DNA of 64,000 bases, taken from an uncultured Scytonema sp. Its GTDB lineage: Bacteria > Cyanobacteriota > Cyanobacteriia > Cyanobacteriales > Nostocaceae. The translations under genes were made by a program, and so were the position numbers. Positions 1-64,000 of the stretch are shown here, piece by piece. The notes below the pieces were generated by a model. It worked only from the letters and a program-made list of their open reading frames with translations. It was not told the DNA's origin and did no database searches. How positions within the stretch are numbered: the first letter of the stretch is position 1; the number at the start of each line of letters is the position of its first letter. The stretch is taken from the NCBI GenBank assembly GCA_937873135.1, contig CALMVQ010000154.1, forward strand, positions 51,725 to 115,724. The letters are read 5' to 3'.

Positions 1-54
1 AGGGATAGTAGGGATAGTAGGGATAGTAGGGATAGTAGGGATAGTAGGGATAGT
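1..54 (+). repeat. 9-bp tandem repeat (AGGGATAGT)x6 encoding (RDS)6
   Basis: Six perfect copies read directly; may extend beyond the window edge. Confidence 0.95.
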
Positions 55-147
55 AAGGGTCGTTCTTCTTATGACAGTGGTTATTCGCGGAGATCTCGTC
101 CTACTTATCAAGATAACTGGGATGATGATGAAGATGATTGGCTATAG
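1..147 (+). CDS. C-terminal end of a DnaK-like (Hsp70) protein, truncated by window edge
   Basis: Open frame from base 1 (RDSRDSRDS...KGRSSYDSGYSRRSRPTYQDNWDDDEDDWL*) ending at TAG 145-147; acidic DDDxDDWL tail as in long cyanobacterial DnaK proteins, directly upstream of dnaJ. Confidence 0.5.
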   Translation, partial: RDSRDSRDSRDSRDSRDSKGRSSYDSGYSRRSRPTYQDNWDDDEDDWL

Positions 148-322
148 CGTTTCTCCGGCGATCAAGTCACAAGGTTAATGGGGGAATACGGATTTTGTAA
201 TCGGTAATTAGTAATTGGTAATTAGTAATTGGAAATAGCTAATGGCTAACGGAAGACTGGCTAATTGCTAATTACGTCTTTAACTATGAGTAAAATAAAA
301 AATCTAAAGTAAAAAAATAACT

Positions 323-1315
323 ATGCCAAATTTACAGAATTTTCGCGATTACTACGAAATTTTGGGAGTCTCTAAAGAAGCTTCCAATGAAGAGATAAAA
401 AAAAGTTATCGGCGATTGGCAAGGCAGTATCACCCGGACTTAAATCCGGGAAATAAAGCAGCAGAAGATAAATTTAAAGATATTGGAGAGGCTTACGAAA
501 TTCTTTCAGACACAACCAAACGAACACAGTACGACCAGTTTAGCAGCTTCTGGAAGCAAAGAGGTTTTAATGGGAAATCGCCTTCACGAGATAAAACCTG
601 GAATAATCGCTCTAATACTCGCACTAATACTCAGGATATAGACCCCGGACAATTTGCAGATTTTGAAAGCTTTATTAATCAAGTGATTGGTGTCAGCAGT
701 CGTCAAGAGAATAAAAATGCTACCTCTAACAATAGCGCTCCAAACGATCCGTTTCGTTCTCCAACAAGAAAAGTTGAATATACAGTCAACCCTCGTCCTG
801 CTCGTCGGGATATAGAAGCGCGATTGACCCTACCGTTAGAAAAAGCCTACAAAGGTGGCATGGAGAGGATTCGCTTGGAAGATGGGCGATCGCTCGAAGT
901 AAATATGCCTGCCGGTATGGTTACAGGTCAAACTATCCGGTTGCGAAACCAAGGCATCAATGGTGGCGATCTCTACTTAAAAATTACTGTCATACCTCAT
1001 TCCTTATTTAAATTAGAAGACTTTAACGTGTTGTGTCAAGTGCCAGTTACTCCCAGTGAAGCAGTTTTAGGAGGACAGATAGAAGCACCAACCTTAGATG
1101 GACTTGTAAAAATGACAATTCCTTCAGGAGTAAGATCCGGTCAACGATTTCGCCTCGCTAATAAAGGCTATCCCACTGAAAATGGCAAGCGTGGCGATCA
1201 ACTGGTAGAAATTCAGATCGTGACGCCGAAAAATATTAGTACGCAGGAACGGGAACTTTACGAAAAATTGCGCCAAATGGAAACCTTTAAACCTCGTGCT
1301 GATTTAATTGTTTAA
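323..1315 (+). CDS. dnaJ: DnaJ/CbpA-type chaperone (J-domain plus DnaJ C-terminal domain, no zinc finger)
   Basis: [34 protein letters not shown] with HPD; C-terminal substrate-binding domain. Confidence 0.93.
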
Positions 1316-1320
1316 TTCAC

Positions 1321-1358
1321 CACGGTTTCCACACGTATCGGAGATTTTTTAGATGAAG
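1321..1358. repeat. Dispersed intergenic repeat, copy A
   Basis: CACGGTTTCCACACGTATCggaGATTTTTTAGATGAAG; near-identical reverse complement at 5894-5930. Confidence 0.8.
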
Positions 1359-1454
1359 AAAGCGAAAGCGCAATTAGTACAAGTGCTAATTGCGGACGGT
1401 CTTCGCACACTGAGGAGTTGCTAGGTTTAGAATATTAGAAAAAATATCGCGCTC

Positions 1455-1991
1455 GTGACTCAAAAAGTCGTGAATCAAAACGGGGCAATGTCACAAAGCA
1501 GTGAACATACTTATTACTCCTTGCTAGGACTGCATCCCTCAGCATCAGTCATTGAAATTCGGCGTGCTTATCGGGAACTGAGCAAACTGTATCATCCTGA
1601 TACTACAGACTTGCCTGCTACTGTGGCGATTACCAAATTTCAACAACTCAACGAAGCTTACGCAACTCTCAGCAATCCAGAACGGCGATTTGTTTACGAC
1701 CAGAAAATAGGATATTCGCGCTTTGGTGTTATTCAACCACCTCCAGACTTAAACCGTCCCGTTTCCCCTTCTCATTACTGGTCTAAATCAGCTTACCTGG
1801 ATCCCAGCGATCGCCCTCTGTCAGCTGGCGAAATTTTTGCTTTATTTATTCTGGGGTTGACATTTTTGGCATGCTTACTCTTAGCCATCTTTATCGGCTT
1901 AACTCGTGGTGAAGGCGCTTTCCAAACCCAAATACACCAACCCACTTCCACAGTACAGCAAATAACTATCCATAAGGAGGGAAGTAGTTAG
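1455..1991 (+). CDS. Small J-domain protein with C-terminal transmembrane helix
   Basis: YYSLLGLHPSASVIEIRRAYRELSKLYHPD (HPD) then hydrophobic FALFILGLTFLACLLLAIFIGL. Confidence 0.85.
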   Translation: MTQKVVNQNGAMSQSSEHTYYSLLGLHPSASVIEIRRAYRELSKLYHPDTTDLPATVAITKFQQLNEAYATLSNPERRFVYDQKIGYSRFGVIQPPPDLNRPVSPSHYWSKSAYLDPSDRPLSAGEIFALFILGLTFLACLLLAIFIGLTRGEGAFQTQIHQPTSTVQQITIHKEGSS

Positions 1992-2057
1992 TGGTTTTGA
2001 AACTAACACCCAACGACTAACGACTCACAACCCAATAACTAACAAGTAATAATTCCT

Positions 2058-2330
2058 ATGCCTCTTCCACCTGGTGAAACCCCTTTATACAGTCATCCAC
2101 TCCCTAAAATTGAGCAGTGGCTCCGAGATCAAGGCTGTCAGCAAGACGAGCAGCAATTACATTGCTGGCGCATACAGCGACCCAATTGGCAAGCGGAGCT
2201 TTCGCTTGATGTTGAGCAGATCATCGTGCGCTATCTTCAAGCTGGGGAGAAGGGTCAAGATATCCAACGTTCGTTCAAATACTCCCTCAGCCGCCAAGAT
2301 GTTGAAGAGGCTGTTTTTTCAGGACCCTAA
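2058..2330 (+). CDS. DUF3143-like cyanobacterial protein
   Basis: MPLPPGETPLYSHPLPKIEQWLRDQGCQQDEQQLHCWRI... matches remembered DUF3143 pattern. Confidence 0.75.
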   Translation: MPLPPGETPLYSHPLPKIEQWLRDQGCQQDEQQLHCWRIQRPNWQAELSLDVEQIIVRYLQAGEKGQDIQRSFKYSLSRQDVEEAVFSGP

Positions 2331-2364
2331 AAGAGTCCTGAGTGCCTAATCAGTGCTGAGTGCT

Positions 2365-2640
2365 GAGTCCTGAGTCCTGAGTCCTGAGTAAAATATTCTT
2401 CTACTTAAGTCTAAATACTCAAACCATAGTGAGTTTCACCATGCTTTGTACTCTTTGTACTCTTTCTACTCAGCACTCAGCACTCAGGACTCAGGACTGA
2501 TAGAGTCCTGAGTCCTGAGTCCTGAGTAAAATATTCTTCTACTTAAGTCTAAATACTCAAACCATAGTGAGTTTCACCATGCTTTGTACTCTTTGTACTC
2601 TTTCTACTCAGCACTCAGCACTCAGGACTCAGGACTGATA
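2365..2640. repeat. Perfect 138-bp tandem duplication (2365-2502 / 2503-2640) with inverted heptad STRR arms
   Basis: Both units read GAGTCCTGAGTCCTGAGTCCTGAGTAAAATATTC...GGACTCAGGACTGATA. Confidence 0.95.
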
Positions 2641-3392
2641 TGAGGCACTTTCCCAAATCGACGTTCTCGCTGTTGGTAGGCACACAAGGCGTGGTGAAAC
2701 TCACTACGGTTGAAATCAGGCCAAAGAGTCTCGGTTATATAAATTTCTGCATAAGCCGTTTGCCAGAGAAGGAAATTTGATAGCCGCATTTCCCCACTGG
2801 TACGAATTAACAAATCTGGGTCGCAGATTCCTGCTGTATAAAGATGGCGTTCAAAAGTCGTCTCATCAATTTCATCTGGTTGCAATAGACCTTGCTGTAC
2901 TTGCTGAGCGATCACATGGCAAGCGTGTAAAATTTCTTGTCTCCCCCCATAATTTGTTGCAACTGTAAACCGAATACCACGGTTACCCTTCGTTTCTTCC
3001 ATTGAACGAGAAATTTCTGCTTGCAGGGATTTTGGTAAAGCAGTCAAGTTTCCCACAAACTTAATTTGAATATTTTCCTCGATCATTTCTCGAAGTTCTT
3101 GACGTAAAACTCGCCCAAACAGGGTCATTAAGAAATCAACTTCTTCTTGGGGTCTTCCCCAGTTTTCAGTTGAAAAAGCATAAGCCGTTAATGCACCAAT
3201 TCCCCAATCATCACAACATCGGAGTAAATCTTTTAAAGCATCTACTCCTCGCTGATGACCCAAAAACCGAGGTATTCCTTGACGTTTAGCCCATCGACCA
3301 TTACCATCACAAATTACCGCAACGTGCTTAGGCAGTAGTTCTCGTTTTAAATCAGCAGGCAGTTCTTGCAGTTCAGTTTTTTGTGCTGTCAT
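2622..3392 (-). CDS. uppS: Isoprenyl transferase (undecaprenyl diphosphate synthase family)
   Basis: [58 protein letters not shown]. Confidence 0.95.
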
Positions 3393-4312
3393 TTCTTATC
3401 TCGCGAAGCAGTCGATGGTAATCCGAGTAAACGTGAAATCAGTACCAGTGCCTTACCACAAATTCGACGACCTAAACTTAATAAACCAGGAGCGACAGCT
3501 TCCCGATCTACACTAGGAGAAAATCGAGCCTCCAAAGACTCTTTCAACTTCACGATCGTCAGTGGTCTATTCAGGGTTCCCCTTTCGGCTAGGGAAATTG
3601 AACCCGTTTCTTCTGATACAACGACACAAATGCAATTTTCAACCCGTTCGGTAATTCCCATCGCCGCTCGGTGGCGTGTTCCTAACTGGCGTGAGGCTGT
3701 GCGTCCCGAAAGCGGTAAGATTATACCTGATGCGACAATCCGCGAGCCACGAATCAACGTTGCCCCATCATGCAACAAAGTTTTTGGCTGAAAAATTGTC
3801 TGTATTAATTCCTTTGAAACCTCCGCATTCAGCTTTACTCCTGGTACTGAAAAATCACGCTCGTCAATTGGACCAGTTGTTTCCAGAATCAGTAAAGCTC
3901 CAATTCGGTTTTTCGACAATTCTTTAACGGCATCGACAATTTCATCAATCACACTATCAGACTTGGGAACTGCCCGATTTGACATTTGAAACAGCTGCTT
4001 GAACTCGCCCCGTCCCAATTGCTCCAAAAATCGGCGAAACTCTGACTGAAGAGCAACCGCCATTGCCACAGCACAGCCAATCACTAACTTTTCCAGTACA
4101 AAGTTCAGCAGTTGTAGTTGTAACTTGCTACTTAATGCTGATGCGAGCATTAGAATAATAAATCCCCTCACCATCCATAGTGTCCGGCGCTCACTAATAA
4201 TAACAAGTATCATATACGTCAGCGCCAGTACTAAAACAACGTCCAGAGTCTCAAGCAGCAATGACTGCGACTGCCCTAAGTTTGTCAGCCATTCCTTCCA
4301 CCAATCTCCCAT
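3389..4312 (-). CDS. cdaA: Diadenylate cyclase, CdaA/DisA_N type
   Basis: N-terminal TM helices; [36 protein letters not shown]. Confidence 0.93.
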
Positions 4313-4424
4313 GACATCTGGATTTAACCTTCTGCCTTTAATAAAGTTATCAGTTAGAAGTTAGGAGTAGAGACGCTACGGAAAGCGCGTCAGTACAGGA
4401 GTTATGAGTTTTAATTCTTAACTC

Positions 4425-5867
4425 CTAACTTGAAACTCCTAGCTCTTTACTTTTTAGTCTTTCTGGTAGGCAATCCTGTTTAATTAAGTCTTGATAAGTT
4501 TCGCGTCGCAAAATCAAATTTGCTTCACCATTGGCTACCACAACTGCTGCCGGTCGGGGTAAGCGGTTGTAGTTAGAAGCCATACTGTAATTGTACGCAC
4601 CCGTTGCCATAACTACCAGAATATCCCCTGGTTTTGTTTTTGACATCTGAGCATTCTTTATTAGAATATCTCCTGATTCACAATGTTTGCCAGCTATTGT
4701 CAATGTTTCTGTAATTGGAGCAGACATTTGATTGGCAATTACAGGACGATAAACTGACTGATAAGTGATTGGTCGGGGATTGTCAGACATGCCTCCATCG
4801 ACGGCGACATAAGTCCGAATATCAGGAATCACTTTCGATGAACCAACGGTATAAGCCGTAATGCCTGCCGTGCCAATGAGCGATCGCCCTGGTTCGCACA
4901 ATAATTTTGGCAAAGGCATATTAAGGACCGCACAAGCTTCTTGAATGACTTCACAAATTGGTTTTACCCACTCTTCTATGCTTGGTGGGTCATCTGATTC
5001 TGTATATTTAATCCCCAATCCACCACCGACATTTAATTCGGTCATGGCGTTACCTAAGCTTGCAGCTTTACTTAACCACTGCACCATCACCAACGCTAAA
5101 TCCCGATGTGGTTGGCGTTCAAAAATCTGGGAACCAATATGAGCATGTAACCCCACGCAGTTTATTGCCGATTGCTTACTGACAAAACTAAACAGCTCAT
5201 CCAGTTGATTGGGGTCAAAGCCAAATTTACTATCTAGATGTCCCGTGCGAATGTACTCGTGAGTGTGGCATTCTATACCAGGCGTTAGCCGGAGCATGAT
5301 ACGAATTGGGTCATTGGAACCTGTCATATTCCCAATAACCGATGACTTCATACTTACTAAGGTATGCAACTCGTACCAGTTATCTACCACAATGGTGATA
5401 CCGGACTGGATAGCTAAAATCAGTTCTTCATGGGATTTATTGTTGCCGTGGAGGTAGATTTTATCGGGACTAACACCTGCACTTAAGGCGGTGTAGAGTT
5501 CGCCTCCAGAAACGACATCAATTCCTAGACCTTCTAATGCGGCGATCGCACAAACTGCTAAACACGAGAGTGCCTTAGAGGCATACAATACCTGAGATTC
5601 ACCTTGGTAATAGTGCTTAAAACTATCCCGGTACTGGCGACAAGCTGTTCGCAACGTTTCTTCGTCTAAAATATACAAAGGCGTTCCAAACTGCTGAACT
5701 AAGGTTGTGATATCACATCCTCCTACTTCCAGGTGGTCGTGACTGTTAATTTTGGTAGTCAGTGGTAAAAGTTGTTGATTAGGTGAGATATTAGTATTTT
5801 TACTGCTGACTTGAGGTAAATACTTACTACCAGAATTTTGAACTCCAGCAGGGTGAGTCGATCCCAT
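4425..5867 (-). CDS. lysA: Diaminopimelate decarboxylase
   Basis: PLYILDEETLR, YASKA, LHAHIGSQIF, LNVGGGLGI, CEPGRSL, ATGAYNYSMASNYNRLPRPA. Confidence 0.95.
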   Translation of the reverse strand: MGSTHPAGVQNSGSKYLPQVSSKNTNISPNQQLLPLTTKINSHDHLEVGGCDITTLVQQFGTPLYILDEETLRTACRQYRDSFKHYYQGESQVLYASKALSCLAVCAIAALEGLGIDVVSGGELYTALSAGVSPDKIYLHGNNKSHEELILAIQSGITIVVDNWYELHTLVSMKSSVIGNMTGSNDPIRIMLRLTPGIECHTHEYIRTGHLDSKFGFDPNQLDELFSFVSKQSAINCVGLHAHIGSQIFERQPHRDLALVMVQWLSKAASLGNAMTELNVGGGLGIKYTESDDPPSIEEWVKPICEVIQEACAVLNMPLPKLLCEPGRSLIGTAGITAYTVGSSKVIPDIRTYVAVDGGMSDNPRPITYQSVYRPVIANQMSAPITETLTIAGKHCESGDILIKNAQMSKTKPGDILVVMATGAYNYSMASNYNRLPRPAAVVVANGEANLILRRETYQDLIKQDCLPERLKSKELGVSS

Positions 5868-5893
5868 GATTATATAAGTTATCCTTGTTGAAA

Positions 5894-5930
5894 CTTCATC
5901 TAAAAATCCTTGATACGTGTGGAAACCGTG
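5894..5930. repeat. Dispersed intergenic repeat, copy B (inverted relative to 1321-1358)
   Basis: CTTCATCTAAAAATCCTTGATACGTGTGGAAACCGTG is the near-exact reverse complement of copy A. Confidence 0.8.
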
Positions 5931-6148
5931 CGGTTTTAACCCACGGAGGTAGCGCGTTCGCTTGTTTTAACAAGCTACAAAATATCTTTTACATAACTAC
6001 CGATTTCCAGTTTACCCAATAATGGACTTGTTTGTTCGTATATTTGAAGTATTGGGGAGTAGGAAAAACACAGAAGAAGAGAACAAAAACTTCGCGCTTC
6101 CTACAGGAGAAACGCTACTTCCTACTGCGCTTTGTTAGTTAGGATGGA

Positions 6149-6745
6149 GTGGAAGAGGCTGTTGTACCAATTAGAGTGAGCTTTAAAAAATTAGAACTGA
6201 AACCACTCGCACCAGAGCATCTGAGTGCAGTGATGGAACTAGATCGAACCTGTTTTGATGGTTTGTGGACTCTCGAGGCATACCAAAGAGAGATAGATAG
6301 TTCCAATAGTGAGTTGCTGGGTTTATTTTCTTCTTTTCCGCTAAAATTGCTGGGAATGGGTTGCTTTTGGTCAATTTTAGACGAAGCACACATTACAATT
6401 CTCGCGGTTTACCCGGAATACCACCGTCAAGGTTTGGGTCAAGCTTTACTGTATTCTTTACTTAATGCTGCCACAGCGAGAGGTTTGGAGCGAGCAACCC
6501 TCGAAGTCCGCGCTTCTAACAAGACAGCTCTATCCTTATATGAAAAATTTGGCTTCAAAACAGCTGGGCGACGGCGAGGGTACTACAAGGATAACGGTGA
6601 GGACGCGCTGATTCTTTGGCTTGGAGATCTTCAACGACCATCATTTCAAGAGACTTTGCATAACTGGCATACCATAACCCGCGATCACCTCAGCAAATCT
6701 TCTTGGCGATTTGTCCTCAATCAAGAGTCAGATGCTGTTACATAA
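6149..6745 (+). CDS. rimI: GNAT acetyltransferase, RimI-like
   Basis: ITILAVYPEYHRQGLGQALLYSLLNAATARGLERATLEVRASNKTALSLYEKFGF. Confidence 0.88.
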   Translation: MEEAVVPIRVSFKKLELKPLAPEHLSAVMELDRTCFDGLWTLEAYQREIDSSNSELLGLFSSFPLKLLGMGCFWSILDEAHITILAVYPEYHRQGLGQALLYSLLNAATARGLERATLEVRASNKTALSLYEKFGFKTAGRRRGYYKDNGEDALILWLGDLQRPSFQETLHNWHTITRDHLSKSSWRFVLNQESDAVT

Positions 6746-7367
6746 GAGTGATCCATAAAAATAAATGCCTGTGCCGTTCATGAGAGTGAACGAGAGTTGT
6801 AGCCCAGGTCAGCTTCCCAAGCGCTTCGGCTCGCTCTTGAGTTCCTCTATCTGTAGTGCTATTTATTTCTTGGCAATATGCGAGCGTACAATTGCACTTT
6901 GACGAACGGGGGTTGTCTCCAATCATTAGTCATTTGCCATAAAAAAATTTTCTTTCTGGTTATTTGCTTCATAGATGAGCGCTAAATACTCAGGGATTTT
7001 TATTAGTATTTTTAATTTAATTAGTCTTTAGATTTACATATTTGTATTAATCTCAAAATTCATTACCTCATGAGTGTTCAAGGTCTTCTTGACAAGACTA
7101 AAAAAATATGATAAAAATCATTCCTTGGAATGGGATAAAGAAATATTAAAAATCTAGACATAAATTTTTGCTTTCAGCCCAAAAAATGCCTGAAAGCACT
7201 ACGTCATCAGTACAGTAGCGACACAACAGTAAATAAATAGCAAGCAATCACCTGAAAAATGCGGGTGATGACTCTTTTATGTCTATATCTTTATACAGGC
7301 ATCCGTCATCTGAGCCTGTGCTAAAATCAGCTTACCGGCACGACGCAGGTGATGGGACCAATGTTAT

Positions 7368-9839
7368 ATGTTTGAACGCTTCACAGAAAAAGCCATTAAG
7401 GTGATCATGCTAGCCCAGGAAGAAGCACGCCGACTGGGCCATAACTTCGTAGGTACCGAACAGATCCTCCTGGGTCTGATTGGAGAAGGTACCGGAGTGG
7501 CGGCTAAGGTGCTGAAGTCCATGGGTGTCAATCTCAAAGACGCTCGGATAGAGGTAGAGAAAATCATAGGTCGGGGTTCGGGTTTTGTGGCTGTGGAAAT
7601 TCCGTTTACGCCACGGGCAAAACGGGTTCTAGAGCTATCCTTGGAAGAAGCACGCCAATTGGGGCATAACTACATTGGCACCGAGCATCTGCTGTTGGGC
7701 CTAATCCGAGAAGGGGAAGGTGTAGCAGCCAGGGTGCTAGAAAACTTGGGAGTCGATCTGTCAAAGGTAAGAACCCAAGTGATCCGCATGTTGGGAGAAA
7801 CAGCCGAAGTCGGCGCTCCAGGTGCTCAATCAGGACGCAATAAAACCCCGACGTTGGATGAATTTGGCTCAAATTTGACCCAAATGGCAGCGGACGGCAA
7901 GCTCGATCCAGTGGTGGGACGCGCCAAGGAAATTGAACGAGTGATCCAAATTTTGGGTCGCCGGACAAAAAATAATCCAGTTTTAATAGGGGAACCAGGT
8001 GTTGGTAAAACCGCGATCGCCGAAGGTCTGGCAACGCGCATTGCTAACAAAGACGTCCCCGATATTCTGGAAGATAAGCGCGTAGTCACTCTAGATATCG
8101 GTTTACTCGTAGCGGGAACCAAGTACCGGGGTGAGTTTGAAGAACGCCTGAAGAAAATAATGGATGAAATCCGGCAGGCGGGAAATGTGGTTCTCGTGAT
8201 TGACGAGGTACATACCTTAATTGGGGCAGGTGCGGCAGAAGGAGCGATCGATGCAGCAAATATCCTCAAACCAGCTTTGGCAAGAGGAGAATTACAGTGT
8301 ATCGGAGCTACAACTCTAGATGAATACCGCAAACACATCGAGCGGGATGCAGCACTAGAACGTCGCTTCCAACCAGTAATGGTAGGTGAACCGTCAGTAG
8401 ATGAGACAATAGAAATATTGTACGGTCTGCGAGAGCGCTACGAACAGCACCACAAGCTGAAAATTTCCGATGAAGCTTTAGTCGCGGCAGCAAAGTTGTC
8501 AGACCGTTACATTAGCGATCGCTATCTCCCAGATAAAGCTATCGATTTGGTTGATGAAGCCGGAAGCCGAGTACGCTTGATTAACTCTCAACTGCCACCA
8601 GCAGCAAAAGAGTTAGACAAAGAACTGCGTCAGATTTTAAAAGAAAAAGACGATGCAGTCCGCGCTCAAGACTTTGACAGAGCTGGGGAATTGCGCGATC
8701 GGGAAATGGAAATTAAAGCTGAAATCCGCGCCATTGCTCAAAGCAAGACCAATGTCGGTCGCAACGAAGGAGAAGAACCTGTAGTCACAGAAGAAGACAT
8801 TGCTCACATTGTTGCTTCTTGGACTGGAGTCCCAGTGGCGAAGCTTACCGAATCTGAATCCGAGAAGTTGCTGCACATGGAAGACACCCTCCATCAGCGC
8901 TTAATCGGTCAAGAAGATGCTGTAAGAGCTGTGTCGCGGGCAATCCGTCGCGCTCGTGTCGGTTTGAAAAATCCCAACAGACCCATCGCCAGCTTTATCT
9001 TCTCCGGTCCTACTGGTGTGGGTAAAACTGAGTTGGCGAAGTCTTTGGCTTCTTACTTCTTCGGTTCTGAAGAAGCAATGATCCGTCTCGATATGTCGGA
9101 GTACATGGAACGTCACACCGTCAGCAAGCTGATTGGTTCGCCTCCTGGTTATGTAGGTTACAACGAAGGCGGTCAATTAACTGAAGCGGTGCGGCGGCGG
9201 CCTTACACGGTGGTGCTGTTCGATGAAATCGAAAAGGCACACCCCGATGTATTTAACATGCTGCTGCAAATTTTGGAAGACGGCCGGTTAACCGATGCGA
9301 AAGGTCGCACTGTTGACTTTAAGAACACCTTACTGATTTTGACTTCCAATATCGGTTCCAAAGTGATCGAAAAAGGTGGTGGCGGTATCGGCTTCGAGTT
9401 TGCCGATAATGTCAGCGAGTCACAGTACAACCGGATTAAATCACTGGTTAACGAAGAACTGAAGCAGTACTTCCGCCCAGAGTTCCTCAACCGACTTGAT
9501 GAGATTATCGTCTTCCGTCAATTGAGTAAGGAAGAGGTGACACAAATCGCCGACATCATGCTCAAGGAAGTGTTCGGTCGTCTGATTGAGAAAGGTATCA
9601 CTATGGAAGTAAGCGATCGCTTTAAAGATCGCTTAATCCAAGAAGGTTACAGTCCCAGCTACGGTGCCAGACCTTTACGTCGGGCAATTATGCGCCTGTT
9701 AGAAGATAGCCTTGCAGAAGAAATTCTGTCTGGTCGTGTCAAAGATGGCGATACAGCAATAGTAGATGTCGATGACAGTGGCAATGTCGTCGTCAGAGCC
9801 GAACAGCGTCGGGAACTTTTAACTCCAGTGGGTGAGTAG
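7368..9839 (+). CDS. clpC: Clp protease ATP-binding subunit ClpC
   Basis: [32 protein letters not shown]; two AAA modules ([26 protein letters not shown]); UVR-like middle segment. Confidence 0.97.
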
Positions 9840-9901
9840 ATTTGAGAGTGTTGATTGTTGATTGTTAATGGTTAATTGCTATTAACTATTAACCACTGTA
9901 C

Positions 9902-9959
9902 GGGCGGGTTTGACAGGATTGTTCGTTTTTACTGACAAGTTACTAGATGAAACCCGCCC
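9902..9959. repeat. Inverted repeat GGGCGGGTTT...AAACCCGCCC
   Basis: Perfect 10-bp arms, 38-bp spacer. Confidence 0.8.
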
Positions 9960-10014
9960 CTACTATCTACTAACTCACAACCACTCCCCTATCTAATATC
10001 TCAAATTCAAAATT

Positions 10015-10053
10015 AAAAAACGGTAGAATATGCAACTGCTCTACCGTTTTTTT
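10015..10053 (+). terminator. Rho-independent terminator downstream of clpC
   Basis: CGGTAGA-N12-TCTACCG followed by TTTTTTTG. Confidence 0.85.
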
Positions 10054-10144
10054 GTTTTACAAAAGTGTTATCTGTTTACAGCTATTTTTTGGTGCGTAAA
10101 CCATAAACAAATATAGCGGATTTCAAATTTAGTAGGGGCGAACG

Positions 10145-10348
10145 GTGAGACAGGGCTGGCGTGGAAATAAACGTGATTTTGGCTGTATTCTGCATCTTGA
10201 GATCAAGCGTGGGAAAATCTGGATTCAGCATGATGGCACCGAAGAAGGAATTGCCAATCGCTTGGTTGAAATGGGAGTGCCCAAGCAGGACATCATTCTG
10301 GCGTTCCATGAACCATTAGTGCGCTCCAGTACTGAGTTTGGCACGTAA
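10145..10348 (+). pseudogene. C-terminal fragment of a XisI-like (fdxN element excision controlling factor) protein
   Basis: RDFGCILHLEIKRGKIWIQHDGTEEGIANRLVEMGVPKQDIILAFHEPLVR; N-terminal half absent. Confidence 0.75.
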
Positions 10349-10679
10349 AAAACACTCTCCCATTTACATGCAAGATTCTTTTCATGACGCTTTAAGTGTT
10401 TGATGTTGGGAGAACCCAGACATGCAACTTCTCTTATGTATGGTCGGTTGATTTCCGCCACTGTGTACTAGCGCCATCTTACGGTTTCTTTCAGCAAAAT
10501 GAAGAGCGGAAGATTCATTTACCGTAATTTTGCTGAAGGCATTCGCCTGCAATTTTGTATAAATTGCAATTAGTAATATGTCCGGCTTTTGAGCGAAAAG
10601 CTCTGATAAGCCACCATTTATTGTATCAATAAGTATTTTATTAACAAAATAATTTATACAGATAGTGGTGTAACTAGCA

Positions 10680-12893
10680 ATGGGCAAGGCAATCGGAATC
10701 GATTTGGGGACAACAAACTCCGTTGCAGCTTTTAAATTGGCAAATGTGGAGGTGGTGACAGCTGAAGACAACATGCCGACCGAACGGAAGCTGATGCGAT
10801 CAATAGTCGCTTACGAACAAGGTCGGCTAGCGGTAGGAGAAAAAGCTTACAACCAATTACGGGCTGATCCGGAAAACACGATTGTTTCCATTAAGCGTTT
10901 GATGGGACGGGGTTTTGGGGAAAAAGCAGTACAAAAGCAAAAGTCACAATTTGGGTATAAAATTACTCCACCAACCCAAGGAACAGACAACAGCATTGCC
11001 GTATGGTTGGGAAATAAAGAATACCAACCAGAAGATATTTCTGCTGAGATTCTCAAAAAAATCGTCAAAAATGCCCAAGCTTATTATCAGAAAATCAATA
11101 AAACAGCAGAAAAGATTAACCAAGCGGTCATTACAATCCCCGCTTACTTCAACGACAAACAACGCCACGCTACACGTACAGCCGCACTTAAAGCCGGACT
11201 AATGCCGTTAGAACTGCTACCGGAACCTACAGCCGCCGCTATATCCTACGGTTTTTCGCCAACCGATGACGATTTTCAAACAATTTTAGTTTTTGACTTT
11301 GGCGGTGGGACTTTTGATGCTTCGGTGATTCAAGCAGCTGGTACTTCATTTATCGAATTGGGAAAAGCTGGAGATTTGTGGCTGGGAGGAGATGACATCG
11401 ACTCGCGCATGATTGAATTTGTTAAAGACCAAGTTGTAAAACAAGAACAATTAGCTGATATTGACGGCTTGATTGCCAAAATGCCTCACTATCAACGGGT
11501 ACGATTTCAGGCTGACCTGAAATCGTCAGTAGAACGCGCCAAAATTACTTTGAGTAGTGCTAGGGTAGCTCGTATTGATACGACAACACCGTTGTTTGAT
11601 GAGTTAGGAATCGCCATCCCCATTGAGGTAGAAATCACTCGCGACCAGTTTGAAGACATGATTGAGGATTTAGTAGAACGTTCGATCCTGATTTGTCATC
11701 AAGCAGTAAATGACGCTGCAACTGATTTAGATGCAGTAGATGTTGTGCTGTTAGTGGGTGGGTCTTCTCAAATTCCTTTTGTGCAGCATAAAGTTAGAGA
11801 GGCGTTTGGCATTGATAAAGTTGTAGTGCATCCCCGTCCAATGTATGCTGTGGCGGAGGGCGCTGCAGTTGTCGCCGCGAAACAGGTAGACAAAGCGCTT
11901 ACTGTGTCTCGTGATTATTTTATTCAGCTTGTGGAAGGTAAGTATAAAGTCATCAGTCGCGGTGATATTCTGCCTGTAACGACTGCCCACACTTTTAAGA
12001 CTGCGGCTGATGGACAACGGCTGATTCACTTTCAGTTTTTTAGCCCCGATCAAGTCAGGAAAGAGTTGGATGGAGTGGATGAGGATGAGAGTATTGGGGA
12101 TATTTGGTTAGGTTTAGACCAATGGTACCCACGCGGAACAGAAGTTTTAGTTAATTTGGAGTTGGATGAGAAAAACAGTGATTTGGGAATAACCGCAATT
12201 TTGAAAAACAACCTCTCGCTAAGAGTCAGTTGTACTTTTTCACGGGGGCGATCTGACGAGACAATTTATCGGGAATTAGAAACTGCGATCGCACAACTAA
12301 ACGACCAGCCTTTGACACCATTGGGAGTTGAAGAAGCACTACGCTTAGCAGTTCCAGTTGTGCAGTTAGCGAACGAGATTATCGATCCAAACACAGGAGA
12401 AGAACGCATCGACTTACACGTTCGCGCTCATGTCAGTCTACAGAGGTTTCAGATCTCTATGTCAAAGGAACGCCTGGAAGCTGAGAGTTTCATTCAACAA
12501 TGTGAGCAGATCGTGAAGCTCTGTAGGTCAATGATTCCCCAATTGCAGCAGGAACAATTGCAACGGATCTGTCACGAGTTGCAAGATGCGATTCATACCA
12601 ATGACATATCCAAAATGGAGTTCAAGACTAAAGAAGCTGAAGACCAATTAGACTTCCTACCTGAAGAAGTAAAACTGATTCAAGCCTGTCTGATCGCAAT
12701 TTACCAAGCGAATGCAGTTGCACCCACCCAAGCAAGTGCTATGTCTGACAAACTTTTTCGGATGGTGAGAGCTATGGAAAGCGGTGATCTAGGCGAAGGG
12801 AGTCGTCTTTGGAGTGAATTAGAACCCAACATCAGCTGTTGGCTCGAGCAAAAATTACCTAACAATAGCATTGTCACGGGGCTGACACGATGA
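10680..12893 (+). CDS. Hsp70/DnaK-like protein with non-canonical C-terminal region
   Basis: GIDLGTTNSVAAF, ITIPAYFNDKQRHATRTAALKAGL, VFDFGGGTFDASVI, VVLLVGGSSQIPFVQ; no acidic DnaK tail. Confidence 0.93.
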   Translation: MGKAIGIDLGTTNSVAAFKLANVEVVTAEDNMPTERKLMRSIVAYEQGRLAVGEKAYNQLRADPENTIVSIKRLMGRGFGEKAVQKQKSQFGYKITPPTQGTDNSIAVWLGNKEYQPEDISAEILKKIVKNAQAYYQKINKTAEKINQAVITIPAYFNDKQRHATRTAALKAGLMPLELLPEPTAAAISYGFSPTDDDFQTILVFDFGGGTFDASVIQAAGTSFIELGKAGDLWLGGDDIDSRMIEFVKDQVVKQEQLADIDGLIAKMPHYQRVRFQADLKSSVERAKITLSSARVARIDTTTPLFDELGIAIPIEVEITRDQFEDMIEDLVERSILICHQAVNDAATDLDAVDVVLLVGGSSQIPFVQHKVREAFGIDKVVVHPRPMYAVAEGAAVVAAKQVDKALTVSRDYFIQLVEGKYKVISRGDILPVTTAHTFKTAADGQRLIHFQFFSPDQVRKELDGVDEDESIGDIWLGLDQWYPRGTEVLVNLELDEKNSDLGITAILKNNLSLRVSCTFSRGRSDETIYRELETAIAQLNDQPLTPLGVEEALRLAVPVVQLANEIIDPNTGEERIDLHVRAHVSLQRFQISMSKERLEAESFIQQCEQIVKLCRSMIPQLQQEQLQRICHELQDAIHTNDISKMEFKTKEAEDQLDFLPEEVKLIQACLIAIYQANAVAPTQASAMSDKLFRMVRAMESGDLGEGSRLWSELEPNISCWLEQKLPNNSIVTGLTR

Positions 12894-13420
12894 CAACTAA
12901 GCTTAACTGTAGTGTCTGTGGATATACGGATATTGAATGTAGTAATTGCCCAAACTGTGCTACAGACTTATCTCTCCTGCGGATGCTGCAACAACTTCCA
13001 CAGGTCATGTCGTGTCCGGGTGAAGACTTATGCCTAACACAGACAACTCGGGGTGCTGACGAAGACGCGGAGATACGAAGAGGTTTTTACGATCAGCAGT
13101 TAGGACATGTATTGGAGGCACAAGGAGTCATCAGTGGGTATAACAGCACAATTAAAGACTATCTTTTCCAAGATTTGGTGGGAGCGGTGTTTAACCGTTT
13201 TGCTCAAGGCAGAATTGCTGTATGGCTGGGAGTTATCCTATTTATCTTAACTGTAGGCGTTGGCTTGGGAGTCGTGGGCTGTTTTTTATATTCCAATCCC
13301 CCTGAAACTTCTGCTCTTGTTGGACTTAGCAACTCTCCTCAAGACCACGGTTGGAAACCTTCAAAGCCACACTGGCTCCTCAGAACTCAGAACTCAGCAC
13401 TCAGCACTCAGGACTTTTGA
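12890..13420 (+). CDS. Zinc-ribbon protein with transmembrane helix
   Basis: CSVCGYTDIECSNCPNC cysteine cluster; TM IAVWLGVILFILTVGVGLGVVGCFL; ATGA overlap with upstream hsp70 stop. Confidence 0.7.
   Translation: MTTKLNCSVCGYTDIECSNCPNCATDLSLLRMLQQLPQVMSCPGEDLCLTQTTRGADEDAEIRRGFYDQQLGHVLEAQGVISGYNSTIKDYLFQDLVGAVFNRFAQGRIAVWLGVILFILTVGVGLGVVGCFLYSNPPETSALVGLSNSPQDHGWKPSKPHWLLRTQNSALSTQDF
13381..13420. repeat. Heptad STRR-type repeat (ACTCAGA/ACTCAGC/ACTCAGG)
   Basis: CAGAACTCAGAACTCAGCACTCAGCACTCAGGACT read directly. Confidence 0.8.
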
Positions 13421-13433
13421 AGGGGGGTTTGTT

Positions 13434-15923
13434 GTGGAAGTTTTTGATGTTTTTGGCAAAGTAGTAGATTGGACTCTTAAGACTAAAGAAGCCTTTGATC
13501 AGGCTGCTAGTGTCAAACATGAGTTTCAGAAAGCTACGCAACAAGCTCAAATGAAACGCTTCCGGGAGGCGGTTAAAATTGCTGAAGAAATACTTGCTCC
13601 TTGGGCTGGAAAGATTTCTTTGAGTCAGCAGTGGGTTAAACAGGTGTTCCTCGGCGATTTCTTAGAGCAAGTGAAGGTAACGTTATGCGAGTGGCGTCAA
13701 ATTATTAATGAAGCTGATACTCTAGTTCATCATGCTGACTCCTTACTGGAAACCGATGCAGCTAACCCTCTGCAAACACAAGTCTTGATAGAAGCGCTGG
13801 CTTTATTCCAAAAGAGCAATAGCCTGATGTGCGATCACTACTTTATCCAGTCGGTGCGCAAATGTGAATTAGAAATCCTGAAACGACAAAAATTTCAGGC
13901 TTTGGTGGGTATTGCAGAGAAATACGCTCAATCACTATGGTTTCAAGCTGCTGTCAAAAAATATCTTGAGGCACAAGAACTTTACCAAACAATGACAGTC
14001 CAAAGGGCACTGGAATTTTTGGCATCTCAGGTTAAACGCGAAGAAGCTTACGAAGCTATTTTAAAAAAAGTGACTGCTGCCTCTCTTCAAGGCAGATTGG
14101 GGAGTGCAAGTGCGCTTTTGAAATCTGCAGTAACTGACTTTCCGCGATCTGACGGACTGGAATTACTAAAACAACTCCAACGCACGGTTAAAGGGAAAAT
14201 ACAGTTTCTTCTCGGATTAACTGCCGAGAAAGCAGGGAATCTCCAAGAGGCTGCCTCCTTATATAAAGTCGCTCAAGCGATCTTACCAGACCCTACTGAG
14301 TGTAAAATCCGGTTGGGGCTTGTAGCATTGAAAACTCAGGATTGGGCAATAGCACTATCTCACTTAGAGGGCATTTGTGGAGAACAGGCGGCTTACTTAC
14401 GGGGATTTACTTACGCGCAACAAAGAAATTTACAACAAGCTTACCTTGAGTGGCAATCTGTATCTCACCCAGACATGGAATTGAATCGGCTTATCCTCAA
14501 GACAATGAGCCAACAGCAACGCCTCAGGCTGCTTCAAAATATCGAACAGTGCGTACAGTCTGGCAATTTCCAAGCAGCACAAGTAGCAAGTCTACAATTT
14601 TTGCAAAAATTCGGCTCTGATAAATTAGTTGAAGATAATCTCAAGGAACATATTCAACCTCGTTTAGACGCAGCTGTTTGGCAAAATACGGATTGGGAAA
14701 TCATTGTCGCTCAAGTCGAAGAAATTTGGATTTCTCAACCCGATCTGATTACCTTACATAATTGGGCAGTCGCAACTTACTATCATGCTTTGGAGACGCA
14801 CTCTGGAGCATCTATACAGAATTTTATTATTGCTTTATCCACAGCTTTGGCAAATTTAACTCACGCTCCGGCTTTGCAAAATATTCCTTGGTTGGGCACT
14901 CAACCTGTTGACTTAGAATCAATTTGTTTGGGATTAAAACGACGGATTGAAGAAGCAATAGAGCGTTGCAAAGATAGAGATATTAACGAATATTTGCAGT
15001 TACGCGATATCCAACGTTTAGAATACCTATCTTTACACTTGATGAAGACACAGCCAAATCGGGATATCAAAATCAACAATATCCGCTTACCACCTGGTTG
15101 TTATAACAAATACTTTAACCGATGGCAAGAGAATTTAGTAGATGTAATGGAGCAAAATCAAAACATTTTGCGAGCACTTTATACTCCTTGGGGTTTAGCT
15201 ATTGCTGCTTGTTTAGAAGGAGATAAGCAGAGAGCAATTCAACTGAAGCCAATAGTTAAACCTCAGACTTCTATAGAATTTTTTGCCGAGCAGCTGGTTG
15301 CTTATCATGAGGGTTGCTATCAACTTGTACAGCAAAAGTGGCGAGAGGCAATGATACCACTAAAACAAGCTTCTACAGAAATTAAAGCTTCTGTTATTTG
15401 GCAACAGGAAATAGACAGACTCTGTTCTATACAACGTCAAGAAATATCACAATTGAAAGAACATTTAGAGTTTGCCCAGTTTTGGTATAATCTTTTGGGA
15501 AGTCAATCTGCTAGAAGTTATCTCGCTGAGTACAAAGCTGAACAACTGTGGATGAACTTAGCAAATCAACATATTTCACCGCTCAAGGCATTGCAAGAAC
15601 TTCAAAATATCAAACAAATAGATGAGTTGAATCCAGTTGTACTTGATTTTATTGAAAAAGTGGGATTTTTTCAAGAAATTGAAATAATCGAAATGCTTTT
15701 AGAAGAGAATAAGTTTGAAGAAGCTATTTCGCTCGCTAAGAAGTCAAATCATAAACGAGTAAAGTTCAAAGTTGCCGAATTTTTTGTGCAAAGATTAAGT
15801 AATACTGTTGAAAGAAGATTAGGAGATTTACAAATGATTCATAAACTGGGACGCTTTGCCTACGAAATATGTCCACACGAACCGGCATTTCAAGAAGTCT
15901 ATCGTAGTTTGAAATTACGCTAA
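13434..15923 (+). CDS. Large helical, TPR-like protein in the Hsp70 operon
   Basis: ORF track gives 13260-15923; an in-frame GTG at 13434 preceded by GAAGGGGGG is a more likely start. Repeated alpha-helical segments (EKAGNLQEAASLYKVAQAILPDPTECKIRLGLVALKTQDWAIALSHLEG). Confidence 0.7.
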   Translation: MEVFDVFGKVVDWTLKTKEAFDQAASVKHEFQKATQQAQMKRFREAVKIAEEILAPWAGKISLSQQWVKQVFLGDFLEQVKVTLCEWRQIINEADTLVHHADSLLETDAANPLQTQVLIEALALFQKSNSLMCDHYFIQSVRKCELEILKRQKFQALVGIAEKYAQSLWFQAAVKKYLEAQELYQTMTVQRALEFLASQVKREEAYEAILKKVTAASLQGRLGSASALLKSAVTDFPRSDGLELLKQLQRTVKGKIQFLLGLTAEKAGNLQEAASLYKVAQAILPDPTECKIRLGLVALKTQDWAIALSHLEGICGEQAAYLRGFTYAQQRNLQQAYLEWQSVSHPDMELNRLILKTMSQQQRLRLLQNIEQCVQSGNFQAAQVASLQFLQKFGSDKLVEDNLKEHIQPRLDAAVWQNTDWEIIVAQVEEIWISQPDLITLHNWAVATYYHALETHSGASIQNFIIALSTALANLTHAPALQNIPWLGTQPVDLESICLGLKRRIEEAIERCKDRDINEYLQLRDIQRLEYLSLHLMKTQPNRDIKINNIRLPPGCYNKYFNRWQENLVDVMEQNQNILRALYTPWGLAIAACLEGDKQRAIQLKPIVKPQTSIEFFAEQLVAYHEGCYQLVQQKWREAMIPLKQASTEIKASVIWQQEIDRLCSIQRQEISQLKEHLEFAQFWYNLLGSQSARSYLAEYKAEQLWMNLANQHISPLKALQELQNIKQIDELNPVVLDFIEKVGFFQEIEIIEMLLEENKFEEAISLAKKSNHKRVKFKVAEFFVQRLSNTVERRLGDLQMIHKLGRFAYEICPHEPAFQEVYRSLKLR

Positions 15924-16248
15924 AATTTTTTATTTTTTCTATAAAATAAATTTTTAAGCCATAAAAGTCTTTATATCTAGAGTGGTAAAAAATCAAAAAT
16001 GTAGGAATACTCTGCGGATTTTTGAGAAAATTTACCTGCACGTTATTCTTCTGTAGCAGTCATAAATCATTTGTGAGAAATCAAATAAGCTAAAATGCCT
16101 ATTAATATGTACTTTTTGTCTACATATTTTCTCACGCTTTAATTATAATTTCTACAGAAACTTGTTCTAATACTGTATCAGTACCTACCGAAAAAAATAA
16201 GCTCAAGAATCAAATCCAACTACTATATAAAATCCCATCCAAAATCGA

Positions 16249-16863
16249 ATGATTAATAATCCATACGAAATTCTGGGTGTATCTCAAGCCGCATCAAAAG
16301 CTGAAATCAGCAAAGCCGTAGCAATGGCAATGAAACGCAAGCAATATTCTGTACATCAGATTGCTAAAGCACAAAAAATGTTGATGAATCCGGAGGAACG
16401 GATTATAGCTGATTATCTGTGCCCAATTTTACCGACGATCAAACACTTTAAATACAGCGATTTATCGGCTTTGCATGAACCCATGCCAACATTAATCTTA
16501 TTATCAGAATTTGATGGCTTAGAGCAAGCGATCGCCCAAGCAAAACTTGAAGAACTCCTAGAATTTGAACCTTTACCTATGCCTTTATCAAAATTATTTA
16601 CCGAAGGCAGGATAGCTTGCAAACAGGGATATTATCCCAAAGCTATAAAATATCTGGAAGATTATTGTCGAAGTTGTACTGACCACAACAGCAAAGATCG
16701 CATTCAAGCACAAATTTGGCTTATTAAAGCATATCATATGCTTGGACAATCACAACGGGCGATCGCGTTGTGTCAGCTTTTGACATCCAATGCCAATCCC
16801 CAAGTGCAAGCTTGGGCAAATAAAATCCTACCGTTTGTATCTAAAGAGAATTCCCGTGTCTGA
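16249..16863 (+). CDS. J-domain-like protein lacking HPD, with C-terminal TPR-like helices
   Basis: NPYEILGVSQAASKAEISKAVAMAMKRKQYSVHQIAKAQKMLMNPEERIIADY; no HPD between helices II and III. Confidence 0.7.
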   Translation: MINNPYEILGVSQAASKAEISKAVAMAMKRKQYSVHQIAKAQKMLMNPEERIIADYLCPILPTIKHFKYSDLSALHEPMPTLILLSEFDGLEQAIAQAKLEELLEFEPLPMPLSKLFTEGRIACKQGYYPKAIKYLEDYCRSCTDHNSKDRIQAQIWLIKAYHMLGQSQRAIALCQLLTSNANPQVQAWANKILPFVSKENSRV

Positions 16864-17350
16864 CACATCCCAAACTTATATTCTCACTGCCGAGTTGCGC
16901 GATTTACTCTCTCAACAAATCGGCAGCTTCCAAAAAGAAATTGTTTCACTCCAACAGTCTTTGCGCGAACAAGAAACCCAAGCCACCGCCACCTTAGAAG
17001 ATTTATTCTTGGAACTGTTAGAAGTTGGGGATGCACTATTCGCTTTAATAACTTACCTTGAAGACAACCCCAACCCCAGTCCAGAATTTCTCCAACGCTT
17101 TCCCAGATTTGTCGGAGTCATTCAGCGAAAATTACTAAGTTTGTTAGAAAAGCGCCAAGTCTTCGCTATTAAACTGGAGGGAACCCAGCCAGATTTCAAT
17201 TTGTGCCGCGTCGTTGATCGTGAAGTCAGAACTGACTTAGTAGATCAAACAATCACTAAAATTGTGCGTCACGGCTTTTATTGGGGTAAGAAAATACTTA
17301 GACCTACTGAAGTTATCATATCTAGCACTCGACCACATGAAGAAGAATAA
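16856..17350 (+). CDS. GrpE-like nucleotide exchange factor
   Basis: GTG start (MSDTSQTYILT...) in frame with the ORF-track entry 16790-17350, overlapping the upstream stop; GrpE-like coiled coil and GFYWGKKILRPTEVIISS tail. Confidence 0.75.
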   Translation: MSDTSQTYILTAELRDLLSQQIGSFQKEIVSLQQSLREQETQATATLEDLFLELLEVGDALFALITYLEDNPNPSPEFLQRFPRFVGVIQRKLLSLLEKRQVFAIKLEGTQPDFNLCRVVDREVRTDLVDQTITKIVRHGFYWGKKILRPTEVIISSTRPHEEE

Positions 17351-17385
17351 AAATCAAGGTGGAGAAAGCTTTCGTACTATATTTT

Positions 17386-17413
17386 TCTTATGTACACGGG
17401 TTTGTACATAAGA
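17386..17413. repeat. Hairpin 1: TCTTATGTAC-N8-GTACATAAGA
   Basis: 10-bp perfect arms. Confidence 0.85.
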
Positions 17414-17451
17414 TGTGCCACTTGACATGGGCTAAGTTTTCAACCTGGCAT

Positions 17452-17483
17452 TTTCTTATGTATACAGGTTTGTACATAAGAAA
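17452..17483. repeat. Hairpin 2: TTTCTTATGTAtacaggttTGTACATAAGAAA
   Basis: Near-copy of hairpin 1, same orientation and similar loop (CGGGTTT/CAGGTTT). Confidence 0.85.
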
Positions 17484-17525
17484 TCTACGGCACTTCCTTT
17501 ATAGGAAGTTTTGAAGTAGTTTTTT

Positions 17526-18203
17526 TTAAACCGCATCCACCAAATCTTCATTTTCCAGTGAATTCAGAAATGTCCACAGTTGGAGATCGGTAAAATCTGG
17601 AATGACCATAAATGCACCAGTTGCTGTCAAAATTTGTGGATCGTGGGTGGAAGCAATGCCAACTGTGCGAATACCTGCACCTACGGCAGAACGAATGCCA
17701 GAGGGTGAATCTTCAAGAGCGATCGCCTGTTCTGCTGTCAGTGCCAATCTATGTAAAGCCGCTTCGTAAGGTGCAGGATCTGGTTTACCTGCAATGCAAT
17801 CCTCTGCTAAAATAATTGTATCAAAAACTTCTTTTATTCCCAGTACTTCTAGCATGAAGTGGGCATTTAATTTTGGCGCATTTGTGACTAAAGCACGTTT
17901 GAGGTGGTGTGTTTCCGTCCATGCCAATAGTTCTGAGAATCCACTCAAAGGTTTGAGATTTGGAGCTTTTTGACGAAACCGAGCCTCTTTCTCATCGGCA
18001 AATTGTGCCCCTGCTTCTGGTGATAGCTGTGGTAAGATATCCTTGACAATTTCCGGATTCAGCCTTCCGCTAATCCGAGATTTGTAGAATACTTCGTCTA
18101 TTTCTATACCATAACCTAAAAGCATTTCCTGCCAAGCTATGTAGTGTGTAGGGTCAGTGTTAACAATAGTTCCATCTAGGTCAAAAAGAATTGCGGCTAG
18201 CAT
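17526..18203 (-). CDS. HAD-family hydrolase (beta-phosphoglucomutase-like)
   Basis: ILFDLDGTIVNTDPTHYIAWQEML, VTNAPKLNAHFMLE, GKPDPAPYEAALHRLAL, ALEDSPSGIRSAVGAGI. Confidence 0.9.
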   Translation of the reverse strand: MLAAILFDLDGTIVNTDPTHYIAWQEMLLGYGIEIDEVFYKSRISGRLNPEIVKDILPQLSPEAGAQFADEKEARFRQKAPNLKPLSGFSELLAWTETHHLKRALVTNAPKLNAHFMLEVLGIKEVFDTIILAEDCIAGKPDPAPYEAALHRLALTAEQAIALEDSPSGIRSAVGAGIRTVGIASTHDPQILTATGAFMVIPDFTDLQLWTFLNSLENEDLVDAV

Positions 18204-18375
18204 GGCATATAAAGTATTGTAAAGTTTATTTACATAGTTTACATCGTTTCTTCTCTTTAAAGGTTATGTCTGCGTTAACAAAGGAGAATTGGTGTAACGG
18301 ATACAAACGGATTTGATATAATACAAAGGCTGATTGATGTCGGCTATCCAAGATCACCATGTAGCAAGTTGTTCC

Positions 18376-18654
18376 TCAAATTGTTGGTGGATGTTCACTC
18401 ATGCTCACCCACATTCCACGCAAACGAGTTAACTGCGGACGGTTTATTTTTAAAGCAGAAATTGTTGCTCTACTAACAGGCGTAAGTCCTGAAATTTCTG
18501 TACTCTCATTGCTCCAAGCAAAATGATCTGCCCAAAATTGGAGATGAGGGTGAAACAAAGCAACTTCCTGTTGAGTAATTAAGTCAAGTGCGGTTTGACG
18601 TGATGACTTATATCGATTGCAAGATGGACAAGCCAAGCAGGGATTGTCAAACAT
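18376..18654 (-). pseudogene. C-terminal half of HNH endonuclease interrupted by an ISL3-type element
   Basis: MFDNPCLACPSCNRYKSSRQTALDLITQQEVALFHPHLQFWADHFAWS; joins 21173-21024 half in frame if the element and one TSD are removed. Confidence 0.88.
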
Positions 18655-18763
18655 AGTTTGGTTCTTGGCAGAATTTGGTGATCAACACGGGAACTCGTTT
18701 TAAGGCAGAGGGCAGAGGGCAGAGGGCAGAAGGAAGGAGAAGGAAGAAAGAAGAACGATAATT

Positions 18764-19114
18764 TCAATCTTTTAACTTGTTTAAGCTGGCAACTAAAATA
18801 CTTTGCATTTCTTCAACTTCGTTCATAATTGGAGTAAAAAGGTTTTTCTCAGCTAAATCTACTTCAAGAGCAATGATTAATTGTGTATCGAGTTCTCTTA
18901 AAGAACCTAACGCAATATGTAAAAACTGTATGTATTCTTGTTTTGAACGTCTGCCATAACCTTCAGCAATGTTGGAGGCTACAGATACAGAAGAACGTCG
19001 TATTTGACTTGTCAATCCATACAATTCCGATTGAGGAAAGAGGCGAGTAAATTTGTAACAATTAATAGCAAGTTGAACTGCTCGTTGCCATATAAATTGA
19101 TTTCTGTAACTCAT
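18764..19114 (-). CDS. Four-helix bundle protein (S23 / 23S rRNA intervening sequence protein family), inside the IS element
   Basis: IWQRAVQLAINCYKFTRLFPQSELYGLTSQIRRSSVSVASNIAEGYGRRSKQEYIQFLHIALGSLRELDTQL. Confidence 0.88.
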   Translation of the reverse strand: MSYRNQFIWQRAVQLAINCYKFTRLFPQSELYGLTSQIRRSSVSVASNIAEGYGRRSKQEYIQFLHIALGSLRELDTQLIIALEVDLAEKNLFTPIMNEVEEMQSILVASLNKLKD

Positions 19115-19138
19115 AAGTGAAGTTTGAAGTATTAAGAA

Positions 19139-20880
19139 TTATACCTTTGCGGTGGTCAATAAAAATCGTCGAGTTAATAAATCAAGTCCGGCTCGACCAA
19201 ACATTTGGCGCTTAATCATCTTCAATCGGTTAATGTGCCCTTCAACGGGACCATTACTTGTCAAAAGCGTTATTCCCGCCAATACAGCATCGTAGTCAGA
19301 CTCTAAACCGAGAGCAAAACGCGAGAGCAAAGAAACCGAGCTGTTTTTAGCTTTGTCTAACCAGGCATCGAGCTCTGACGGCAGGTGTTGACGCACAAGA
19401 ACTGCTTTCCTGTTGAGCTAGCTCAATGGCTTCTTCGAGATCCGAATGGGCTGTTTGTAGTCGAGCGAGCACTTCACGCTCATTAGGCTTTATTAATTCC
19501 GGTCGTCGCAAGACAAAAGCCGTGACTCGACTGGGGGTGAGAGCACGTTGGGAAAAAGAGCTGACCTTGGGGAAAGGATCTAAAGTTGAACTTTTTTCCG
19601 GTTCAAATCTGGGTAAGCTCTTGAGATAACGAGTAAACCGAGAGACCGTAGCATAACTACCACTATAGCCCGCCTGCCGAATTTCTTCAAATAGTTCTTG
19701 GGTGCGGAAAGTGCCACTATCCCAGCGCCGGAGGAGGTAATCTTGATAAGGGTTGAGAAGGCTCAGACCTTGGTCGCTACGTTCGCGACGTTCGGTAAAA
19801 GTTGAGCTACGCAAGTAATTAAATACGGTAGTTTTAGAAACTCCCAGTTCTTGAGCGATTGCTTGCCCTGACAAGCCTTGAGACCGCAGGCTCCAAACTT
19901 GCTCATGGATGTCCCTCCGTCTGTCCCGTGCCTTGGCGGATTGGACTTTTCTTTTTAAAGATGTGTTTTGGGGAAATCTTGGCACAACTGGGCAGGGATT
20001 AGCTTCAGCAATCAGGGTTTGGTTGTGGGAAGTTTCCACCTCTATATGCACTTTAGTGTCAGTACTAAAGACTTGTTTTTCCACTTCTTTAAGCGCCGAA
20101 GCGTGAGTACCAAAGACTTGCTCAAGCGTTTGAGATAAGTTTTGCAACAGATGAAAGCGATCTGCCACCTGAATGGCTTGAGGTGCCCCAGTACGAATGC
20201 CTTTCTCATATGCTTTTGAGCGGTCTCGCGAAACCGTCTTAACTCCGGGATGAGCTTGCAACCAAGCACTCAAGGTAACGGAAAAGCGATCTTTAAGCAA
20301 AGCAATTGGTCGGCTTTGCTCCAAATCGACTAGTATCGTGCCATAAGTATGATGCTTGCGAAAAGCGAAATCATCTACCCCAAGAGTTGCTGGCGTTATC
20401 ACCGGGGGCAAGGGTATTCTACGTATCATTTGCAGCAAAGTATTTCGGCTGACAACAAAACCTAAGTTTTGGCTCAAATGAACCCCTGCGTTACCACCCA
20501 ATGCGCTTACCGATGGCGGTCAATTTTTCAGTTAATCGGAGAGTCTTTCGTGCCCAAGGTGCGCTTACACCGCCTAACCTTTCTGTGAAAATGCGCCTTT
20601 TACACAACGCGTTTATGCAGAAAAACTTCCGTACTCTCAACTCTAAAGTAACGCTATAATTCGCCCACGGTAAATCAGTTAATTTCCGCTCGTAACGGCT
20701 ATGAATCCGATGGTTAAATTTTTGGCACAACGGGCACTGAGCAACAGTTTTTGTTGAGGCAGCAATTAAAGTAATTTGATGAGTTACTTCGTCTAATTCG
20801 CAACTTTCCAGTTGAAAAAGAGCTTTTCCTGGTAACAATTGATCTACTAATTTATAGCCAATTTTGGCTAAGTTTTTCAT
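19139..20880 (-). pseudogene. ISL3-family transposase split by two apparent frameshifts
   Basis: Three frames: 20491-20880 (zinc-finger N-terminus), 19347-20501 (DDE core GVDDFAFRKHHTYGTILVDLE), 19139-19396 (SNGPVEGHINRLKMIKRQMFGRAG). Confidence 0.88.
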
Positions 20881-21023
20881 AAGTTTGAAGTCGGAAGTTT
20901 GAAGTATTAATATTATATCATTTCTAGCTTCTTCCTTCCTTCTTTCTTCACTTCTGCCTTCTGCCCTCTGCCCTCTGCCTTAAAACGAGTTTCCGTGTTG
21001 ATCACCAAAATTGGACAAGAGCC

Positions 21024-21173
21024 CATAGTTTTCCCATCAGCCGACCGGGGAATGATATGCTCAAACTCAAAAGTAGTGACAGTTAAGAATTCAGCAGTTC
21101 GACAGTAAGCACAACAATCGACAAAATGTTGACGAATGCGTCGTTGTAATTCAAAAGAAATGTAAACGCTCAC
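21024..21173 (-). pseudogene. N-terminal half of interrupted HNH endonuclease
   Basis: FVDCCAYCRTAEFLTVTTFEFEHIIPRSADGKT then reads into the IS terminal repeat. Confidence 0.88.
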
Positions 21174-21212
21174 GCCACTCTGGATGTCGCTTCTAGCCTG
21201 TTTAAAGTGTAC

Positions 21213-21563
21213 CTAGCTCTGGTTTTCAGAATGTTCAATTGATCGACCTGTGCCAATAGACGGTCGTAGAATAGCAGTGTCATCAGGTGATAGTTGGTTT
21301 TCCTCCATTCGAGCTAGCAAATGGTCTAATTGAGCCTGATCTCTTAAAGCCAGAGCAGTTTCTGCTAAGGCTTGCAGTTCATTCAAGCTCAAGCCAGTCA
21401 AGATTTCAACATCTGCTGTCGATGCGTTTGTCAACTTATGGTAGGTTTCTAAGTCTAACAATACTCCGACTCGCTCTCCCTGTTGATTGGTAACGTACTG
21501 TACTGACTGAGACATACAGTTTTCTATTTTTTTATTACTTGGATAATAGAAATATGATAGCAA
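21213..21563 (-). CDS. Small antitoxin-like protein upstream of the HNH gene; probable start MSQSVQYVTNQQGERVGVLLDLETY
   Basis: N-terminal segment resembles Phd/RelB-type proteins; same strand and adjacent to the HNH gene. Confidence 0.5.
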   Translation of the reverse strand: MLSYFYYPSNKKIENCMSQSVQYVTNQQGERVGVLLDLETYHKLTNASTADVEILTGLSLNELQALAETALALRDQAQLDHLLARMEENQLSPDDTAILRPSIGTGRSIEHSENQS

Positions 21564-21779
21564 AAACCTCTCCTACCTTGAAAAAAGGAGTAGGTGTGCC
21601 CTTGGGTTTAATATGGATGAGTCGCACATCAAACCCGCAATGGAATTGGTGGGGAAAAGGATATTTTTATGCTTGGTAGTGTACGCAATATAAACTGTTC
21701 GCTAATTTGGTCAATTTTCCAACTGACAAAACAATTGAGATGTTGTCATCCTGAGAATGTCAGTGATAGGGATCATCCA

Positions 21780-22556
21780 ATGTCATCCACCAAAAAATCT
21801 TTTCTTGTCGATGCACTAGCGGTACAGATTTACAACTCTCAAGCCGAACTAGCGCTCTGTGTCGCAGAAATTGCCCAACAACATTTACAACAAACTCTTC
21901 AGCAACAGGGGACTGCGGCTGTATTGCTAGCAACAGGCAATTCCCAGATAAAATTTCTTGATGCTTTGATTGCCTTGGGTGGAGTCGATTGGTTGCGGAT
22001 AACTTTGTTTCATTTGGATGAATATTTAGGAATTTCCGCTGATCATTCTGCAAGTTTTCGCCGCTACTTGCGCGAACGTGTTGAACACCGGGTTACTCCG
22101 AAGGAATTTCACTATATACAAGGTGATACAACGCAACCAATAGCCGAGTGCCATCGCTACACCAAACTGCTGCAAACACAACCAATTGATTTGTGCTGTC
22201 TGGGTGTGGGAGAAAACGGACACCTAGCTTTCAACGATCCAGCAGTGGCAGATTTTCAAGATTTATATACAGTTAAAATTGTCAAGCTAGATACTGCAAA
22301 CCGCCAGCAGCAAGTCAAACAAGGTCATTTTGCCAATATAGAAAGCGTACCGCAGTATGCTTTTACTCTCACCATACCAGCGATTTGTTCTGCCCAAAAA
22401 ATTATCTGCCTTGCACCAGAAAAACGCAAAGCAAAGGTAGTACAGCAAATGTTGCAAGGCGAAATTACCACGAATTGTCCGGCTTCTTTTCTCCGAAGAC
22501 AACCGCAAGCAACACTATTTTTGGACACAGAATCTGCGGAGCTAATCAAAAATTAG
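21780..22556 (+). CDS. nagB: Glucosamine-6-phosphate deaminase
   Basis: LATGNSQIKFLDAL, FHLDEYLGISADHSASFRRYLRERV, CLGVGENGHLAFNDPAVADF; start taken at MSSTKKSFLVD, in frame within ORF 21669-22556. Confidence 0.92.
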   Translation: MSSTKKSFLVDALAVQIYNSQAELALCVAEIAQQHLQQTLQQQGTAAVLLATGNSQIKFLDALIALGGVDWLRITLFHLDEYLGISADHSASFRRYLRERVEHRVTPKEFHYIQGDTTQPIAECHRYTKLLQTQPIDLCCLGVGENGHLAFNDPAVADFQDLYTVKIVKLDTANRQQQVKQGHFANIESVPQYAFTLTIPAICSAQKIICLAPEKRKAKVVQQMLQGEITTNCPASFLRRQPQATLFLDTESAELIKN

Positions 22557-22829
22557 GTGTGAAAAAGGAGAATTCATAAGTAAATAATATCTGTTTGCTC
22601 TCTTCATCCTAGATTATTAGTGAGTTTCGAGAAACCCTGTTTCTGAAGTTGGCTATGGCAAATCAAATAGGATTGTTTTCAAGCAAAAACTCCGAAAAAT
22701 CAACATTTTTAGCTCTTGCATAGACGCAGGAGATAATAGTTACGAATTATGAATTATCAATTCTCTAATGATTTGGACCCCCTTATGTGATTTATTCATA
22801 AGTAGTGCTATACCAATGGGGAGGGTGCA

Positions 22830-25800
22830 ATGTCTTTGATTAAGACTCGTTGGGGTTGGTTCTTAGGTGTTGTCGTCGGTGGTTTTTGCGTTGCGAGTGG
22901 AAGTGCTGTGGCTCAAATTACTCCCGATAGAAGCCTACCCAATAATTCCACTGTAAAATTTGAGGGAAATACCAGAATTATTGAAGGTGGAACGCAAGCA
23001 GGAAGAAACTTGTTCCACAGTTTTCAGGAGTTTTCTGTCCCCACTGGCAGTACAGCACACTTTAACAATGTTCAACAGATTCAGAATATTATTAGTCGCG
23101 TCACGGGTTCGTCTATCTCGAATATTGATGGATTAATTCGTGCCAACGGTAAAGCAAATCTATTTGTGCTGAATCCTAATGGAATTATATTTGGTCGTAA
23201 TGCGGCACTCAATATTGGTGGTTCGTTTACAGCGACGACAGCAAATAGTTTAAAGTTTGCGGATGGCAGTGTTTTCAGTACCAACCCAATCCCTACCTCA
23301 GCACTCCTGACAATTAGTGTCCCCATTGGGCTACAACTTAATAATAATCTGACAGGTATGATTAACAATGCAGGTAATCTTACTGTCAACTCTGGACAAA
23401 ACTTAAGCTTGATTGGCACTAATGTCACTAACAATGGGCAACTCTCTGCAACAGGTGGGCAAGTGACAGTAGCAGCGGTTCCCCAAGGCGAGGTTTCAAT
23501 CGGGGAAACCGGAGAAATACTGGGTTGGCAAAACTACATTCCTCAGGGCAGTGATGTTGGCACTGCGATCGCCTCAGGGAAAATTGATGCCTCCAATCCT
23601 AAACCCGGAAAAACTGGAGGAAGAGTGCTGATAGTCGGCGATCGCGTCGGGTTGTTGGATTCTGTAATCAACGTGTCGGGAGATGCTCTTGGGGGTAAGG
23701 TTGTGGTGGGAGGAGAGTCCCAAGGTGGCTTAGTTCCTCTAGCGAGTGCAACCTACATTAGCCCCACCACAATCATCAATGCAGATGCCTTAACTAGAGG
23801 CAATGGCGGACAAATCACTGTTAATTCTACTCAATCAACTCGTGCCTATGGCAGTTTGAGTGCGCGGGGTGGAAGAGTTGCAGGGAATGGAGGCTTAATT
23901 GAAACATCAGGAAGTCATTTTCTTGATGTTGCTGGCATTCGCATCGACGCCAGTGCAACCAATGGTTTGGGCGGCACTTGGCTTCTCGATCCACGCAATG
24001 TCACTATTGCCTCCACAACATCTAATGGTTCGTTTAGTAATGGCGATCCAAACATTTTCACACCCAGTGGTGATGATGCAGTTGTCAGTACTGGAGATAT
24101 TACAAACCGACTGAATGCTGGAACCAACGTCACAATTACCACAAGTGGCACGGGAACTCAGGAGGGAAATATCACAGGAGCGGCAACTGGGTTTGGCATT
24201 GGTACGCAAAACACAAGCCCCGTCACCTTAACTTTACAAGCTGCCAATAATATTACCCTGCAAAGCTTTGGCATCACTACGAACAATGCTCCCCTGAATG
24301 TCATACTGCAAGCTGGTGTCGGTTCTGGTAGTGGGAATATAAGACTCTCAAGTGCTTCAGTTGAAACCAAGGGAGGAGCATTCACGGCAACAGCACCAAA
24401 TTCTGTATCGCTAGAAAGCTTGACAATACGCAGCAACAATGAAGTAAATTTTGCTGCTCCCATCACTATCACAGCTCCTTCTGTATCAATTAAAGCTGCT
24501 GAGCTTGACAGTAACACGAGCAGTAATGGTGATGGTGGGTTAATCTCTATCAACGCTAACTCGCTGGCACTGCAACCAGGTGGAAGTATCAACACAAACA
24601 CAAGCGGCATTGGCAATGGCGGGTTAATCTCCATCAACACTAACTCGCTGGCGCTGCAAGGGGGTGGACGTATCAACACAAGCACAAGTGGCAATGGTAA
24701 CGGCGGGGCAGTCTCTATTAGTACTAGTAATTTCACCTCAGATAGTGGAGGAGGCATTACTACCAGGACGAGTGGCATTGGCAATGGTGGCTCAGTCGCT
24801 ATTAAAACTGACTCGCTCACACTTACTGCTGATGCAAGTATAAACAGCAACGCTAGCAATCAAGGGAATGGCGGTTCAGTCTCCGTTAACGCGAACTCAT
24901 TTACACTTCAATCTGGTGGACGTCTCAACAGTGACACGAGTAGCAGTGGCACTGGGGGGTTAATCTCTGTGAATGCGAACTCACTCTCATTTTTACCGGG
25001 TGGAAGTATAAACAGCAACACAAGTGGCAATGGTAATGCCTCTGGAGGATCACTGACCATCAAAGCTGACTCCCTTACCATCACTGGAGGCGTAATTAAG
25101 AACGCAACCACTGGTAATGGGAGATCGGGAAACATCGACATCAACGCCAACTCATTTGCACTTATAAACGGTGGGATTTCCAATGAAGTTGACAATTCTG
25201 CAAGTGGTAATGCAGGAAATCTGACTATTAACTCCAAAACTGTTCAGATAGAAAACAACGCTGGTATAAGTAACAATACTAATAGCAAGGGTAATGGGGG
25301 ACAACTTATTCTCAATGCTGACACCGTTCAGTTGAAAAACCGTGGGGGAATTGGCATAGACGCTACAGGTGAAGGAAACGCAGGTCAACTTCGCCTCACT
25401 GCAAACTCACTCTTAATGGAAAATTCAGGGATTGGCAGCAATAGTTCGGGAACTGGTAATGCTGGAGAAATCAACATTAATGTTGCTGGCACGATCTCAC
25501 TCAACAACAGCCGTATTCGTTCAATTGCTAACAGTAGTGGACAAGCAGGACAAATTAATCTCACATCTGGTTCTCTGAAAATCAGCAACAGTAGCAATAT
25601 TAATAACAGCACCACAGGTCAAGGTAATGCCGGAGCGATCGCCATCCGAACAGGCTCATTTACAATAGAAGATAATAGTGGAGTGAGTAGTGATACTGGA
25701 ATAGACAGAAGCGTAGGCTTTAGCCCCATCGACAACACAGGCAATGCCGGACGCATCGACATTATCGCAGATACTGTTTCCTCTAATAACCGTGTCTTAA

Positions 25801-27341
25801 TTAGTAGTGAAACAAGTGGCCGAGGATCTGCGGGAGAGATTACGCTAAAAGCTAATTCCCTGACACTGACAAATGGCAGTAGTATCAGTACAAGTAGTTT
25901 GGACGGTGCTAAAGGCAATCCAGGACAAGTAAACGTTACAGCCCAGTCAGTTTTATTTAGTAATGATATTTCTAACTTTAACAATGGTGATACTAGTGGT
26001 TTGGGCAGCCTCAATAGAGGGACAGGCAATCCCGGGGGAACAATCGTTCTCAATGCCGACTCTGTTGTCTTAAAAAATGGAGGAGGACTTGCTGTTCGTA
26101 CTACGAGTCAGGGAAATGCAGGAAGACTCACTCTCAATGCCAACTCACTCTTGACGCAAAATGCAGGAATTAGTAGCGAAACCTCTGGCAGTGGCAACGG
26201 TGGGGAAATTGACATTAAAGTTAACCGTGCTGAGATCAGTACAGGAGGTGGTATTTTTGCCAACACTTCTGCCAGTGGAAATGCGGGAATTCTTAATTTC
26301 ACAACAGATTCTCTAATACAGAATAACACCAACATTATTAGCAATACCTCTGGGAGTGGCAATGCCGGAGAAGTTAAAGTGATTGCCAACTCAGCCGAGT
26401 TGAGAAATAATAGTCTGATCGGCAGTCAAACGACTGGTAGTGGAAATGGTGGCAACGTAAATCTGCAAATTAATGGAGCGTTAACTGTGAGCGATCGCTC
26501 TAGGATCTCAGTATCCTCTATTCCCTCCTCTAGTGGCAGTAGCACGCAATTGGGTGAAGCAGGTGGTATTAATGTGCAGGCTGGTTCTATTTTTCTCAAC
26601 AACTACGCCACGATTCAAGGACAAGCAAGTTCCACAAATGGTGGCAGTATTACCCTAAAACCACGAGACTTATTACTACTGCGTAATAATAGTCAAATCT
26701 CCACAAGTACAGGTACTGAACAAACAGGTGGTGGTAATGGTGGTAACATTACAATTAATACTCCTTCGGGTGTCATTGTCGGTGTCATGAGAGAAAATAG
26801 CGATATCACTGCCAATGCTTTTCAAGGTAGGGGTGGTTTCATCAACATTACAGCTCAGGGAATTTTCGGACTACAGCGCAGCAATCAACTCACTCCATTC
26901 TCCGACATTACGGCTTTTTCACAACAGAATCCTCAATTCAATGGCGTCGTACAACTCAACACACCTGATGTAGACCCCAGTCGCGGATTAGTGGAACTAC
27001 CTAGCAGTATCCTTGATGCTTCATCAAGACTCAAGGATGTTAGCTGTGCTGCCGTTCAGGGTAATAAGGGGAATGAATTTATCGTGACTGGACGCGGTGG
27101 TTTACCACCCAGTCCTGACGAACCCCTCAGCAGTGATGTAGTATGGTCTGATACTCGAATGCCCGCGATCGCACTGCAACAGCGTGCAGAGAAACCTACT
27201 GCTAAACTACCCTCAAAACCAACAGGAGTGGAAATTATACCAGCTACTGGTTGGGTCTTCAACAATAAAGGCGAAGTCATTTTAATTTCTTCTCAAACCC
27301 ATTCTACTGGTTTGGGGACTACTCCTATGTGCCGCCAGTAA
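22830..27341 (+). CDS. Two-partner-secretion exoprotein (filamentous haemagglutinin N-terminal domain, TpsA-like)
   Basis: Signal peptide; [23 protein letters not shown]...[38 protein letters not shown]; long TSGxGNGG repeats. Confidence 0.92.
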
Positions 27342-27538
27342 AACAAAACTAAAAATCTTTACGCATGTGTTTTGAAGCGCGAATGACTGAGTTAAAATCA
27401 TATTTTCGTCTGCTTGTCAACCAGAAAATTCCTGGGAAAGATGAAAAATATTGAGTAGGAATTAAGTATAATTAAGATCACAGTGAAAACCTGATTACTG
27501 CTAGCTGAATTAAAGGATTTAAAGTTACGTTAAAACAG

Positions 27539-29521
27539 TTGGCTTCAGCTATTAAGATGACGACTAACTGGATACAATTTTTAGGGAATTTTCTGATTTC
27601 TGGAGATTTTATACCTCACGGACATTGCTACCTTTGGAAGCCAGAGTTAGTGAGGCTTCATGTCATAGCAGATACGTTGATTGCGCTTGCCTACTATTCT
27701 ATTCCAGTGATGCTGGTTTATTTCGTCCGCACCAGACGAGATGTGCCTTTCGACTGGATTTTCTGGATGTTTGGAACATTTATCATTGCTTGCGGCACTA
27801 CCCATCTCATGGAGGTGTGGACGCTTTGGTATCCTACTTATTGGTTATCAGGGTTAGTTAAAGCCATCACAGCTTTTGTCTCTGTATTTACGGCTTTAGA
27901 ACTAGTGTTGTTATTACCTAAGGCACTGGCTTTACCTAGCCCCGCTCAACTAGAGGTAACAAATGTAGCTTTGCTTAACGAAGTCATCGAACATAAGCGT
28001 ACAGAGGAAGCATTAGGCAAAGTACTTGACGAATTGGAAATTAGAGTTCAAGAACGGACAGCAGAGTTAATCAGAATCAATGAATCGTTACAGGGGGAAA
28101 TCACCGAACGCAGGCGCGTAGAAGAAGCGTTGCGAGAGAGTGAAGAACGTTTTCGCGCTATATTCAATCAAGCAGCTGTTGGCATTGCCCAAGTCGCTAG
28201 GGATGGTTGGTGGTTATTAGTTAACCAGAGGCTTTGTGATATTGTCGGGTACACGCAAGAGGAGATGCGATCGCTCTGCTTCCAAAATCTCACTCACCCA
28301 AACGATCTGGATACGTATTTGGAATACGCTAATCAGATATTAGCTGGTGAGATTCAAACTTACTCCGTGGAACAGCGCTATTTTCGCAAAGACGGTGTCA
28401 TTATTTGGATTCATCTTACTATGTCTTTAGTCAGCGAATCTTCTCAGGAGCCAAAGTATTTTATTGGTGTCATTCGAGACATAAGTGACCGTAAGCGGAT
28501 GGAGGAGGCATTGGGGGAAAGCGAACAGCGATTTCGTTTGATGGCAGATACTGTTCCGGTGATGATCTGGGAATCCGGTACCGATAAGCTTTGCAATTAT
28601 TTTAATAAAGTCTGGTTAGAATTTACTGGACGAACAATCACACAAGCAATGGGCAACGAGCAGTTTCTTTGTGTTCATCCAGAGGATAGAGAATTTTGTT
28701 TACAAACTTACATCAATGCCTTTGATACTCAACAAGAGTTCACAATAGAATACCGTCTCTTACGGTTTGATGGTGAGTATCGCTGGATTTTAGATACGGG
28801 CATCCCACGATTTACTCTAGATGGCAGGTTTGTCGGCTATATTGGCTCAGGTGTAGATATAAGCGATCGCAAGCAGGCAGAAGAGCAGATTCAAGCATCG
28901 CTTGTAGAAAAAGAAGTGCTATTGAAAGAAATTTATCACCGAGTCAAAAACAATTTACAAGTCATATCTAGTCTACTCAACCTGCAATCTGAGTATATCG
29001 AGGACGACCGCGATTTGGAAATATTCCGACAAAGCCAGATGCGGATTGAATCAATGGCGCTCGTTCACGAGAAATTGTATCAAGCTAAAGACTTATCAAT
29101 GATTAATTTTGGTGACTATATTCGAGATTTAGTTGCCAGTTTATTTAGTTCATATGAGGTGAATACAGATGCGATCACTCTCACCATAAATATCAATGAT
29201 ATTTTCCTCGGTTTGGATGTAGCAATTCCTTGCGGTTTGATTGTCAATGAACTTGTTTCCAATTCTTTAAAATATGCTTTTCCCACCAAACAATACGGGA
29301 AAATTCATATTTTTATGCTTTCAAATAACGATAATCAATTTACCTTGAGCGTGAGTGACAATGGGATTAGTTTACCATTAGATTTTGACATCAAAAATAT
29401 CACTACATTAGGTTTGCAGTTAGTAGATGCTTTAACTCATCAACTTTCTGGTAATCTTGATCTGAACAGGAATTCTGGATTGGAAGTAAAAATTATATTT
29501 CCAGTATTAGGAAAAACTTGA
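27539..29521 (+). CDS. Ethylene-receptor-like sensor histidine kinase (ETR1-type TM domain, two PAS domains, HisKA_2-type kinase)
   Basis: [91 protein letters not shown]. Confidence 0.88.
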
Positions 29522-31059
29522 AACTATATCAAACAATGAAAAACACAAAAATTTTAGTTGTAGAAGATGAAGGTATTGTTGCTAAAGATTTGCAAAATCG
29601 CTTAAAGAAAATTGGCTACATTGTCCCAGCTATCGCTTCTACTGCAGTAGAAGCAATTCATCAGGCAGCAGAAATTCTTCCAGACTTAGTGTTGATGGAT
29701 ATCAAATTAAAAGGAGATATAGACGGTGTAGAAGCGGCTTGGGAAATCCACAATCGATGGAACATTCCTATCATCTATCTTACTGCTTACGCGGATGATA
29801 GCACGTTGGAGCGAGCAAAAAAAACAGAGCCATTTGGCTATTTACTTAAACCTTTTAAAGAAAGGGAACTCTACACCACTATTGAAATAGCTCTTAATAA
29901 AGATAAGTTAGAAAAGCAATTAAAAGAAAATAAACAATTTTTGACGACAGTTATTAAAAGTATAGATCATGGTGTAATTGCCAGTGATGATCAAGAATTA
30001 GTTACTTTTATGAATCCTGTTGCTGAAAAATTAACAGGATGGAAACAAGAAGAAGCTATAAGAAAAGATGTATCAGAAATATTTAAAATTATCAATATTG
30101 AAAATCGTATTCCTGTAGAAAATACTCTCAAACAAGTTTTCCAAAAAGAGAAGATGTTTTGCTCACAAGAAGATGTTATTCTCATTTCTAAAAATGGTAT
30201 AGAAACACCAATTAATAATAGAATTGCACCTATTAAAAATGATACAAATAATCTGATAGGTGTCGTGTTATTGTTTCGAGATATTACCGAACACAAACTA
30301 GCTATTGAGGCACGGCGGGAGCAAGTTGTTCAAGAGCAAATTGTCCTGCAATTGGAACAACTCAATCAAGTTAAAGATGATTTTCTAAATACTGTTTCTC
30401 ACGAACTGCGAACTCCTCTATCCAATATTATCATGACACTTCAAATATTAAAAAATACTTGTACTAACAAGCAGGAGCAGCGCTATCTAGAAATTTTACA
30501 ATCTGAATGCAATCGCGAGCTCGATCTCATCAACGATCTACTAGATTTACAACGCATAGACGCGACAACAACTTCTTCGTTAAACCCTGAACCATTGATG
30601 TTGCAATACTGGTTGCCTAACCTTCTAGAAGCATTCTTTGTACGATCTCAACAAAGACAGCAAATTCTCCGGCTCAATATTCCCTCCGACATGCCACCAC
30701 TCATCACAGATAGCTCCAATCTGGTACGCATTTTTTCGGAATTGCTTAATAACGCTTGTAAATATACTCCTGCTGGTGGTGAAATTATCCTCAGCGTTCA
30801 CCATGTGGAAAATGAGGAATATAACGCAACTCACTCCACCATCTTTACAATCGGCAATTCCACAGAAATTCCGGCAGCAGCTTTACCAGATATATTTGAG
30901 AAATTCTATCGCGTTCCTCATGCTGATATCTGGAAACAAGGAGGTACGGGGTTAGGACTAACTTTAGTACAGAAGATAGTTGCACAACTACACGGAACCA
31001 TTGAAGTTGAAAGTAGGGCTGGATGGACTACGTTCACTCTCACGTTTTCTAATTTGTAA
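29518..31059 (+). CDS. Receiver-PAS-histidine kinase hybrid
   Basis: [18 protein letters not shown]...[23 protein letters not shown]...[65 protein letters not shown]. Confidence 0.92.
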
Positions 31060-31124
31060 CTATTTTCAACCACATAAACTACAGTACAAGCATTGAGGTT
31101 GGTTTGTTTACAAAAAATTGGCAG

Positions 31125-31553
31125 CTATGAGTCAAGGGCATCCGGCTGAATGTTAGGACAAATTGTCTCTTCCGACTTAATGGTTAAACTGTCCCATCCT
31201 GAAAGTATTGTCTTAAGTTCATTGCGCAAGCCAAATAATACTTCAACCTGGTGATCTATCTCGAGTATTTTATCATTCAGCTTTTGTTGAATTTCATTAC
31301 AAGCAGGTTTTCCCCCATCATAGACTTGGAGAATTTCACCAATTTCTTGCAAACTCAAGCCAAGGCTTTGAGCGCGTTTAATAAAGGAAAGACGGGTTAT
31401 GACAGACAGTGAAAATTGCCGAAAGCCTCCCTCTGTTCGCTCTAATGACTCAAGTAAGCCTAAACTTTCGTAATAGCGAATTGTCCTAATAGGGACTCCA
31501 CTAAGATCTGTTACCTGACCAATTAAAAGTAGTTTTTTATCTTTACTTAGCAT
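31125..31553 (-). CDS. MerR-family transcriptional regulator
   Basis: IGQVTDLSGVPIRTIRYYESLGLLESLERTEGGFRQF. Confidence 0.9.
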   Translation of the reverse strand: MLSKDKKLLLIGQVTDLSGVPIRTIRYYESLGLLESLERTEGGFRQFSLSVITRLSFIKRAQSLGLSLQEIGEILQVYDGGKPACNEIQQKLNDKILEIDHQVEVLFGLRNELKTILSGWDSLTIKSEETICPNIQPDALDS

Positions 31554-31688
31554 AGCTGAGCAATCAAATGGATTTGATCTAATATTATGCTCTCACTTAT
31601 CAACCGCTCCCGACTTATAGCGGTTCTGAGATTATGGGTGATTCGACAGATAACATGATATAACTAGCTTTAACTATCCTAACTTCCC

Positions 31689-31716
31689 AAAAAAAAGAAG
31701 TGGCATCGCCACTTCT
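31689..31716 (-). terminator. Rho-independent terminator downstream of the helicase gene (minus strand)
   Basis: Minus strand reads AGAAGTGGC-GAT-GCCACTTCT-TTTTTTT. Confidence 0.8.
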
Positions 31717-31935
31717 AAGAAATTCCCAGGTAGAACCTGAAATGAGTATAACCACTCTAAAAATTGTAAATCGTATAAATTTACACTTATTAACTTGAGA
31801 TGCTAGTTTTTTTGCGTTTGTAAATCTGTTGAATCAGAAGGGGAAGTAGTGCGTCTGCTCGTAAATGGAGAGGGGGGAATAGGGATTCAAAGAGTAATAA
31901 CATCCCTTGCCTCCCCACTCCTGATTTCTAACTCC

Positions 31936-34605
31936 TCACTCAACCACTTCATTCACAGGGAATCTATCAACCAGTTGTATGGCGCGATAAGTATTGTTAA
32001 GCAGGGATTGTGGTAAGTTAGGGACATGGGGGATTTGCGATAATAAATCCAAAGTCCGACGTAGAATTCGCACGACATCACCTTCATCCAAACTTGTATT
32101 GTCACAGAGTTCTACCCATTCGATACCTAATGCCCACTTTTCCACCAAGGCAATTAGCTCAAATTCCAACCACATAGGCAATGCTACATTATATTTATGC
32201 TGCACTTGGAACATTTTGCGGCGGATTGGTCGCAATCTGGATAATGCTTCTGCAACTTCATCACTGAGATCAAAGTTAACTCTACTGTCTGGACGAGGGG
32301 TTTCTGTGACTAAAGCGGCAATTGCTGCTGCTAAATGATGGGGATCTAAGTTATCTAACTCACCGCTAGCAATTGCTAAACCCAGCCACAATTCATTCTC
32401 GCCTCGAAGTGCGGCAACAATTTGCCCTAATAGTGTAGGAAGTAAGTTATCCAGACATTCAAAGCGTTGCAAAATTTCAATGAGATGAAGAAACTCTTCC
32501 CAGTGACTTTGAGACTGTTGATCTACATGTGCTTGTAAATGTTGGATTTCGGCTTCTAGTTCGACGATCTGCGCTTTGCGTTTCATCACCGTACTAGAAT
32601 TGCCGAGTTGATATAAGGGATGAGCTTCTAATTCTTGCTGTAGGGTTGCCACATGAGTAAGTTGTTCTGCAACTTCTGATGGCATGTATACAGATTCATC
32701 TGGAATGAGAATTTGTTGGGCGATCGCTACTGTTTCCCTATTGCTAAAATGTGAATGTCCTGGTACTAATGGCATCTCAGATGGTGGCAGTACGTCAGGA
32801 GGCACATTAATGCGTGGTAATTCTGCATATAAATCCATGACATCTTCGCTTGAAGCCACGTACCAGCAATTATTTTGCCCCAAGCAGACTAAATAAGGAG
32901 ACTCACCAATACCTGGTGTTTTCCCCACTAACACTGCTTTAATCGGCACTGGTACTGTAATATTTGTGCCCTTAAGACTTAACAACGTTCCCGACACAGC
33001 AAAACCCAACATCATTCCCAGTTCTTCTCGTCTGAGTTCCTGTGCTTGTTCCTGCAAGGTTCTCAAGAGCTTTTGTTCCACGCGCAGGCGTTGCCTTAGC
33101 TTCTCATAATAAGCCAGTTCATCGTCATCAATGGCAGCAACTTGTGCTTGTAACTGGGATAATTGTGCTTGTACCTGGGCAATCTCCTCATACTGCGGTT
33201 GGAGGTGTAAAGTTCCTAAGTACCGCCCAAAACTTCGTTCTACCAGTTCCCGAGTTTGGTCTAGAGTGTGAGTCTGTAGTAAATTCAGCACCATCCCATA
33301 ACTAGGTGTAAACTGACTTACCAAGGGATTTGCTTTGGATGTGGCTAAATACGCTGCTTCTTTGACGCCTTCAAAGGGAGTTTGTAGCGTCACCACATGA
33401 CCTCGTTCATCCATCCCACGACGACCAGCCCTTCCCGCCATTTGTAGGAACTCCGAAGCGTTCAACAGGCGATGTCCGGTGTCGGTTCGCTTGGACAGGG
33501 TGGAGATAACCGTTGTCCGGGCTGGCATGTTAATTCCTGCAGCCAGTGTCTCGGTGGCGAATACGACTTTTATCAGTCCTCGCTGAAAGAGTTCTTCTAC
33601 CAAGACTTTCCATGCAGGTAAAATACCCGCGTGGTGGGCGGCGATGCCTCGGTATAACGGTGCAATGTGTCCGGAACGTCCCGCGTCGGGATTGCGGCTT
33701 AAGAATTCGTCGATGAGTACCCGCAACTGATATGCTTCATCAGGATCTACCAGCCACAAGTCGCCTACTTCTCCCACCGCTTTATCGCATCCCCGACGGC
33801 TGAAGATAAAGTAAATTGCAGGTAGCATGTCCCGTTGCTGAAGTTGATTCAGAACGTAGACAAGGTTCGGGGCTTCGGGCCTACCACCTTTACCCCTCTT
33901 TTCTCCCTTTACTTTCTTTTTCAGTAAACGAGAATTGACTTGAGTTTTGTCATCATTGAGTAGGGGAAATAGCCCTTTGGTATTGCCAAAGTGAAATTCT
34001 AATGGAACTGGACGAAAATCAGAGTAAATTAAATCCGTTGGACCGTGTACTTGATTTAACCAGTTGGTGAGTTCATCGCTATTGGCAACCGTAGCCGACA
34101 GCGCCACAAGTTGAACTTCTGGAGGGCAGTAGATTACTGATTCTTCCCAAACCGTCCCTCGTTGGCGATCATTCATGTAGTGGCATTCATCCAGTACCAC
34201 CGCCTCAACGTCTGTTAACGAGATGCCAACTTGTCCGATAGGGGTGCCATAAAGCATATTCCGGAAAATCTCTGTAGTCATCACCAAAATTGGTGCGTCC
34301 CGGTTGATGTTGGCATCTCCTGTTAACAATCCGACAAGATCGAAGCCGAATTTTTCACGAAAGTCACGCAGTTTCTGATTTGAAAGCGCCTTCAAAGGAG
34401 TTGTGTAAAATACTCTTTTTCGGCGTGCCAAAGCACGAAATATAGCATATTCACCCACTAATGTCTTTCCCGAACCAGTGGGCGCACAGACTACTACAGA
34501 TTTTCCAGCATTTAGAGAAGCGATCGCATCTAACTGAAACCGATCCAGTTCAAAAGGAAATATCGAACTGGGGTCAAGTTCTGAAGACAGGGCAGGATAA
34601 TTCAC
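31936..34605 (-). CDS. Ski2/Mtr4-like DEAD/DEAH-box RNA helicase with DSHCT-type C-terminus
   Basis: CAPTGSGKTLVGEYAIFRAL, VVLDECHYMNDRQRGTVWEE, ATETLAAGINMPARTTV, QMAGRAGRRGMDERGHV. Confidence 0.93.
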   Translation of the reverse strand: MNYPALSSELDPSSIFPFELDRFQLDAIASLNAGKSVVVCAPTGSGKTLVGEYAIFRALARRKRVFYTTPLKALSNQKLRDFREKFGFDLVGLLTGDANINRDAPILVMTTEIFRNMLYGTPIGQVGISLTDVEAVVLDECHYMNDRQRGTVWEESVIYCPPEVQLVALSATVANSDELTNWLNQVHGPTDLIYSDFRPVPLEFHFGNTKGLFPLLNDDKTQVNSRLLKKKVKGEKRGKGGRPEAPNLVYVLNQLQQRDMLPAIYFIFSRRGCDKAVGEVGDLWLVDPDEAYQLRVLIDEFLSRNPDAGRSGHIAPLYRGIAAHHAGILPAWKVLVEELFQRGLIKVVFATETLAAGINMPARTTVISTLSKRTDTGHRLLNASEFLQMAGRAGRRGMDERGHVVTLQTPFEGVKEAAYLATSKANPLVSQFTPSYGMVLNLLQTHTLDQTRELVERSFGRYLGTLHLQPQYEEIAQVQAQLSQLQAQVAAIDDDELAYYEKLRQRLRVEQKLLRTLQEQAQELRREELGMMLGFAVSGTLLSLKGTNITVPVPIKAVLVGKTPGIGESPYLVCLGQNNCWYVASSEDVMDLYAELPRINVPPDVLPPSEMPLVPGHSHFSNRETVAIAQQILIPDESVYMPSEVAEQLTHVATLQQELEAHPLYQLGNSSTVMKRKAQIVELEAEIQHLQAHVDQQSQSHWEEFLHLIEILQRFECLDNLLPTLLGQIVAALRGENELWLGLAIASGELDNLDPHHLAAAIAALVTETPRPDSRVNFDLSDEVAEALSRLRPIRRKMFQVQHKYNVALPMWLEFELIALVEKWALGIEWVELCDNTSLDEGDVVRILRRTLDLLSQIPHVPNLPQSLLNNTYRAIQLVDRFPVNEVVE

Positions 34606-34723
34606 TCAATCACAATTGCAACCGGACTGTTTACTATGTTATTTCAATCCCGAATTTGGGTTTATTCAGAATCACCCCGTCCCTACACCACAAATCAATC
34701 CTTTTTTAGGTATTATATTGAAT

Positions 34724-34762
34724 TTTGACACTCTCCGGCAACACAGAGGGAGATTCTGATTT
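34724..34762. mobile_element. Possible solitary IS200/IS605-type terminal hairpin
   Basis: TTTTGACACTCTCCGGCAACACAGAGGGAGATTCTGATT; resembles remembered cyanobacterial IS605/TnpB element ends. Confidence 0.4.
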
Positions 34763-34786
34763 CAAACTTACCTTCTTACACTCATA

Positions 34787-35596
34787 TTATTTTCCCAGTT
34801 CTTGGGATCTGGCTGTTGCGGCTTTTACTGCTTCAATTATAGCTGAGCGAAATCCAGCTGCTTCTAATTGAGCGATGCCAGCAATTGTTGTCCCGCCAGC
34901 ACTGGTTACGCGATCTTTGAGTTCTGCTGGATGTATTTTTGTTTCTTGAAGCAACTTGGCTGTTCCATGCACAGTTTGTAGTGCCAGTTGATAGGCGATC
35001 GCCCTTGGTAAACCTGCTGCGACTCCACCATCAGCCAGTGCTTCTACAAATAGTGCCACATAACCGGGACCCGATCCTGATAGTCCCGTTACCGCATCCA
35101 TCAGCGTTTCTGGAACTTCTACAACTTCTCCTACCGCTGAAAAGATTTGCCGTGCTGTTTCTTGATGAATTGCTTTTGTGTAGGCACCTAAACAGATCGC
35201 GGTTATTCCCTCGCCTACGGTGAGGGGTGTATTGGGCATTGCCCGAATGACTGGTATGTTCGGAAAAGCTGCTTCTAGGTTACTTATAGGCACACCTGCC
35301 AAGATCGAAATCACCAGAGGTTTGGCTGTCTCCAGTACTTCTGCTAATTCTTGAGCGATCGCACTAAATATCTGGGATTTGACTGCCAAAAAAACGACTT
35401 CCGTTGCTTGCGAAAAAACCAATCGATTGTCCGCCGTTACGGAGACACCGTATTTCTCCTCCAAATAAATTTGTCGTGAGGAATCCGGTTCACTCACGAG
35501 CGCTTCTGATGCTAGATAGATTTTTTGAGCAATAAGGCGGGATAACAGCGCTTCTCCCATAACCCCGCCACCAATTAAGCCAAATTTGACAGACAA
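34787..35596 (-). CDS. proC: Pyrroline-5-carboxylate reductase
   Basis: FGLIGGGVMGEALLSRL, VIRAMPNTPLTVGEGITAI, GLSGSGPGYVALFVEALADGGVAAGLPR. Confidence 0.95.
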   Translation of the reverse strand: MSVKFGLIGGGVMGEALLSRLIAQKIYLASEALVSEPDSSRQIYLEEKYGVSVTADNRLVFSQATEVVFLAVKSQIFSAIAQELAEVLETAKPLVISILAGVPISNLEAAFPNIPVIRAMPNTPLTVGEGITAICLGAYTKAIHQETARQIFSAVGEVVEVPETLMDAVTGLSGSGPGYVALFVEALADGGVAAGLPRAIAYQLALQTVHGTAKLLQETKIHPAELKDRVTSAGGTTIAGIAQLEAAGFRSAIIEAVKAATARSQELGK

Positions 35597-35672
35597 GTCA
35601 ATATTCCTTTTCTTTAATTTTAGATCTTAGATCCAATCTCAAATCTAAAATTCCCAATTTAAAATTCCTAAA

Positions 35673-36263
35673 CTATTGTGCCATCCGGTTGGCTTCTTGA
35701 CCCCATGCTGGATTTGCACCGGTCGTACGTGAAGGACGTACTGGCGGTTGCGGCACTTCATGAATAACTCCTGTTTGGGTGCTTACTTGCACGCAGCTTG
35801 GTGTAAACAAAAATATACTCTCTCCAATGCGTTCTTGATGTCCATCAAGTGCGTAAGTGCCGCCTGCCACAAAATCGACAGCCCGCTGTGCTTGATCTGG
35901 GTCCATTATTGTTAAATTTAGGACTATTGACTTGCGCTCTCGCAATGCTTGAATGGCTTGAGGCATTTCTTCAAATGTACGGGGTTCAATAACCAGGACT
36001 TCCGAGATTCCATTTACTGCGTTTGGCATACCAATAACATTACTCATAGGCTTAGGTCCTGCTGCTACTTCGTTCTCCATTGTATGCATTGGTTCGCGCC
36101 AACGTCGATTTTGAGTTGTAGGTTCTTGTGGCGCTTGTTGGACATTTTGTTCTTGATACAGATTTTGGTAACTCTCTGCCTCTGGTTCTTCCTCGTAGTA
36201 CTCATACTCCACCGGCTCATTAAGTCCGACAAAGTCTCTCAGTTTGGAAAAGATATTATTCAC
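35673..36263 (-). CDS. sepF: Cell division protein SepF
   Basis: [70 protein letters not shown]. Confidence 0.95.
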
Positions 36264-36539
36264 AATCTACACTCCTAGTCCTGGTTTCTTTTATTGATAG
36301 GCGCGAAAGCTATCTCCGTTAACTTTTTTATGTTACAGAAGACCCACAGCTTAGCAATTTTATCGCTGTTTGTAGCATTGACTACAATTTTTTTTAATAA
36401 ATACACGCCCCTGAATTGTTTGTATATTATTTATACACAACAACGAGACAAAAGTGTATCTTAAACAGTTAAATAAAGAAACCTATTTTAGGTTGAATCT
36501 TTTAAAAATTATTTCTCCTTTGTAATTTTTATGAAGTGA

Positions 36540-37211
36540 TTATGTAGTGCGATTGCCAAATAAAATAGTTCCCAACCGAATCATTGTTGCACCAGCTTGC
36601 ACCGCTAGTTGATAGTCTCCTGACATTCCCATCGAAAGATGTCGAATTTGAAGATGAGACCAATTTTTTTTCTGGATCTCCTTTGTCAGATCACGGGTAT
36701 GATGAAACACATCCAAAATTTCTGAATCGTTTAGTCCTAAAGGTGGAATTGTCATCAAACCCTGAATTTGTAAATTTTTACATTCATCAAGTGCTGGTAA
36801 GTCAGCGAATAGTTCTGGCACAGTCCAACCCGATTTACTGGGATCGGCGAGAATCTTCACTTGTAAGCAAACGAAAGGATTAATTCCCAGCTCTGATGCT
36901 AATTGGTTCAAGCGCTGTGCCAGTTTCAAATTATCTACTGAGTGAATCCACTGGAATTGTTCAATCGCTTTTTTAGCTTTGTTGGTTTGTAAATGTCCAA
37001 TAAAGTGCCAGCGTAGATCCGACAAATCTTGCAACTCGGCTTGTTTCGTGGCGGCTTCTTGAATGCGACTCTCCCCAAAATCTCGAATCCCTGCAGCATA
37101 AGCACAGCGCATTGCATCTGTTGATACTTGCTTTGTGACAGCAATTAGCCGCACTGAATCTGGCAGGGCGGAACGAAGGGTGGCAATCCGAACACTAATC
37201 GAACTAGTCAT
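36540..37211 (-). CDS. pipY: PLP-binding protein of the YggS/PipY family
   Basis: RLIAVTKQVSTDAMRCAYAAGIRDFGESRIQEAATKQ...WHFIGHLQTNKAKKAI...LSMGMSGDYQLAVQAGATMIRLGTILFG; overlaps pipX. Confidence 0.93.
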   Translation of the reverse strand: MTSSISVRIATLRSALPDSVRLIAVTKQVSTDAMRCAYAAGIRDFGESRIQEAATKQAELQDLSDLRWHFIGHLQTNKAKKAIEQFQWIHSVDNLKLAQRLNQLASELGINPFVCLQVKILADPSKSGWTVPELFADLPALDECKNLQIQGLMTIPPLGLNDSEILDVFHHTRDLTKEIQKKNWSHLQIRHLSMGMSGDYQLAVQAGATMIRLGTILFGNRTT

Positions 37212-37486
37212 TGGAATGTGCGTTGGAAAATACTCTGAACCTGATCGTACTCCTGAGATTGTCCACTGCGCCGCAGGCTACGTAAGCGATTTTCTAGCAT
37301 CATTCTTGCCTCGGTACGTCCTATAGACTGAAATTTAAGACCTTTAACGTCAGTTGCCACTAAAAAAAATAAGCGCTGAGCATAAAGAGTTGTGAACAAC
37401 TCTTGGTGATCATCTACCATACAGATTCTATAGAGCAAACCCCAAGTAGGATGATTTAAGTATGTTTCCGAGTTTTCTGGGTTCAT
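37208..37486 (-). CDS. pipX: PipX (PII/NtcA-interacting coactivator)
   Basis: NHPTWGLLYRICMVDDHQELFTTLYAQRLFFLVATDVKGLKFQSIGRTEARMMLENRLRSLRR. Confidence 0.93.
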   Translation of the reverse strand: MNPENSETYLNHPTWGLLYRICMVDDHQELFTTLYAQRLFFLVATDVKGLKFQSIGRTEARMMLENRLRSLRRSGQSQEYDQVQSIFQRTFQ

Positions 37487-37763
37487 TGAATACTAAGGTA
37501 TGACTATAATCTGTCTTTTTGCAGATGAATACAAATATTCTGATGATGATAGCTGTATTTCGTCAAAATATTTGCCCAAAATGCCAAAAAATTCATCATT
37601 GAGGGGAGCAAGGGGAGTAGCTAGGAATTTAGCCAAAAATAAGAGCGTTAAATTCCCCATTTTTGATGAGAATTTAAGCGATCGCAAAGGGGGGAAATAG
37701 AATATTGGACTTGAAAAGGTGATTGGTAGTACAAACGTTCACCTCAACACGAGTACTTTTGAC

Positions 37764-38000
37764 TCATAACCTCTTACTCCTCATTCCCTCCTCTCTCCCT
37801 ATTCTCAAGGTGATTCTGAGTTCTGCATTCTGCTCAATTAGAACCATTGTCAGTGCCTTGAATTGTGCTTGTGCTGTGTGCAGAGATTCATCCCATTCTC
37901 TCTCAATATTACTGTCTGCGACAATCCCTGCTCCAGCTTGCCCCCAAATAATTTTGGCGTTGCTGATTGAGGTGATGAATTTTGCCGGGAGCAAAGGCAA
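37764..38000 (-). pseudogene. C-terminal remnant of anthranilate synthase component I (TrpE-like)
   Basis: AKIIWGQAGAGIVADSNIEREWDESLHTAQAQFKAL matches the TrpE C-terminal motif; the rest of the gene is missing. Confidence 0.8.
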
Positions 38001-38395
38001 GGCAGTGCGTTAGCTCGCTGTGCGCGCTCATGAGTGTTAGCCTGCTCTCACGGCGACTGGAGCTCTTGGTTCCCTAGCTTGAAGCAACTGCCGCGCAAAG
38101 GCGAGGCAGCGCGCTAGAGGCGTTTTCCCACGCCCAGGCGACTGTCGTCCCGAAGAATCGATCTTGATCCTTAGTCAAAAATATCAATTCCAAAGCGCAA
38201 ATATGCAACCCCATAATTTTAAGTGGAGGGAGGGGAGAAAATGAATATTTCCTCATTTCCCTTGTCTGATGTATCTCTCACGACAATAGGAAACTACTAC
38301 TTTTAATTGGGTACAACCCGCTCTGCTTCTGGCTATCTGGTCATTCTCTAAAGTTCTAAAATAGAGTTAGGTTATAAAAGCAACGCTATAATTAC

Positions 38396-38761
38396 ATGAA
38401 AATACAGTCATCCGTGCTAGTGCATTTAGGCTTTGGAAAGTATGTACGCTCTGACCAAGTGAAAGCAATTATACCAATTGAAGAAGACCGAGGACCGGGG
38501 CGGCGTACCTTTGTTCAGTTGGTAGAACAATCCGATCCGATTATTGCTTCTCGGGCTGAAGATACTATTGTACGGGACTTAGTACAGGAACCACGTGAAG
38601 TTACTCAAGCCCGCCAGCAGCAAGAGATTCTCCAAGATTTACTAGTAGACCTAAGTAATGTCAATTCGACAGTGCGGCGTATTAGTCGTGATGAAGGTGG
38701 TTTGGATCTAGATTTGTTGGAACGGCGTATCCGGCAAGTCTTGGAGAATGAAGCAAAATAA
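38396..38761 (+). CDS. RemA-like (DUF370) protein
   Basis: VLVHLGFGKYVRSDQVKAIIPIEEDRGPGRRTFVQLVEQSDPIIASRAEDTIVRDLV. Confidence 0.7.
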   Translation: MKIQSSVLVHLGFGKYVRSDQVKAIIPIEEDRGPGRRTFVQLVEQSDPIIASRAEDTIVRDLVQEPREVTQARQQQEILQDLLVDLSNVNSTVRRISRDEGGLDLDLLERRIRQVLENEAK

Positions 38762-39225
38762 GTGCGACTTACCTGAAGCAAGCAAAGCCCCAGGCAAAAA
38801 CCTAGGGTTTATTTTGAGCCAACACTGCGAACTAAAGTTACGCGGATTCAGGCGCTTAAGTTAGGATTAGCTTTTCGTCCGAACCTGTTTGCACAGGATG
38901 ACTATCACAGCGTACTTTTCTAGCGAATTTACGAACCGCTCTGCCGTTATATCAGGACACGGGGTTTCAGACTAGCTTACTCTTCTTGCAGTTTAAGTTC
39001 AACATTCCCACGCCTCCAAAAAGAGCGACTCCGCCCTCGGGACAAGCCCTACGTAGGAACTTCCTGATTTCTCGTCCAACCAATATCCCAGTACTTACAA
39101 CCGTGGATTATGGACAATTTCAACGTGGTTTAAGCATTTGCACACTCTTTTAAAAACTGTGTATTTGATCACCACTATTAAAGATTATAACACGGCAGTT
39201 GAAACTGCAAGGGGCCGTCTTTCCA

Positions 39226-39287
39226 CCCCGATATGAATAACGTAGATGTATCAATTCATTTAATTTCTTGATACATCTACTTCGGGG
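39226..39287. repeat. Long nested hairpin in an ORF-free region
   Basis: CCCCGA-N10-GTAGATGTATCAA-N13-TTGATACATCTAC-T-TCGGGG; 13-bp perfect inner arms at 39242-39254 and 39268-39280. Confidence 0.85.
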
Positions 39288-39456
39288 CTACCAGACATCC
39301 CGATCTTTTTAGGTGTAAACCATAGTGAGCATGACGGCTTACTGCCTTAATCTATTGTTTCACTGCCGTAAAAAGTAGCCAAAATGCCAAGGATGAACCT
39401 TTGTCTGATTAAAGACTCGGATTCGATGGATAATTACGATTTACCCAGTTGAAATT

Positions 39457-40002
39457 ATGAATATCATCCCTACTGAGATTCCTGATATCGTAATTATCAA
39501 GCCTCAAGTCTTCCAAGACGATCGCGGTTTTTTCTTTGAGGCTTTCAATCACCAAGGATTTACTGAAAAAACTGGCATTAATGCTCACTTCGTTCAAGAT
39601 AACCACTCCTACTCCAAGCAAAACGTCCTGCGTGGGTTGCACTACCAAATCCAACAGCCGCAAGGCAAACTCGTTCGTGTCATTGTCGGCACGATCTTTG
39701 ATGTCGCTGTAGATATTAGAAAAAATTCCCCCTCTTTCGGAAAGTGGGTTGGTTACGAGCTAAGTGCCGACAACAAACACCAAATCTGGGTACCTCCTGG
39801 CTTCGCCCACGGCTTTGTTGTCCTCTCAGAAATTGCAGAAGTTCTTTACAAAACGACAGACTACTACGCCCCTCAATATGAACGATGTATCCTCTGGAAT
39901 GATCCTGATTTAGCTATAAATTGGCATTCAATCGCAACCCCAATTCTCTCTGCTAAAGATGCAACCGGGAAACCCTTTAAAATGGCTGAGGTTTTCTCTT
40001 AA
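39457..40002 (+). CDS. rfbC: dTDP-4-dehydrorhamnose 3,5-epimerase
   Basis: PQVFQDDRGFFFEAFNHQGF, FVQDNHSYSKQNVLRGLHYQIQQPQGKLVRV, QIWVPPGFAHGFVVLSE. Confidence 0.95.
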   Translation: MNIIPTEIPDIVIIKPQVFQDDRGFFFEAFNHQGFTEKTGINAHFVQDNHSYSKQNVLRGLHYQIQQPQGKLVRVIVGTIFDVAVDIRKNSPSFGKWVGYELSADNKHQIWVPPGFAHGFVVLSEIAEVLYKTTDYYAPQYERCILWNDPDLAINWHSIATPILSAKDATGKPFKMAEVFS

Positions 40003-40069
40003 TCGAGTCAGGAGCGATCGCACCTCAAGTAAAGTGCGATCGCCCTCAAGTCATGCTAACAAGAGCAGT

Positions 40070-40810
40070 TTATGCCAATGCCTTACCGAAATCTTCCGTC
40101 AAATATGAATGGTAATTAACATTACCAGTGTCATTGGCAAGATTATAGTACCCAATACCAATATCATGGTAATTGGGGTTGAGAATGTTGGCACGATGTT
40201 CAGGACTGTTCATAAATCCTTGAACAAATTGTTCTGGTGTAGTGTAACCTGCAGCAATATTTTCCCCAACATAAGAATATTGGTAGCCTGAAGCTTTGGC
40301 ACGATCGCCAGGTGAGGAATTATCTAATCCGGTGTGACTGAAATAGTCATGAACCGCCATGTCTTCACTATGAGCTTGGGCAATGTTTGCTAACTTAAGA
40401 TTCACCTGCAGCGGTTGCAACCCGTTTTGAACACGTTGCTGGTTTGTCAAATCTACAACACGCTGTATAAAAGAATTATCAGTTGTTGCAGGCGTGGCAG
40501 ATTCAGGAGTTACAGGTTGAGGTAATGTCGCCCGATTTGTGGTAGATGAGTTCCAAGCATCAACAATGTGTTCATTGTTTAAGCCAGTTAAGTGATCATT
40601 TTTGTTGCTATTTAGGTTCCACGATGGCGATTGGTATTGGTGATTGAAGTCAGCTAAACCATTCTCAGGAGTGCGAACAAAAGAAAGATCGGCACCTGGT
40701 TCATTCAAACCATACTGTAGAGAGTTTAATCCTGTTTGTGCATTTTTTATTCCTTGGATATCAGGATAAGTACTTTGGTCAAAATTCGCGTCAAACAAAT
40801 TTGTGGGCAT
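40070..40810 (-). CDS. CAP/SCP-domain protein with N-terminal LFDANF..YGLNEPG segment
   Basis: VVDLTNQQRVQNGLQPLQVNLKLANIAQAHSEDMAVHDYFSHTG...VGENIAAGYTTPEQFVQGFMNSPEHRANILNPNYHDIGIGY. Confidence 0.9.
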   Translation of the reverse strand: MPTNLFDANFDQSTYPDIQGIKNAQTGLNSLQYGLNEPGADLSFVRTPENGLADFNHQYQSPSWNLNSNKNDHLTGLNNEHIVDAWNSSTTNRATLPQPVTPESATPATTDNSFIQRVVDLTNQQRVQNGLQPLQVNLKLANIAQAHSEDMAVHDYFSHTGLDNSSPGDRAKASGYQYSYVGENIAAGYTTPEQFVQGFMNSPEHRANILNPNYHDIGIGYYNLANDTGNVNYHSYLTEDFGKALA

Positions 40811-41349
40811 AGGTCACATTTTCAGAGTTACTGGATTACTTGGTATGCCCCTGATAACTCTAAGTATTCCCTATGCCATTACGGCTACCAACCACAAAGA
40901 TAATATCTTTACGGTTAACTCTAAGCACAAGTAAATTGGGAACACAGGTACTTATTGTATCAAAAGAATAGTCAAATTTCCTTAACCATAAAAATTTGCC
41001 AATCTCTCTCTTTATTCCTCGTACCATATAAGTAAATCGAAGCGATAGCTTGACAAAATGATTTCTACTGTGTTATTTCTACCAATCTATCAGCAGCGAA
41101 CGGCTGTTCGCCTTTTGACACTCTCCGTCCGATCATGAGCGAAGATTATGCGCGACTTTTCAGCCCTAATATCCAATTTTGCGTAGGTTACGCTGGCTCA
41201 ATACGTTTGCCTTTAAAAGGCGTATAGACTTCTCCGAAAATTATGTAAAGACGCTTCAAACAGTGCGTCTCTACATAGGATTTGGGTTGACGCATAATTC
41301 CTGACTGGAGATGTCTATTGCAAACATTTTTAAAATTGGTTTTTTAGCT

Positions 41350-43578
41350 TCAAGTAGTGTGAATAGCTGAACTGGTAAGAATATCTCTTACCTGAGTAGG
41401 GGTTAGGTTGGGATTGGCACTGAGCATGAGAGCAACAATACCACTTATGAAAGGGGTTGATGTTGATGTACCGGAGTAAAAAGTATAATTATTGCCTGGA
41501 ATTGTGGAGTAAACATTGACTCCAGGCGCTGTGACGTAATTGATCGGATCAGATCCAGCTTTGTTTGAGAAGTTAGTAAAGTTTTTGTTATTATCAACTG
41601 CTCCAACAGCAATTCCCCAGTTTTTGGCATAGCGTGCTGGATAGTCTGGTGTTGAAGCACTTTCATTGCCAGCTGCCATGACGACAATCACCCCTTTACT
41701 ACTAGCATATTGAATGGCATACCGTAGAAAATCGTTGCCATCATAACCACCTAAGCTTAGGTTAATGACATTAGCTCCGTGATTGACAGCGTAGTAAATG
41801 CCCTTAACTAGAGAGCTGTAAGAGCCTAAACCATCGTTATTGAGGACTTTGACTGGCAGAATTTTGGCATCATAAGCAACACCTGTAACACCGAAGCCAT
41901 TATTCTCCCCAGCAATCGTGCCAGAGACAAGGGTGCCATGACTATCTCCGTCTAGAACGTTATTGTTATTGTCTGCAAAGTTCCAGCCGTAAACGTCATC
42001 AATATAGCCATCGCCATCATCATCTTTACCGTTGCCAGAAATTTCCTTGGGATTTGTCCAGATGTTATCCTTTAAGTCTGCATGGTTATAGTCAACCCCA
42101 GAATCCAGAACGGCGACGGTAATACCCTTACCTGTATATCCTCTTGCCCAAGCTTCTGGAACATGGGTTAGATCATTGCCCCAGTTGTCACCTCCTAAAT
42201 TAGGAACATTTGCAAATGCAGATTGTCCGATTGCTCTGGCGACTGCTACTCCCGCATCTACTAAACCGTATCCATCAGTTGATTTAAAAACCTGAGAGGA
42301 TAAGGGTCTTGGCGTATTCGATACCGTTAAGTTGTAATTAGTATTCACTCCACTCTCGGAGTTAAGGTAAATGTAGTAAGTACCAGAATTTAAGGAAAGA
42401 TTAATTGTTTCGGATGTCGTGTTATTGTATATACCTGTAGCAATACTATTGCCATCACCATCAAGTAATTGAATATCAGCATTACCGTCTGAAGTGAGGC
42501 TAAAGTTGCTCATGTTACCAATAGTGAAGCGGTAGTAATTGTTGGGATTGCTACCTACATAGACTTTGATACTGCGGCTACCGTAGAGGATACCAAGGCT
42601 CGGAGCACTGTTTGTCGTGTCACCTGATGTTGATACAGAAATTTGCTCTGATGGGCTACTAAAACGACCTTCTTTAAAGCCATAAATCTCAAAGTGTTGC
42701 TCAGCCTGTTGATTGTCAAAGTGTGCTGCCTGGAGGTCAGTATTATGATCTAGATAGAACTTAACATTGAATGATTCTGAGGAAGCTCGTCCTTCACTCA
42801 AACCATAATCTTCAAAATGTTCTAAGAGTTGAGTGTTAGAAAAACCTGCTTGAGCCAAGTCGGAATAAGCATTACGGTAGTAATTACTATCAAACGAAAC
42901 AGAGAATCTGCGTCCTTCAGCGACACCATAGCTTGCTAAATGCTCAAAGAGTTGGAGATTGTTCCAACCTATTTTAGCTAGATCGAGATTAGCCGCAGCA
43001 TACAAATTGAGATCGACAAACCCACTAAAGCGACGTCCCTCAGATAAACCGTAAGTTTCTAGGTGTTCTAATGCTTTGTTATTGTTAAAGCTTGTTAAAT
43101 CACCGTTCACACTTCGATAGAAGTTAAGATCCACAAGGGGCGAAAAACGACGTCCTTCACCCACACCGTAGCTTTGCAAATGCTGAAACAACTGCTCATT
43201 GTTAAAGCTTCCTAAGTCACTGTTGTGGCGTCGATAAAAGTCCAGATCAACAAAAGGTGAAAATTTTCGTCCTTCACTGACACCGTATTTAGACAGATGC
43301 TCGTAAGCTTGGCGATTACTGAAGTTAGCTAAGTCACTATTACTGGCGCGATAAAAATTCAGATCGATCAGTGGAGAAAAGGAGCGACCTTCATTCAGAC
43401 CATATTTCTGAAAGTGCGATAATGCTTGTGCATCACTCAAGCCCCGTAAATCAGAGTTGGCTGCACGGTAAAAACTGGCGTCAAAAACGCTTAAATTCAT
43501 ATAATTTATTTTGCCAAAAGCTCTTGTAGCTAATGTTAGTTTTCCCTCGATTCCAGAGCTTTTATCTTCTAAAGACAA
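41350..43578 (-). CDS. S8 (subtilisin-like) peptidase with seven N-terminal ~40-aa repeats; likely start at 43500
   Basis: Catalytic motifs AVLDSGVDYNHADL, DSHGTLVSGTIAG, YSGTSTSTPFISG; seven FYRxxNSDL...HLxxYGxxEGR repeats. Confidence 0.93.
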   Translation of the reverse strand: MSLEDKSSGIEGKLTLATRAFGKINYMNLSVFDASFYRAANSDLRGLSDAQALSHFQKYGLNEGRSFSPLIDLNFYRASNSDLANFSNRQAYEHLSKYGVSEGRKFSPFVDLDFYRRHNSDLGSFNNEQLFQHLQSYGVGEGRRFSPLVDLNFYRSVNGDLTSFNNNKALEHLETYGLSEGRRFSGFVDLNLYAAANLDLAKIGWNNLQLFEHLASYGVAEGRRFSVSFDSNYYRNAYSDLAQAGFSNTQLLEHFEDYGLSEGRASSESFNVKFYLDHNTDLQAAHFDNQQAEQHFEIYGFKEGRFSSPSEQISVSTSGDTTNSAPSLGILYGSRSIKVYVGSNPNNYYRFTIGNMSNFSLTSDGNADIQLLDGDGNSIATGIYNNTTSETINLSLNSGTYYIYLNSESGVNTNYNLTVSNTPRPLSSQVFKSTDGYGLVDAGVAVARAIGQSAFANVPNLGGDNWGNDLTHVPEAWARGYTGKGITVAVLDSGVDYNHADLKDNIWTNPKEISGNGKDDDGDGYIDDVYGWNFADNNNNVLDGDSHGTLVSGTIAGENNGFGVTGVAYDAKILPVKVLNNDGLGSYSSLVKGIYYAVNHGANVINLSLGGYDGNDFLRYAIQYASSKGVIVVMAAGNESASTPDYPARYAKNWGIAVGAVDNNKNFTNFSNKAGSDPINYVTAPGVNVYSTIPGNNYTFYSGTSTSTPFISGIVALMLSANPNLTPTQVRDILTSSAIHTT

Positions 43579-43739
43579 TAGGATTTAAAATCTTACAATA
43601 ATTTCATTTACAGAAAAAAATACTTAAATTACTATAATGAAAAGCTACATTAATGAAGTGGTGTTTGAGTTAGCAACCCCGCTCTTAAGAAACGAGGCGG
43701 CTATTAAGGGGAGACGCATCGCTCACTAGATACAGTTAG

Positions 43740-45731
43740 CTACGCTGATAACGACAAAGTATAGTTACTATTAAGGCTAGAGTAGTTGGTGTAGACGTGA
43801 ATAAAGTAGGTTCCGGCTCCTAACGTTCTGTTGATTGAGCCATTGCTGTGCGGAGTGCCAGAGGTACTATCCAAACTGTCACCATCGTCTCTCTGAGTGT
43901 TGCCATTGTAATCGTAAATCAATTCTGCATTAACGAAATCAGTTAAATCAGTCAACGAAAGTTTGAATTTACTGCTAGAAGGCAAGGTGAAGCGGTAGTA
44001 GTCGTCACGATCTGTACTACCCACAAAGTCTTTATAAATGCTAGTGCCGCTTAAAGTCCCAATATTAAGAGCCGTACTTAAGCTGTTGCCTGGATTTGTT
44101 GGTGTTGTAGATGGGCTGGGATTTGCTGACACTCCCAAGGTATAGTTAGTATTTAGGTTAGATTGGTCAGTGTAAACGCGAATGAAGTAGCTACCTGCTC
44201 CTAAAGTCTTGTTAATTGAGCCATTGCTGTACCGGCTGCCATAGGTATTGTCCAAGACTTCGTAATTATCTATCTGACCATTACCATTGCTGTCGTAAAT
44301 CAATACCACATTTGCAGACTCAGTTAGACCAGTCAAGGATAAATTAAAATTACTGGTTTGTGCCAAACTGAAGCGGTAGTAGTCGTTACGATCACCAATA
44401 CCGACAAAGTTAGTAAAACTGCGGATATTGCTGACGCTTCCAATGTCAAGAGCCTTATTCAAGCTATTGCCCGGATCTGTTTGTGTTGAGGATGGGCTGG
44501 GAGTCGCTGACACTCCCAAGCTATAGTTAGTATCTTGGTAGTCATAGTCGGTGTGGACATGAATGAAGTAGGTACCTACTCCTAAAGTCCTGTTAATTAT
44601 GCCATTGCTATACTCACTGCCATAGTTAGTGTCCAAGCTTTCATTATTATCGATCTTACCATTGCCATTGCTGTCGTAAATCAATTGCACACTTGCAGAA
44701 TCAGTTAGACCACTCAAGGATAGATTAAAATTACTGGTTTGTACTAAAGTAAAACGGTAGTAGTCGTCGCGATCAGTACTACCTACAAATTGGTTGGTGA
44801 AATTGCGGTTCCCATTGAGAAAGCCTAAGTTAAAAGCAGTACCAAGGGTGTTATCATCGCGATCTATCGGTAGAGTTATTGATGGCGCACCCTGACGACC
44901 TTCTTTAAAGCCATTAATCTCAAAGTGTTGCTCAGCCTGCTGGTTGTTAAGGCGTAAGGTTCTCAGGTCAAAATTGTGTTCAATGTAGTACTTGACATTG
45001 AATGCTTCCGAGGAAGCTCGTCCTTCACTCAAACCATAGTTTTCAAAATGTTCCAACAGTTGAGTGTTATTTAAATGTGCTGCTGCCAAGTCGGCATTGG
45101 TATTACGATAGTAATTGCTATCAAAAGAAATTGAAAACCTACGTCCTTCAGCAACACCGTAGTCTGCTAAGTGTTGTAATAGTCGAGTATTATCAAAACC
45201 TGCAGCAGATAAGTCAGGATTTGCCGCCCGATAGAGATTTAGATCGACAAATGGTGAGAAGCGTCGTCCCTCTCCCAGCCCATATATTTCTAAGTGCTGT
45301 AATGCTTGGTTGTTGTTTAGGCTTGATAAGTCGCTATTTATACCCCGATAGAACTTGAGGTCAACAAGGGGGGAAAACTGTCGTCCTTCACCCACACCAA
45401 AGTTTCGCAGATGTTCAAATAGTTGCTCGTTGTTCAAGCTTGCTAAGTCGCGATTACTAGTTCGATAGAAATTGGCATCAAAAAAAGGTGAGAATTTGCG
45501 TCCTTCACGGATACCATAGTTGGAGAGATGATCATAGGCTTGGCTGTTATTAAAATTAGCCAAATCACTATTGCTAGCGCGATAAAAATTGAGATCGACA
45601 AATGGAGAGAAGCTACGACCTTCTTTTAAACCGTAGTTCTGAAAATGTGACAAAGCTTGTGCATCACTGAAGGCTCGCAAGTCAGAGTTGGCTGCACGGT
45701 AGAAACTCGCATCAAATAAATTTACTGACAT
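43740..45731 (-). CDS. Seven FYRxxNSDL...YGLxEGR repeats plus three PPC-like domains, no peptidase domain
   Basis: MSVNLFDASFYRAANSDLRAFSDAQALSHFQNYGLKEGRSFSPF...; three GSTDRDDYYRFTL..YDSNGNGKIDNNESLD..GTYFIHVYT units. Confidence 0.88.
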   Translation of the reverse strand: MSVNLFDASFYRAANSDLRAFSDAQALSHFQNYGLKEGRSFSPFVDLNFYRASNSDLANFNNSQAYDHLSNYGIREGRKFSPFFDANFYRTSNRDLASLNNEQLFEHLRNFGVGEGRQFSPLVDLKFYRGINSDLSSLNNNQALQHLEIYGLGEGRRFSPFVDLNLYRAANPDLSAAGFDNTRLLQHLADYGVAEGRRFSISFDSNYYRNTNADLAAAHLNNTQLLEHFENYGLSEGRASSEAFNVKYYIEHNFDLRTLRLNNQQAEQHFEINGFKEGRQGAPSITLPIDRDDNTLGTAFNLGFLNGNRNFTNQFVGSTDRDDYYRFTLVQTSNFNLSLSGLTDSASVQLIYDSNGNGKIDNNESLDTNYGSEYSNGIINRTLGVGTYFIHVHTDYDYQDTNYSLGVSATPSPSSTQTDPGNSLNKALDIGSVSNIRSFTNFVGIGDRNDYYRFSLAQTSNFNLSLTGLTESANVVLIYDSNGNGQIDNYEVLDNTYGSRYSNGSINKTLGAGSYFIRVYTDQSNLNTNYTLGVSANPSPSTTPTNPGNSLSTALNIGTLSGTSIYKDFVGSTDRDDYYRFTLPSSSKFKLSLTDLTDFVNAELIYDYNGNTQRDDGDSLDSTSGTPHSNGSINRTLGAGTYFIHVYTNYSSLNSNYTLSLSA

Positions 45732-45977
45732 AAATCAAGTCCGAATTGTTACTAATAGATTTGAGATCATTGTTAGTATTCCCGACTTGTGGCGGATTAT
45801 ATCAAACTTATATGTTTTTTAAAGGATAAAAAATATACTTGTTTAGAGGAAAACAATAAGTATTTTTACTGCTAAATAATTTGTAGTTATTTCTAAACAA
45901 AAATTGACAACCTGGAAAAATTGCTGTCACAACTGTGCTACCTTACGATCGCCCAATGCTTAGGAGACAAGAAAGGA

Positions 45978-46865
45978 ATGAGTAAAGCAATTCTGCTAAT
46001 TGGCAGCAATGGTCAAGTAGGCAGGGAACTACAGCGAATCCTTCAAATAGAAGGAGATCTGATTGCAGTTGGACGCCCGACTGTAGATCTCGCACAACCT
46101 GACACTCTCCGAAGCGTCATTCGAGAAAACCATCCTCAAATCATCATTAACGCTGCTGCTTACACTGCTGTTGATAAAGCTGAAAGCGAACCAGAACTGG
46201 CAAAAGCCATTAATGGTATTGCCCCGAAAATTATTGCCGAAGAAGCTGAAAAATCAGGGGCTTTCCTGATTCATCTTTCTACTGATTACGTTTTTGATGG
46301 CAATAGCAGTCGTCCCTACCAAGAAACCGATTCAACTAACCCTTTAAGTGTGTACGGTGAAACCAAACTTGTGGGAGAACAAGCAATTCAAAACTCTTGC
46401 GCCCATCACTTCATCCTTCGCACCGCCTGGGTTTATGGCACATTTGGCAAAAGCAACTTCGTCAAAACGATGTTGCGACTGGGGGCAGAAAGGGAAGAAA
46501 TTCGCGTCGTTGCCGATCAAATTGGAAGTCCTACTTGGGCAAAAGATATTGCAGATGCGATCGCCCGCATTCTTCCCCAGATCGCCCCTGAAATTGCCGG
46601 CATCTACCATTACACTAACAGTGGTGTTGCCAGCTGGTACGATTTTGCTGTCACCATCTTTGAAGAAGCCCGACAGGTGGGGTTTCCCTTAAAAGTCCAA
46701 CGTATTATTCCCATCACCACCGCAGAATATCCCACCCCTGCCCGTCGCCCCAGCTATTCTGTCCTTTCTTGTGCAAAAATATCTACAGTTTCAGAAAATT
46801 ATCCACCCCATTGGCGACAAGCATTAAGGCAAATGTTAAAAGAATGGTTAGTAGTTAGTAGATAG
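45978..46865 (+). CDS. rfbD: dTDP-4-dehydrorhamnose reductase
   Basis: ILLIGSNGQVGRELQRIL, INAAAYTAVDKAESEPELAKAING, HLSTDYVFDGNSSRPYQETDSTNPLSVYGETKL; in-frame ATG at 45978 within ORF 45921-46865. Confidence 0.94.
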   Translation: MSKAILLIGSNGQVGRELQRILQIEGDLIAVGRPTVDLAQPDTLRSVIRENHPQIIINAAAYTAVDKAESEPELAKAINGIAPKIIAEEAEKSGAFLIHLSTDYVFDGNSSRPYQETDSTNPLSVYGETKLVGEQAIQNSCAHHFILRTAWVYGTFGKSNFVKTMLRLGAEREEIRVVADQIGSPTWAKDIADAIARILPQIAPEIAGIYHYTNSGVASWYDFAVTIFEEARQVGFPLKVQRIIPITTAEYPTPARRPSYSVLSCAKISTVSENYPPHWRQALRQMLKEWLVVSR

Positions 46866-46927
46866 TAGATAGTTGGGAGCATTAACTAAACAACCAACAA
46901 CCAACCAACAACTAATAAATAACTGTT

Positions 46928-48004
46928 ATGAAAGCACTCATTCTTTCTGGCGGTAAGGGCACGCGTCTGCGACCATTGACTTATACAGGGGCAAAACAAC
47001 TTGTTCCAGTTGCCAACAAACCAATTTTATGGTATGGGATTGAAGAGATAGTTGCTTCTGGAATTACGGATATTGGTATCATTATCAGTCCGGAAACCGG
47101 GAAAGAAGTGCAGGCAAAAACAGGTAGTGGAGAACAATTCGGGGCAAAAATTACATATATTTTACAAGAAAAGCCTGCAGGACTTGCCCATGCTGTCCAA
47201 GTGGCCCTTCCGTTTCTGGAAAATTCTCCCTTTCTCATGTATCTGGGTGATAACCTCATTCAGCAAGGCGACTTGAGTTACTTTTTAAAAAAATTTACTC
47301 AACAACAGCAAGATGCCTTAATCCTTCTACGTCCCGTCGCTAATCCTAGCGCCTTCGGTGTGGCTAAGATAGATGAAACAGGGCGAGTGTTAGAACTGAT
47401 TGAAAAACCAGAAGTCCCTCCATCCAATCTTGCCCTTGTAGGCGTTTATTTCTTTTCTCATGTCATCCATGATGCGATCGCCGGCATTAAACCGAGTGCA
47501 AGAGGCGAACTAGAAATTACTGACGCCATTCAAAATCTGATTGACAACCAAAAACAAGTGATTGCTTGTCAGCTTGAAGGTTGGTGGTTAGACACTGGTA
47601 AAAAAGATGACTTATTAGAAGCTAACCGTCTGATTCTCGATACCTACTTGAAAACTTCACTTTTAGGGGAAGTCGATGCCCAAAGTCACATTATTGGGCG
47701 AGTGAAAATTGGTTCTCAGTCTCAAGTTATTAACTGTACAATTCGCGGACCAGTCATTATTGGGAATAATTGTCATTTAGAACACTGTTTCATTGGTCCT
47801 TACAGCAGTATTGCCGATAATGCTACGGTCATTGATACCGATCTAGAACATAGTGTTGTTCTAGAAGGCGCTAAAATCATCGGAATTCATCAGCGCATTA
47901 TTGATAGTGTGATCGGGCAAAGGGCGCAGTTGATTGTTGCACCTCGTCGCCCCAAAGCTTTGCGATTTCTGATCGGTGATGACTGTCAAATCGAACTAAC
48001 GTGA
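46928..48004 (+). CDS. Glucose-1-phosphate thymidylyltransferase (long RmlA form)
   Basis: MKALILSGGKGTRLRPLTYTGAKQLVPVANKPILWYGIEEI...MYLGDNLIQ...GWWLDTGKKDDLLEANR. Confidence 0.92.
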   Translation: MKALILSGGKGTRLRPLTYTGAKQLVPVANKPILWYGIEEIVASGITDIGIIISPETGKEVQAKTGSGEQFGAKITYILQEKPAGLAHAVQVALPFLENSPFLMYLGDNLIQQGDLSYFLKKFTQQQQDALILLRPVANPSAFGVAKIDETGRVLELIEKPEVPPSNLALVGVYFFSHVIHDAIAGIKPSARGELEITDAIQNLIDNQKQVIACQLEGWWLDTGKKDDLLEANRLILDTYLKTSLLGEVDAQSHIIGRVKIGSQSQVINCTIRGPVIIGNNCHLEHCFIGPYSSIADNATVIDTDLEHSVVLEGAKIIGIHQRIIDSVIGQRAQLIVAPRRPKALRFLIGDDCQIELT

Positions 48005-48366
48005 GTCATCTCAATATCGCTCTTTTCAGTTGTTTACCATACATTTTCTTCATCTCCCCCAGCCCTTCTCCCAAACTTGGGAGAGGAGTATTCTCATGGA
48101 ATTTGAAGGCTTATTGTATGTGACTCAAACGATAAACGTTGTAAATTCATGGGATGCGATTAAGGCATTTTATTTCCGACTCTGCGCCTCTTGAAACAAT
48201 TTTTTAGATCGAGAGTCTTTTGACTTTTGCGCAAAGTCTGCCGGGGGATCTTCCCAAGAGGGAGCTTTGCGGAACGTGGGCAGTGTCGGTTTCCCTTGAG
48301 AGAACTTTGCCCTGAGGGAAACCCTATGAATGCAACTTCTATAAGCCCAACTTTCCAAGACGACTT

Positions 48367-49242
48367 TTGATTCGGAGCGAAGCGACGGTGATTTACTTTT
48401 TAACAGTTAATTATTATTCTACCAATCTTGTTGCTAAATTAATCAGTTCGTTGAGAGATAGCCGAGGTGTCAAATCCAAAACACTCATCGTCAATAACTC
48501 TCCCGACGATGATTCTATTCACGCTCTCAAAACAGAATCTGTACTTGTTTTAGACGCTACTCACAATCTCGGCTTTGGAAGTGCTTGCAACCTGGGGTTT
48601 CAGTTTATTTATGCTGTAGAACCTCAGGCGATTGTCTGGATCATTAATCCAGACGCCTACATTTTAGAAAACACTCTCGCTCAAGTTAACCCATTTTTTA
48701 ACTTACATCCAGAAGTTTCGATTCTGGGTACAATTGTTCATACTCCTTCAGGAATAATTTGGTTTGCAGGTGGTTGTTTTATTCCAGCAACTGGCGCAAT
48801 TCTCTCTCAGAACTTATTAGCAAATACACATGAAGATTATGTAACTTGTGATTGGGTTTCAGGTTGTAGTTTAATTGTGAATTTCAAGAAATTTCCTGAT
48901 TGTCCTCAGTTCGATGCTGCTTACTTTCTTTACTATGAAGATTTTGACTTTTGTAGAAGATATACCAATCAAGGGCATATAATTGCGATTACGAAGCAGT
49001 TTGGCGTGCTGCATCAACCGTCTTCAATTACGAATAGATATATTTTCCAAAAAATCAAGCACAGTACCTATAGTTACTTTCTCACTCTAGATAGATATAC
49101 AAATAAAGGAGTTGTTATTTTGAGATTAACTCGACTCCTGTGTTACGCCTTTATCTTAATAGCTATTAAACCACAAGTTGCATTTGGAAAATTTTGGGGG
49201 GTGTTTATTTATTTAAGAGACAAGTATCTGAAAATTTTATAA
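48367..49242 (+). CDS. Family 2 glycosyltransferase (rhamnosyltransferase-like)
   Basis: TLIVNNSPDDDS, LGFGSACNLGFQFI, WIINPDAYI, CDWVSGCSLIVNFKKF, FLYYEDFDFCRRYTNQGHII. Confidence 0.88.
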   Translation: MIRSEATVIYFLTVNYYSTNLVAKLISSLRDSRGVKSKTLIVNNSPDDDSIHALKTESVLVLDATHNLGFGSACNLGFQFIYAVEPQAIVWIINPDAYILENTLAQVNPFFNLHPEVSILGTIVHTPSGIIWFAGGCFIPATGAILSQNLLANTHEDYVTCDWVSGCSLIVNFKKFPDCPQFDAAYFLYYEDFDFCRRYTNQGHIIAITKQFGVLHQPSSITNRYIFQKIKHSTYSYFLTLDRYTNKGVVILRLTRLLCYAFILIAIKPQVAFGKFWGVFIYLRDKYLKIL

Positions 49243-49435
49243 GGTAGGCAATACCTCAGTTACCTGTTCTAAACTTGGTTTTATACCATTTCACGAAAAT
49301 CTTGATACTATTTGCTCCCCCTGCTCAAGAATTGCTTGCCTAAATGTATCAACTTTAAAGTGAAACGGTATTAGGGCTGGCTCACTATACCCTCTGATCA
49401 TTCTTTAATCGCACTTTTATTTAGGATTCTCATAA

Positions 49436-50512
49436 ATGAGCAAATTATTAATTAATTTATCCATTCTGCTGGCTCAACCTACAGGTATAAGTATCTACGC
49501 TAAAAATATTGTTCCTTATTTAAAATCTCTCAATCCCACTTTACTAACTGCTCAAGATTTTAGAGAATTTAAATGCTATCCTGTTCCAGATAATTTAACT
49601 CCTGCTCAAGGTACAAAAGGACACTTTGACCGTTTTTTGTGGACGCAATTCCAACTTCCAAAAATATATAAAGAACTTGATTCCCAGCTTTTATTTTCTC
49701 CTCAGCCGGAAGCACCTTTATTTTCTAAGTGTCGTTTTGTTGTCATGGTTCACGACTTCATTCCATTACGCTTTCCCAAGCGTTTTTCACCTCTAACACC
49801 TTACCATCGCTACTACATTCCCCAAGTCGTTGCTCAAGCACAACACGTTATCTGTAACTCTCAGGCAACCGCTGATGATATCATTAACTTTTGCCACGTT
49901 CCAGCCAGCAAAATCACTCCTATTCCTTTAGCACATGACGCCAACCATTTTCGGGATCTCGGAGAAGATACGGTGCGTCCTTATTATTACCTATACATTG
50001 GGCGACACGATCCCCACAAGAATCTGCACAGATTGATCGCTGCCTTCTCTACATTACCTGACAATGACGAGTGTGAACTGTGGCTAGCAGGGCCACAAGA
50101 TAAACGCTACACTCCTGTTTTGCAAGCACAAGTTGAAGAATTGGGTATAACGGCTCGTGTCAAATTCCTCAATTACGTTCCATACAGCAAATTACCTTCA
50201 ATCATCAATGGTGCGATCGCCCTCGTCTTTCCTAGTCTTTGGGAAGGCTTTGGTTTTCCAGTTTTAGAAGCAATGGCTTGCGGTACTCCCGTTATTACCT
50301 CTAACCTCTCCTCTTTACCAGAAGTGGCTGGCGACGCAGCTATTCTCATCAATCCCTATCATCCTGAGGAAATTACTGAGGCAATGCAACTAATGATAAC
50401 TGATTTGAAACTACGCGATCGCCTTTCTACTCAAGGAGTCAGCAGAGCAAATCAATTCAGTTGGGAAAGAACTGGACTTGCTACCGTTGAAATTTTATCA
50501 CGCTATGTTTGA
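49436..50512 (+). CDS. Glycosyltransferase, GT4-like
   Basis: [72 protein letters not shown]. Confidence 0.94.
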
Positions 50513-50600
50513 GACAACAGCAGTCGCTCTCACGAAGTACTTTAGCCTCCTTTGTTTGAGTACACAAAGGAGGCAAAGCCAGTTCTGTTATCTACCAACT

Positions 50601-52628
50601 TTAAGAGAATTGAAACGCCCCAATATCAGCGCTACCATCAGCAGCACGACGAGGTAAACCACGTTGGTCGGTTGTGGGGTCGCTATCTAGTATAATTGGG
50701 TCAGCCGCACCAATTGCCGGACTGTCTCTTAGGAGTGCGATCGTTTGAGTCGAGCCACCATTAAAGGTTAGAATATCTAAGCGAGGGTCAATCACCGAGT
50801 CGCTAGTCCCAATAATATCACCAATAGTTTCATCAAATCCGGTGCTGCCTGTGCTGTCACCAATTAGGTTGTAGCCATTGGTTGTAAATGTGCCATCTAC
50901 ATCGGGGCTAATACCGTTCCCCTTGTTGAGGTTAGAGGCAATAATTGTATTGCGCACGTTGAATGAGCCACGAACAGATGTTGAAGTTGGGGCAACATCG
51001 TTTTGGTATACGCCTCCACCACGATTGGCAGTTATATTTTGGGTGACGGTACTGAACAACAGTGTGAAGGTGGCAGCGTAATCGTTATAGATACCGCCAC
51101 CGTTACCGGTATTGCGGTTTATGCCTAATGCATTGTTATTGCTGATGGTGCTGTTGATGACTGTAGCGTTACCAGAGTTATCGATCCCGCCGCCACCGCT
51201 CACGCCTGATGCTGTGTTACCGCTAATGGTACTATTGATTATCGTACTGGTACCAGAATTAAAAATACCGCCGCCGTTACCGCCTTCCCGTGCTTGTGAT
51301 GCAGTGTTACCGCTAATGGTACTATTGCTCACCGTAATCGTACCACGGTTATAGATGCCGCCACCATCACCGCTGTCGGAGTAGTGGCCACCTTGCGATG
51401 TCCGGTTATTATTGATGGTACTATTGCTCAGTGTAGCGTTACCAGAGTTAAAGATGCCGCCGCCACCGTTAAAGCCAGTTATCGTGTTGTTGGCGATAAT
51501 AGTATCACTCACTGTGAGATTTCTGGTGTTATAGATGCCACCACCTTTGCTATTGCTTATGGTGCTGTTAGTAATAGCAGCAGTACCCGTATTATAAATA
51601 CCGCCACCCGTGCCAGGACCATAATTGCTAGCGATCGCTGAACCGCTGATGGTAGAATTGCTCAGATTGAGCGTGCCACCATTGAAGACACTGCCACCAA
51701 TGTTGGAGCCATAGTCGCCACCACTAGTTGAACCGCCCAGACTACTGTTAGTCACTTCAACTGTGCCAATACTATAAATACTACCACCACTGTGACTGCC
51801 ATAAGTACCTCCAGTTGCTGAATTGTTCAGAGTACTGTTGCTGACGATAAGACTACCACTATTATAAATACCACCACCTGTACTACTACCGTAACTGCCT
51901 GTGATCGCTCTATTACCACTAAGGGTGCTGTTGCTGATGAAAACACTGCCTGTGTTGTAAATACCGCCACCGATTGCACCAGCATTAGCATCATCATTTG
52001 CTGTGTTACTGCTGACAGTACTGTTACTCAAATTGAGAGTACCAGTATTATAGATGCCAGCGCCATAACCATTCACCACTCGAGAGGTGTTTGAGCTACC
52101 TAAGCTACTAGTGACATTATTATTGCTAACAATAGTGCTATCTAGATTGAGAGTCCCAGAGTTACTAATTCCACCACCATTGTCTCCTGTGAGCTTACCA
52201 CCAGTAATGAGCAATCCAGATAAGTTGACTGTTGCGCCTGTGTCAATCTCAAACACACGCGTTGCATTGTTACCGGAAACGCTCACCAGATCACCACCAG
52301 TTAAGGTGTCTCGTGGAGCAATAATGTCTAAGCTGTGGGTAATATCCAGTTCTCCCAAGCTCAAGGTAATAGTCTGCTTCGTAGAAAATAAAGAGCGGTC
52401 AAATACAATCAAGTCTTCACCCGAGTCTGCATTAGCCTGATTAATAGCGTCGCGCAGAGTCGTGATACCATTGTTATTATCTACTTGATCCGCAATACTG
52501 TTCACCACGATGGTAGCACTAGGTTGTAAGTTAATGGTTCCAGTACCAAGCAAATCATGCACATTGTCCGCAAATACAGCAGTATTAGATAGTGGAGCGT
52601 TGGTAGCGCCTACAACTGACAAATCCAT
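50601..52628 (-). CDS. Parallel beta-helix / choice-of-anchor Q-like repeat protein
   Basis: SIADQVDNNNGITTLRDAINQAN; many NSTISGNTA / GGGIYNTGTLNLSNSTVSSN repeats; terminal QRGLPRRAADGSADIGAFQ. Confidence 0.9.
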   Translation of the reverse strand: MDLSVVGATNAPLSNTAVFADNVHDLLGTGTINLQPSATIVVNSIADQVDNNNGITTLRDAINQANADSGEDLIVFDRSLFSTKQTITLSLGELDITHSLDIIAPRDTLTGGDLVSVSGNNATRVFEIDTGATVNLSGLLITGGKLTGDNGGGISNSGTLNLDSTIVSNNNVTSSLGSSNTSRVVNGYGAGIYNTGTLNLSNSTVSSNTANDDANAGAIGGGIYNTGSVFISNSTLSGNRAITGSYGSSTGGGIYNSGSLIVSNSTLNNSATGGTYGSHSGGSIYSIGTVEVTNSSLGGSTSGGDYGSNIGGSVFNGGTLNLSNSTISGSAIASNYGPGTGGGIYNTGTAAITNSTISNSKGGGIYNTRNLTVSDTIIANNTITGFNGGGGIFNSGNATLSNSTINNNRTSQGGHYSDSGDGGGIYNRGTITVSNSTISGNTASQAREGGNGGGIFNSGTSTIINSTISGNTASGVSGGGGIDNSGNATVINSTISNNNALGINRNTGNGGGIYNDYAATFTLLFSTVTQNITANRGGGVYQNDVAPTSTSVRGSFNVRNTIIASNLNKGNGISPDVDGTFTTNGYNLIGDSTGSTGFDETIGDIIGTSDSVIDPRLDILTFNGGSTQTIALLRDSPAIGAADPIILDSDPTTDQRGLPRRAADGSADIGAFQFS

Positions 52629-53264
52629 GTGATTTTTCCTATTAAAAGTTCTTACTGATCAGGTGAGCAGTTTGATACATTCAGTATACAGAAAAATTTT
52701 TAAGAAGACATACCAGCCCCACATTTGAGCGCTGACAAGCCATCCGCCGTTCGATACCACATACCTACTGGAAGTGATCAAAGGAAGCGCACTTAACTCT
52801 TTAGAGTTGATATAGATGTTGGGGTAGTAATTTTCTTGATTTTTTCTAAGCCCCCTTTAGACTGTAGACAGCATATTTCTTGAGTTCAAACTTACTATTG
52901 GCAGATGTGTGACAGTCGAGGGTACGAAATATGAGTTGAACTGCTCTCTCAAATTGGCAGAGGTGTTAAGCTATATTGTTAAGTACACTTAAAAATTGAT
53001 ACAATAAAGGAAAGAATTGTTACTAACCAAGCGTTTGATATAAAGCAACGTTTGCGAAATAAAGTTTCAAAATCAAACTAAGTTAACTGCATAAAAGTCC
53101 TGCCATAGACGTATTTATTCTATGAAAGGGTACCAATTATCAGAAATTTTTAAGTATGTAAGAAAAATGAGAATTCAGGAACATCAGTATGAGAGTCATT
53201 TACATGTATAAAAAGATGCTATACGCCAAAAGCTCAGCTATTAGTCTGTAACGAAGAGGTTGAC

Positions 53265-53507
53265 GTGAAAAAACAAATTTTGAGTGTAACGATCGCAATA
53301 TCAACAGTAATGTATGGTGCAGTTCCTAGCTTAGCGGGTACCTTAAAAATTTCTCAAGCTGATTCAGATCCTCCACCACAACCAGTGGTGTCTGTGCCAA
53401 CTCCAACTCCGAAGCCAACTTGTCCCCACCCTAATGCCTGTAGTAAGAAACCAACTTCCAGTCCATCTCCTTCGCCAAAGCCTTGTCCCTTACCGAGGCG
53501 TTGTTAA
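53265..53507 (+). CDS. Small predicted secreted proline-rich protein (GTG start)
   Basis: Signal peptide MKKQILSVTIAISTVMYGAVPSLA; P/T-rich tail with CPHPNAC and CPLPRRC. Confidence 0.55.
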   Translation: MKKQILSVTIAISTVMYGAVPSLAGTLKISQADSDPPPQPVVSVPTPTPKPTCPHPNACSKKPTSSPSPSPKPCPLPRRC

Positions 53508-53590
53508 ACAATTGAGTGTAGCACATATCTGACTTATTTACAAGTTTACACAACCTTGATTTTTACTGCTGACTGTTGATTGTTTTATTG

Positions 53591-53691
53591 ACAGAGTTTT
53601 ATCGTCTGGCATAACTTTGGGATCGTTGTTGAGATAATCATGCAGCCAGTAGCAAGCATTAATTCTTAAAGAACTCAGTTTCGGGGTTTTT
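53591..53691 (-). repeat. Degenerate duplicate of the 3' end of the caspase-WD40 gene (cf. 54695-54796)
   Basis: ATCGTCTGGCATAACTTTGGGATCGTTGTTGAGATAATCATGCAGCCAGTAGCAAGCATT...CAGTTTCGGGGTTTT vs ATCGTCTGGCAGAACTTTGGGATCGTTGTTGAGATAATCATGCACCCAGTCGCAAGCATT...CAGTTTCGGGGTTTT. Confidence 0.9.
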
Positions 53692-53926
53692 GTGCTAGCG
53701 TTCTAGGAGTCACCGCATTCTCAGACACTCCCGAGATATGCATAGATTTTAATAAGCGGTAAATAAGCATGACGCAGGCAGCAGCGATTACCAGCTTGAT
53801 GGACGCAGAAACTCGGTTTGGTCTTATCCGTGTTGATGTTGAGTCTGGACAGTTTTTCCAAGAACGGCCTACTGGATTACCGGGAATTACCTCAGATGAA
53901 AAAACCGTAAGCATTCAGGTCTCAAT

Positions 53927-54235
53927 TTAAGGAATTAAAGACGGTTCTTGCATATCCGGATAAACCATCGCTTTTATAGCTTGCTCACGCTCGGTAATTA
54001 CGGAACGTCCTTGACGACGACAGGTTTGTACTACCGTTAATAAATTAGTAGTATTTTTAAACCGCTCCATCGAACGGGAACCTCCACTAATCTTTCTCTT
54101 CGTTACTCTTAGCCGGAGCGAACGCTCCGCTAAGTTATTGTCTGGAGGTACCTCTGGATGGTCAAAAAAATACGACCATTGGTCTGTTTTGTATCGTAGT
54201 GATCGTAAAAGCTGTTGGCGTTGCTTTGCCAGCAA
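53927..54235 (-). pseudogene. C-terminal fragment of an IS66-family transposase
   Basis: LRSLRYKTDQWSYFFDHPEVPPDNNLAERSLRLRVTKRKISGGSRSMERFKNTTNLLTVVQTCRRQGRSV. Confidence 0.88.
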
Positions 54236-54684
54236 TCAAGCTAAGTGCCATTATTGAGTGTGTAATTTTCATACTGCGAAGAATGTCGTTTATCAGTCTA
54301 GAAACTGTTTTAATCTTTTTCCAAAAAGAGCATTTAATAGCGAAAAACAAATTAATACTTTTCTAGAAATACTGAATACAAACGTGAAACATATTGCTTG
54401 ATTTGAAATTTTTCGCCTGTTTATTGAACTAGCTATTTTTGTTTTCTTAATTACAAAGACTCCTACACTGCCGCCAGCGCTTGGTGTAGGCGAGTGGCAG
54501 AAATGATGTTTCCAGAACTTCGTTTCTGCTAACGGGACTTAGACAAAAACTAGCCAGAAAAGAACCTCAAATGTATATACAGATACTCCCAACAGGGGTG
54601 TAAGCAGCCAGTATCTCTGCTATTCCTGCCTGAATATCTACAACGCGGGTTTTTAACTTATCTTTGGTGGCAGGAGAAAGACAC

Positions 54685-57600
54685 TCAACTAGAGCAGAGT
54701 TTTTTATCGTCTGGCAGAACTTTGGGATCGTTGTTGAGATAATCATGCACCCAGTCGCAAGCATTGTGAATTAAAGAATTCAGTTTCGGGGTTTTCAGTT
54801 CTTGAGGATCGAAATGCCAGAGTCTGACGGTACTGTCCCAACTGCCAGAAATAACGGTTTTGCCGTCGGGACTAAAACCGACACTCACAACAGCATTTCG
54901 ATGACCCAAGAACGTTTTTAGCAGCTTACCATCTAAGCTCCAGACTTTCACTGTTTTGTCTCCACTGGCGGAAGCTAGAGCCTTACCATCAGGAGAAAAG
55001 CTACTGCTATACACACTATCAGTATGTCCAGTAAAAGTGTGAAGTAGTTGTCCGTCACTGCTCTGCCAGAGTTTAACAGTTCCATCGGCACTGCTTGAGG
55101 CAATCATTGTACCGTTAGGACTGAAAGTGACGCCTAATATCCACTGATTATGTGCAGGTATAGTTAAGAGCAGGCGACCTGTTGAACTTTCCCAAAGTTT
55201 GATGGTATTGTCTGCACTAGCTGAAGCTATAGTTTTACCGTCTGGGCTGAATGAGACTGCATCGACCTCTGCCTCATGCCCCTTCAAGTCTCGAATCAAA
55301 GTGCCACTACTTGTCTGCCAAAGTTTAACGATGTTATCTTTACCAGCAGTCGCAATAATTTTACCGTCGGGACTGAAACTGACTTTATCGACTTCATCAG
55401 TGTGCCCAACTAGAGTATGGAGCAACGCACCGTCACTCGTCCGCCAAAGTTTAACGGTTTGATCGGCACTCGCTGAGGCAAGAGTCTGGCCGTCAGGCGA
55501 AAAAACGACGTTATAGACAGCACTTTTGTGCCCCGACCAGTTGTTGATTGAAGTTCCGTCACGCCGCCACAATCTGATTGTACCATCCAAACTTCCCGAA
55601 GCGATCGCACGACTATCAGGACTGAATGTCGCACTATTGACGCCAGCACCATACCCGGCAAAAATTCCTAGCAAAGATCTATTCGGCTGCTGCCAAAGTC
55701 TAATCGTTCCATCCACACTAGCCGAAGCAATCGTCCGACTATCAGGACTGAAACTCACGCCGCTCACGCCACCAGTATGCCCTCTGAACGTTTCTAGTTC
55801 TACGCCGTTATAACTCCAGAGTTTCACAGTGTTGTCAGCACTCGCCGAAGCAATAGTCTTACCATCGGGACTGAAAGCGACAGCCAAAACCGAATCGCTA
55901 TGTCCGTTCAGATTTGTGATTAAGTGACCATCACTACTACTCCAGAGTTTAACAGTGTTGTCTCGACTTCCTGAGACAATCGTCTTACTATCAGGGCTAA
56001 AAGCTATACTATTGATCCAATCAGTATCCCCGGTGAGTGTTCTTAATAAATGACCATCACTACTACTCCAGAGTTTAATGGTTTTATCCTCACTACCGGA
56101 GGCGATAATTTTGCCATCAGGACTGTAGGTGACGCAAATAACCCCATCATTATGCCCGGTGAGTGTTCTCAATAAGCGACCATCGCTGGCATTCCAGATT
56201 TTGACAGTTTGATCGGCATTGGCGGAGGCGATGGTTTTGCCATCCGGGCTGAACGTTGCTGCTGTTTGGCTATTAACTGCAATAGTTCTCAACAGCAAAC
56301 CGTCACTCACTCTCCAAAGTTTAATTGTCTTATCAACACTAGTAGAGGCAATAGTCTTACTATCAGGAGCGAAGCTGATACTAGAAATAGCGTTGCTATG
56401 TCCGGTGAGCGTATTTAATAATCTACCATCACGACTCCAAAGTTTGATTGTCTTGTCTAATGAAGCTGAGGCAAGTATTTGCCCATTAGGACTGAAACTC
56501 ACACTGACAACCCCAGCATTATGCTTTTCTAAACGGTTGCGTTCTTGAATTTCCGTGGTGATTTGCCCAAGCGCACTTATCGTCACCGACTTGATATTTG
56601 CTGGTACGCCAATAGTCTTCTCGATTTGTTTTCCTGCCTTGACACTGGCTATCAATGCTTCAAGCTGCTGATTGGATGCAAGATTAGCTTTGGATGAGGA
56701 ATTTAAAGCTTCAATTTCTCTCATTTGTGCTTCTCGTCCTTGCGAGTAAGCTAAAATAGCAAAACCGCAAGCTGCTATTCCCAAAGCACTCAGGGCAACA
56801 ACAGCCCTTTGGGCTTGTCTCAATCTTCTTTTTTCCTGTAATTGTTGTCGTTTTCTTTCTGCCAAACAAGCTTCGATGAAACATTGCACATCAGCAGAAA
56901 GTTCATCAGTCCACTTAATATAAATATCTTCTGCCTCTGCCAACCGCACTCCCTGTAACAAAAAATCAGATTGCCGATCGCTTTGCAACCACAGTCGCGA
57001 AGCTTGTTCAATTTGGCGTTGTTTGCGCAGGCGATCGCGATTTTCCTCCAACCACGAGCGTAAAATTGACCAATGTTGAATCAAGATTTCGTGAGCAACT
57101 TCGACTGTGACTGCGGGGAGTTGCAACACAGAAGTCTGAGCAGTGGCAATATCTGTAGGGAACTTCAGGGGGTTCTTACTGTCTTCCGGCTCTCCTTTGG
57201 ATAAGAACGTTAAGCTTTGCTCAGTTATACCACCACTCCGAGCTTTGAAGAAAGTAGGAATAGGTTGTTGGGATGGAAGTTCTCCCTCTCCCTCTGCCCC
57301 CTTCTCCTCCTCCACATTTACGACAACTAACTTAGCAGCGATTAACGCATTCAGCGTTCTTTCTACTAACTCGGGCGGATATTTTTTCACGATCAACTCT
57401 GATTTGAATACCCGTCGCCGAGTATCTTCAGTACCTTCACCAAGCTGTGTCAAAGACAGAAAAATCCATTTAGCACATTCTTTAGCTCCTAGGTCTAAAC
57501 TGTTGTATACAGCCTGACATGATCGCTCTAATGCGCCTTTGATTCCACCGAGTTGCTCTTGATACGCTTGCAGTGTTAACTCACCCGCCACGCGATGTTG

Positions 57601-59949
57601 CCACAACTGCTCTAAAACAAATTCCAGTAAAGGTAAATCTCCTACTGAGTGGTTAAGTTCCCGCAGCAAAACTTCCACCAGTTCTGGTTCTACCTTTAAC
57701 CCGACTTTTTCGGCTGGGTTAAGAATAACACGTCGGTAGTCGCTTATACTTAGTTTTCCTGACACTAAAACACTGGACTCCTGTAAAGCTAGAGCCAGTT
57801 CTGGTACTGTTAAACAGGAGGCAATGAAGTCTGCTCGTAAAGTGATAACTAACTTGAAACGATCAGATGCATACTTCACCGCCCCCAACACGAGTTCTAA
57901 AAAACGCTCTCTGTCTGTCTTGGAAGCAAGAGTAAATAATTCCTCAAATTGATCTATCACCAGCACGACAACTTCGTGAGGCAGACTGCGTATCCAGTAA
58001 ACAAATCCCTCAACTTCAGTGAAGGGATCTGGAGAAGAATTGCCTCCATGTCGTCCCTGCATCCTCTTTTTCCCTCCCAGCCGTTGCGCCAAAGCTTCCA
58101 GGGGACGTGTTCCTGGGCGAATGCTTTTGATCCACCACTGTTCGCTGTGGGGAATTTGTTTACCCAATCGTAGTGCTGGAATCAGCCCTGCTTGCACAAC
58201 TGACGATTTCCCGCTCGCTGAAGCACCGACGACAGCAAGAAATGATTTATGGGTTAGTTGATTAATTAACTGCTGAGTGAGAATTTCTCTACCGTAAAAA
58301 TACCGAGAATCATCCTCACAAAAAGAACTTAAACCCATGTAAGGGCAGACGCCGAGATCCAATCCGGTTTGTTCAGAGCGATGTGCTTCAGTTTTTGCCT
58401 CGAGAATTTCTATAATCCCTTGTACACCCGAAAGCCAGACGTGGAAGGGAATATTGCTACCTGCTAGGGAGAGTTGCAGTTGTGCGATCGCACCAGCTGC
58501 TGACAATCCAGATGCGACTGTTGTGACTTCTAGAGTCTGTAGCAAAGTTTGAGCAAACCTTTCTGGTTCTTCTGGATGAGAAGCGCAAGCAATTAAACAT
58601 TGTCCTTGTTGTGAGTCAGAAAGTAAATCTTCTACCCAATCTTGTAATGCGACTCTGTGAGATTCACGCCTTTTTAAAGAGTGATTGGGAGAAGGATGTG
58701 TCAGGGCAAGAGGACAATCTAAAATAAGAATTTGTTTAGCGCGACAAGAACGTAGTTGCTGCTTTAACCATGAGCGCTTAATCCGGATCTCCTCGCCCAA
58801 CACCAATCCTTCCCAAGCTTCCGTTTCTTCTATTCGCCCCCGAAGATAAAGGAGAACCGTATCTGAAGAAGGCGAATGTAAATGACGGGCGATCGCCTCT
58901 CTTACATCATGAGCCGTCGCCTTTGTTGCTGACAAGTACTCCAGTTCAAAACCTCTAGCACTCCCTAAAACCTTGCTAATCTCTAAAGTGACTTGGCTTC
59001 CTGAAGTTCCTTCCACGACTAATCCAACGCGGTGGCGATTAACTCCCACAACTTTAGACGATTTGGCTCCTACAATTAATTCTCCAACTCCTTCCACAAT
59101 TCTCTTAGGAGTTTGGAGAGGATATTCGCTAAAAAGCTGAGTGTCTCCCTTACTTCTTTTCTGCTGATTAATTAACCGTAACTGTTGATTTGTTTTATCT
59201 ATATATTGTAAAGTTTGATGATAGACATATCGATATAAAGTATCTGCTGAAATTAAACCTTGAGAATCGGCGGCTTCACCACGCAATCCCTGCATTAAAT
59301 AATAAGTAAATACTCCATGTCTTAGTTCCGGAAACTCCCAAGAGCGTTGATTGAGATCGCAAGAAAGCAAAGCATAAAATCGTCTACTTTTAGCTGCCTG
59401 CTGCAACACTTCTACAAATTGCTGTGTCGGATTCACTAACAATTCTGCTGTTGCCCCTTGGAGAGTCATCACACCACTGTGACAAGCATCTAACCAAACT
59501 AACTGAGTTTGGGCAGCAGAGTTTTTGAATAATTGTAGTACTTCTTGTAAAGCTAAACCCGTGTTGAGTAAGTTAGATTTTTGTGTATCTGCCAGACATA
59601 AAAATGCTTGCTGCGTGTTTGGTTCTACTATTCCATGCCCGGAAAAATAAAATAAAATGGTATCAGTAGGTTTAGCGATCGTCGTAATTTCCTGGAGAGT
59701 CGTACGCACACTCTTTAATGAAGGTGGAATCGCTAAATCGTGGTATACTTTTAGCTCTTTTTGCGGAAATTGTGCCGTAGTATCTATTAAGGCTTCTGCC
59801 AACCCCTGACAATCTACTGCTGAGTACTGTAGGTTGGGGAGTTGCTCATCCTGATACTGATTAACTCCCACAAGTATCAGCCACAGGTTAGCTGTAGCTG
59901 TTTGTTTGATTTGAGTAGAGCGACTGGTAGCGACACCAACTGGGCACAT
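54685..59949 (-). CDS. Caspase-like (C14) peptidase - nSTAND NTPase - TM - 14x WD40 protein
   Basis: Caspase motifs YFSGHG and [23 protein letters not shown]...[43 protein letters not shown]; 14 [29 protein letters not shown] repeats. Confidence 0.95.
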
Positions 59950-60352
59950 ATCAATTCGGGGTTTGAGATTTGGGATTTAGGATTTGGGCTAGACTGCTCA
60001 CCGTTACCAAGAGCATAAACGCAAAAACGCAGATTGTTTGGCAGTTTGTCTTAAAATAGGATCTGGGAAATTTACAATTGTTTATAAGGTTAAATAATGT
60101 TCACTTTCCTTATGTTATGCAGTTTGACTCGAAGTAAAATCTAAAAAAATTACAAAACGATATATTAGAGCTAATTTCTGGTGTTTAAACCAGAAGGGGG
60201 TAGGGAGCAAGGGAAGAAGAATGATTCTTAACTTTGTTGGCTCCTGTCTCCTAACCGCCGAAATACGCTTCTAAATTCGTGTATTAAGGTTGTGGGGGAG
60301 CACTCTAAGGCTGAACCCCTCCACTCATTCTATAGGTCGGTTCGCTAGTTTT

Positions 60353-61522
60353 ATGGATTCTCGAAGCAACATTGTGGAAATATTTTCGACTTTTTTGGTA
60401 TTTGCTGCCGATCGCTGTAGTGGTTGGACAAAGGATGCTAGGCTCAGCCGTCAGATGCACAAACTGATCGAGCAAACCCCACAGCAAACGAACGAAAACT
60501 TTTGGGTGCTTTATTGGTATAATAACATGCAGAATCCTCATTCGGCTAAACTTGCTAAGGAGCATTTGATCGCTTATTTGCAAGAACCTTGCTACTGGGC
60601 AGCCCAAAAAACATATACCAGCTTTGCCACGAGCCAGTATAAATTATCAGATCATTTTCAGATTGCAATTTCTCAAGTTGATAAAGTATTCAAAGGTTTT
60701 GACCCTAAAAGTGGTTTCAGCCTTAAAAACTATGCTACCGCTATCTTTGGCAGTGCCATTCGCGAAACTTTGCGGCAGTATCACGAAATTGATATTTGTA
60801 CAGATTGGGGACTATTGCGAAAAATAAGTCAAAAGCGTTTAGTCGAGTCTTTGCAATCAGCTGGCTTATCCCCCACTACGGTGACTGCTTACGTTGCTGC
60901 TTGGAACTATTTCAAGTCGCTATATATACCAACACAAGCAACCACTACCCGACAGCTTTCACGCCCAGATAAACAAACTTGGGAAGCGATCGCTCTTGCT
61001 TACAACAGAGCAAACCAACCGCCAATTAACACGCAAACCCTGGAAAGCTGGTTGCTCAGTTGTGCCAAAGCCGCACGTACATATCTTTACCCTAGTTTGA
61101 CTTCGATCAACACGAAAAATAGTTCTGATGATAAAGATTGGCTGGATAATTTACCTGGGAAAGAACAAGATTCTCCACTGAGCCAAATTATTGCCACTGA
61201 AGAACAACAAACCAATTTTTCTTACCAAACTGAAATCAACAAGGTGTTAGTTGCTGCAATTACCTTATTAGAACCGCAAGCACAAGAGATTTTGCAACTT
61301 TACTACCTCAAAGGACTCACCCAGCAGCAGATTGCCAAACAAGAGCAAATTCAACAGTACACCGTCTCACGGCGGTTGACAAAAGCGAGGGAATTATTAC
61401 TGCGATCTTTGGCTAAATGGAGTGAAGACACCTTGCATATCTCGATGACTTCAGACATATTAAAAAGCTGTAGTGCGATGATGGAGGAATGGCTGCAAGA
61501 TTACTACAAACCATCTGTGTAA
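60353..61522 (+). CDS. Sigma-70-family-like RNA polymerase sigma factor
   Basis: KGFDPKSGFSLKNYATAIFGSAIRETLRQ (region 2-like) and LLEPQAQEILQLYYLKGLTQQQIAKQEQIQQYTVSRRLTKARELLL (region 4 HTH); in-frame ATG at 60353 within ORF 60290-61522. Confidence 0.8.
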   Translation: MDSRSNIVEIFSTFLVFAADRCSGWTKDARLSRQMHKLIEQTPQQTNENFWVLYWYNNMQNPHSAKLAKEHLIAYLQEPCYWAAQKTYTSFATSQYKLSDHFQIAISQVDKVFKGFDPKSGFSLKNYATAIFGSAIRETLRQYHEIDICTDWGLLRKISQKRLVESLQSAGLSPTTVTAYVAAWNYFKSLYIPTQATTTRQLSRPDKQTWEAIALAYNRANQPPINTQTLESWLLSCAKAARTYLYPSLTSINTKNSSDDKDWLDNLPGKEQDSPLSQIIATEEQQTNFSYQTEINKVLVAAITLLEPQAQEILQLYYLKGLTQQQIAKQEQIQQYTVSRRLTKARELLLRSLAKWSEDTLHISMTSDILKSCSAMMEEWLQDYYKPSV

Positions 61523-61686
61523 ACTCCACTGCCGCGCCCACGCAAGGGATGCGGTTTTCAAAAAACAAGGAGTCAGGAGGAAAAGTTGGTTATCTTTTAT
61601 TGATATACGTCCTAAATATTTTATCTTTTAACTTTTTTCGACTTCTCCCCCTCTCCAATACCTCCCTAATCATCACCTTATAAGCC

Positions 61687-62844
61687 ATGACTAACAACAC
61701 AACCATATTTAACTTTGCTTCGCCAACTGACCTGATTTTACCAATACCACCGGACGTCCCACAACGAAGCGAATCTTTTTCTAACCCAACATCTTTTGCT
61801 TCTGCTGATCTCAATAAACTTTGCCTCAATGCCGTATTGCCTTGGCTACAAGAAGATTTGGCACCGCAGGCAAAACCTTGGCCAAGTACCACTGCTCTAC
61901 CTAGCTTTTGGGAATTCGTTAATGGAACTGCGATCTCTATTGACGGAACTCGATTTGTCTTAGTTCCCAGCGAGGCTATGGATTTGGGCGAAATGCGTGT
62001 AGCTCAAGAATGGGTAGATATACCAAGTTTTGTTGGTGATTATTACTTAGCAGTACAGGTAGAACCGGATGACGGTTACGTCAGAATTTGGGGCTACTGT
62101 ACCCACGCACAAATCAAGAATCAGGGAAGTTACGACAGCAGCGATCGCACTTATTCGGTTGAAAACGCTGACATGATTAACGACATCAGTGTGTTAATGG
62201 TAGCGCAACAATTCTGCCAGGAAGAAACGACACGTAGCATCATTCCATCTTTGCCAACTTTATCACCAGTACAAGCACAAAACTTAATCTCCCGTCTGCA
62301 AACGAGCCACATAACACCCCGGTTGGAGATTCCTTTTCAAATGTGGGGGGCTTTAATTGAGCATGGAGGTTGGAGACAAAGCTTATATCAACGACGCTTG
62401 GGACTCCAAGAACAATGGTCGATCATTGAATGGCTTCAGAGCGGTGTCTCTCAATTTGCGCGATCACTTGGTTGGGGAAGTTTAAGTCTACAATTAAGTG
62501 GGGCGGGAGTGCGGAGTGTTGAAGAAATACAATCGCGGATAGCCATGTCTCGCCAACTGATGATAGCAGGTCAACTGTACGATTTGACAATTACACCACA
62601 AAATGAAGGAGAATCAACATGGCACTTTGAGTTGCGTAACGCCACTGTGGGAGCCGCGATTCCTGGTGGTTTTAAACTCAGACTCCTGACGGAAGATTTA
62701 CAGCCGTTTCCCAATAACGAAGATGTCGCCACAACTGCGGTAGAATTACTCTTTGTAGATGTTGCGTTACAACCTGGTGAAGGTATAGTTTGGGAAATAG
62801 AACCCCTACCCGAAAACTACGACCGAGAAATACTGAGGTTTTAA
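61687..62844 (+). CDS. DUF1822-like protein
   Basis: LPSFWEFVNGTAISIDGTRFVLVPSEAMDLGEMRVAQEWVDIPSFVGDYYLAVQVEPDDGYVRIWGYCTHAQIKNQGSYDSSDRTYSV. Confidence 0.75.
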   Translation: MTNNTTIFNFASPTDLILPIPPDVPQRSESFSNPTSFASADLNKLCLNAVLPWLQEDLAPQAKPWPSTTALPSFWEFVNGTAISIDGTRFVLVPSEAMDLGEMRVAQEWVDIPSFVGDYYLAVQVEPDDGYVRIWGYCTHAQIKNQGSYDSSDRTYSVENADMINDISVLMVAQQFCQEETTRSIIPSLPTLSPVQAQNLISRLQTSHITPRLEIPFQMWGALIEHGGWRQSLYQRRLGLQEQWSIIEWLQSGVSQFARSLGWGSLSLQLSGAGVRSVEEIQSRIAMSRQLMIAGQLYDLTITPQNEGESTWHFELRNATVGAAIPGGFKLRLLTEDLQPFPNNEDVATTAVELLFVDVALQPGEGIVWEIEPLPENYDREILRF

Positions 62845-62879
62845 GCACAGAAAGTCAAGAAATCGACTAAAGAATAACA

Positions 62880-63989
62880 GTGCAGATGAATCAGAATGTA
62901 ATTGGTGTTGCAGTTGTTGGTACGGGATTTGGTCAAAAAGTCCATATTCCGGCATTTCAATCTCATCCTTTGACTCAAGTGGTTGCTGTTTACAACCGCG
63001 ATCTAGATAAAGCCAAAGCGATCGCCAAATCCCACGACATTCCTCATGCCTGCAACACAATTGCAGATATTGTGGCACTACCAGAAGTGGAAGCCGTTAG
63101 CATTTCCACACCGCCATTCTTGCATTATGAAATGGCAAAAGCAGTGTTACAGTCTGGCAAACATTTGTTACTGGAAAAACCAACAGCATTAAATGCCGCC
63201 GAGGCGAAAGAACTTTATCGGTTGGCAAAGGAGGCAGGCGTTAGTGCGGCTTTAGACTTTGAGTTTCGCTTTGTTCCTGGCTGGCAGTTTTTTGCCGAAC
63301 TGTTGTCAGATGATTATGTTGGTTCTAAGCATTTGATTAGAATTGATTGGTTGGGTTCTTCGCGTGCTGATGTTTTGCGTCCTTGGAACTGGTATTCGCG
63401 CCGAGATCAAGGAGGCGGTGTATTGGGATCTTTAGGTTCCCACATTTTTGATTATATTTACTGGTTATTTGGTCCTGTACGTAGATTGAGCGCTCGTTTT
63501 AGTACTGCTATTCCTCAAAGGTTGGACCCCGCAACTGATAAACTAAGACCAGTAGATTCTGATGACACTTGTTTGGTGATGCTGGAGTTGGCTGATGGCA
63601 CACCTTGTCAAGTTTCAATCAGTGCCGTGATTCATGCACCTCGTACCCATTGGATGGAAGTTTATGGCGATCGCGGGACTTTGATTTTAGGAAGTGAAAA
63701 TCAAAAAGACTATATATATGGGTTCCATGTTTGGGGTTCTAAGACGGGTAAACCACTGACGCAAATAGAGATTCCCAATCGGTTAATCTTTCCCAGAAAT
63801 TATGGTGATGGTCGTATTTCTGCACTGATTAGGGTTGTGGATAGTTGGCTGGTAGGTATTCACAAGGGTGAGGCGATCGTTCCATCCTTGCGAGAAGGAG
63901 TTTATTCCCAATTGTTGATGGATTGCTGCTATGAATCAAATGTGACATCAAAATGGGTTGATGTGCCAGCATTGGAAGAATTTTTGTAA
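62880..63989 (+). CDS. Gfo/Idh/MocA-family oxidoreductase
   Basis: GVAVVGTGFGQKVHIPAFQSHPLTQVVAVYNRD, EAVSISTPPFLHYEMAKAVLQSGKHLLLEKPTALNAAEAKEL. Confidence 0.93.
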   Translation: MQMNQNVIGVAVVGTGFGQKVHIPAFQSHPLTQVVAVYNRDLDKAKAIAKSHDIPHACNTIADIVALPEVEAVSISTPPFLHYEMAKAVLQSGKHLLLEKPTALNAAEAKELYRLAKEAGVSAALDFEFRFVPGWQFFAELLSDDYVGSKHLIRIDWLGSSRADVLRPWNWYSRRDQGGGVLGSLGSHIFDYIYWLFGPVRRLSARFSTAIPQRLDPATDKLRPVDSDDTCLVMLELADGTPCQVSISAVIHAPRTHWMEVYGDRGTLILGSENQKDYIYGFHVWGSKTGKPLTQIEIPNRLIFPRNYGDGRISALIRVVDSWLVGIHKGEAIVPSLREGVYSQLLMDCCYESNVTSKWVDVPALEEFL

Positions 63990-64000
63990 GTAGTTAGCGC

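Follow-up and report, generated by a model that had tools for sequence, protein, structure and literature searches.

A cyanobacterial caspase–pseudo-caspase–STAND protein co-inherited with a sigma factor and a DUF1822 protein: a possible regulated-proteolysis switch

Results

Gene layout of the locus

The locus studied here belongs to a lichen-dwelling cyanobacterium with a genome near Rhizonema (Nostocaceae), and was analyzed within a window (the whole stretch of DNA under analysis) of 64 000 nucleotides. Three open reading frames make up the locus, at positions 54685–59949 on the minus strand (1754 aa, encoding the caspase), 60290–61522 on the plus strand (the sigma factor) and 61687–62844 on the plus strand (the DUF1822 protein), with the caspase gene divergent from the other two. 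A preliminary description of this DNA had given the same three frames and the same divergent layout, which the open reading frame listing confirmed, and also the sigma gene as such; its start at 60290 had to be revised, as the conserved start is the ATG at 60353, giving a protein of 389 aa (60353–61522, plus strand) and thereby an intergenic gap of 403 bp.

No known Rfam families were found in the window and no CRISPR parts (Cas7-11/gRAMP or a CRISPR array) among the annotated genes at 54–64 kb, with PADLOC matching only its generic caspase and HEAT-ARM entries. A GFO/IDH/MocA oxidoreductase gene (62880–63989, plus strand) begins 35 bp 3' of DUF1822, and many Nostocaceae have a homolog of it close to DUF1822, whether the caspase is present or not. 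An IS66 transposase remnant (53927–54235, minus strand) lies downstream of the caspase gene, and a 675-aa protein encoded at 50601–52628 (minus strand) is abundant in NSTI/GGGIYN-type repeats and resembles a repeat-rich surface protein.

Domains of the caspase protein

The 1754-aa protein reads, from its N-terminus, as caspase, predicted pseudo-caspase, nSTAND1, transmembrane helix and 14 WD40 repeats. Its active C14 caspase domain (aa ~17–262; 59164–59901, minus strand) matched the Peptidase_C14 profile (E=1e-15) and scored 139.8 bits with NCBIfam NF047832 (EACC1-associated caspase), for which the cut-off is 140. His105 (SGHG) and Cys156 (DACHSG) were invariant in an alignment of 19 sequences, which also showed the Asp at position Cys-2 (Asp154) to be kept, and an AF2 model of aa 1–535 matched the MALT1 paracaspase (Foldseek E=4e-9); with this dyad and this fold, the protein can be classed as a C14 caspase/orthocaspase. 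An Asp two residues before the catalytic Cys is the S1 residue of the Arg/Lys-specific meta- and orthocaspases, and the literature agrees with regards to Arg/Lys cleavage by these enzymes. The caspase part is followed by the nSTAND1 NTPase domain (aa 536–994; 56968–58344, minus strand; PF20703, E=8e-115), a transmembrane helix predicted from hydropathy (aa 1049–1067; 56749–56805, minus strand) and WD40 repeats in 14 stretches matching PF00400 (approximate limits 54814–56583, minus strand). The Pfam and NCBIfam profiles, the alignment and the hydropathy analysis hence agree with the dyad, the nSTAND domain, the single transmembrane helix and the 14 repeats as previously described, and support the STAND-regulated protease architecture proposed from them.

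Between the caspase and nSTAND1 lies a second caspase-like domain (aa ~300–512; 58414–59052, minus strand), which the preliminary description lacked and which defines the subtype tracked herein. When compared with the first domain by hhalign, using 32 sequences, it gave E=6e-5; a shallower alignment had earlier given a weak match (E=0.004). Against unrelated C14 domains from the source genome E was 7e-4, the control profiles (sigma, DUF1822, CHASE2 and reversed ones) stayed at ≥0.1, and CHAT profiles gave weak matches. The AF2 model of this region has the strand and helix order of a caspase, at moderate confidence, and the catalytic His is lost, with SGHG changed to LRGR; an LDC motif is also present. 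From these profile comparisons and the model we predict the region to be a pseudo-caspase, which probably packs against the active caspase domain.

The sigma factor and its upstream element

The sigma-70-like factor carries the conserved start motif MxxRxxIVEIFSTF and matched TIGR02937 with E=2.5e-32, while in Pfam only region 4 (Sigma70_r4_2) passed. The TIGR02937 match (positions 5–163 of 165) stretches over aa 92–372 of the long sigma open reading frame. True ECF sigma factors are defined by having regions 2 and 4 within ~50 aa of each other (PMC11119718), and because the match is too widely spread the protein is not a true ECF factor as so defined.

Alignment of 26 loci revealed a conserved element directly before the sigma start (60278–60352, plus strand), reading TGTAGTAAAGTT ... 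TATAGGTCGG ... TTTT. It was the only conserved intergenic element found, it is oriented toward the sigma gene, and in a motif scan of the genomes searched its strong sites lay solely before the sigma gene, with at most one per genome; the scan found no copy facing caspase genes, be they linked or unlinked. The element is probably the sigma factor's own control region. An RNA hairpin that could be seen by eye in the sigma leader was dropped, because RNAalifold found no pairs.

DUF1822 and its conserved arginine

The DUF1822 protein (385 aa; 61687–62844, plus strand) is a full-length match to PF08852 (E=3e-108), and we predict it to be both the partner of the sigma factor and the substrate of the protease. 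Its AF2 model, of moderate quality (pLDDT 72), has an alpha/beta N-terminal part, a helical middle and an Ig-like C-terminal part, with a low-confidence linker at aa 266–283 (pLDDT <50). Foldseek gave a weak Ig-like resemblance and no significant fold match, sequence searches gave no match to any solved structure, and neither sequence nor fold searches found a likeness to known anti-sigma factors. The same kinds of searches, by sequence and by Foldseek, gave no support for DUF1822 as a TPR protein or as a Csx30 homolog. In the literature searched, mentions of DUF1822 were scarce.

Among 128 DUF1822 proteins, only eight columns were conserved in both the CHAT-paired members and the others. Of these, column 276, encoded here at 62512–62514 (plus strand) and situated in the variable linker, was the only charged one, and its surroundings were less conserved (0.06) than those of the other seven; it holds Arg in 104/109 sequences (95%) and Lys in 4/109, and Arg in 19/19 of the CHAT-paired members. 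Window-type members mostly have an AGAR↓S/G-like context and CHAT-type members most often have FNFR↓S, with a small residue at P1' in most members. A scissile site would be expected to look just so, as a lone conserved Arg within a flexible linker, and on the basis of conservation and model we predict Arg276 to be the cleavage site in DUF1822; a structural role could also be envisaged.

Co-inheritance of the three genes

The subtype having caspase and pseudo-caspase domains adjoins a sigma–DUF1822 pair, usually divergently, in many Nostocales (20/80 named loci within the DNA available, many of these loci being truncated), and many Nostoc species lack this adjacency of caspase and sigma genes. 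DUF1822 directly follows sigma in nearly all of the window-type and CHAT-paired loci read in other genomes, and in the source genome several other DUF1822 genes lack such a sigma neighbour. Among 40 relatives, 21 had both this caspase subtype and this type of sigma, one had sigma only, none had the caspase only and 18 had neither (Fisher p=1.7e-10); among 146 cyanobacteria the same classes held 11, 5, 1 and 129 genomes (p=4.6e-12), and inside the family alone p was 0.003, with none of these values fully corrected for descent. The co-occurrence holds even where the two genes lie far apart. For linked pairs the sigma and caspase trees agreed (Mantel r 0.85, 0/2000 permutations), and two genomes (G015 and G021) carry two sigma paralogs each, the first linked with a caspase of the WD40 type and the second with a short caspase; in the sigma tree as in the caspase tree, each groups with others of its kind. 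Shared descent accounts for some of the co-occurrence and some of the tree agreement. Taken as a comparison of sequences, these data show the caspase–pseudo-caspase protein and the sigma–DUF1822 pair to be one co-inherited module. The association of caspase, sigma and DUF1822 families, for which the preliminary description had called for neighbourhood and co-occurrence statistics, was thereby borne out; the link that it named of DUF1822 and sigma factors to caspase/CHAT genes is also in the literature (Kaur et al. 2021, eLife e70394, PMC8195603). One genome carries decaying sigma–DUF1822 remnants with several stop codons (G017:C1:4488984-4490180), and the module can therefore be lost.

Paralogous loci and exchangeable C-termini

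C14 genes number 12 in the source genome, and DUF1822 matches 13. In paralogous loci of this genome, a sigma–DUF1822 pair is followed by EACC2-like CHAT-CHASE2 proteins, a layout that we take to be canonical; the N-terminus of the protein at one of these loci (L009) we infer to be EACC2. Since the sigma–DUF1822 pair recurs, with EACC2-like CHAT-CHASE2 proteins in the paralogous loci, a caspase-fold protease is its recurrent partner. Two further DUF1822 loci of this genome were seen. One (L012, G000:C209:25600-36000) is an island on one strand with a weak sigma-like 255-aa gene, DUF1822, a GTPase with DUF697 and a C14 caspase, and the other (L014, G000:C325) has DUF1822 between NACHT-HEAT and CHAT-CHASE2 proteins, without an adjoining sigma gene.

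Compared by sequence, the caspases keep their catalytic dyad intact and carry exchangeable ends of sensor or adaptor type. The C-terminus can be nSTAND1, transmembrane helix and WD40, as in the window; nSTAND1 and transmembrane helix without WD40 (L092); or, in short caspases, two ~60-aa helical repeats (L084, L085, L088, L089 and L093). The same two tandem repeats also end Ser/Thr kinases encoded just 3' of DUF1822 (L085:7110-8690 and L093:1287-2801, both on the minus strand) and occur in a 475-aa protein of the L089 locus. The short caspases and their repeat-sharing neighbours may possibly form a homotypic adaptor pair, and the shared repeats fit the idea of homotypic adaptors put forward by Kaur et al.

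Discussion

A candidate switch and its alternatives

We propose that the three proteins may constitute a regulated-proteolysis switch, a tentative reading to which we give a little less than an even chance and of which we infer every biochemical step. DUF1822 would hold the sigma factor inactive, acting as an anti-sigma or co-factor, until the WD40/nSTAND1 part detects a signal and oligomerizes with NTP. Upon oligomerization the caspase (held by the pseudo-caspase half) would turn active and cut DUF1822 after Arg276, thereby separating the C-terminal Ig-like domain and releasing the sigma factor to transcribe a response. Rather doubtful is the wider generalization, that a CRISPR-independent, Craspase-like family of STAND/WD40-, CHASE2- or kinase-linked proteases would cut DUF1822 at R276 and thereby activate dedicated sigma factors, making DUF1822 a new anti-sigma family across filamentous cyanobacteria.

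The opposite direction of control had been proposed in the preliminary description, where stress leads the sigma factor to transcribe its own gene and the divergent caspase gene, with the caspase as terminal death effector and DUF1822 as an accessory regulator. The divergent adjacency seen in many species and the resemblance of caspase-STAND-WD40 proteins to regulated-death proteins would suit such a model, but a single conserved element was found between the genes, which faces sigma, does not occur ahead of caspase genes (linked or unlinked) and lacks a second strong site in the genome, and genomes exist in which the two genes are unlinked yet co-occur (G005, G006, G018, G019, G023 and G035). 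A sigma-driven divergent caspase promoter is thus unsupported and the model as a whole quite improbable; a protease acting on DUF1822 and sigma is the likelier direction. That the locus merely joins an abundant caspase-WD40 gene to a conserved sigma–DUF1822 locus by chance might be argued from the numbers of C14 and DUF1822 genes in the genome and from the lack of adjacency in many Nostoc, yet involvement is limited to the C14-pseudo-C14 subtype, and with the phyletic co-occurrence and paralog-specific pairing strongly disfavouring it, we consider this very improbable.

Another alternative is a caspase that processes either itself or further proteins, with sigma–DUF1822 as a parallel transcription arm responding to the same signal and DUF1822 as a scaffold instead of a substrate. 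Such an arrangement, with autopeptidase activation and a coupled ECF sigma, was proposed by Kaur et al. (2021; PMC8195603), and the adaptor repeats common to short caspases and the neighbouring kinase suggest multi-protein scaffolds; a near-invariant Arg in an otherwise variable DUF1822 linker would be left unexplained, however, and we regard this alternative as unlikely. Cleavage of DUF1822 is the reading that we prefer.

Caspases of cyanobacteria have for a long time been discussed as enzymes of cell death, and few of their substrates or pathways are known. The present locus gives a defined substrate candidate (DUF1822), one residue predicted to be scissile and a read-out at the level of transcription, and prokaryotic caspase signalling via sigma factors outside of CRISPR thereby becomes directly testable. 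If cleavage of DUF1822 is true, this domain of unknown function would acquire one, and the protease would, as suggested here, turn genes on by cutting a partner protein rather than just killing the cell.

Comparison with known systems

Cyanobacterial orthocaspases of the caspase-WD40(14) type, named cbMC-beta, have been known since 2010 (Jiang 2010; PMC2853523) and share with the window protein a caspase with about 14 WD40 repeats, whereas a pseudo-caspase domain and coupling to sigma–DUF1822 were not found in the passages of that paper that were searched. Kaur et al. (2021) devoted one sentence to EACC2-caspase genes with an "ECF" sigma and DUF1822, and their EACC2-caspase/CHAT systems likewise have a caspase-superfamily protease with a variable C-terminal sensor, encoded with sigma and DUF1822. 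In contrast to those systems, the window caspase is N-terminal (starting at residue ~20), without a preceding alpha+beta domain and followed by the pseudo-caspase, and a profile of the EACC2-like-CHAT region gave no match to it; its gene is divergent from sigma; the sigma, "ECF" there, has regions 2 and 4 further apart than the ~50-aa definition; and DUF1822, given there as a TPR protein, was here modelled with an Ig-like C-terminus and had no TPR match. As far as we found in the literature searched, the C14-pseudo-C14 variant replacing EACC2-CHAT, the divergent layout and the exchangeable C-termini are new, as are the co-occurrence statistics, the pairing of paralogs, the adaptor variant linked to kinases and the prediction for R276.

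The best precedent for the proposed switch, by analogy, is Craspase/CASP (Csx29-Csx30-CASP-sigma; PMC10028731), in which Csx30 inhibits a sigma factor and is cleaved by the protease. Both systems have a caspase-fold protease with active and pseudo-caspase domains, and in both a sigma factor comes with a small partner (Csx30 there, DUF1822 here), although homology of DUF1822 to Csx30 was not detected. They differ in that the sensor is STAND-WD40 here and a guide RNA there, with no CRISPR parts among the neighbouring genes of the window, and in that the domain order is active-pseudo here and pseudo-active in Csx29.
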